Under the pieces are notes generated by a model. The model ran no database searches and was not told where the DNA came from. It saw nothing but the letters and a program-made list of their open reading frames with translations. From Magnetospirillum sp. WYHS-4 (lineage in GTDB: Bacteria; Pseudomonadota; Alphaproteobacteria; Rhodospirillales; GLO-3): a stretch of DNA of 37,303 bases. Position numbers and translations under genes: made by a program. Shown here in pieces: positions 1-37,303 of this stretch. Each line of letters opens with the position of its first letter. The stretch's first letter is position 1. The stretch is from positions 1-37,303 of the forward strand of contig JAMOBD010000026.1 in assembly GCA_039908345.1 (NCBI GenBank), written 5' to 3'.

Positions 1-386
1 GTGGAACGGGCGTTGACGGCCGTCGCTTCCGCCTGGGCGACTTCGGCCTGGGCCTGGTCGATTTCTTCCGGCCGGCTGCCGCTTTCCAGCTTGGCGACCT
101 GGGCCTTCTGGGCTTCCAGGCGGGCTTCTGCCAGCCGGACAGCGTCCTCGTACTGACCGCCGTCGATACGGGCCAGCAGTTGTCCGGCCGCCACCCGGTC
201 GCCTTCTTCCACCTTCAGTTCCATCAGGCGGCCCTCGACGTTGAAGGCCAGGTTGACTTGGCGGATTTCGACGTTGCCGTAGAGGGTCAGGCCGTCGCCT
301 TGGGCGGCGCGCTTGCCCAGCCAGTACCAGCCCCCCCCGCCGGCGGCCGCCGCCAGCACGATGATCGCCGCGATCGCCTTCTTCAT
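1..386 (-). CDS. HlyD-family membrane fusion protein, N-terminal part (truncated by window edge)
   Basis: The first 128 codons are present; the 3' end lies outside the window. Reading from ATG at 386 gives a basic start (MKK), one hydrophobic anchor of about 20 residues rich in Ala/Gly, then a biotinyl/lipoyl-like half-motif (residues roughly 38-70, ending GDRVAAGQLLARID) and the start of an Ala/Glu/Gln-rich alpha-helical hairpin (LAEARLEAQKAQVAKLE). This order is that of periplasmic adaptor proteins that link an inner-membrane ABC or RND pump to an outer-membrane channel (family knowledge). The ATG overlaps the stop of the upstream gene (ATGA), so translational coupling with the membrane protein at 383-2164 is likely. 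Substrate and pump type cannot be told from this fragment. Confidence 0.85.
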   Translation of the reverse strand, partial: MKKAIAAIIVLAAAAGGGGWYWLGKRAAQGDGLTLYGNVEIRQVNLAFNVEGRLMELKVEEGDRVAAGQLLARIDGGQYEDAVRLAEARLEAQKAQVAKLESGSRPEEIDQAQAEVAQAEATAVNARS

Positions 387-2164
387 GGCCTGACCTCGAA
401 CAGCCGGTATCCGGAGGCCGTCCCGGATGGACGCTCGCCCTCCTGCAGCCAGTCGGGCGGCCGATTCTCCAGCAAGCGCCGGTAGAGCAGGCCGGAACGG
501 TCGCCGTCGCCCGGCCGCGCGAAATGGTTGCCGCCATAATCGGAGCAAATCAGGATGCTGTCCACCCCCCGCTCCGCCATCCGCCGCCTGGCCTCGCCAT
601 CGTCCTCGGCCCGCATGATAAGGACGGAATCGGCGATGCCCCGGTGGTTGCGGTGATGCAGGGTTGCCAGCACCGCATGGGGGGTGCGGTAGAGGATCTC
701 GGCGCCGATATTGACATCAGTGAGGACGATGCGCGGCCGGGTTCCCAGGACCCGCGCCAGATCGCCGAAGCCACAGCCCAACTGCTGGCTGGGCACGTCC
801 TTCTCGCCGTTGGCTTCCTGAAGGATGGCTCCGGCGACGGGCGGTGCGGCCAACAGGCCCAGGACGATGAGCGGACGGGCCGCGGTGCGCAGGCCGGGGC
901 TCCGCCAGGTGTCGATGCGGCGGTCCAGGAAGCCGACCAAATCGGCCAGCGGCAGGCAGAAGAACAGCCCCGCGTAGGAAGCCCAGCGCAGCCATTCCAC
1001 GGTCATCGCGCCGAACAGCAAGGTCCCCGCGGCGACGAACATCCAGGGCCAGAACCCTTCCGTCCCCCGGACCAGCCACAGCCGCCGTCCCAACATGGGC
1101 AGGGCCAGCAGGCCCGAGCCGAGATAGACGAGAAAGCCGCCGAAGCCGCCGACGGGCTGGTGTTCGATGATCTGGACCAGGACGCCTTCTGCCAAGGCCG
1201 GGATGTCGCCGACGGTGCCGGGAACCAGCCGCGGGGACAAGACGAGAAGCGCCGCGAGAACCGCCCCCCCGGTCCCCAGCCCCGCGCCCAGCCGGCGGAC
1301 GGGCCCGTCCGGCCGCCAACGGGCGAGAACCTCCCAGGCGAGGACGAGCAGTCCCGCGAGAACCAAGTGAAGGGCCGAGATGCGGTCGGTCTCCAGCACC
1401 GCCAGGCCGGCCGGTCCCCGTTCGGCCAGCAAGGCCATGCCGATGCCGGCCAGGAAGGCCAGGGAAAGGGCCCGCGCCCTTTCCACCCCCCGCGGCTCGC
1501 CGGCCACCCAGGCCAGGCCGCAGACGGCCAGCGCGAGCCCCAGGACGGCCAGGAACTCGACGCCGACCCACAGGCCGAACGCGATGGCGAAGCCCGCCGC
1601 CACGGCCCCGCCCCGTTCCGCGGGGCCGAAGGATCTGGTCAAGGCGCCCAGCACCAGGACGACGGTCAGCAGATAGAGGGCATGGTGGTCGGCGACCCCC
1701 CAGCCCATCAGCGCCATGGTGCCCATCTGGGTGACGCCGATCGCCGCGGCCAGCGCCGCCCCGGCGCGCCCCAGCAAGGGAACGGCAGCCCAGGCCAGGG
1801 CAAGGGCTGTCGATACGTGCACGAGCGGACTGACCGCCAAGCCCGCCCAATGGATGGCGCGGGCCGGCCCCAGGAAAGGTTCGAGCGGCATCGCCAACAG
1901 CAGCAGTAGAACGTCCAGCGGTCGCGTCCAATGGGATTCGAAGCCGAAGGGAGCGTTGGCACGCCGCTCGACGCCATCCAGCCAGTTGCCCGTCTCGGCC
2001 AGATTCAGGACGCGCACCAGGCGCAGATAGCCGTCGCCGTCGGCGAAGCGCTCGAAGACCATGGCCGGGTCCTGGGCGAGGACCAGAACGCCGTGGATCA
2101 TGGCGACGAAGGCCGCCGCCGCCAGTCCGGGCAATAACCTGCTACGCGAAGGCTTACCTTCCAT
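383..2164 (-). CDS. polytopic membrane protein, GT-C glycosyltransferase-like (paralogue 1)
   Basis: A 593-residue protein with many hydrophobic segments in its first three quarters and a soluble C-terminal part. ATG at 2164 is chosen over the GTG nine bases upstream because AGGAGG at 2173-2178 lies 8 bases before it, whereas the GTG overlaps that site. An acidic motif, DGDGY (residues 42-46), follows the first membrane segment, and a second motif, ADHH (158-161), lies in a later loop. This layout recalls GT-C enzymes such as STT3/AglB and mannosyltransferases, which use an acidic first-loop motif and lipid-linked donors; that assignment is inference. The C-terminal domain has ILYRT, LHHRN and HFARPGD, all shared with the neighbour. 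It overlaps the downstream adaptor gene by 4 bases. Sure of the gene; function unproven. Confidence 0.75.
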   Translation of the reverse strand: MEGKPSRSRLLPGLAAAAFVAMIHGVLVLAQDPAMVFERFADGDGYLRLVRVLNLAETGNWLDGVERRANAPFGFESHWTRPLDVLLLLLAMPLEPFLGPARAIHWAGLAVSPLVHVSTALALAWAAVPLLGRAGAALAAAIGVTQMGTMALMGWGVADHHALYLLTVVLVLGALTRSFGPAERGGAVAAGFAIAFGLWVGVEFLAVLGLALAVCGLAWVAGEPRGVERARALSLAFLAGIGMALLAERGPAGLAVLETDRISALHLVLAGLLVLAWEVLARWRPDGPVRRLGAGLGTGGAVLAALLVLSPRLVPGTVGDIPALAEGVLVQIIEHQPVGGFGGFLVYLGSGLLALPMLGRRLWLVRGTEGFWPWMFVAAGTLLFGAMTVEWLRWASYAGLFFCLPLADLVGFLDRRIDTWRSPGLRTAARPLIVLGLLAAPPVAGAILQEANGEKDVPSQQLGCGFGDLARVLGTRPRIVLTDVNIGAEILYRTPHAVLATLHHRNHRGIADSVLIMRAEDDGEARRRMAERGVDSILICSDYGGNHFARPGDGDRSGLLYRRLLENRPPDWLQEGERPSGTASGYRLFEVRP

Positions 2165-2176
2165 CGTCGGCACCTC

Positions 2177-3949
2177 CTAGTCGGACACAACCCGGAACAG
2201 GCGGAAGGGCAAGGCGGACGGCAGGGGAAGTTCCCGCGCCCATTCGGGTCCCCGCCCGTCTTCCAGGCGCCGGTAGAACAGGTCGGGGCGCCCCTTATCG
2301 CCCGGCCGGGCGAAATGGTTGCCGCGCGATCCGGGGCACAGGGCGATCAGGTCGATGCCGCGGCGACGCAGTTCGGCCCCCGCCTCTCCTTCGTCCTCGG
2401 CTCTCAGGATGCGCAGGCTGTCCCGCATCCCCTCCTTGTTGCGGTGATGAAGCGTGGCGACCACGGAATGGTCGGTCCGATAGAGAATCTCCGGTCCGTC
2501 GTTGGCCGCGGCAAGAACGGTATGCGGTCCCGGCCCCGCCTTCTCCTCGCCCAGGAGTTCCACCAGACGGGCGGTCGGGCAGGACACCCCCTTTGCGGCC
2601 TCGGGCACCAGCAGGCCGCCCAGCAGCAGCGGCCCGACCGCCAGCCCGAACCCGCCAGCCAGCTTGGCCGGCAGGCGCCAAAGGCGGGCCGGCCGGGCTT
2701 CCAGCCAGCGATCGAGACGCAGAAGCGCCTCGGCCAGGAAGGGACAGGCGAATATCTCCGCATAGACGGCCCAGCGCGCGAAACTCTGAGCGAGAACCAT
2801 ATAGACCGCGAGCGCCGCCGCCAGCAGGCACCAGGCCCGGAAGGCCGGCCGCCCCCATTCCTCGCGCAGCCTGAGGTAGGCCACGGGCAGGCCGATCAGA
2901 CCCGCCCCCAGGTAGGCAAGGAAATTTCCCATATCGTCGATGGCCGCATATTCCTCGACCGTTTCGAAGATCAGGAAGGTCTCCGGATCGAAGGCCGCCT
3001 TCGGGCCCAGAAGAAGCTGGGGAAAGATCGCCGCCATGGCGCCGGCGACGGCAACCGCCGCGACCGCCGCGACCGCCAGCCTCCGGGACGGATGGGCCAG
3101 CCAAGGGGCCCGGCGCTCCAGCCCGGACAGGACCGCCCAGGCCACCGATACCAGGAGGGCGAAAACGAGATGGATGGCGGAAATCCGGTCTTGCTCGACC
3201 AGCCCGAAGCCCGTCCAGCCCCGGTCGAGAAGCAGGGCGAGCGCCAGTCCGCCCAACAGGGCCAGGGACAGCGCCCGCAGCCGCCCCGCCCCCGCCGGGT
3301 CCCCCGCCACCCAGACCAGCCCCAGCACGACCAGGACCAGCGCCAGGAAGACCAGCATCTCGGGCCCGGCCCAGAGGCCCAGGGCGAAGGTCAATCCCGC
3401 GGCGACGGCCTCGCCGGCCCCCGAAGAAGGTCGGACCAGGGTGCGAAGGGCGAATCCGAGGGCCAGCACGGTCAGCAGGAGAAACAGGAAATGATGGTCG
3501 GCGATGCCGAAGCCGCCCAGCTTCGCCAGTCCCACCTGCAACGCGCTCAGACCGCCCGCCAGCGCCGCCCCCACGCGCCCCATCGACGGTGCCAGCGCCC
3601 AGACCAGGGCCACGGCCGTCAGGACGTGCAGCAAGGGGCTGACCAGGACGCCGGCCGCATGGACCGACTGGGAAAGGCCCAGAAAGGGAAGGAAGGGCGC
3701 CGCCAGAACGGCCAGCAGGACGTCGAAGGGCCGGGTCCAATGCATGACCAGGCCGAAGGGGGCATTGGCGCCGGGAATCAGGTTGTCGTACCAAAGGCCG
3801 GTTTCCAGCCACCGGGTGACGCGAAGCAAGCGAAGATAGCTGTCGCCGTCGCCGACGATTCTTCCCCAGTCCGCGGGATCGCCGCCCCCGGCCAGCGCCC
3901 CATGCATCAGGGCCACGAACAGGGCCACCGCGAGATAGCTCGTCGTCAT
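2177..3949 (-). CDS. polytopic membrane protein, GT-C glycosyltransferase-like (paralogue 2)
   Basis: A 590-residue membrane protein clearly paralogous to the next gene downstream. Both share an early GDGD(S/G)Y motif (here residues 33-38), NAPFG near residue 62, HWTRP(F/L)DVLL, an ADHH motif (150-153) and a C-terminal soluble region with EILYRT, ATLHHRN and NHFARPGD. ATG at 3949 is chosen because GGAGGAAGC precedes it directly; the 28 extra upstream codons lack a ribosome site. The stop codon TAG (2177-2179) lies partly inside the Shine-Dalgarno sequence of the next gene, so the pair is probably coupled. A tandem pair of GT-C-like proteins next to an export adaptor suggests synthesis or decoration of an exported glycan or lipid, but donor and acceptor are unknown. 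Confidence 0.75.
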   Translation of the reverse strand: MTTSYLAVALFVALMHGALAGGGDPADWGRIVGDGDSYLRLLRVTRWLETGLWYDNLIPGANAPFGLVMHWTRPFDVLLAVLAAPFLPFLGLSQSVHAAGVLVSPLLHVLTAVALVWALAPSMGRVGAALAGGLSALQVGLAKLGGFGIADHHFLFLLLTVLALGFALRTLVRPSSGAGEAVAAGLTFALGLWAGPEMLVFLALVLVVLGLVWVAGDPAGAGRLRALSLALLGGLALALLLDRGWTGFGLVEQDRISAIHLVFALLVSVAWAVLSGLERRAPWLAHPSRRLAVAAVAAVAVAGAMAAIFPQLLLGPKAAFDPETFLIFETVEEYAAIDDMGNFLAYLGAGLIGLPVAYLRLREEWGRPAFRAWCLLAAALAVYMVLAQSFARWAVYAEIFACPFLAEALLRLDRWLEARPARLWRLPAKLAGGFGLAVGPLLLGGLLVPEAAKGVSCPTARLVELLGEEKAGPGPHTVLAAANDGPEILYRTDHSVVATLHHRNKEGMRDSLRILRAEDEGEAGAELRRRGIDLIALCPGSRGNHFARPGDKGRPDLFYRRLEDGRGPEWARELPLPSALPFRLFRVVSD

Positions 3950-4126
3950 GCTTCCTCCGCAACTCGCGCCCAGCCGTTCCCAGGGGGCGGAGAGTCCTGC
4001 CAAGGCGGGTTTCTGCGCCTTTCGCGATGGCACGCTGCAAGGTTTCGATCTACACTAGGCCCCGTGCCCGTCCGTTGTCGCGGATGTGGACCGGCGGGGT
4101 GCGTCAACACCGCCGCCCGCCCTGAC

Positions 4127-4156
4127 CATAACTGACCTTCTACGGAGGTAGTTATG
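4127..4156 (+). promoter_or_regulatory. hairpin covering the ribosome site and start codon of a micro-ORF
   Basis: CATAACT-G-ACCT (4127-4138) and AGGTAGTTATG (4146-4156) are complementary over 11 base pairs, with a single bulged G at 4134 and a 7-base loop. The right arm holds part of the Shine-Dalgarno sequence GGAGGT (4144-4149) and the entire ATG start codon (4154-4156). In RNA the stem would hide the initiation region, as in RNA thermometers and translational operators; as DNA it could instead be a protein-binding dyad. The pairing is seen directly; regulation is inference. Confidence 0.5.
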
Positions 4157-4240
4157 ACTATCCATGACTTTAGCCCAAGCCCTTCCTTTTCCCAAGCGCC
4201 GCCCATCGGCGTCAAGGGGATTGGCATGGCCGCGGGTTAG
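4154..4240 (+). CDS. possible 28-residue small protein
   Basis: An ATG preceded by a near-ideal Shine-Dalgarno sequence (GGAGGT, 4 bases before the ATG) opens a 28-codon frame ending in TAG at 4238-4240. The peptide begins MTIHDFSPSPSFSQAPP and ends in IGVKGIGMAAG: Ser/Pro-rich at first, then Gly-rich and slightly hydrophobic. It has no obvious signal peptide or membrane helix and I recognise no family. The quality of the ribosome site and its pairing in a hairpin are the only evidence of expression. It could be a small protein, a leader peptide without a following plus-strand gene, or chance. Confidence 0.35.
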   Translation: MTIHDFSPSPSFSQAPPIGVKGIGMAAG

Positions 4241-4352
4241 GACGGGGGCGGGGTGGTTGCCGATTCAGAAATCGTAATTGCCCCCCCGGTGACGGATGTC
4301 ATGCAGCAAGCGGCAGTGAGGTTCCGTCAAGGGTGAGCTTGATGGCGTGTCG

Positions 4353-6977
4353 CTAACAGGCCCCGTGCCGCCCGGCCGGAAGCCTGAACAGGAAGGTGCT
4401 GCCTCGGCCCGGTGTCGATTCGACCCAGATATGGCCGCCATGCCGTTCGACGATCTTCTTGCAGACCGCCAGACCGATGCCGGTGCCTTGGTATTCCCGA
4501 CGGTCATGCAGGCGCTGGAAGATCATGAAGATGCGGTCGAAGTCTTTCGGCGCTATGCCGATACCGTTGTCGCGCACGGAAAAAATCCAATCTCCCCCGC
4601 AGTGACGGGCCTCGATCCGGATTTCCGGCCGACCATCGGGCGTTCGGTACTTGAGCGCATTGCCGATCAGGTTCTGGAACAGGCTAATTGCCTGGGAACG
4701 ATCGGCAGGCAGGGTGGGAAGGACGCCGACATCGACGACCGCCCCCGATTCCGTGATGGACGCACGAAGGTTTTCCAGGGATTCCTGGAGCACGGGATTG
4801 AAATCGGTGGGCTCGATCTTCTGGCCGCGGGTACCGACGCGGGAATACTCCAGCAGGTCCCGGATCAACCGCTGCATGCGCCCGGAGCCTTCGACGATGA
4901 AGGCGATGAACTCGTCGGCGTCGTGATCCAGATGACCCTTGTAGCGGCGGGCCAAAAGCTGCGTATAACTCGAAATCATGCGTAGCGGCTCCTGGAGATC
5001 GTGGGAAGCGACGTAGGCGAACTGTTCCAGTTCCCGGTTGGAACTCAGCAGGTCCTCCTCCATCTGCTTGCGTTTGGCGATGTCGAGCCCCATGCCGATG
5101 ACGCAGCCTTCCGCTCCCAGGTCGCAACGCCGTCCGGTGAAATAATAAGGGATGAGCCGTCCGTCGGCGGTGAGCAGCGGAGCTTCGGTTTCCGCGTGGC
5201 CCTTCTCCAGAACCTCGGCAATCTTCGCGGCGATCTTGGGACGTTCCGGGTCCGGGAACAGATCGACGGGCGATATATGGGCAATTTCGTCGCTGCTGTA
5301 GCCGCTGACGATCTCGAGATTCTGGTTCCACAGCCGGAATCGGTTGCCTTCGCTGATCAGGTAGAAGATGCCCGGCAGGCTGTCGATGGCGGTGCGGACG
5401 AAATCCCGTTCGCGCCGGACCGCATCCTCGACCGCCATGCGTTCCGAAACGTCGCGGAACACGACGACGGCCCCCACCAGGCTGCCGTCATCCTCGCGCA
5501 CCGGGGTCGAGAAGTACTCGACCGGAAACGATGTCCCGTCCTTGCGCCAGAAGACCTCGCCCTTGATCTCGTGGGTAATGCCCTTCCGGTAGGAACCGTG
5601 ATTCGGGCAATCGTCGGCTGGATAGGGGCTGCCGTCGCCATGACTGTGATGGATGATCGGGTGGATGGGACGCCCCAGCAGTTCCGCCGCATCGAAGCCC
5701 AGCATGCGGGCGCCGATGGGATTGATGAAGGTGGCGCGGCCCTGGGTGTCCAGCCCATAGATGCCTTCGCCGACCGAATCGAGCAGTAGCTTGTTCTGGC
5801 GGGCCAGGCGTTCGATGGCGGCATCGGCCGTCCGCCTTGCCGTGATGTCGCGCAGATAGCCGGTGAAGAATGGCTTTTCGCCTGTGTTGTGGACCACGGT
5901 GATGGCGAGTTCCACCGGGAACTCACTGCCGTCGTAGCGCAGGGCGGTCAGTTCCAGGCGCTTGTTGAGCGCCTGTCCCTTCCCGGAGGCGATGAAGCGC
6001 TTCAGGCCCGCGTCGTGCGCCGCACGATGGGCCGGGGGAATGATGGTCTCGGCCAGAAGCTTGCCGATCACCTTGTCGCGCGGGCACCCGAAGGTATGCT
6101 CTGCAGCCGGATTGAACTCGACGATCCGGCCTTCCGAGTCCATGGTCACGATGCAATCGAGGGCCGTGTCGATCACCGACCGGAAACGGGCTTCGCTACG
6201 CTTGAGTTCCTCCTCGGCCGCCTTGCGCTCGACGATGCCGGCCAACCCACTGGCCATGGTTTCCAGGAAGCGCTGCTCCTCCTCGCACCGGGGGTGGCCG
6301 GCGGCGACATAGATGTTGAGGACCCCGAGCAGCTTGGCGCCGCTGGCAATCGGTACGCAGTAATGGCCGTGCGACGGCATGCCGTCGTAGGTGATGGTAT
6401 GGTCGTGGTCCACCTCGTTGCAGAAGACGACTTTTCCGGTGGCGGCGGCGCGACCGCAGTGGCAGGTGCCGAAGGGAACCCGAGCGCAGGAATCCAGTAT
6501 CGTCTGGCCGATGCCATGCTGGGCCCGCATGGTCAGCATCCCCGGCGATTCAACCACGAAGATGCCGCCTTTCTGGTCCAGGGACAGGTAGGGGACACCG
6601 ACGATCAATTCCAGGGCCTTCTGGAGCATCTCGTCCAGGGACAGGGAATGCAGGGACAAGGCGAGGACATCGTTCAGGACGCGCTGGTAGGCCAGGTTGT
6701 GGGTCAGGCGATCGCTGCTCTGGCGGAGTTGCTCGCTGGCTTGGCGCAATTCCTCCAGCAAGTCGCGCTCCTTGCGCGCCTGGTCGACGCCGTAGGGGCG
6801 CACGACCCAGAAATAGGCCAAGGGAACCACCAGAACCGGCAGGGCCAGCGCGTCGAACAGGACCTCCTGCCACGCCGAAAGCCATCCGGGCACGCCAAGG
6901 ACGAGGAAAGCCATCAACAGGCTTTCCACCCCGAAGACGATCACCGCAAGTCGCAAGGCGACCTTCGTCAATCCCAT
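4353..6977 (-). CDS. membrane-anchored GAF-PAS-PAS-PAS sensor histidine kinase
   Basis: An 874-residue sensor kinase. Two N-terminal membrane helices (about 8-29 and 39-60) are followed by a charged coiled coil (63-95), a GAF domain (about 110-255, with CHCGRAA and DHDHTITYDG), three PAS domains (about 265-385, 390-505, 510-635) and a kinase core. The H box is ASHDLQEPLR with phospho-acceptor His659. The N box reads QNLIGNALKYR, the G1 box VRDNGIGI and the G2 box GTGIGLAVCKKIVERHGG, so the enzyme looks intact. The His-DLQEPLR type H box is that of phytochrome-like and bacteriophytochrome-related kinases (HisKA). The GAF insert with C-H-C and D-H-D-H might bind a metal or cofactor, which is speculation. 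No response regulator is adjacent, so it is an orphan kinase. Confidence 0.95.
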   Translation of the reverse strand: MGLTKVALRLAVIVFGVESLLMAFLVLGVPGWLSAWQEVLFDALALPVLVVPLAYFWVVRPYGVDQARKERDLLEELRQASEQLRQSSDRLTHNLAYQRVLNDVLALSLHSLSLDEMLQKALELIVGVPYLSLDQKGGIFVVESPGMLTMRAQHGIGQTILDSCARVPFGTCHCGRAAATGKVVFCNEVDHDHTITYDGMPSHGHYCVPIASGAKLLGVLNIYVAAGHPRCEEEQRFLETMASGLAGIVERKAAEEELKRSEARFRSVIDTALDCIVTMDSEGRIVEFNPAAEHTFGCPRDKVIGKLLAETIIPPAHRAAHDAGLKRFIASGKGQALNKRLELTALRYDGSEFPVELAITVVHNTGEKPFFTGYLRDITARRTADAAIERLARQNKLLLDSVGEGIYGLDTQGRATFINPIGARMLGFDAAELLGRPIHPIIHHSHGDGSPYPADDCPNHGSYRKGITHEIKGEVFWRKDGTSFPVEYFSTPVREDDGSLVGAVVVFRDVSERMAVEDAVRRERDFVRTAIDSLPGIFYLISEGNRFRLWNQNLEIVSGYSSDEIAHISPVDLFPDPERPKIAAKIAEVLEKGHAETEAPLLTADGRLIPYYFTGRRCDLGAEGCVIGMGLDIAKRKQMEEDLLSSNRELEQFAYVASHDLQEPLRMISSYTQLLARRYKGHLDHDADEFIAFIVEGSGRMQRLIRDLLEYSRVGTRGQKIEPTDFNPVLQESLENLRASITESGAVVDVGVLPTLPADRSQAISLFQNLIGNALKYRTPDGRPEIRIEARHCGGDWIFSVRDNGIGIAPKDFDRIFMIFQRLHDRREYQGTGIGLAVCKKIVERHGGHIWVESTPGRGSTFLFRLPAGRHGAC

Positions 6978-7362
6978 CCCTTTGGCATCCCCGACCCCGA
7001 CCGGGACGGGAGACGACGGACCGAGTCCGCCCCATCCGAGAGTTCCGGGACCTTAGACGTTTCTTTGTTCTGGAAAAACTCTACAGGAAAAATGGGGAAA
7101 TCGCCATACCGTCTGTCAGCGACATACCGTCTGTCAGCGACAAGGGCCCCCATCCAGGTTGCGGAATCTGCACCCCTCCTGTACATCCATAGACGATTAA
7201 ACCTTAGTCGAAATCCAAGGAATACGAACCGCATCCCAGAGGGATGTCGGTGGACCGGGGAGAAATCGCGATGCGTGGAGCATCCCCTACCCGGCTGCAA
7301 GTCGCCGCCGCCCCGTCGGGCGGATGGCGGGACGGACCGCTGGCGGTCACGGTGGCGGCCTG
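6978..7362. other. divergent intergenic region of 385 bases
   Basis: This region lies between the divergently transcribed sensor kinase and exported peptidase and must hold both promoters. It is more AT-rich than its surroundings near 7050-7230. The only striking structure is the pair of 18-bp tandem repeats at 7105-7140. I see no confident -35/-10 pair and no small gene with a good ribosome site. Confidence 0.5.
7105..7142. repeat. two perfect 18-bp tandem repeats, each with a TGTC-N3-GACA dyad
   Basis: CATACCGTCTGTCAGCGA occurs at 7105-7122 and again, with no gap, at 7123-7140; the next two bases (CA) complete the second dyad. Each copy yields TGTCAGCGACA (7114-7124 and 7132-7142), an inverted repeat with 3-base spacer, centred 18 bp apart. 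The position between two divergent genes suits a regulator-binding site for the sensor kinase gene, the peptidase gene or both. Confidence 0.7.
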
Positions 7363-10254
7363 ATGCGGGTCCTGTTGGCCGCGACGTTGCTTCTGGCCTG
7401 GAATGCCTCCGCACCAGCGGAGGAGCCCCAGGGCGAGGCAGCGCTGTTGTCCGGCATCCGCCAGGTCACCTTGGCCGGGGCGCGGGCGGGGGAAGGTTAT
7501 TTTTCCGCCGACGGCCGCCAGATGGTCTTCCAGAGCGAGCGGGAGCCCGGCAACCCCTTCTACCAGATGTACGTGATGGACCTGGCGACCGGCGCCACGC
7601 GGCGGGTCTCGCCGGGCCTCGGCAAGACCACCTGCGGCTGGCTGCATCCGGATGGCCGGCGGGTGCTGTTCGCTTCCACCCAGGGCGATCCGGAAGCAGC
7701 CGCCAAGCAGAAGGCGGAACTGGGCAGCCGGGCGGCCGGAGATAAGCGCCGCTACGCCTGGGACTACGACGCCGAATACGAACTGGTCCAGTACGACCTG
7801 GCCGCCGGCACCTGGAAGCACCTGACCAACGCGCCGGGTTACGACGCCGAAGGCGCCTATTCCCCGGACGGAACGCGCATCGTCTTCGCTTCCAACCGCG
7901 ACGCCTATGTGCGCGAACTGTCGCCGGACGAAAAGGCGCGCTTCGAGAAGGACAAGTCCCATTTCATGGACCTTTACGTCATGAATGCGGACGGCTCGGA
8001 TGTCAGGCGGCTGACCTCCGCCCCCGGATACGACGGCGGTCCCTTCTTCAGCGCCGACGGCGAGAAGATCGCCTGGCGCCGCTTCGCCGAGGACGGCTCC
8101 AAGGCCGAAATATTCACCATGAACGCCGACGGCACCGGCGAAAGGCAGCTCACCCGGCAGGGCGTCATTTCCTGGGCGCCCTTCTTCCATCCTTCCGGCG
8201 ACTACTTGATCTTCGCCAGCAACAAGCTTGGCCACGGGAATTTCGAACTGTTCCTGGTCGATGCCGAAGGCCGCGGCGAGCCGGTGCGGGTCACCGACAA
8301 GGAGGGCTTCGACGGCCTGCCCGCCTTCGCCCCCGACGGCCATCGGCTGGCCTGGACCAGCGGGCGGACGGCCGACGGCAAGCCGCAGATCTTCCAAGCC
8401 GACTGGAACGACGCCGAAGCGCGGCGCCTGCTGGGCATCGCCAAACCCTGGACGCGGCGGCCGGCCGCCCCCCTGGTGCTGCCGCCAGTCGCCGACCGCG
8501 ACCTGGGTCGGCATGTGGAGCGGCTGTCCTCGGACGCCTTCGGGGGCCGCCTGGCCGGTACCGCCGGGGAAGCCCTGGCCACTGCCTACGTCGCCCAGGT
8601 CTTCGAATCCCTGGGGCTGGAGCCGGCGGGCGACGACGGCACCTGGTTCCAGCCCTTCACCTTCACGGCAGGCGTCTCGCTGGGGCCGGGAAACCGCCTG
8701 GAAGTCATGGGCGCCCCCGCAGTGCCGGCGCCCGAAACCGATAAGACCTGGCGACCGCTCGCTTTCGCCGCCACCGGCACGACCGGCCCGGCGCCCGTCA
8801 CCTTCGCCGGCCATGGCATCGACGCCCCCGCCGACGGCGCCCAGGCGGCCTTCGATTCCTATTCCGGGCTGGACGTCGCCGGCAAATGGGTGCTGGTCTT
8901 CCGCGACCTGCCCCAGGACCTGGAACCCGCCCGCAAGCTGCACCTCGCCCGTTACGCCGAACTGCCCTACAAGGCCGCCACGGCGCGCCGCAAGGGCGCT
9001 CTCGGCCTGATCGTCGCCCCGGCGCCGGGCATCCCCTACAAGGACCCCTTGGTACGGCTGGCCTACGACCCTTCCGGCGGTCTTTCCAGTCTGGCCGGCA
9101 TCGCCATCGACGCGGCGACCGCAAGCGGCCTTCTGGCGGCCGCCGACGCCGCCCCCCATGACTTGGCCCGCCGCCTGGACAAGGGCGAACCCCTGCCCGG
9201 TTTCGACCTGCCCGGCGTCATGCTGGCCGCCACCACCGACGTGCTGCGCGAGGCGCGTTCGGGACGCAATGTCCTGGCCCGCCTGCATGCCGGCGGTCGG
9301 GCGGACGCCCCGGCGGTCGTGCTGGGGGCCCACGTGGACCATCTGGGACGGGGGGAAACCAGCGGCTCGCTCGCCCGCGACGACGAAAAGGGCCAAGTCC
9401 ACCCCGGCGCCGACGACAACGCTTCGGGTGTCGCGGCCCTGCTGGCGGCGGCCCGCGACCTGACCCTGCAGGCCCGCATGGGACGCCTGCCGGCCAAGCG
9501 CGACATCCTGTTCGCCGCCTGGTCGGGAGAGGAACTGGGGGTGCTGGGCTCCAGCCATTTCCTGGGCCGCATCGCCAAGGAAGCCGAACCACCCAGCCGC
9601 ATCGCCGCCTACCTGAACATGGACATGGTGGGGCGCCTGCGCGACCGCCTGAACCTGTTCGGCACCGGCTCCAGTCCCGCCTGGCGTGGCCTGATCGAAC
9701 GGATCGCTCCGCCCCTGGGGTTGGATGTGACCCTGAAGGACGACAGCTACCTGCCATCCGACGCCACGCCCTTCTACATCAAGGGCATCCCCGTCCTGCA
9801 CGCCTATACCGGCATCCATGGCGAATACCATTCGCCCCGCGACACCGCCGACCTGGTCAATCACGAGGGGCTGGCCGCCGTCTCCCGCCTGATGGCGCGC
9901 CTGGTCCGCGAACTTGCCCTGGCAGCCGATCCCCCCGCCTACGTCCTCCAGGACCGGCCCAAGGGCGAGGGAGGCCGCAAGCGGTCCAACGTCTACCTGG
10001 GAACCATTCCCGACTACGCCCGCGAGGGCGGCAAGGGCGTCCTGGTGTCCGGCGTGACCAAGGGCGGCCCGGCGGAAGCGGCCGGCCTGGCGGCGGGCGA
10101 CGTGATCGTCCGCCTGGCCGGCGCCGACCTGGAGACCATCTACGACTACGTCAACGTGCTCAACCTGCTGAAGGCCGGCAAACCGGAAGAGATGGTCGTA
10201 CTCCGCGCCGGCGCCCGGATCGCCCTGACCGTGACGCCGGCGGCACGGGAATAG
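7363..10254 (+). CDS. exported TolB-propeller / M28 metallopeptidase / PDZ protein
   Basis: A 963-residue protein. ATG at 7363 is chosen because it opens a signal peptide (MRVLLAATLLLAWNASA, cleavage near residue 19); the 13 codons upstream would spoil it. Residues about 30-350 form a TolB/DPP-IV-like beta-propeller, seen as repeats of the form Y/FSxDGxRIVFxS. Next comes an M28 aminopeptidase domain with an inserted PA-type region (about 480-640). Zinc ligands are visible: His657 (GAHVDHLG), Asp684 (GADDNASG), Glu723-Glu724 (WSGEELG), Asp in NMDMVG and His in GEYHSPRDT. A C-terminal PDZ domain (about 860-960, with GGPAEAAGLAAGDVIVRLAG) closes it. Probably a periplasmic or surface aminopeptidase with the propeller gating substrates; substrate unknown. 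Confidence 0.93.
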   Translation: MRVLLAATLLLAWNASAPAEEPQGEAALLSGIRQVTLAGARAGEGYFSADGRQMVFQSEREPGNPFYQMYVMDLATGATRRVSPGLGKTTCGWLHPDGRRVLFASTQGDPEAAAKQKAELGSRAAGDKRRYAWDYDAEYELVQYDLAAGTWKHLTNAPGYDAEGAYSPDGTRIVFASNRDAYVRELSPDEKARFEKDKSHFMDLYVMNADGSDVRRLTSAPGYDGGPFFSADGEKIAWRRFAEDGSKAEIFTMNADGTGERQLTRQGVISWAPFFHPSGDYLIFASNKLGHGNFELFLVDAEGRGEPVRVTDKEGFDGLPAFAPDGHRLAWTSGRTADGKPQIFQADWNDAEARRLLGIAKPWTRRPAAPLVLPPVADRDLGRHVERLSSDAFGGRLAGTAGEALATAYVAQVFESLGLEPAGDDGTWFQPFTFTAGVSLGPGNRLEVMGAPAVPAPETDKTWRPLAFAATGTTGPAPVTFAGHGIDAPADGAQAAFDSYSGLDVAGKWVLVFRDLPQDLEPARKLHLARYAELPYKAATARRKGALGLIVAPAPGIPYKDPLVRLAYDPSGGLSSLAGIAIDAATASGLLAAADAAPHDLARRLDKGEPLPGFDLPGVMLAATTDVLREARSGRNVLARLHAGGRADAPAVVLGAHVDHLGRGETSGSLARDDEKGQVHPGADDNASGVAALLAAARDLTLQARMGRLPAKRDILFAAWSGEELGVLGSSHFLGRIAKEAEPPSRIAAYLNMDMVGRLRDRLNLFGTGSSPAWRGLIERIAPPLGLDVTLKDDSYLPSDATPFYIKGIPVLHAYTGIHGEYHSPRDTADLVNHEGLAAVSRLMARLVRELALAADPPAYVLQDRPKGEGGRKRSNVYLGTIPDYAREGGKGVLVSGVTKGGPAEAAGLAAGDVIVRLAGADLETIYDYVNVLNLLKAGKPEEMVVLRAGARIALTVTPAARE

Positions 10255-10287
10255 CGAAAGCCAGACACAGTGAGGCTTCTCCCCTCC

Positions 10288-10317
10288 TTGCCAATTCCCC
10301 GAAGCCACGGGCATACT
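10288..10317 (+). promoter_or_regulatory. possible sigma-70-type promoter of the FIST operon
   Basis: TTGCCA (10288-10293) and CATACT (10312-10317) are separated by 18 bases and lie 31 bases before the FIST start codon. A short inverted repeat, CTGAC-TGTGG-GTCAG (10316-10330), directly follows the -10 box and could be an operator or a leader hairpin. Matches to consensus are moderate. Confidence 0.35.
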
Positions 10318-10348
10318 GACTGTGGGTCAGATGCAAGGGGTACGGACC

Positions 10349-11473
10349 ATGCTGATCATGCAGGTTTGCTGGACGGCCGAGGAAGGGTGGCGGACCGAGG
10401 GGGAAGGCGATGCCGGGCGAAAGCCCGATGTGGTGTTCTATTTCGCCTCGCCGAAGCAATTTCGTGACGGGGCGCGGATCGTCGAACTGAAAGAGCGCTT
10501 CGGCGACACGCCCACCCTGGGCTGCTCTACCGGAGGGGAAATCCTGGGTACCGAGGTATTCGAGGACAGCGTCGTCGCTTCTGCCGTCTGGTTCTCCGAC
10601 ACCCGGATATCCATCCAGTCGGAATGTGTCGCGGACGGCGAGGAATCGGAAGCCGTTGGCGCTCGTCTGGCCGCCAAGCTGGACCGTAAGGATTTGGCCG
10701 GGGTGTTGGTGTTGTCGGACGGCACCAAGGTCAATGGCACCCAACTCATCAAGGGTCTGCAAGCCGGATTCGGCGGTGGGGTCACGATCTTCGGCGGCTT
10801 GGCCGGAGACGGAGCGGACTTCCGCACCACCTACGTGGATGCCGGCCAGGCAGCGCCGGGGGTGGTGGCGGTGGCCGGCTTCTACGGTCCGCGCTTCCGT
10901 GTTTCTTGCGGCAGTTTCGGCGGCTGGCTGCCCTTCGGGCCCGAACGGCGGGTAACCCGTTCGGTCGGCAACGTGCTCTACGAACTGGACGGCGAACCGG
11001 CCCTGGAACTCTACAAGCGCTACCTGGGCGACGAAGCGGCGCGCCTGCCGGCCAGCGCCCTGCTATTCCCGCTGCGCCTGCAAACCAGCGACGGGCAGGC
11101 CCTCACCCGGACCATCGTCGGCATCGACGAATCCGCTCATTCCATGACTTTCGCCGGCGATATCCCGCAGGGAGCCGTCGTTCAGCTCATGCGATCGACC
11201 ATCGAGCGGCTGGTGGATGGCGCCGAGGAAGCCGCCGGCCAGATCGAGGCCAAGGAAGGCGACCGCCTGTCGATCCTGGTGAGCTGCATCGGCCGTCGCT
11301 TGGTGCTCGGGCAGCGGACCGTCGAAGAGGTGGAAGCCGTGGCCGACCGCCTGGGCGAGAACAACCGCCAGATCGGCTTCTACTCCTACGGCGAATTGTC
11401 GCCGCTGGGATTTGTCGATCGCTGCGAATTGCACAACCAGACCATGACCATCGCTACCCTGGGCGAAGTCTGA
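10349..11473 (+). CDS. FIST domain sensory protein
   Basis: A 374-residue protein with FIST-N (about 25-215: VVFYFASP, GCSTGGEI, VLSDGTKVNG, FGGLAGDG) and FIST-C (about 225-360: ending FYSYGELSP near the C-terminus). FIST domains are ligand-binding sensory modules, proposed to bind amino acids or other small molecules, and often work with kinases, chemoreceptors or c-di-GMP enzymes (family knowledge). ATG at 10349 is chosen because AAGGGG (10335-10340) lies 8 bases upstream; earlier in-frame starts lack such a site. No signal peptide or membrane helix is present, so it is cytoplasmic. Its stop lies 4 bases before the start of a hybrid kinase, implying one operon and a sensor-kinase partnership. 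Confidence 0.93.
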   Translation: MLIMQVCWTAEEGWRTEGEGDAGRKPDVVFYFASPKQFRDGARIVELKERFGDTPTLGCSTGGEILGTEVFEDSVVASAVWFSDTRISIQSECVADGEESEAVGARLAAKLDRKDLAGVLVLSDGTKVNGTQLIKGLQAGFGGGVTIFGGLAGDGADFRTTYVDAGQAAPGVVAVAGFYGPRFRVSCGSFGGWLPFGPERRVTRSVGNVLYELDGEPALELYKRYLGDEAARLPASALLFPLRLQTSDGQALTRTIVGIDESAHSMTFAGDIPQGAVVQLMRSTIERLVDGAEEAAGQIEAKEGDRLSILVSCIGRRLVLGQRTVEEVEAVADRLGENNRQIGFYSYGELSPLGFVDRCELHNQTMTIATLGEV

Positions 11474-11477
11474 TCCC

Positions 11478-14400
11478 ATGGCCGCCAAGCGGCACCCCTT
11501 GCTGGAAAGACAACTGGCGCGTGCCCAACGTGGCCGGCAGGACGGTATGCCGGACCTGGAGCGCCTGCTCGACATGGTCAGCCAAGCCTACGAGGAGACG
11601 GATCGCGAACGTCATCTGTCGGAGCGTGCGCTGCAACTCATGGAGGATGAGCTGCGGACCGCCAACACCCGTGTGCGCCAGGAGGCGGAAAACCTGGTCA
11701 AGACGGTGCTGGAGAACGTTGGCGATGGCGTGGTGATCGCTAGCGAAGATGGTATCATCGAGGGAACCAACAAGGCGGTGGAGGCCATGTTCGGCGTGTC
11801 CTCCGCCGAATTGACCGGCCAGAACCTGAAGGTTCTGATGCCGGAACCCCATGCCGGGGAACACGACGCCAGGATCGCCGACTACCGAGCCGGTGGCCCG
11901 CCCAAGGTGGTCGGCCGCATACGGGAGGTTCCCGCCAGACGCGCCAACGGCGAAATATTCCCCATCGAGCTGGCGGTGGGCGAGTTGGTGCGAGCCGATG
12001 GCCGGCGCTTCATCGGCATCCTGCGCGACATCACGGAGCGTCGGCACGCGCAACAGGAACTGCGGGACAGCGAGCAGCGGTTCCGCGATTTCGCGTCGGC
12101 TTCCTCCGACTGGTTCTGGGAAATGGATGCCGACCTGAGATTCACCCGCTTCCTCGGCAACTACGAGTCAGTTCTGGGCCCCGGCGGCGATCGGGCCGTC
12201 GGCAAGACCCGCAACGAAATCCTCGATTTCAATTACGATCCGCAAGGTTGCCTGAGCCACTTGGCCGACATCGATGCGCGGCGGTCGTTCCGCAACTTCG
12301 TCTACCGTACCCGCGATGCAGCAGGCCATCCCGCCTATCTACGGGTCAGCGGCACGCCCCTGGTGGACGATGACGGCACCTTCGTGGGCTACAGGGGGAC
12401 GGCCACCGATGTGACGGCCGAAATGGCGGTGGCCGAGCAGGTGCGCAAGCTGACCACGGCGATCGAGCAAAGTCCATCGATCCTGGTCATCACCGACGTC
12501 CGCGGCATCATCGAGTACGTGAACCCCAAGTTCACGGAGGTTACCGGGTACGACGCGGAGGAAGCCATCGGCCGGTCGACCAACATGTTGCGCTCAGGCC
12601 ATACCCAATCCGATACCTATTCGGCCCTTTGGAGGACCATCCAGGAAGGGCGCGAGTGGCGGGGCGAGTTCCTGAATCGTCGCAAGAACGGGGAGTTCTA
12701 TTGGGCTTCCATGCTGATCGCGCCCATCGTCTCGCCCTTGGGCGAGATCACCCATTACGTCGCGCTGCAGGAAGACATCACCGAACGCAAACGGGCGGAA
12801 GAGGCCCTGGCGGAAAGCGAACGCCGCATCCGCCGCATCCTGGAAACTTCCAACGAGGGCTTCTGGGTGATCGACAACGCCGGCTGCACGGTCGAAGTCA
12901 ATCCGACGATGTGCCGCATCCTGGGCCGGCGGCGCGAGGAGATCGCCGGGCGGAGCATCTTCGATTTCGTCGACGAAGCGAACGCCGCCGTCTTCCGCTT
13001 CCAGGTCGAACAACGCATCAAGGGCAAGCACGGGGCCTATGAAGTGGAACTGCGCCAGCCGGACGGAGCCAACGTGCCTTGCCTGTTCAACGCCTCGCCC
13101 CTGCTGGACGAACAAGGTGCCATGGTCGGTTCCTTTGCCCTGGTGACCGACATCGCCGACCTGAAGCAAACCCATGCGGAACTGCAGCGCGCCAAGGAGG
13201 CAGCGGAAATCGCCAGCCGGGCCAAGTCGGAATTCCTGGCCACCATGAGCCACGAAATCCGCACCCCGATGAACGGAGTGATCGGCATGACCGGTCTGCT
13301 GCTGGACACCGAGTTGTCCACCCAGCAGCGCCACTTCGCCGACACCATCCGCGAGTCCGCCGAGTCCCTGTTGGCCATCATCAACGATATCCTCGACTTT
13401 TCGAAGATGGAAGCCGGCAAGCTGGAACTGGAGTCGGTGCCCTTCGATCTGCTGAATCTGGTGGAAGGCGTGGCCGATCTGCTGGCACCGCGGGCACATG
13501 CCAAGGGGATCGAGATTTCCTCCTACCTGCCTTTGCCCTTGCAAGGAGTTTACCAGGGCGATTCCGGACGACTGCGCCAGATCCTCATCAACCTGATGGG
13601 CAACGCGGTGAAGTTCACCGGAAAGGGCGCGGTAGGATTGGAAGTGCTGCCGGGCGGTGCCAGCGACACGCTGCGCTTCAATGTCCGGGATACCGGAATC
13701 GGTATTCCTGCCGATGCTCTCGATCGGCTGTTCACCAGTTTTTCCCAGGTCGATGCTTCGACGGCCCGCCGCTACGGCGGGACGGGCCTCGGGCTGGCCA
13801 TCTGCAAGCGCCTGGTCGAAGCCATGGACGGCCGTATCGGCGTGGAAAGCCGGCTCGGAGATGGGAGCCTGTTCTGGTTCGAGATTCCTATCGAGAAGGT
13901 GGGCGAATCCCAACGTCAGGTTCCGGCCGATCAGGCCGACGTCCTGCGGAACCGGCGGGTCCTGGTGGTCGACGACAACGCCACCAACCGCGAGGTGTTC
14001 CTGCGCATGCTGGGATCCTGGGACGTGCCCTGCCAGGCGGCGGGAGACGCGACCATGGCGCTCGGATTTCTGCGCCAAGCCATCAAGGAGGGGCGCCCGT
14101 TCCAGACCCTTCTGCTCGATGTGCACATGCCCGGCATGTCGGGCATCGATCTGTTGCACGTGTTGCGCGGAGACCCGACCTTCAAGGGGCTCTGCGTGAT
14201 CGTGGCATCTTCCCTGCAGGGGGCGGATATCCGCAGGGAAATCGACGGCGTCGGCGTCGATGGATATCTGGTCAAGCCGATCCGCCAGTCGGCCCTGTTC
14301 GACGTGCTGGTCAGCGCCAGCAACGCCCGGACCGTGCAGGCGGCGCCCCGGACAGGCAGCCCAACGTCGGCGGTGGGTGCGGCGCCCGGGGCATCCCGGT

Positions 14401-15161
14401 TGCGTATCTTGGTGGTCGAGGACGTGCCGGTCAACCAGGAGGTGGCGGTAGGTTTGCTGGGTCGGCTGGGATTCCGCGCCGATGTGGCGGCCAACGGCCG
14501 CGAGGCCGTCGATGCCGTGCGCAGCTTGCCTTACGATCTCGTGTTCATGGACGTGCAAATGCCCGAGATGGATGGCTACGAGGCGACGCGAACCATCCGC
14601 GCCCTGCCAGGCCATGCCAGCCGGGTGCCCATCGTCGCCATGACCGCCAACGCCATGAAGGGGGATGAGGAGAAATGTCGCTTGGCCGGCATGGACGGCT
14701 ATATCGCCAAGCCGGTGGACCGGAACAAGCTGGCGGAAGCCATCGCCACCTTCACGGGAGTGAATGAGGCACCGCCCCCGGAGACCATGCCGCGCGAGGC
14801 CATCGAGGCGGCAGGCATTCTCGACTGGGATGTCCTGCGTAATCTGGAGGAGGATCTGGGCAAGGCTCCGGTGGCCCGCTTGGTGAAATCCTTCCTGGTG
14901 AATACGGAAGATCGCCTGGTCAAGCTGGCCGTTGCCCTGCGGGCCCTCGACCTGACGGCCATCGCCAAGGAAGCCCACAGCCTCAAGGGCGTGTCCAGCA
15001 CCCTCGGCATCGCCGGCGTCCAAGGAGTCGCCAAGGCCTTGGAGGATGCCGCCCGGGGCGGCGACCGCGACCGCCTTCCCGAACTCGGAGACGCCTTGGC
15101 CCAATCCTTCCGTGACGCGGAAAGGGAGCTTCGCACGGCCTATCCCGAGGCCATGGGGTGA
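11478..15161 (+). CDS. hybrid sensor histidine kinase: four PAS, HisKA, HATPase, two REC, HPt
   Basis: A 1227-residue multidomain kinase without membrane helices. An N-terminal coiled coil (about 25-75) precedes four PAS domains (about 75-190, 195-315, 325-440, 445-570), several closing with the typical DIT(E)R. The kinase core carries phospho-acceptor His592 (SHEIRTPMN), an N box with [10 protein letters not shown], a G1 box VRDTGIGIP and a G2 box [15 protein letters not shown]. Two receiver domains follow, with Asp881 (LLLDVHMPG) and Asp1025 ([12 protein letters not shown]), then an HPt domain with His1167 (KEAHSLKG). All phosphorelay residues are present, so an internal His-Asp-His relay is possible. 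It lies 4 bases after the FIST gene with only a weak ribosome site, suggesting translational coupling. The convergent REC-EAL protein is a candidate output. Confidence 0.96.
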
Positions 15162-15163
15162 AG

Positions 15164-16321
15164 TCAGGATATCCGCTTGTTCCAGTCGGCCACCCAGGCG
15201 AGGAAGTCGTCCTGGGGCAAGGGCCGGGACAGGTAGTAGCCCTGGGCCATGTTGCATCCTGACTCGGCCAGCATATCCCAGTGTGCCTCGGTTTCGACGC
15301 CTTCGGCCACCGTCTTGATCTGCAAGGCGTGGGCTAGGCCCAAGATGGCCTCGACGATGATCCGCGAGTCCTTGTCCTTGTGGGAGTCCATGACGAAGGA
15401 ACGGTCGATCTTGAGTTCCGAAAAGGGCATGCGGTGCAGTTCGACCAGGGAGGAATAGCCGGTCCCGAAGTCGTCCAGCGAGATGTTGATGCCCTTGATG
15501 CGCAGGCGGGTCAGGATGTCCATGGTCGCCTTGGCGTCGGTCATGGCCGAGGTTTCCGTGACTTCCAGGATCAGGCGGCTGGAATCCAGCTTGGCTTCGG
15601 CCAATAGCGCCGAAACCCGGGTGGGGAATTCCAGGTCGGTCAGCGACGCCGCCGACAGGTTGACCGCCACGGCGATGTTCAGGCCCCGATCGCGCCAGAC
15701 GCAGGCTGCCGCGATGGCCTTGCGCAGGATGCGCTCGGTCATCGGATCGATCAGGCCGGAACGTTCGGCCAGGGCGATGAACTGGTCGGGGAAGATCATG
15801 CCGCGCTTGGGATCGTTCCAGCGCACCAAGGCCTCGGCGCTCAGCACTTGGCGGCTGCGCATGTCGACCTTGGGCTGGAAGTTGAGGAACAGGTGGTCGT
15901 GACGGATGGCCAAGTCCAGGTCGCCTTCGCGCACCGTGGCGCTGACTTCGGGAAGCTTGGCCAGCATGGCCCGCACGTCGGCCGGCCGCAGCGGCTTTTG
16001 CAGGTTGCCCAGCATGTTGAGGCCGTAGGATTCGCCCAGGTTCAGGGCGCTGCGCAGCAGGCGTTCGTCGAAGCTGCTAATCAGGAGGATGGAGGATTTG
16101 GCGCCCCGGCCCGACAGGTAGCGCAACACCTCGACGCCATCCGTATCCTGCAACGACAAGTCGAGGACGATCAGATCGGGCTGGAAATCGGCGAACGTTT
16201 CCTTCAGCCCGGCGAAGGTTTCGATGGAAAGGGTCTCGAACCCTTCCTTCTGGACGATGACGGTGATGAACTCCCGCAACTCGGCATCGTCGTCGAGAAT
16301 GAGCACCCGGCGGCTGGTCAT
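15164..16321 (-). CDS. REC-EAL response regulator, c-di-GMP phosphodiesterase
   Basis: A 385-residue response regulator. Residues 1-125 form a receiver domain with phospho-acceptor Asp54 (LIVLDLSLQD). Residues about 135-380 form an EAL domain, which hydrolyses c-di-GMP to pGpG. The catalytic motifs are intact: AEALVRW, NLSA, EVTET, DDFGTGYSSL, KIDRSFV and VAEGVET, followed by GYYLSRPLP. The enzyme should therefore be active and controlled by phosphorylation. Its stop lies 2 bases from the stop of the hybrid kinase on the other strand, with no room for a separate terminator. A FIST input, hybrid kinase and c-di-GMP output side by side suggests control of motility or surface attachment, but the phosphotransfer link is inferred from neighbourhood only. 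Confidence 0.95.
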   Translation of the reverse strand: MTSRRVLILDDDAELREFITVIVQKEGFETLSIETFAGLKETFADFQPDLIVLDLSLQDTDGVEVLRYLSGRGAKSSILLISSFDERLLRSALNLGESYGLNMLGNLQKPLRPADVRAMLAKLPEVSATVREGDLDLAIRHDHLFLNFQPKVDMRSRQVLSAEALVRWNDPKRGMIFPDQFIALAERSGLIDPMTERILRKAIAAACVWRDRGLNIAVAVNLSAASLTDLEFPTRVSALLAEAKLDSSRLILEVTETSAMTDAKATMDILTRLRIKGINISLDDFGTGYSSLVELHRMPFSELKIDRSFVMDSHKDKDSRIIVEAILGLAHALQIKTVAEGVETEAHWDMLAESGCNMAQGYYLSRPLPQDDFLAWVADWNKRIS

Positions 16322-16394
16322 GGCTAAACGAACCTGTTCGATTGACCCCAGGGGAGTCTAGCGCCAATCGCGAAGGAAGGCGACAGACCTTTCG

Positions 16395-17738
16395 CTACAA
16401 ATAACGCCACCAGACGTAGACATGACTGATGGCGACGCTGAGGATCATCAGCAGGAAAGCGCTTTTCATATACGGGATGAAGCGGATCGGCTGGCCGGCC
16501 CGTTCCGCCAGACCCGCCACCGTCAGGTTGGCCGACGCTCCGATCAGCGTGCCGTTGCCGCCCAGGCAGGCGCCCAGCGACAGGGACCACCAGAGGGGTT
16601 CCAGGTTCTCGGGGCCGCCGAAGGTGGGCGCCATGGCCTTGATAAGGGGGATCATGGTGGCGACGAAGGGGATGTTGTCGACGATGGCCGACAGGATGGC
16701 GGAGGCCCAGAGGATCGCCAGCGCCGTCCGGGTCATGTCACCGCCGGTGGCCGCCACCAGCTGTTCCGCCAGCAGCTTGAGCAGGCCGGAGGTTTCCACC
16801 CCGTAGACCACGATGAACAAGCCGACGAAGAAGAAGATGGTGATCCATTCCACCTCGGTGAAGGTGTGGTGGACGTCCTCGCTTTGGGCTTCCGGGCTGC
16901 GGCCCAGGTTGTGGATCAGCATCAAGAGGGCGGCGCCGAACATGGCGATGGTGCCCGGTTCCAGGTGCAGCAGGCGGGCCGTGACGAAGGCCAGGATCAC
17001 CAGCCCCAGCACGGACAGCGACTGCTTGAGCAGCAGCACGTCCTTGATCGCCTCGTTCTCGTGGAAGGCCATGACGCGGGCGCGGGCTTCGGGCGCGGCG
17101 GCCATCTTGCGGCCCCAGACGAAATCGAGGACCAGACTAGTGGCGATCTGGATGACGATCACCACGGGCGCCAGGTTGAACAGGAAGTCGTTGAAGGTCA
17201 GGTCGGTCTGCGAGCCGATCATGATGTTGGGCGGATCGCCGATCAGGGTCGAGGTGCCGCCGATGTTGGAAGCCAGGATCTCGGCCACCAGGAAGGGATA
17301 GGCCTTGACCTTCAGTTCGTCGGTGATGACCAGGGTGACGGGAACGATCAGCAGGACCGTGGTCACGTTGTCCAGCAGGGCCGAAAAGACGGCGGTGACG
17401 ATGGGCAGGACGAACAGCAGGCCGCGCGGGCTGGCCTGCACCTTCTTGGCCGACCAGATGGCCACGTACTGGAAAAGCCCGCTTTTGCGGGTGACGGACA
17501 CCAGGATCATCATCCCGGTCAGCAGGGCGATGGTGTTGAAGTCGATACCGCGGATGGCGGCTTCCTGGTTCAGCACGCCGATGACGATCATCACCCCGGC
17601 GCCCACCAGGGCGATGACGGCGCGGTTGATCTTCTCGCTGATGATGGCGGCGTAGGTGATGACCAGGATGGTGGCCGAAACCGCCATCGCGTTCCATCCG
17701 AACCAGACTTGCGGCATCCAGGCGGCGTGTTCGGTCAT
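16395..17738 (-). CDS. ArsB/NhaD-type (SLC13-like) ion transporter
   Basis: A 447-residue inner-membrane protein with about 11-12 hydrophobic segments. The duplicated transporter signature is visible as ASNIGGTSTLIGDPPNIMIG in the first half and GACLGGNGTLIGASANL in the second, with LLDNVTTVLL and IVDNIPFVATMIP in the corresponding helices. This is the pattern of the ion transporter superfamily with ArsB, NhaD and the P protein; substrate (Na+/H+, arsenite or a dicarboxylate) cannot be fixed. ATG at 17738 overlaps the stop of the CBS gene (ATGA), with GAAGG upstream; the very long in-frame extension upstream belongs to another frame. MamN, a magnetosome transporter, belongs to the same superfamily, but this sequence shows no special MamN trait. 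Confidence 0.9.
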   Translation of the reverse strand: MTEHAAWMPQVWFGWNAMAVSATILVITYAAIISEKINRAVIALVGAGVMIVIGVLNQEAAIRGIDFNTIALLTGMMILVSVTRKSGLFQYVAIWSAKKVQASPRGLLFVLPIVTAVFSALLDNVTTVLLIVPVTLVITDELKVKAYPFLVAEILASNIGGTSTLIGDPPNIMIGSQTDLTFNDFLFNLAPVVIVIQIATSLVLDFVWGRKMAAAPEARARVMAFHENEAIKDVLLLKQSLSVLGLVILAFVTARLLHLEPGTIAMFGAALLMLIHNLGRSPEAQSEDVHHTFTEVEWITIFFFVGLFIVVYGVETSGLLKLLAEQLVAATGGDMTRTALAILWASAILSAIVDNIPFVATMIPLIKAMAPTFGGPENLEPLWWSLSLGACLGGNGTLIGASANLTVAGLAERAGQPIRFIPYMKSAFLLMILSVAISHVYVWWRYL

Positions 17739-18196
17739 GACCGGGCCTTCTTGCGGCGTTCGATGGCGTCCAGCGCCCCCCAGGGCGAGACCATGCCCTC
17801 CAACTTGCCGGTAACGGCATCGACCACGGGCAGGGCGCAACGGCAACGGAAAACCCTGAGCAGGGTCTCCTTCAGGGATAAATCGGGACCGATGGGTTCG
17901 ATCCGGGTATCGAGAAAGCCGATCACCGGAGTGTCGTTGGGCAGGTTGACCCGCAGATCGTCGATGTCGTCGCCGATAAAATTCAGATCCACCAGATTCT
18001 CGTCGAAGGTGGCGATGCTGGGCAGCATGGCCTGAAACACCGACGGCAAGTCGAACAGGCCCAGGTATCGGCCTTCCCCGTCCACCACCGGCAAGGCGTG
18101 CAGACGGTTCGCCAACAGCAGGTGGACTCCCTTGTCCAACGGATCGGTTTCGCGCAGGACCAGGGGCTTGCTGGTCATCAAGGAGCGACAGGTCAT
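17735..18196 (-). CDS. tandem CBS domain protein
   Basis: A 153-residue soluble protein made of two CBS motifs, roughly residues 5-60 (LHALPVVDGEGRYLGLFD) and 95-148 (CALPVVDAVTGKLEGMVS). CBS pairs bind adenine nucleotides and commonly gate transporters and enzymes. The start ATG is preceded by a G-rich ribosome site (GGGGGG, 5 bases upstream). The last codons overlap the start of the ion transporter gene by 4 bases, so the two are co-translated and the CBS protein may regulate the transporter. The segment between the two motifs is acidic (FIGDDIDDL) and recognisable in no family I know. Good confidence for the domain, inference for partnership. Confidence 0.85.
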   Translation of the reverse strand: MTCRSLMTSKPLVLRETDPLDKGVHLLLANRLHALPVVDGEGRYLGLFDLPSVFQAMLPSIATFDENLVDLNFIGDDIDDLRVNLPNDTPVIGFLDTRIEPIGPDLSLKETLLRVFRCRCALPVVDAVTGKLEGMVSPWGALDAIERRKKARS

Positions 18197-18316
18197 CTTT
18201 TCCCCCCCAGGGAACGGGTCGCGGAGCCAGGAAATGAGGCCCCATCAGTCCGTATCTGTCAAGCCCCGTGCCGCGAAGCGCCCACGGAAGGACTGGCGCC
18301 GATTTTCCCCGTATCC

Positions 18317-18880
18317 CTATCTGTCGTTCAGGTCGATCAGGGTGTTCAGCAGGGCGATATCGCGCCGCACACGCTCGACATCGTGCTCGAACCAAAGTTT
18401 TCCGAAGCGGCCCACGCCATCGGCCTCGCCATCCCTGCTTGCCAGTTCGCTCATGCAGGCCGCGACCAGCCCCTCGAGAAGGCGCCGCCGATCCGCCCGC
18501 CCGATCAGGTCGATATAGTCCAGCTTCAATTTCAGCCCGATCCGCCCAATCGCCGTGGCCGGACGCGGAATCGGCCGACCAAGGAGAAAGAGAAAGGTCT
18601 GGTGCCCGGTCGGCGTGAGAGCCAGCCGATGGCCGCCGTCGGTCCGATCTTCGGCAGCTTCCAGATGCCGTCCCTGCCGCATGGCGTCGATGCATCCGCC
18701 GACCATATCGACAGCCGATGCCCCGAATCCGGAGGCCAGGTCCGCGAGGTAGGCACGAACCTCCCCGAGAGGTGCCGGCCCTCGGGCGGCCCGCCCCAGG
18801 GCCGCCAGCCAGATGAAGTCCCGGACGTCCACCGAGCGATCCCGATGGATCTCGACGGGCACTTCGGCGATGGCGTTCAT
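18317..18880 (-). CDS. putative winged-helix (PadR-like) regulator
   Basis: A 187-residue soluble protein starting at an ATG with GAGGAA a few bases upstream. Residues about 20-100 could form a winged helix: a hydrophobic helix (DFIWLAALG), a segment before a wing, and LALTPTGHQTFLFLL, which resembles the wing-to-dimerisation transition of PadR regulators (LTPxGxxxxxxL). The C-terminal half (LDYIDLIGRADRRRLLEGL, then a helical end) fits a dimerisation helix. Assignment to PadR is by pattern only. It is transcribed divergently from mamD, and the shared 255-base gap holds palindromes suited to autoregulation or to control of mamD. It could equally be an unrelated hypothetical protein. Confidence 0.5.
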   Translation of the reverse strand: MNAIAEVPVEIHRDRSVDVRDFIWLAALGRAARGPAPLGEVRAYLADLASGFGASAVDMVGGCIDAMRQGRHLEAAEDRTDGGHRLALTPTGHQTFLFLLGRPIPRPATAIGRIGLKLKLDYIDLIGRADRRRLLEGLVAACMSELASRDGEADGVGRFGKLWFEHDVERVRRDIALLNTLIDLNDR

Positions 18881-18905
18881 GATTTCCTCGATGAAATCGT
18901 ATTGC

Positions 18906-18921
18906 GACTTACTTGCAAGTC
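18906..18921. promoter_or_regulatory. palindrome upstream of the putative regulator
   Basis: GACTTACTTGCAAGTC contains the perfect 10-base palindrome ACTTGCAAGT (18911-18920) and an outer GACTT/AAGTC repeat. It lies 26-41 bases before the start codon of the minus-strand regulator, in a local AT-rich stretch, as expected for an operator. Confidence 0.45.
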
Positions 18922-19018
18922 ATTTTGCGCTTATTGCCATGCCCTCCCCCCCTCTGTCAAGACGGCCTTACCTCTTCGGTATGGCCCGACGAACGAAGTG
19001 AAATTCTTTCCCGCTCTG

Positions 19019-19037
19019 TCCGGACGGGTCCGGACGG
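19019..19037. repeat. short tandem direct repeat upstream of mamD
   Basis: TCCGGACGG occurs at 19019-19027 and again at 19029-19037, a 10-base period. Each copy contains the palindrome TCCGGA. It abuts the larger inverted repeat at 19039-19066 and may be part of the same control region. Confidence 0.5.
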
Positions 19038-19038
19038 T

Positions 19039-19066
19039 GCATGGTCAGACATGGCATTGACCATGC
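19039..19066. promoter_or_regulatory. perfect 9-bp inverted repeat, candidate operator of mamD
   Basis: GCATGGTCA (19039-19047) and TGACCATGC (19058-19066) are perfect inverted copies separated by 10 bases, giving 19 bp between arm centres, nearly two helical turns. The right arm overlaps the -35 box TTGACC (19057-19062) of the mamD promoter. A dimeric repressor bound here would block RNA polymerase; this is inference from geometry. Confidence 0.65.
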
Positions 19067-19086
19067 AGGTCTTGCGGGTTTAGTAT
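19057..19086 (+). promoter_or_regulatory. sigma-70-type promoter of mamD
   Basis: TTGACC (19057-19062) and TAGTAT (19081-19086) are spaced by 18 bases, both close to the housekeeping consensus. Transcription would start near 19093, leaving a leader of about 43 bases that holds the ribosome site GGGGTGGG before ATG at 19136. Confidence 0.6.
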
Positions 19087-19135
19087 CCCCCATCGTCGGG
19101 TGCTTTTGGGCGTTATTCAAAAGGGGTGGGAAATT

Positions 19136-20065
19136 ATGGTGGCGGAAATCGTTATGGCCCAGGTCGATGGGGCAACCCAAGCTGCGCAGCTTGCGGCGCT
19201 TGCCGGCAACACCTACACCGTTGGCAACGTCTCGACTTCCGGCCAGGGATTGGGGAGTTGGCTGTTTCTGACGCCTGATGGGGGCGCTGGCAGCACCGTC
19301 GCCCTCAAGCTGGAAAGCGCCCGCCAAGTGACGGAGCTCTCGGCCTTGGTTGGGAAGTCGGTCACCGTGGCAAAGGCTCCCGTCGTAACTGGTTCCACCG
19401 TGGGGAAATGGTTGGTCCTCAAGCCCCTGGCCGGTGGTACGGTCAAGGCCGCGGCCGCTGGGTCGTCGCTGTCTCTGCTCCAGTTGGAGGGGGCCAAACA
19501 GGGGCTTCATGCCTCTTCGTTGGTTGGAAAGACCTTCACGGTCATCAATCCTCCGATGCTCGGCAAGGGCGCCAGCAAATGGCTATTCCTCCAGCCTGTC
19601 GGCGGCGGCGATATCGTTGCCCTGAAGACGGCCGATGCGGCTTCTGCAACGAGCTTCCTTGGCAAGACGGTGACCGTGGGCAAGGCTCCGCTGATGGCGG
19701 GAGATCCCGGCACCACTTGGCTTGCATTGAAGCCGGTGGCAAGCGCGACGGCGACCAAGGCAACGGCCAGCGGTTCGGCTTTGGCTAAGGCTGCGGCCTT
19801 GACCAAGCCGGCGGTAGGGCTGTCGAAGATCGCCGTCGGCAGCGGCAAGGCGATTGTTGGCGCCACGGCAGTGAAAACTGTCGCGGCGGGAACCATCTGG
19901 ACAGGAACGGGCCTCAGCTTGGGGCTAGGCCTGGGCCTAGGTGCCTGGGGGCCGGCGTTGCTCGCCGGTGTGGTCGGCCTTGCCGGCTACGGTTATTACC
20001 GCAATCGGCGCGCCCGGGCGGAAGGCGACGATATGATCGAGGCCATCAATGAAGCCACGGGATGA
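19136..20065 (+). CDS. mamD: magnetosome protein MamD (Mms7), LG-repeat family
   Basis: A 309-residue protein, close to the usual length of MamD. ATG at 19136 has a G-rich ribosome site (GGGGTGGG) just upstream. The C-terminal part has the family hallmark: GTIWTGTGL (252-260), then LGLGLGLGAWGP (262-273) inside one membrane helix (about 259-288), a basic patch (RNRRARA) and an acidic tail (EGDDMIEAINE). In Mms6, MamD and MamG this segment places the protein in the magnetosome membrane and the acidic tail is thought to touch the magnetite crystal; the MamGFDC proteins control crystal size (established). The N-terminal two thirds contain four repeats of about 44 residues (4-47, 54-97, 111-154, 158-200), each ending WLxLxP, followed by an Ala/Lys-rich linker. 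The usual neighbours mamG, mamF and mamC are absent. Confidence 0.88.
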   Translation: MVAEIVMAQVDGATQAAQLAALAGNTYTVGNVSTSGQGLGSWLFLTPDGGAGSTVALKLESARQVTELSALVGKSVTVAKAPVVTGSTVGKWLVLKPLAGGTVKAAAAGSSLSLLQLEGAKQGLHASSLVGKTFTVINPPMLGKGASKWLFLQPVGGGDIVALKTADAASATSFLGKTVTVGKAPLMAGDPGTTWLALKPVASATATKATASGSALAKAAALTKPAVGLSKIAVGSGKAIVGATAVKTVAAGTIWTGTGLSLGLGLGLGAWGPALLAGVVGLAGYGYYRNRRARAEGDDMIEAINEATG

Positions 20066-20088
20066 ACAGGTCTCGCGCCGACAACGAC

Positions 20089-20124
20089 GGCACCGGTTCC
20101 TGGGCGCCTCGGATTGCCGGTGCC
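20089..20124. terminator. possible hairpin between convergent genes
   Basis: GGCACCGG (20089-20096) and CCGGTGCC (20117-20124) form a perfect 8-bp stem with a 20-base loop between the 3' ends of mamD and the minus-strand gene. No T-run follows on either strand, so intrinsic termination is doubtful. Confidence 0.3.
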
Positions 20125-20139
20125 GGTCTCGCCTTGGCA

Positions 20140-20790
20140 TCACCGGGTCATGCCGCCCCGGATTAAGCTGAAGACGGCGACCAGGGCCTTCTTCAGAGTG
20201 GCGCGATCATTGGTCGCGTCCGGAGGGGGCAGTTGCTCGAAGGTCCAGATGGCCAGCAATCCATCCTTCAGGATGTCCGCGAGGGCGTGCGCTTTGGTAT
20301 CCGAGTCGTGGGAGAGCCACATCGCGGCGAGTTCGGTTGCCCTCTTCTCGACGCTATCCACTTCATGAGTCGTCTTACCCTTCATCAGCCCGTAGACCAA
20401 CTCATTGGGGTCGTTCGAAGTGCGGCGGGGGTGGGCGCTATCATAAACCAATATGGCTAGAACGCCGTTTCCTGCGATTTCCCGAAGCACACGGTCCGCA
20501 GCCTTATCCCCGTGCCCGTGAAACAGCTCGGCCAGATCATGTGCGTTCTTTTCGATATCCACCTTAGTAATATGCCTTCTGAACGACTGGTATGGCTTGC
20601 GCGCCTTTTTCGACTCTCCGAGAAATTTTGAAATCTCCGTACTGTTCTCTCCACTATTTTGCTCATCGCCCTCCGATGATCCGCCGACATTCTGATTAGG
20701 CTTACAGACGGGCTGATCGATTCGTTCGTCACCCAGGCTCCGGTCACGGCGACGCAAAGGAATGCCTTGTTTGCCTCCTATGCTGCGCAT
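20140..20790 (-). CDS. unknown protein with an internally duplicated helical domain
   Basis: A 216-residue soluble protein of no family I recognise. The first 70 residues are polar, with an acidic/Asn-rich stretch (residues 35-52) and then a basic stretch. Two related halves follow: residues about 74-138 and 142-212. They share VDxxEK, (D/E)LAxxx, a helix ending NGVLAILVYD / DGLLAIWTFE, a loop with TSNDP / ATNDR, and a final helix ending LMKG / LIRG. The start is uncertain: the ATG at 20790 lacks a good ribosome site, and an AGGAGG lies 12 bases inside the frame, too far before any good start. It is 25 bases downstream of the small membrane-protein gene on the same strand, so the two probably form an operon. 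Base composition is less GC-rich than in flanking genes, hinting at transfer. Confidence 0.65.
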   Translation of the reverse strand: MRSIGGKQGIPLRRRDRSLGDERIDQPVCKPNQNVGGSSEGDEQNSGENSTEISKFLGESKKARKPYQSFRRHITKVDIEKNAHDLAELFHGHGDKAADRVLREIAGNGVLAILVYDSAHPRRTSNDPNELVYGLMKGKTTHEVDSVEKRATELAAMWLSHDSDTKAHALADILKDGLLAIWTFEQLPPPDATNDRATLKKALVAVFSLIRGGMTR

Positions 20791-20815
20791 GATGAATAGC
20801 CGCTAAAAAAGTAAT

Positions 20816-21280
20816 TTATCGCCGATCCATCCAATTGGAGACGCGCTTCCCAACCCATCTCCATGTACCTGCCAGGGGATATTCCACCTGGATTCTTTCC
20901 ATCCCCATGTGGGAAATGGCCTGCTCGAAATCCTCAGAAGTACGGTTTGCCAGTCTGGATGCAGCATTCCTGACGGAATTCCAAAACTTGAATGGAGTGT
21001 CTCCACCTATTCTTCTTGCTCTGCCATGATCGCTGTTGCGTCGGACGGAAGAGTGGCGCCTCGCGATTATTACGGCCCCTCCGAGCAAGGCCAATCCGGC
21101 CAGCGGAAGAAGAACCCCTCCCCCTAAAGACCAGGTCCCCACCTTGACGGAAAAAAAGGCCAAATTTTTTCCGGTCCCCCCAAATGCGGTTGTCATTACC
21201 TTCGCCCCAGTCTTTCCCAGCACGGCCGTACCCTTCCCATCCCATCCCAATGAAAATGGCCCCCCAGCGAGCCGATCCAT
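20816..21280 (-). CDS. small membrane protein with GTW + Gly/Leu-rich helix, possible magnetosome-associated protein
   Basis: A 154-residue protein if started at ATG 21280 (MDRLAGG); upstream in-frame codons look random (Cys/Arg/Ser-rich) and are left out. No strong ribosome site precedes this ATG, so the start is tentative. Residues 1-45 are rich in Gly, Thr and Lys. GTWSLGGG (48-55) leads into one membrane helix (about 52-73, VLLPLAGLALLGGAVII), then a basic patch (ARRHSSVRR). The order GTxW, Gly-rich lead, Leu/Gly helix, basic patch matches the tail of MamD/Mms6/MamG, though the regular LG pairs are missing and the rest of the protein (a polar C-terminal 75 residues) is different. It stands two genes from mamD. 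Membership of the magnetosome set is inference; it could be an unrelated membrane protein. Confidence 0.55.
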   Translation of the reverse strand: MDRLAGGPFSLGWDGKGTAVLGKTGAKVMTTAFGGTGKNLAFFSVKVGTWSLGGGVLLPLAGLALLGGAVIIARRHSSVRRNSDHGRARRIGGDTPFKFWNSVRNAASRLANRTSEDFEQAISHMGMERIQVEYPLAGTWRWVGKRVSNWMDRR

Positions 21281-21605
21281 TCTAAGTAAAGATGACGACT
21301 GGTGCCAGCAGATACGTCGCGGGTTATGGGAGGCGCGGCACCTTGGCCGTGATGAGGCAATGATGCAGGAAGAAGTGGCTCCTCGCGCGACAGCCGGCCA
21401 TCGCCCAACCGCCCCACTACTTCTTCCAACCGCATCACGCGGACCTCCGATAGCACTCTGCACCGACCCATGGACGCCCCTTCTCTGGAAGTCTTCCAGG
21501 ATCGCTCACATCATATGCTACGGACACAAGATTCGTTCCCGCTCTTGATTTCCAGGGCTTCCTTGACTAGCTTGTTCGCAGTGTGTCTCGATTCGTGGGC
21601 GTGTC

Positions 21606-21722
21606 ATGACCCGAATGGGTGATTTCAGGACGGGGACCAAGGCGACCGCGTCAGCGGTGCGCCCGCACGCCCAGGCCGCTCGAAGCGGCATTCCCGGGGT
21701 CCTGCGACTTAGGTGCCCCTGA
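21606..21722 (+). CDS. possible 38-residue leader peptide upstream of leuA
   Basis: ATG at 21606 opens a 38-codon frame ending GVLRLRCP and a TGA at 21720-21722. The stop codon lies inside the left arm (CCCCTGA) of the outer stem of the leuA leader. Such an arrangement would let a translating ribosome disrupt the structure. Only scattered Leu codons (CTG, CTT) precede the stop, not a Leu run, and no strong ribosome site is present, so this is weak. Confidence 0.25.
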   Translation: MTRMGDFRTGTKATASAVRPHAQAARSGIPGVLRLRCP

Positions 21723-21793
21723 GCGCCGCTTGCGCGCCCCTCCGGTTTGGGCGCGGCGGACGTTCAGGGGATGCGAGCCGCTATTCGCGGCTC
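21675..21793 (+). promoter_or_regulatory. structured RNA leader of leuA
   Basis: Several perfect stems lie in a row. GCCGCT/AGCGGC (21675-21689) comes first. A nested element follows: CCCCTGA (21716-21722) with TCAGGGG (21764-21770), CCGC (21726-21729) with GCGG (21756-21759), and CGCGCCC (21733-21739) with GGGCGCG (21749-21755). The last is GAGCCGC/GCGGCTC (21775-21793), 44 bases before the leuA start. No T-run follows any of them. An attenuator, a riboregulator or a mRNA-stabilising leader are all possible. Confidence 0.5.
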
Positions 21794-21837
21794 CGCGAAC
21801 CTAAACGCAGATCATCAGGACCCGAAGGAACAGACCC

Positions 21838-23394
21838 ATGACGACCGCCAAGGACCCCAACCGCATCATCATCTTCGACACCACCCTGCGCGACGGCGAG
21901 CAGTCGCCGGGCGCCTCCATGAACCTGGACGAGAAGGTCGCCATCGCCGAGGTGCTGGAATCCATGGGCGTGGACGTGATCGAAGCCGGCTTCCCCATCG
22001 CCTCGGAAGGAGATTTCGAGGCCGTCCATGCCATTGCCTCGCGCATCCGGAAGTCCACCGTCTGCGGCTTGGCCCGCGCCACCAAGGGCGACATCGAACG
22101 CTGTGCCGATGCCATCCGGCCCGCGCCGCGCGGGCGCATCCATACCTTCATTTCCACCAGCCCCCTGCACATGAAGTACAAGCTGCAGATGGAGCCGGAC
22201 AAGGTTTACGAGCGCATCATCGAAAGCGTCACCCTGGCCCGCCAGTTCACCGACGACGTGGAATGGTCGGCGGAAGACGGCTCGCGCACCGACCACGACT
22301 TCCTGTGCCGCTGCGTCGAGGCCGCCATCCGCTCCGGCGCCCGCACCATCAACATTCCCGACACCGTGGGCTATGCCATCCCCGACGAGTTCGGCGCCTT
22401 GATCCGTATGCTGTTCGACCGGGTGCCCAACATCGACCAGGCGACCATCTCGGTCCATTGCCACAACGACCTGGGCTTGGCGGTCGCCAATTCCCTGGCC
22501 GCCGTGTCCAATGGTGCCCGCCAGGTGGAATGCACCATCAACGGACTGGGTGAGCGGGCCGGCAACGCGGCCATGGAAGAAATCATCATGGCCCTGCGCA
22601 CCCGCCACGACCGGATGCCTTTCGTGCATGGCGTCGACACCACCCAGATCATGCGGGCCTCCAAGCTGGTGTCCAACGTCACCGGCTTCCCGGTACAGCC
22701 GAACAAGGCCATAGTCGGCGCCAACGCCTTCGCCCACGAGTCCGGCATCCACCAGGACGGCATGCTGAAGCATGCCCAGACCTACGAAATCATGACCCCC
22801 GAGTCGGTGGGCCTGAACAAGTCGACCCTGGTGCTGGGCAAGCATTCCGGCCGTGCCGCCTTCAAGGATAAGCTGAAGATCCTGGGCTACGAACTGGGCG
22901 ACAACGCCCTGGAGGATGCGTTCAAGCGCTTCAAGGACCTGGCCGACAAGAAGAAGGAAGTCTTCGACGAGGACATCGTGGCCCTGGTCGACGATACCGT
23001 GTCGCGCATGTACGACCGCCTGCGGTTGATCTCGCTGGGTATCGCCTGCGGCACCACCAAGCGTCCGCCCGAGGCGGTGCTGGAATTGGACGTGGACGGC
23101 GAGCGCCGCGCCACGACCGCCACCGGCGACGGCCCGGTCGATGCTGCCTTCAAGGCCATCAAGGAGCTGTTCCCCCACGAGGCGCGGCTGAAACTGTATC
23201 AGGTCCATGCCGTGACCCAGGGCACCGACGCCCAGGCCGAGGTCACGGTCCGCCTGGAGGATGAAGGCCACCAGTCCCACGGCTACGGGGCCGATACCGA
23301 TACCTTGGTGGCTTCGGTGATGGCCTACCTGAACGCGCTGAACAAATTGCTGGTGCGGCGCGAGAAGACCGCGCCGGCCGCCCTGTCGGCGTGA
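21838..23394 (+). CDS. leuA: 2-isopropylmalate synthase
   Basis: A 518-residue cytoplasmic enzyme that condenses acetyl-CoA with 2-ketoisovalerate, the first committed step of leucine synthesis. The N-terminal TIM barrel begins with the signature FDTTLRDGEQSPGASM (about residues 13-28). The metal-binding HCHND motif is present (SVHCHNDLGLAVANSL), as are NGLGERAGNAAMEE and SGIHQDGMLKH. The C-terminal LeuA allosteric domain (about 390-510) includes GDGPVDAAFKAI and the end segment that binds leucine for feedback control. Length matches the family's short form (LeuA type 1). ATG at 21838 has GAAGGAA a few bases upstream. A structured leader precedes it and a strong hairpin follows, so it is probably transcribed alone ahead of the mre operon. 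Confidence 0.97.
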   Translation: MTTAKDPNRIIIFDTTLRDGEQSPGASMNLDEKVAIAEVLESMGVDVIEAGFPIASEGDFEAVHAIASRIRKSTVCGLARATKGDIERCADAIRPAPRGRIHTFISTSPLHMKYKLQMEPDKVYERIIESVTLARQFTDDVEWSAEDGSRTDHDFLCRCVEAAIRSGARTINIPDTVGYAIPDEFGALIRMLFDRVPNIDQATISVHCHNDLGLAVANSLAAVSNGARQVECTINGLGERAGNAAMEEIIMALRTRHDRMPFVHGVDTTQIMRASKLVSNVTGFPVQPNKAIVGANAFAHESGIHQDGMLKHAQTYEIMTPESVGLNKSTLVLGKHSGRAAFKDKLKILGYELGDNALEDAFKRFKDLADKKKEVFDEDIVALVDDTVSRMYDRLRLISLGIACGTTKRPPEAVLELDVDGERRATTATGDGPVDAAFKAIKELFPHEARLKLYQVHAVTQGTDAQAEVTVRLEDEGHQSHGYGADTDTLVASVMAYLNALNKLLVRREKTAPAALSA

Positions 23395-23412
23395 CGAATT
23401 GCTACGAATTTC

Positions 23413-23441
23413 GCGGGGCCGGGAATTTTCCCCGGCCCCGC
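23413..23441. terminator. strong hairpin after leuA
   Basis: GCGGGGCCGGG (23413-23423) and CCCGGCCCCGC (23431-23441) form a perfect 11-bp stem with a 7-base loop, 18 bases after the leuA stop. The following bases on the plus strand are only moderately T-rich (AAGCTTCTTCT), so it is a good but not textbook intrinsic terminator. Confidence 0.75.
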
Positions 23442-23543
23442 AAGCTTCTTCTCGTGGCGCCGCGGATGTGTTAGAGATAGCATCACTTCGCAGTTACCGA
23501 GCCAGACCAGCACCGGCGGCGGTCACGGTCGCCATCGGCAGTG

Positions 23544-23572
23544 TTGACGTGTTTTTCGTTACGGGCTACTGA
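23544..23572 (+). promoter_or_regulatory. candidate promoter directly at the mreB start
   Basis: TTGACG (23544-23549) and TACTGA (23567-23572) are spaced by 17 bases. A start point 7 bases after the -10 box would fall on or next to the ATG of mreB at 23579, giving a leaderless or nearly leaderless mRNA. No good Shine-Dalgarno sequence is present before that ATG, which agrees. Confidence 0.4.
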
Positions 23573-24619
<1,047 letters not shown>

Positions 24620-24718
24620 GCGCGGTTCGCGGTTGCCTGGTTTGTGAAAATTATTTAGAATCAAGGTGATTTCGGCCCGGATGGGCTGAAGCGGCTGTTC
24701 GCTGGTGCGAGGGACGAT

Positions 24719-25633
24719 GTGAAGGAACGCGCCCGGCCCATTTCGCGTATTGCCGCCCCCATCCGGGGCGCGGCTCAGCGATTCGCCTATCTGGGACTGG
24801 TGATGGCCGCCTTCGCCGCCATGATGCTGGGCAAGGCCGATGTGGTGTTGGTCGAACGGTTTCGCACCCAGATCACCGACGCCCTGACTCCCATGCTGGA
24901 CGCCCTGGCGCGGCCGACCGCCACCATCGCCGAAATGGTCCGCACGGCGCGGGAAATTTCCAACCTGCACGAAGAAAATCTCCGCCTGCGCGAAGAAAGC
25001 GGCCGGTTGCTGCAGTGGCAGGCGGCGGCCCGCAAGCTGGAGGCGGAGAACAAGGCGCTCCGCGACCTCCTGCATTTTTCTCCTGACGGCGAGATCCGTT
25101 TCGTCACCGCCCGGGTGATCGGCAATACCGGTGGCGCCTTCGCACGCAGCCTGCTGCTCAACGCCGGCCAGCGCGACGGCGTGCGCAAAGGGCAGGTGGT
25201 GGTCAGTGGCCAGGGCCTGGTCGGACGCATCACCAGCGTCGGACGCCATTCGTCGCGCGTTCTGCTGCTCACCGATTTGAACTCGCGGGTTCCCGTGGTC
25301 GTGGAACCGACGCGCACCCGGGCCATGCTGGCCGGCAACAATTCGGATCAGGCAAACCTGCTTTACCTGCCGCCCGGCGCCGAGGTTTCGCCCGGTGATC
25401 GCGTGGTGACTTCGGGACATGCCGGCGTGTTTCCGCCCGGCCTTCCCGTCGGCGTCGTTTCCGCGGTAAGCGAGGCGGGAATTTCGGTTCGCCCCCTGGT
25501 CGATCGTGACCGCCTGGAATACCTGAGGATCGTGGATTATGGCTTGAAGGGCATCCTGACATCGCCAGCCGATGTCGGCGACGAGGACGACGATCCGGAC
25601 GACGCCCCAGCCGATGCGGGCCCGCCGAAATGA
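24719..25633 (+). CDS. mreC: rod shape-determining protein MreC
   Basis: A 304-residue periplasmic scaffold anchored by one N-terminal helix (about 23-42). A coiled coil follows (about 70-120, with LHEENLRLREESGRL), then the beta-rich MreC domain (about 125-285: ARVIGN, NAGQRDGVRKGQVVV, GLVGRI, LLLTD, GDRVVTSG, FPPGLPVG). MreC forms filaments that couple MreB to PBP2 and RodA. The start is a GTG at 24719 with GAGGGA upstream; the overlapping ATG at 24717 is followed at once by a stop codon. The acidic C-terminal tail (GDEDDDPDDAPADA) is longer than needed for the fold. The last codon overlaps the mreD start (ATGA). Confidence 0.96.
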   Translation: MKERARPISRIAAPIRGAAQRFAYLGLVMAAFAAMMLGKADVVLVERFRTQITDALTPMLDALARPTATIAEMVRTAREISNLHEENLRLREESGRLLQWQAAARKLEAENKALRDLLHFSPDGEIRFVTARVIGNTGGAFARSLLLNAGQRDGVRKGQVVVSGQGLVGRITSVGRHSSRVLLLTDLNSRVPVVVEPTRTRAMLAGNNSDQANLLYLPPGAEVSPGDRVVTSGHAGVFPPGLPVGVVSAVSEAGISVRPLVDRDRLEYLRIVDYGLKGILTSPADVGDEDDDPDDAPADAGPPK

Positions 25634-26145
25634 AGCGGTCCTTGTGGCATCGGCTGGATGCGCTGGCCCGCCATCTGACTCCCTTCGCCCTCACCCTCTT
25701 CCTGCTGGTGGTCGAACTGGCCCCCCTGCACGTCCCCGGCTTGGCCGAGATGGCCCCCCTGCTGCCCGTGGCCGCCATATACCACTGGACCATCTATCGT
25801 CCGGACCTCATGCCGGCGGCCGCCGTCTTTCTTCTTGGACTGCTGCACGATGCCTTGACCGGCCTGCCGTTCGGCTCCAGCACCTTGGTCTTCCTAATGG
25901 TCTACGGGGCGGTTCTGTCGCAGCGCCGGTTCTTCATTGGAAAGTCGTTCGTCATCCATTGGCTTGGTTTCGCGATGGTGGGCGCGGGCGCCGTGTTCTT
26001 TCTCTGGCTGACGGTTTCGGCGCTGAACGGCGGCTTCGTCCAGGGCAGGGCCGGTCTCTTCCAGTATCTGGCGACCCTTGGTGCCTTCCCGCTGCTCTCC
26101 TGGCTCTTCCTGGGTTGGCAGCAGGCCGTTCTGAGGAACGATTGA
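25630..26145 (+). CDS. mreD: rod shape-determining protein MreD
   Basis: A 171-residue inner-membrane protein with about five hydrophobic helices and few soluble residues. The typical segment YHWTIYRPDLMP...FLLGLLHDALTGLPFGSS (residues about 45-80) is present; this R-P-D and L-x-D pattern marks MreD. It belongs to the elongasome with MreB and MreC. The ATG overlaps the mreC stop by 4 bases and the stop overlaps the mrdA start by one base (TGATG), so translation of the operon is tightly coupled. Confidence 0.93.
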   Translation: MKRSLWHRLDALARHLTPFALTLFLLVVELAPLHVPGLAEMAPLLPVAAIYHWTIYRPDLMPAAAVFLLGLLHDALTGLPFGSSTLVFLMVYGAVLSQRRFFIGKSFVIHWLGFAMVGAGAVFFLWLTVSALNGGFVQGRAGLFQYLATLGAFPLLSWLFLGWQQAVLRND

Positions 26146-28046
26146 TGCAGCGCGATACCGATCGCCAAAAGATTTTCACTCGCCGGGCCCTGATGCTGGG
26201 CGGATTTCAGGCTGCCCTGCTTTCCACCTTGATCGGCCGTATGTACTACCTGCAAGTCGTGGAATCGGCGCGCTATCGCACGCTAGCCGACGAAAACCGC
26301 ATCAATCTGCGTCTGCTGCCGCCGCCACGCGGGCGCATCGTCGACCGCTTCGGCCGCCATGTCGCGGTGAATCAGCAGAACTACCGTGTCCTTCTTGTCC
26401 CGGAGGACGTGTCCAAGAAGGACCAGGACATCGGCGACATCCTGGACGCCCTGTCCCAGATCGTCCCCATTACCGACAATGATCGGCGGCGCGTGTTCCG
26501 CGAGATCCGCCGCAAGCGCAAGTTCGTACCCGTAACGGTGCGGGAAAACCTGACCTGGGAGGAAGTGGCCCGGGTCGAAGTCAACACTCCCGACCTTCCG
26601 GGCGTTTTCATCGACGTGGGCGAGACCCGATTCTATCCCCACGGCGCCGACACGGCTCACGTCCTCGGCTACGTATCTTCTGTATCCGAAGACGAGATGA
26701 CCGGCGACCCGCTACTGGAACTGCCAGGCTTCCGCATCGGCAAGGCTGGTATCGAACGCATTCACGACCTGGCCCTGCGCGGCAAGGGCGGCAGCCTGGA
26801 GGTCGAGGTCAACGCAGTCGGCCGGGTGATCCGGGAACTGAGCCGCCATGAAGGCCAGCCCGGCGCCGAGGTCGTGCTCACCATCGATCTGGAACTGCAG
26901 AAGATGGTCAGCCGCCGACTGGAAGGCGAAAGTGCTTCGGCTGTAATCGTCGACGTGGTGACCGGCGATGTGCTGGCCATGGCTTCCACCCCCAGCTACG
27001 AGCCCAACGCCTTCAACAAGGGCCTGACCGGGGAGGAATGGAAGGCCTTGACCAAGAATCCCCATACGCCCCTGATCAACAAGTCCATCGCCGGCCAATA
27101 CGCCCCCGGCTCGACCTTCAAGATGATCGTGGCGCTGGCAGCCTTGGAAAAGGGCATCATCAACCCGAAATCCGTGTTCTACTGCAACGGCTCGACCCAG
27201 TTGGGCGATGCCGAATTCCACTGCTGGAAGAAGCATGGCCACGGTGCCCTGGACCTGCACGGCGCCATCACCCATTCCTGCGACGTTTATTTCTACGAAA
27301 CGGCCAAGCGCACCGGCATGGAACGCATTTCCGCCATGGCGCGCAAGCTGGGCCTGGGCCAGCCCTTGGGCATCGACCTGCCCGGCGAAGGCAACGGCCT
27401 GGTGCCTAGCCGCGAATGGAAGCAGGCCGCCATGAAGCAGGCCTGGACCCAGGGCGAGACCCTGATCCTCGGCATCGGCCAGGGCTACATCCTTGCCACG
27501 CCCCTGCAACTCGCGGTGATGGCGGCCCGCTTGGCGAGTAATGGCCAGGCCGTGACCCCGCACTTGACCCGCCGCGTCACTTCGGGGGATTTCGCCCAGG
27601 ACGAGGCCGTTCCCCAATTCGACTCCCTGGGCATCTCGCCCGCCCACCTGAAAGTGGTACGCGACGCCATGACGTCGGTGGTCAACGAACCGGGGGGCAC
27701 GGCCTACGGATCGCGCATCGCCCGCGAGGGGTTCGAGATGGGGGGGAAAACCGGCACCGTCCAGGTCCGCCGCATCTCCAAGGCCGAACGCGACCAGGGC
27801 GTGAAGAAGAACAAGGATTTGCCTTGGGAGGAACGGGACCACGCCCTGTTCGTCGCCTTCGCACCGGCCGACAATCCCCGCTATGCCGCGGCCGTCGTTG
27901 TCGAACACGGCGGCAGCGGCTCTCAAACGGCGGCTCCCATCGTTCGGGACATCCTGCTGGAGGCGCAAACCCGCGGCTCGGCCGGCCCCGGCATCGCCGG
28001 ACGGATCGCCGAGGATGACGGAAAGCCCGCGGGAGCCCGGGGATGA
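26145..28046 (+). CDS. mrdA: penicillin-binding protein 2 (elongation transpeptidase)
   Basis: A 633-residue class B penicillin-binding protein that cross-links peptidoglycan during elongation, working with RodA. One N-terminal membrane helix (about 18-38) is followed by the PBP dimerisation domain (about 55-230, including RGRIVDRFGR and VLGYVSSVSEDE) and the transpeptidase domain (about 260-610). Catalytic motifs are intact: Ser323 in APGSTFK (SxxK), SCD in THSCDVYFYE (SxN position) and KTG in GGKTGTVQ. ATG at 26145 is chosen because it has GAGG about 8 bases upstream and overlaps the mreD stop; the longer in-frame extension upstream runs over mreD. Its stop overlaps the rodA start. Confidence 0.97.
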   Translation: MQRDTDRQKIFTRRALMLGGFQAALLSTLIGRMYYLQVVESARYRTLADENRINLRLLPPPRGRIVDRFGRHVAVNQQNYRVLLVPEDVSKKDQDIGDILDALSQIVPITDNDRRRVFREIRRKRKFVPVTVRENLTWEEVARVEVNTPDLPGVFIDVGETRFYPHGADTAHVLGYVSSVSEDEMTGDPLLELPGFRIGKAGIERIHDLALRGKGGSLEVEVNAVGRVIRELSRHEGQPGAEVVLTIDLELQKMVSRRLEGESASAVIVDVVTGDVLAMASTPSYEPNAFNKGLTGEEWKALTKNPHTPLINKSIAGQYAPGSTFKMIVALAALEKGIINPKSVFYCNGSTQLGDAEFHCWKKHGHGALDLHGAITHSCDVYFYETAKRTGMERISAMARKLGLGQPLGIDLPGEGNGLVPSREWKQAAMKQAWTQGETLILGIGQGYILATPLQLAVMAARLASNGQAVTPHLTRRVTSGDFAQDEAVPQFDSLGISPAHLKVVRDAMTSVVNEPGGTAYGSRIAREGFEMGGKTGTVQVRRISKAERDQGVKKNKDLPWEERDHALFVAFAPADNPRYAAAVVVEHGGSGSQTAAPIVRDILLEAQTRGSAGPGIAGRIAEDDGKPAGARG

Positions 28047-29194
28047 GAATAGTGGGACTCGGCAACCGACGAGGGGAAATGTCGATCGGGCAGCGCCTCC
28101 TGCAGGTCCAGTGGCTTCTGGTCCTGCTGCTCTGCTTGGTGGCGACGGCCGGTTTCGTGATGCTGTTCTCGGCCGCCAGCGGCAAGATGGACCCCTGGTC
28201 CTCGCGCCAGATCATGCGCTTCGGAGCCAGCCTCCTTATCATGCTCGTGGTGGCGCTGACCGACGTACGCCTATGGATGAAATATGCCTATCCCTTCTAT
28301 CTGTTCAGCCTCGTTCTGTTGGTGGCGGTGGAACTGGTCGGCGTGGTGGGAATGGGCGCCCAACGCTGGATCGACCTGGGGATCATCTCCCTACAGCCTT
28401 CCGAACTGATGAAGATCGCCCTGGTGCTGGCGCTGGCGCGCTATTTCCACGGATGCAGCGTCGAGGATGTCGGACGGATCGCCTTCCTGGTACCCCCGCT
28501 CCTCATGGTGGTCATTCCTTCGGCCCTGGTTCTGCGCCAACCGGACCTTGGAACAGCCCTGATGCTGGTCTTCGTCAGCTTGGCCATATTCTTCCTGGCC
28601 GGGGTGCGCATGTGGAAGTTCTGGTTGATGGGGATCGGTGGACTGTCCGCCGCGCCGGTGGCCTGGAATTTTCTGCGCGACTACCAGAAGCAACGCATAC
28701 TCACCTTCCTTGATCCCGAACGCGATCCGCTAGGCGCCGGCTACCACATCATCCAGTCGAAGATCGCCCTGGGCTCGGGCGGCGTGTTCGGCAAGGGGTT
28801 TCTACAGGGCAGCCAAGCCCATTTGAACTTCCTGCCCGAGAAGCAGACCGATTTCATCTTCACCATGCTGGCCGAGGAGTTCGGCATGGCGGGCGGAGTG
28901 GCCCTGGTCGGTCTCTACAGCCTGATCGTCGCCTACGGCTTCGCCATCGCCATCCGATGCCGCAGCCAGTTCACCCGGTTGGTGACGTTGGGCGTGACCA
29001 CGACCTTCTTTCTCTACGTCTTCATCAACATCGCCATGGTGATGGGCCTGATTCCGGTGGTGGGCGTGCCCTTGCCGCTGATTTCCTACGGCGGGACGGC
29101 GATGATGACCCTGATGCTGGGCTTCGGTTTCGTCTTGGGCGCCTACGTGAACCGGGACGTGACCATCAGCCGCCGCGGCGGCCTGGACGGATGA
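28043..29194 (+). CDS. rodA: peptidoglycan glycosyltransferase RodA (SEDS family)
   Basis: A 383-residue polytopic SEDS protein with about ten membrane helices, which polymerises lipid II in the elongasome together with PBP2. Typical motifs are GAQRWIDLG, LQPSELMKIALVLALA, RQPDLGTAL, GSGGVFGKGF and FLPEKQTDFIFTMLAEEFG, the last holding the conserved catalytic Asp. VPLPLISYGGTAM lies near the end. An ATG at 28043 overlaps the mrdA stop (ATGA); a second ATG at codon 13 would also keep the first helix. No clear intrinsic terminator follows, only a seven-T run at 29235-29241. Confidence 0.96.
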   Translation: MRIVGLGNRRGEMSIGQRLLQVQWLLVLLLCLVATAGFVMLFSAASGKMDPWSSRQIMRFGASLLIMLVVALTDVRLWMKYAYPFYLFSLVLLVAVELVGVVGMGAQRWIDLGIISLQPSELMKIALVLALARYFHGCSVEDVGRIAFLVPPLLMVVIPSALVLRQPDLGTALMLVFVSLAIFFLAGVRMWKFWLMGIGGLSAAPVAWNFLRDYQKQRILTFLDPERDPLGAGYHIIQSKIALGSGGVFGKGFLQGSQAHLNFLPEKQTDFIFTMLAEEFGMAGGVALVGLYSLIVAYGFAIAIRCRSQFTRLVTLGVTTTFFLYVFINIAMVMGLIPVVGVPLPLISYGGTAMMTLMLGFGFVLGAYVNRDVTISRRGGLDG

Positions 29195-29239
29195 TGCCGA
29201 GAATCGCGTTGACGTAAATTCCGATCCCCGATGGTTTTT

Positions 29240-29269
29240 TTGTCGTCATTTGCCGTGGTTCCGTATACT
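29240..29269 (+). promoter_or_regulatory. candidate promoter of the small membrane-protein gene
   Basis: TTGTCG (29240-29245) and TATACT (29264-29269) are spaced by 18 bases; the -10 box is close to consensus. Transcription would start near 29276, giving a leader of about 146 bases before the start at 29422. Confidence 0.4.
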
Positions 29270-29306
29270 GTTCTTTAGGTATTTGTGGCCGATATTACAT
29301 TTTGGA

Positions 29307-29348
29307 ATTCGGTCGACATCCTATCATCCATGCTAAAGTCGGCCGAAT
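29307..29348 (+). promoter_or_regulatory. leader hairpin before the small membrane-protein gene
   Basis: ATTCGGTCGAC (29307-29317) pairs with GTCGGCCGAAT (29338-29348) over 11 bp with a single G-U wobble, closing a 20-base loop. It lies in the predicted transcribed leader, 73 bases before the start codon. It may be a regulatory or stabilising structure. Confidence 0.35.
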
Positions 29349-29421
29349 GGGCGAGTGGGCTGGGAACGGGAGGCTTGCCGTCAAAGGCGATGGCGGTCTT
29401 CGGTGTGACGGGGTTGAGAGA

Positions 29422-29913
29422 ATGGGTTTCTTCGAACAGATCTTGACGCTGTTCGGATTCACGAAGCATCAGTCGTTCGTGGCCGCCGTATGCATGGTAA
29501 TCCTGCTCAGCAATCTCTTCGGGGGATTGCTGCGCAATATCCTTCTTGCCTTCGGCGGACCGATAAAGCCACGCACCTTCACCGAGACCCTGGGCTTCCG
29601 CATGGCCTTGGCGTCCGAGGCGATGCTGGTTCTTTTTGCCACCTATTACCATGCGATGCTGATCAGCTATGTGACCGCCGTCCACGTGGTCTTCTGGATG
29701 TTCACACTGCTGGCTTCTCCGGTGCTCGCCTATATCGGCGCGCAAGTCACTTTTCTCGTTTTCCAGAAGCGGATCGAAGACCGCATCAAGGCCTACATCG
29801 TCTGGGACCGCAACATGAAGAGCCTGCGATTGGCCGAACGCGAGGCAGCCAAGCAGGCTAAGGCTAATCCCCCGAAGCGCCCGGCCCGCAGCTTCGCCCC
29901 GGGCCGCAAATAG
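29422..29913 (+). CDS. unknown small inner-membrane protein
   Basis: A 163-residue protein from ATG 29422 (weak ribosome site GAGAGA); earlier in-frame codons are mostly polar and lack a ribosome site. Three or four hydrophobic helices are visible at about residues 16-44, 58-80 and 82-115. A charged helical C-terminus follows (KRIEDRIKAYIVWDRNMK, then a Lys/Ala/Pro-rich tail). The short N-terminal stretch MGFFEQILTLFGF looks amphipathic. I recognise no family. It stands between rodA and the convergent holC, 4 bases from the holC stop, and has its own candidate promoter, so it need not belong to the mre operon. Confidence 0.7.
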   Translation: MGFFEQILTLFGFTKHQSFVAAVCMVILLSNLFGGLLRNILLAFGGPIKPRTFTETLGFRMALASEAMLVLFATYYHAMLISYVTAVHVVFWMFTLLASPVLAYIGAQVTFLVFQKRIEDRIKAYIVWDRNMKSLRLAEREAAKQAKANPPKRPARSFAPGRK

Positions 29914-29917
29914 GGAT

Positions 29918-30367
29918 CTACCCCTTCTTTTCCCAACCGCCGCTTTCCGTCTGCTGCCAATAGGTCAGGTCGTGGCCGGCTGCCTTGCATGCCTTCCAGC
30001 GCTCCCGTGCAGACAGAACCGTCTCCTCGTCGTTGCCGTCGAACAAGTCGAAGCAACGTTCGAACTCGCCGACACGGGGCGAGTCCGCCCCATCGGTGAG
30101 GAAAAGGTATGTGGCGCCGTTGGGATTCTCGTCTTCGCAGGTCAACCAGATGGGCTGGGCTTGCGGGCTACCGTCCTTGATGCCCCCGTGAGGCAGCCAC
30201 GAATCCGGATCGTAGGTCCAGAGCAAGGTATTCAGCGCCTCCACCCGTTCCGGCGAGCCGGCCATCACCAGGCCGCGCTTGCCCGAAGCCAGCGTCTTTT
30301 CCAACAGCTTGGGCAGGGCCTGTTCCAGCGGCCAGCGCTTCAGGTGGTAGAAGGCGACAGCGGTCAC
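29918..30367 (-). CDS. holC: DNA polymerase III chi subunit
   Basis: A 149-residue cytoplasmic protein. Chi links the clamp-loader complex to single-strand-binding protein at the replication fork. The features of the family are an N-terminal FYHL motif, LLEKTLASGKRGLVMAGSPERVEALNTLLWTYDPDSWLPHG (HolC core, about residues 19-62) and FERCFDLFDGNDEETVLSARERW later. The start is a GTG with a G-rich ribosome site. It lies 12 bases after pepA on the same strand, an arrangement found in many proteobacteria, including E. coli, which supports both calls. Confidence 0.93.
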   Translation of the reverse strand: MTAVAFYHLKRWPLEQALPKLLEKTLASGKRGLVMAGSPERVEALNTLLWTYDPDSWLPHGGIKDGSPQAQPIWLTCEDENPNGATYLFLTDGADSPRVGEFERCFDLFDGNDEETVLSARERWKACKAAGHDLTYWQQTESGGWEKKG

Positions 30368-30379
30368 CGCCCCCCTCCC

Positions 30380-31951
30380 CTACTTGGCCTCGTAATGGTC
30401 GGCGATCAGACGATCAAGGAGCCGCACGCCGAAGCCCGCGGCCCCCTTGGGAACCACCGGACGGTCCTTGTTGGTCCAGGCGGTGCCCGCGATATCCAGA
30501 TGGGCCCAAGGCACGTCGCCGACGAACCGCTTGAGAAACTGGGCCGCGGTGATGCTCCCCGCCGAACGGCCGCCGCTGATGTTTTTCATGTCGGCGATGT
30601 CGGACTTCAGCATCTTGTCGTATTCCTCGCCCAAGGGCAGGCGCCAGAGGCGCTCGTCCACGGCCCGGCCGGCAGCGATCAAATGGTCGGCCAGCTTGTC
30701 GTCGCTGGCGAAAAGGCCGGCCATCTCGTGGCCCAAGGCGATGACCATGGCGCCCGTCAATGTTGCCAGGTCGACCATGAAGCGGGGCGCGAAGCGATCC
30801 TTGCAGTACCAGAGCGCATCGGCCAGCACCAGACGCCCTTCCGCGTCGGTGTTCAGCACCTCGATGGTCTGGCCGGACATCGACGTCACCACGTCGCCCG
30901 GACGCTGCGCGTTGCCGGATGGCATGTTCTCGACCAAACCGATGATGCCCACCACGTTCACCCGCGCCTTGCGGCCCGCCAATGCCTTCATCAACCCGAT
31001 CACCGCGCCGGCGCCGGCCATATCCCATTTCATCTCCTCCATGCCGGCGGAAGGCTTGATGGAAATGCCCCCGGTGTCGAAGGTGACGCCCTTGCCGACG
31101 AAAGCCAGAGGTGCCCGCGGGTCCTGGGCGGCGCCCTCCTCCGCCTTCACCTTCCTGCGGCCTTTGGCTTTACCAAGCGCGGCCACCGGCTTGCCGGCGC
31201 CCCACCATTGCATGGCGACCAGACGGGGCTCGTTGACGCTGCCCTGGCCGACGCCAAGCAACGAGCCCATACCGAGCTTGCGCATGTCCTTGGCATCGAG
31301 AATATCGACTTCGACACCCAACGGTTCCAACTCGTCGCGGGCCTGCTTGGCCATCGCTTCCGGATAGAGGACGTTTGCCGGCTCCGAGACCAAGTCGCGG
31401 GTCAGGAAGACACCATCCGCCACCTTGTCCAGCGGCGCGAAGAGACGGCGCGCCTCTTCCGGATCGGCCACCAGGAATTTCACGGTCCGAAGCGTCGGCA
31501 TATCGTCCTTCTTGCGCTTCGTGAAGTACTTGTCGAAGCTGTAGGAGCGCAGCCGGAGGCCCAGTGCCATTTCGGCCGCCATGGCGGCAGGGGAAAGCTT
31601 GCAGCCAGGCAAGGAGTCGACCAGCACGGCGGCAGTCGTCGCTCCCTTGGCGGCCGCCAGGGCGATGTAGATTTGCCCGCCCAAAGCCTGCAAGGTCCCT
31701 GCATCCAGCTTGCGCGCCGGTCCCATGCCCAATCCGACCGCTCGGTCCAGCTTGGTGCCGCCCGGCGCCGGCAGGGATAGGATCTGGTCCTTCTCCCCCT
31801 TGAAATGGGCAGCCTTGGCGGCCCTGAGAAACCCTCCGTCCATGGCCTTGTCGAGAGCTGCGGCGGAAGGAGTCGCCTTGCCTCCCGACAGGACCCCCAC
31901 CACCGCCACGCCCGTAGCGGGCAGGCCCGACTCGCCGAACTGGATCTTCAT
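30380..31951 (-). CDS. pepA: leucyl aminopeptidase (M17)
   Basis: A 523-residue two-domain metallopeptidase. The N-terminal macro-like domain (about 1-170) is followed by the catalytic M17 domain. The signature [14 protein letters not shown] and the metal and lysine site [11 protein letters not shown] are intact, as are [10 protein letters not shown] and [14 protein letters not shown] at 31951 is chosen because GGGAG lies 8 bases upstream; the longer in-frame start lacks a ribosome site. Odd feature: about 20 Lys/Arg/Ala/Glu-rich residues ([14 protein letters not shown]) stand just before the catalytic VGKG, where other M17 enzymes have a short turn. Cytosolic peptide turnover is the likely role; PepA homologues can also bind DNA. 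Confidence 0.95.
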
Positions 31952-31970
31952 CGTGGCATCTCCCTTGGTA

Positions 31971-32987
31971 TCAGTTTTCGCCATCGGCCGGCAGAGCCGT
32001 GTCGACGGGTATTTCGTCCAAAGCCAGATCGGTGCGCCGTCCGCCGTCCATCAGCCAGAACACGCCCCCCGGCAAGGCCGTCACCATGGCGCTCAGGCCG
32101 AACAGGATGGACAAGACCAGGGCGCTTTCCGCCGGCACCCCGACCAATCCCAGGGTTCCCACCATGGCGCCTTCGCGCACACCCCAACCGCCGATGGAAA
32201 TGGGCAGGGTGGTAATCAAGATGACCAAGGGAATCAGGATCAGGCAGTCGACGACCGAAATGTCGATCGCCAGGGCGCGGGCCAGCACCCAGACCGCCAC
32301 CGAGATGTTGACGTGGCCGATGGCGCTGAAGAACAGCGAGCGAGCCGCATGACGCGGTACGAGGAACAGGCGCCGCGTATCGGTCGCCAGGTAGGCCAAG
32401 CCGCGAACGATCTTCCAGCGCCGCAGCGACTCGGGCATGCGATCGAGCATCATCAGGACACCCAGGCCGGCCAGGGCACCCAGAGACAACAGCGGAAACA
32501 GCCATTCCGCCGCGCCCAGATCGACCTTGGCCAGCAGCAGGGGCTGCAGGCCGACCACCAGGAAGACCAGAGCCACCACCGTGGACACTCGGTCCAGCAT
32601 GACGCCGTTGATGGCGGCGCTGAGCGACAGGCCGTCATGGCGCGCCTTGTACATCCGCACCGCGTCGCCACCCACGGCGGAAGGCAATGTCTGGTTGAAG
32701 AAGGCGCCGATGTAGCAGAGCACGAAGCTGCGCCAGAAGGACAGAGGCTCGCCGATGGCCGCCAGCGCTGCGTTCCAACGCCAACCGCCGATCGCCGACT
32801 GGAAAAGGAACAGGGCCAAGGTCCCCAGCCCCAGCCAGGGATCAAGGCCGCGCGCCCGCTGGTAGGCCGCACCGACATCGACGTTGCGGAACAAATACCA
32901 GATGAGCAGGCCCGAGAGCAGGACCTTGAGGGAAATGGCGATCCACTTCTTGGACATGGCGGATCGGAGGTTTAGCAGGTTCGGCAC
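31971..32987 (-). CDS. UPF0104 / LPG-synthase-TM-like membrane protein
   Basis: A 338-residue protein with about eight membrane helices. The pattern [33 protein letters not shown], and [15 protein letters not shown] is that of the flippase-like family that includes the membrane domain of lysylphosphatidylglycerol synthase (MprF) and several uncharacterised inner-membrane proteins. The catalytic cytoplasmic domain of MprF is absent, so lysine transfer is not expected; lipid translocation is the family inference. The GTG at 32987 has GGAG nine bases upstream; the ATG at 32957 has no ribosome site. It precedes pepA by 19 bases on the same strand. Confidence 0.85.
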
Positions 32988-33017
32988 GGCCTGTCACTCC
33001 GCCGCCGCGGGAAAAGC

Positions 33018-33041
33018 GAAGGGGGCCGCGGGGCCCCCTTC
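33018..33041 (-). terminator. intrinsic terminator after the thioredoxin gene
   Basis: GAAGGGGGCC (33018-33027) and GGCCCCCTTC (33032-33041) form a perfect 10-bp stem with a 4-base loop. On the minus strand it is followed by GCTTTTCCC, a short T-run, as expected for termination of the thioredoxin transcript about 30 bases after its stop. Confidence 0.8.
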
Positions 33042-33072
33042 CTCGAACGTCCGTGTGGAGCCTGCGCCCGCC

Positions 33073-33519
33073 TCAGCCGCAACCGCCCTTGCCGCCGCCA
33101 CCGCAGCCGCAGCCGCCGTGGCTGTGGCCATGGTCGTCGCCGTGGTCATGGGCGTGCTCGGACTCCTGCTTGGCGATCTCGGCATGGATGGAGGCCATGT
33201 CGAGTTCCTTCACCTTGCCGATCAGGTCTTCGAGCGCGGTCTCGGGCAGGGCGCCGGGTTGCAGGAGCAGCAGCACCTTCTCGCGAAACACCGCCACGGT
33301 GGGAATGGAGCGAATGCCGAACTGGGCTGCGATGCCGGTCTCGGCCTCGGTATCGCACTTGGCGAAGACCACGTCGGAATGCTTCTCCGAGGCCTTCTCG
33401 AAGATCGGCCCGAACATCTTGCAGGGACCGCACCAGTCGGCCCAGAAGTCGATCAGCACGATGTTGCTCTTGGAAATCAGGTCGTCGATGTTATCCATGG
33501 TCAGAGCGACGGTCGCCAT
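33073..33519 (-). CDS. thioredoxin with His/Cys/Gly-rich C-terminal tail
   Basis: A 148-residue protein. Residues 1-115 form a thioredoxin fold with the redox site Trp-Cys30-Gly-Pro-Cys33 (FWADWCGPCK) and the cis-proline loop SIPT (71-74), so it should reduce disulphides in the cytoplasm. ATG at 33519 has AGGAGG 8 bases upstream. The unusual part is residues 121-148: six His (122, 124, 126, 130, 132, 134) alternating with Asp/Gly, then Cys137, Cys139 and Cys147 among glycines. This tail resembles metal-binding tails of nickel or zinc chaperones, suggesting metal storage, delivery or sensing; this is inference. It lacks a signal peptide. It is monocistronic, with its own terminator, downstream of tRNA-His. 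Confidence 0.92.
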   Translation of the reverse strand: MATVALTMDNIDDLISKSNIVLIDFWADWCGPCKMFGPIFEKASEKHSDVVFAKCDTEAETGIAAQFGIRSIPTVAVFREKVLLLLQPGALPETALEDLIGKVKELDMASIHAEIAKQESEHAHDHGDDHGHSHGGCGCGGGGKGGCG

Positions 33520-33656
33520 GACGGTATCCTCCTGAGGTTGCCCCTTCCGGACGCGCCGGAGCCAGAGGGGCGCGGTTCCGCATGCATGAGCCACCGAGGG
33601 AGCGGAAAGGGCGTCGGAAACGAAAAGACCCGCGCGGTTCGGCGACCTGTGTCGAA

Positions 33657-33734
33657 TGGGGTGGCTGATGGGATTCGAACCCACGACCCCTAGAACCACA
33701 ATCTAGTGCTCTAACCAACTGAGCTACAGCCACC
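33657..33734 (-). tRNA. tRNA-His (GTG anticodon)
   Basis: Read on the minus strand, the sequence folds as a cloverleaf: acceptor GTGGCTG/CAGCCAC, D-arm GCTCAGTTGGTTAGAGC, anticodon stem CTAGA/TCTAG with loop holding GTG, and T-arm with GGTTCGAATCC. The extra G at -1 (33734) opposite C73 (33660) is the histidine identity feature. The CCA end is encoded (33657-33659). Confidence 0.97.
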
Positions 33735-33848
33735 GCAGCGGCGGACTGTGTACTCCGCCCCCCTTCCCCCCGTCAAGCGCCACGCGGCCTTGTCGCCGCA
33801 ATGGCCATCCCCTAGACTGGCAGGGAACGGCAAGACGAAGGGCGGGAC

Positions 33849-35108
33849 ATGGCGTTGCGTTGCAGGGTCTGCGCGTCGGAAGGCTTGGAGCTTCTCGTCG
33901 ACATCGGCCCCATGCCTATCGCCCACCGCCTTCGCCGCCGGGCCGAAGAGACGGAACCGCGCTTTCCGCTCCGCTTCCATATTTGCGACCGTTGCGGCCT
34001 CTTGCAGATCGCCCGCCCCATCGATCCGGCCGTTCTCTATGCGGAAGCCGAGACCTACTCCACCGCCTTCCAGCGGCCGGCCCACATCCCGGACCTGATC
34101 GCCACCCTGCTGGCCCGCCGCGACCCCGGTCCCTTGCTGGAGATCGGCTGCAACGACGGCACGGTTCTGGCCGCCATGAAGGAACATGGCTTCGAAGACG
34201 CCATCGGTATCGAGCCCAACCGTCGGATGGCCGAAAGAGGTCGCGCCGCCGGGCTCGACATCCGGACCGGGTTCTTCGGCGAAGCCGACCTGGGAACCGG
34301 CTTCCATTTCGTCGTCGCCCGCCAAGTGCTGGAACACGTGGACGCCCTGGAACCCTTCGTGTCGGGTGTGCGGAAGGCGCTGGTGCCGGGCGGCCTGTTC
34401 GCCCTCGAACTGCCGCAGGTGGAGTCCGGCCTCGATACGGGCAATCCGGCGATCCTATGGGAGGAACACGTCAACTATTTCACCCAGCCGGCGATCGAGC
34501 GGCTCTTGGCTCTGTCCGGATTCCGCATCCTCGACCGCCGCCACTATGCCTTCGGCGGTGGCAGCCTTGCCCTGGTGGCCGAATTCGATCCCACCCTCCC
34601 CCTCGTTCCCTGGACGGCGGCGGACTGGAACGGCGTGGGGCCCGGCCGCCCCGACTACGCCGCCTTCGCGGCCGGGCTGGCAGCCTACCGGCAGGGCTTG
34701 TCCGACTTGGTCGCCGCCTATCGCTTGGCGGGCTGGCGTATCGCTCTCTACGGCTGCGCACCGCGTTCGGTAGTGGTGGTCAACGGCTGCGGCATCGAGG
34801 CCTCCCTCGACTGGGCCATCGACGACCGGACCGAGATCCAAGGTCGCTTCCTGCCGGGCACCGACCGCGCCATCGTGGGACTCGACGCCCTGGTTCCCGC
34901 CCCCACCCTCTACCTGCTCGGGGTGGGCGGCGAGAACGAATACCGGGTCAAGCGCAAGATCGCGGCCCGCGACGGCATGCAGCCACGCACCGCCAGCCTC
35001 TTCCCCCCGCGCGACGCCTTGGGAAGCATCGCCGCCGCGCGAAAGGCCCTGTCCGGATCAGGCCTTGGTGTCGAGCAGTTCGCGCTGCATCTCGTCGGCG
35101 GCGCGTAG
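33849..35108 (+). CDS. class I SAM-dependent sugar C-methyltransferase-like (zinc-binding)
   Basis: A 419-residue protein with the three-part layout of C-methyltransferases of the TylC3/NovU type. The N-terminal zinc-binding part has Cys5-Val-Cys8 (CRVC) and Cys46/Cys49 (CDRC). The SAM-binding Rossmann domain (about 90-200) has LLEIGCNDGTVLAAM and RQVLEHVDALEPFV. A C-terminal domain follows (GGGSLALVAEF, ALYGCAPRSVVVVNGCG). Such enzymes methylate nucleotide-linked deoxysugars (family knowledge); no sugar-nucleotide genes are nearby to test this. Start ATG has GGGCGGG upstream. Its last 51 bases overlap the end of the convergent flagellar gene. Modification of a flagellin or surface glycan is speculation. 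Confidence 0.87.
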   Translation: MALRCRVCASEGLELLVDIGPMPIAHRLRRRAEETEPRFPLRFHICDRCGLLQIARPIDPAVLYAEAETYSTAFQRPAHIPDLIATLLARRDPGPLLEIGCNDGTVLAAMKEHGFEDAIGIEPNRRMAERGRAAGLDIRTGFFGEADLGTGFHFVVARQVLEHVDALEPFVSGVRKALVPGGLFALELPQVESGLDTGNPAILWEEHVNYFTQPAIERLLALSGFRILDRRHYAFGGGSLALVAEFDPTLPLVPWTAADWNGVGPGRPDYAAFAAGLAAYRQGLSDLVAAYRLAGWRIALYGCAPRSVVVVNGCGIEASLDWAIDDRTEIQGRFLPGTDRAIVGLDALVPAPTLYLLGVGGENEYRVKRKIAARDGMQPRTASLFPPRDALGSIAAARKALSGSGLGVEQFALHLVGGA

Positions 35109-36281
35109 CGTTTCCAGGTTGAAGGAATAGGCGGTGCGGGCCAGGATGGTACGCACCATCTCGCCGCCGATATCGACCGTGGATTGTTCCAACGCCCCGG
35201 CCTCGACGGTGCCGGCTTCCGCCTCGCCCGCCGTCCGCAGAGTCGGCGCGCCTGAATCCTCGGTGGCGCGGTAGACGTTGCCGCTCAGGGATTCCAGGCC
35301 TTCCGGATTACCGAAGGTGGCCACCGAGACCCGGTAGATAGGCCGCCGCTCGCCGTTCTCGAACAGGGCCATGACCGTTCCGTCCGGGCCCACCGTCGCG
35401 CCGCTGGACGTGCCGTAGCCGGCGCCGTCCGTTTCCACCCGCCCGAGGACGAAGTCGCTGCCGAACTGGGTCAGGCCCTCCAGGTCGATGTCGACCGACA
35501 AATCCGCCGCCCCCGACGACAGGTTGCCGACGAACAGCTTGGAAACCGCCCCGCCGTCGGGCCGGCCATCACTGCCGAAGGTCACCGGAACCGCGTAGGC
35601 ACCGCCGCCCGCCCCTCCTTCCTCCGCCATACCGGCGACGGGGCCGGCGGGATCGGCGATGGACAGATCGTACTGGTTGGCTCCGGTCTTGGTGAAGGTC
35701 AGGGAAAGGCTCACCGGATTGCCCAGGGAGTCGCGGGCCTGGGCGATAACGGCATGGCTGTCGCCCACTGGGGCATCGGCCGGCAGGTTGGCGCCGACGG
35801 CCAGACGGGTCGTGGCATCGGCCGTGCCCCCCACCCGCTTCAGGTTGACCGGCACCAAGCCATCGCCGCCGGTGGCTTGGCCCTGAGCGTCGGTCGGCCG
35901 GCCCAGCAGACGGAACCCCTGGGCGTTGACCAGATAGCCCTGGGAGTCGGGCTTGAAGGAGCCGGCGCGGGTATAAAGCGTGCCGCCGTCCCGCCCCTGC
36001 ACGGCGAAGAAACCTTGGCCGGCGATGGCAAGATCGGTGGTCGAGGAAGTGGCCTGCAAAAGGCCCTGGGTGGAAACCTCGGCGCGGCTGCGCCCCCGCA
36101 CGCCACCGGCCGAATAGGCGGTGGCGGAGGCCTGGCGGGTGACGAGGGTAGCGCCCTGGACGTCCGCGGCCTTGTGGCCGACCGTATGGACGTTCGCCAA
36201 GTTGTCGGCCGAAGCCGCCACCCGGCTCGCGTTCAAGGTAAGGCCCGAAACGGCCGAAGACAGAATTCCGGAGAGGCTCAT
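35058..36281 (-). CDS. flgE: flagellar hook protein FlgE-like
   Basis: A 407-residue rod/hook/filament-axis protein, about the usual FlgE length. The N-terminal motif MSLSGILSSAVSGLTLNAS...SADNLANVHTVGHKA and the C-terminal GALEQSTVDIGGEMVRTILARTAYS are the paired helices that form the D0 coiled coil of axial flagellar proteins. TDLAIAGQGFFAVQ (about 83-96) and YTRAGSFKPDSQGYLVNAQGFRLLG are FlgE/FlgF/FlgG core. The length and the large Gly/Ala-rich middle suit FlgE rather than FlgF or FlgG. ATG at 36281 has AAGGAAG upstream. The 3' end overlaps the methyltransferase gene on the other strand by 51 bases. Confidence 0.87.
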   Translation of the reverse strand: MSLSGILSSAVSGLTLNASRVAASADNLANVHTVGHKAADVQGATLVTRQASATAYSAGGVRGRSRAEVSTQGLLQATSSTTDLAIAGQGFFAVQGRDGGTLYTRAGSFKPDSQGYLVNAQGFRLLGRPTDAQGQATGGDGLVPVNLKRVGGTADATTRLAVGANLPADAPVGDSHAVIAQARDSLGNPVSLSLTFTKTGANQYDLSIADPAGPVAGMAEEGGAGGGAYAVPVTFGSDGRPDGGAVSKLFVGNLSSGAADLSVDIDLEGLTQFGSDFVLGRVETDGAGYGTSSGATVGPDGTVMALFENGERRPIYRVSVATFGNPEGLESLSGNVYRATEDSGAPTLRTAGEAEAGTVEAGALEQSTVDIGGEMVRTILARTAYSFNLETLRAADEMQRELLDTKA

Positions 36282-36371
36282 CGCGTCGCTTCCTTGCCTT
36301 TCTGGCAACGATCAGACCCATCATGCCGGAAGCGCCATCGGCCTGCCGTGATCGGTCTCACACTCGCGCGG

Positions 36372-36818
36372 TCACAGCGCCATGCTGAAGACGGTGCCGC
36401 GGAACTTGTTCTGGCCCGCGACGACACGGGCGTTGGTCTCGTAGGTGCCGATGGCCTTGGCCAGAAGGCCGCCGAACCCGCGCCCGCCCTCGGCCGTACC
36501 ATTCCGCTCGCCCTTCTGTTCGACGCCCGCGTTGGCCCGCAGGACCGCCGCGAAGGTATCGGGCGAGGTCATGACCCGGCTGATCATCCGGGCCGGCTGG
36601 CGCTCCGGCGCATGGCGGCCGGCGCCCTGGTCCTGGAAGGCGGTACCGAACCGGTAATTGATCTCCTGGTTGGCGACGCCCACGTCGGCGCTGATGCCCT
36701 GGACGGCGGAAGCCTCGGTCGACGCCGTGCCGCTGGGCATGCCGAGCAGACGGTTACCGGGCTGGTAGCCGCCGGTCTCCGTAGTCGTCACCGCCTGGGT
36801 TCGCGTGATCTGGGCCAT
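36372..36818 (-). CDS. unknown protein, upstream of the hook gene
   Basis: A 148-residue polar, Gly/Ala/Thr-rich soluble protein without signal peptide or membrane helix. ATG at 36818 has AAGG a few bases upstream. It begins MAQITRTQAVTTTETGG and ends FRGTVFSMAL. Composition (Gln/Asn/Thr/Ala, no Cys or Trp) resembles flagellar axial or export substrates, and it stands 90 bases upstream of the FlgE-like gene on the same strand, so a flagellar role is likely. I do not recognise a family; the length is too short for FlgD or FliK. Confidence 0.6.
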   Translation of the reverse strand: MAQITRTQAVTTTETGGYQPGNRLLGMPSGTASTEASAVQGISADVGVANQEINYRFGTAFQDQGAGRHAPERQPARMISRVMTSPDTFAAVLRANAGVEQKGERNGTAEGGRGFGGLLAKAIGTYETNARVVAGQNKFRGTVFSMAL

Positions 36819-36898
36819 AACCTTGCCGATCCAAAACCCGGTGCCGGGACCCGCATAGACCGCCCCGCACCTAACACTCCAGGTTTCATTATCGTGAC

Positions 36899-36910
36899 TT
36901 TCACGTGAAA
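36899..36910. promoter_or_regulatory. 12-bp perfect palindrome upstream of the flagellar genes
   Basis: TTTCACGTGAAA is its own reverse complement; the flanks extend it to ACTTTCACGTGAAA(A)AGT with one unpaired A. It lies 81-92 bases before the 148-residue gene in an AT-rich 116-base gap, as an operator might. Confidence 0.5.
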
Positions 36911-36934
36911 AGTCAATACGTTGTTAACTATTTC

Positions 36935-37303
36935 TCAGGTTGCCGACAGAAAAGCGAGGGCTTGGTCCAACGCCTCTTCCCCAAAAACCTCATGGCCGCC
37001 GTCGGGAATCCACAGGCCCAGCTTGGGTTCCCGTGCCGCCTCCAGAAGCCTCAGGCCCTGATCGAAGGGCACCACGCCGTCGGCAGTGCCGTGCAGGATC
37101 GCCACCGGCGTCGCCACGTGGGCGATCTTGTCGATGGAAGCGTACCGGTCACGCACCAGCCAGCGGGCCGGCAGGTAGGGATAATGGCGCTGGGCGGCAT
37201 CAGCCATGCTGGTGAAGGGGGCTTCCAGGATCAGGCCGGCCAGGGGCGTCCCGGCCCGGCCGGTTTCCCAGGCCATGTGGGTGGCGATGGCGCCGCCCAG
37301 GGA
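36935..37303 (-). CDS. alpha/beta hydrolase, C-terminal part (truncated by window edge)
   Basis: The 5' end lies outside the window; 122 codons are present. The visible start, SLGGAIATHMAWETG, is the tail of a GxSxGG nucleophile elbow. LILEAPFTSMADAA, then VATPVAILHGTADGVVPFDQG (acid residue Asp) and PDGGHEVFG (catalytic His) match the serine hydrolase family near BAAT/dienelactone/prolyl-oligopeptidase-like proteins of the Bem46 type. The catalytic acid and histidine are intact. Substrate is unknown. Confidence 0.88.
   Translation of the reverse strand, partial: SLGGAIATHMAWETGRAGTPLAGLILEAPFTSMADAAQRHYPYLPARWLVRDRYASIDKIAHVATPVAILHGTADGVVPFDQGLRLLEAAREPKLGLWIPDGGHEVFGEEALDQALAFLSAT

Follow-up and report, generated by a model that had tools for sequence, protein, structure and literature searches.

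The gene at positions 19136 to 20065 of the window, by which we mean the whole stretch of DNA analysed, a single contig of 37.3 kb (C26), encodes a MamD protein, likely of the islet type, by which we mean the side of the MamD tree on which the AMB-1 islet gene lies and not that of the mamGFDC operon. We think it likely that this protein is encoded alone, possibly under a promoter of its own, and that it acts as a limiter of membrane growth that is targeted by a MamF-like protein and cut by MamE. The lineage is alphaproteobacterium-like and probably magnetotactic, and no mamGFDC operon turned up in it. The gene is the only over-cut-off mamD of the assembly and not a second copy, and it was probably not torn from a mamGFDC operon. 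Such an arrangement is instructive without being a new kind of system. The window takes in the entire contig, with genes past the contig ends lying outside its view, and the features to which the argument refers are these:

18317..18880, reverse strand: AphA-like transcriptional regulator (PF14557, E=1.8e-21, by Pfam), divergent from mamD
19057..19086, forward strand: promoter-like site TTGACC-18-TAGTAT upstream of mamD, a consensus match only
19120..19130, forward strand: ribosome-binding-like sequence AAAGGGGTGGG, 5 bases before the mamD ATG at 19136, read directly
19136..20065, forward strand: mamD, islet type, from profile score, tree and repeat analysis
20140..c.20625, reverse strand: small protein with two repeats, convergent with mamD, its start codon not fixed, from the open reading frame, its repeats and its relatives
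21838..23394, forward strand: leuA, by comparison the edge of a conserved leuA-mreB-rodA block, a flank outside the mamD system

The mamD reading frame is intact and its product of 309 amino acids matches the NCBIfam model MamD (NF040916) at 303.6 bits against a cut-off of 100 (E=1.5e-90), with residues 3–306 aligned to positions 2–313 of the 318 in the profile, which bears out the identity proposed in an earlier, sequence-only reading of this DNA; the same profile has matches in none of 14 control genomes. The Mms6 and MamG models reach 48.4 bits (cut-off 200) and 26 bits (cut-off 100), both below threshold, and their matches run through the common C-terminal part of the protein. Four tandem repeats of about 50 amino acids each make up the N-terminal part, all six repeat pairs scoring above every one of 500 shuffles, and they are followed by an alanine-rich linker, a membrane helix built from GTIWTG and the LG-repeat, a basic patch and an acidic tail. 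This C-terminal anatomy, also part of the earlier reading, is confirmed by direct reading of the sequence, which gives, in order, AAGTIWTG, LGLGLGLGAWGP, YRNRRAR and EGDDMIEAINE, with the hydropathy peak at residues 261–284. An AlphaFold model, weak at a mean pLDDT of 52 from 3 sequences, presents four beta-alpha-beta-beta units and a final helix at 272–307; comparison with solved structures returned no relative (best E=0.18), and Pfam gave a sub-cut-off match alone, to FlgD_tudor (E=0.0076). Three promoter-like sites were found in 18700–21900, against 0.8 (sd 1.0) in shuffles, and the one at 19057..19086 suggests that mamD may have a transcript of its own.

Around mamD the contig is free of the genes with which the family usually travels. 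No MamC-, MamF-, McaA- or McaB-like and no further LG-type open reading frame was found on C26 (frames of at least 50 amino acids, E<=1e-5), leaving flanks clear of mca, mamF, mamC and LG genes of 19.1 kb before and 17.2 kb after mamD, and the absence of mamF and mamC beside the gene, as first noted, thus extends over all 37.3 kb. The possible regulator of the earlier description turns out to be the AphA-like factor, and the leucine and cell-shape genes that it placed beyond mamD are indeed there as leuA and mreB. Its two unknown genes fared differently. The small gene at 20140–20625(-) has relatives elsewhere, with matches in 4 of the 317 genomes of the order at E<=0.001, strong only in the mamD-bearing genome itself and in G181 (4e-17), the others standing at 3.0e-4 and 8.6e-4; in G181 some 1.9 kb separate the relative from that genome's MamD, and a second relative in the genome studied here lies on C32 between an apparent MerR-type regulator and kdp genes. 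Pfam returned for it a sub-cut-off match only (E=0.12). Its product holds two copies of a motif like RAxVLxEIxxDGxLAMWVxExLPP, seen also at L090 4283–4732(+) and L105 9251–9757(+), and a small two-repeat gene of this kind occurs near mamD in two families. The other gene, 20816–21463(-), looks non-coding: as a candidate second LG-type membrane protein it found no support, with a coding score of -119 bits on a codon-usage measure trained on 17 genes, on which low scores are possible for foreign genes too, and among the compared loci its sole match is a short frame on C56 (L008 18587–18880(-), E=5.4e-4), possibly a chance one.

The frame at 20816–21463 falls in a low-GC stretch of about 1 kb (window about 20600–21600) that separates the small gene from leuA, where GC drops to 0.525 and no frame carries a coding signal by host codon usage. 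Such apparently non-coding DNA beside mamD, together with the contamination estimate of 2.76% for the assembly, is what could be cited for C26 being a contaminant or for mamD being a decayed relic without function. Both are very improbable in our judgement: leuA (81%) and mreB (94%) match G001 best among the genomes compared, and the order from leuA to rodA is kept in G001, the sole other genome of the same family that appeared; the mamD frame is intact, is preceded by a ribosome-site-like sequence and has a coding signal of +60 bits under host codon usage; and the genome has other magnetosome genes, with mamD its only MamD. We also considered leuA as a landmark for an empty site and set it aside, since G001 is without MamD but the DNA upstream of its leuA differs, and no insertion can be dated from it.

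The assembly is a draft of 3.65 Mb in 172 contigs, listed as 100% complete with the contamination given above, and its magnetosome genes are spread over four of these contigs (C26, C56, C68 and C75), a separation that does not measure distance, as C56, C68 and C75 could be neighbours. C56 holds a mamAB-like cluster with candidate MamE, MamM, MamN and MamO, together with one MamF-like protein. At the start of the contig an Mms6-like gene, scoring 106 bits against a cut-off of 200, runs off the contig end, and the MamF-like gene, single copy in the assembly, follows between it and mamH. Going by their order, we take the genes after the MamF-like one to be mamH, E, J, K, L, M, N, O, P, A, Q, B, S and T; the assignments of MamK and of the Mms6-like and MamF-like proteins are also backed by sequence searches, and in the candidate MamE the motifs NYHVV, DLALLKI and GNSGGP are present. 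On C68 lie mcaB and mcaA (E=2.7e-64 and 1.2e-236), and on C75 feoA and feoB stand beside an LG-motif gene near the contig end. Because of the mamAB cluster on C56, the feoAB genes with an LG gene on C75 and the mcaB-mcaA pair on C68, the host organism is, judging from its gene content, probably magnetotactic.

Three LG-type loci (on C26, C56 and C75) are found by the MamD model, and one of them, mamD on C26, is over the cut-off. A second MamD copy, sought throughout the assembly, was not found over the cut-off, and the suggestion that the gene on C26 might be a duplicate with a new role is not supported. The MamG model gives the LG proteins of C56 and C75 25.6 and 37.5 of the 100 bits set as its cut-off, both below it. 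MamC was not found anywhere in the assembly by profile search at E<=1, a model that recovers a relative's MamC at 146.8 bits and that at E<=1 has weak matches in 8 of 14 control genomes, with 0 of 14 over the cut-off; the sole MamF-like gene is that on C56, and the lack of mamF and mamC neighbours first seen beside mamD has in this way been followed through the genome. Of the two outcomes that the earlier reading named as refuting it, mamGFC directly outside the window and a protein outside the MamD/Mms6 clade, neither was observed, the first within the reach of a window that stops where its contig does. C75 (L009 about 12680–13440) and C56 (L008 1–925) each stop at an LG-motif gene or close to one, perhaps because the assembly breaks at LG repeats, and the two contigs may be neighbours. 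As these contigs of a draft assembly end in or by LG-motif genes, a mamG-like gene could lie in an assembly gap; a divergent MamC could also have been missed.

The phylogeny of MamD bears on whether this mamD descends from an operon of the mamGFDC type. The full-length MamD tree comprises 39 sequences, here called rows, 37 from the order and 2 gammaproteobacterial, its groups being named after the sequences were seen. Six over-cut-off rows are omitted, G161, G162 and G164 of the operon type and G156:C85, G160:C255 and G169:C72 of the islet type, each scoring close to a row that was kept, as are the split or short G156:C71, G127:C117 and G189:C17; the tree of the N-terminal domain additionally leaves out L017. 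In the full-length tree the mamGFDC MamDs form a clade of 19 rows (100/100), and the C26 MamD, a row on a long branch, stands outside it as sister to the only MamD of G025 (98/94). It belongs to an islet side of 16 rows (88/82) that unites the C26 MamD, G025, the mamD-like protein of AMB-1 and the MamDs of other families. On full-length sequences its forced inclusion in the mamGFDC clade is rejected (a loss of 22.2 log units, AU p=0.018), and so is a wider grouping with the f16 and gammaproteobacterial rows included (AU p=0.028). The N-terminal domain alone likewise joins the C26 MamD to G025 (93/83) and leaves it outside the mamGFDC clade (100/99); there the islet-side rows form no single supported group, and the forced placement is not rejected (AU p=0.127). 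On these alignments a position outside the mamGFDC clade is likely, not certain.

One might still suppose that a mamGFDC operon was once present, that its mamG, mamF and mamC have since disappeared or changed place, and that mamD was left behind or relocated. MamF or MamC lies near 17 of the 19 mamGFDC-clade rows (both near 13 and MamC near 14, counts limited by the available flank and by frames of at least 50 amino acids), the N-terminal domain does not reject such a placement, and the GC dip beside mamD is what a rearrangement could leave. This history is nevertheless unlikely in our view, given the position of MamD in the full-length tree, the nearest row G025, in whose locus mcaA and mcaB are present and mamF and mamC absent, and the failure to find MamC in the assembly. 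Of the readings offered at the outset, relocation out of a mamGFDC operon is accordingly disfavoured by the full-length test though not by the N-terminal one, and a divergent lineage fits best: MamD and MamK are both missing from G001, of the same family, and the genome studied here has no over-cut-off MamD besides the islet-type one.

Across the order, over-cut-off MamD occurs in 34 of 317 genomes, several of which carry two, and a MamK match at E<=1e-60 in 36 of 317, the weakest being G113 at 41% identity. The two occur together in 32 genomes; MamD is found without MamK in G134 and G189, and MamK without over-cut-off MamD in G018, G064, G113 and G135. Within the same limits of flank and frame length, none of the 16 islet-side rows has MamC nearby and one (L017) has MamF, and McaA and/or McaB lie near 9 of the 16; the seven rows with neither are the C26 window, whose flanks are the longest, and L051, L053, L014, L056, L075 and L059, whose flanks are short. 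Both f16 rows have McaA, McaB and MamF nearby. This neighbourhood raises the possibility that islet-type MamD works with McaA and McaB in chain positioning and not in crystal size, the partners having been parted here, and the genome does keep mcaA and mcaB, on the separate contig C68. Against it, McaB also adjoins three mamGFDC-clade rows (L057, L058 and L082), so that linkage to mca is not exclusive to the islet type, and the parts of PMC9512821 available to us name a chain-positioning role in AMB-1 for mcaA and mcaB and none for the mamD-like gene; we hold this division of labour to be quite improbable. In G125, the genome of the L058 row, some 5 kb (L086, about 480–5700) hold mamD, mcaB, mcaA, mamF, an LG gene and mamC together, an arrangement that possibly represents an older joint mamGFDC and mca layout.

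The role that we favour, that of a limiter of membrane growth, takes its targeting, cleavage and membrane-size control from papers on AMB-1 and MSR-1 and applies them to a protein whose family, repeat anatomy, lone position, single copy and candidate MamE, MamM, MamN, MamO and MamF-like partners are observed here. By analogy, the glycine- and leucine-rich C-terminal helix of MamD would be inserted into the magnetosome membrane with the help of the MamF-like protein of C56, the four-repeat N-terminal part would limit growth of that membrane, and the protease MamE of C56 would cut MamD and allow compartment and crystal to enlarge. For the published protein, which is the MamD of mamGFDC (PMC11332177, PMC11628618), a place in the magnetosome membrane and control of crystal or vesicle size are reported; entry is reported to need MamO and to be prevented by MamN, active MamE to proteolyse MamD, and the authors' model has MamD restrain membrane growth (PMC11332177); MSR-1 magnetosomes without MamF-like proteins are described as depleted of MamD, which each MamF-like protein restores, and the C-terminal domain of MSR-1 MamD as interacting with MamF-like proteins in two-hybrid assays (PMC11628618). 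The genome studied here has a MamD and one MamF-like protein, and MamC was not found in it; it is a natural setting for asking what partners MamD requires. In a broader and much more tentative proposal, islet-type MamD would be an older, separate alphaproteobacterial subfamily, often linked to mcaA and mcaB and including the AMB-1 islet copy, of which mamGFDC MamD would be a derived sister kept by Magnetospirillum-like lineages; here it would have turned into a unit of one gene, standing by itself and providing the whole of the MamD function.

Among known systems, the C26 MamD shares with Mms6 and MamG the GTIWTG-LG membrane tail but lies far below their cut-offs and has four N-terminal repeats. 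In the magnetotactic coccus Magnetofava australis IT-1, which has MamD and MamD-like, the gene lies near other magnetosome genes, a comparison of gene position, and a MamD outside a mamGFDC operon has been described in a magnetotactic coccus (PMC3934378). Two gammaproteobacterial MAGs contain a lone MamD among housekeeping genes (L004 10001–11215, L005 10001–11203). Like the C26 gene, these stand alone, with no mamF, mamC, mcaA or mcaB within 10 kb, in genomes with a MamK match (55% identity), so that by these sequence matches the lone MamD recurs outside the order; unlike it, their products are 404 and 400 amino acids long and form a separate tree branch. Scattered and duplicated magnetosome genes have been described before (PMC6819731), and PMC9512821 reports how mca-like genes are distributed and how the islet was deleted region by region; no lone islet-type MamD serving as the only copy was found in a limited search of literature titles and abstracts that took in few subscription journals.

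With the MamD (Mms7) of the Magnetospirillum mamGFDC operon the C26 protein shares its equivalog, NF040916, and its architecture, and it differs in falling into another full-length clade and in having neither mamF nor mamC as a neighbour. The closest comparison is with amb0400 (431795–432820; Table 3 of PMC2818848), known as mamD-like, in the magnetotaxis islet of AMB-1; its coordinates are exactly those of the gene in G161, which identifies G161 as AMB-1, and the authors of PMC2818848 group it, on codon usage, with genes of MC-1 and MV-1. Both proteins lie on the same side of the full-length MamD tree, and for neither gene is there anything mamF- or mamC-like in the surrounding 9 kb or so. 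Unlike the C26 gene, amb0400 is a second copy, lies 2.6 kb from mcaB and 3.3 kb from mcaA, and shares its islet with further mam-like genes, one of them mamF-like at a distance of about 13 kb; an islet of that type, with mamD-like, mcaA/mcaB and mam-like genes together, was not found in the flanks on C26. Because all MamD rows of f1, f9, f18, f21 and f25 fall on its side of the full-length tree, the mamD-like gene of AMB-1 appears to be no oddity of that strain, and the C26 gene stands beside it on that same side as a solitary, single-copy counterpart.
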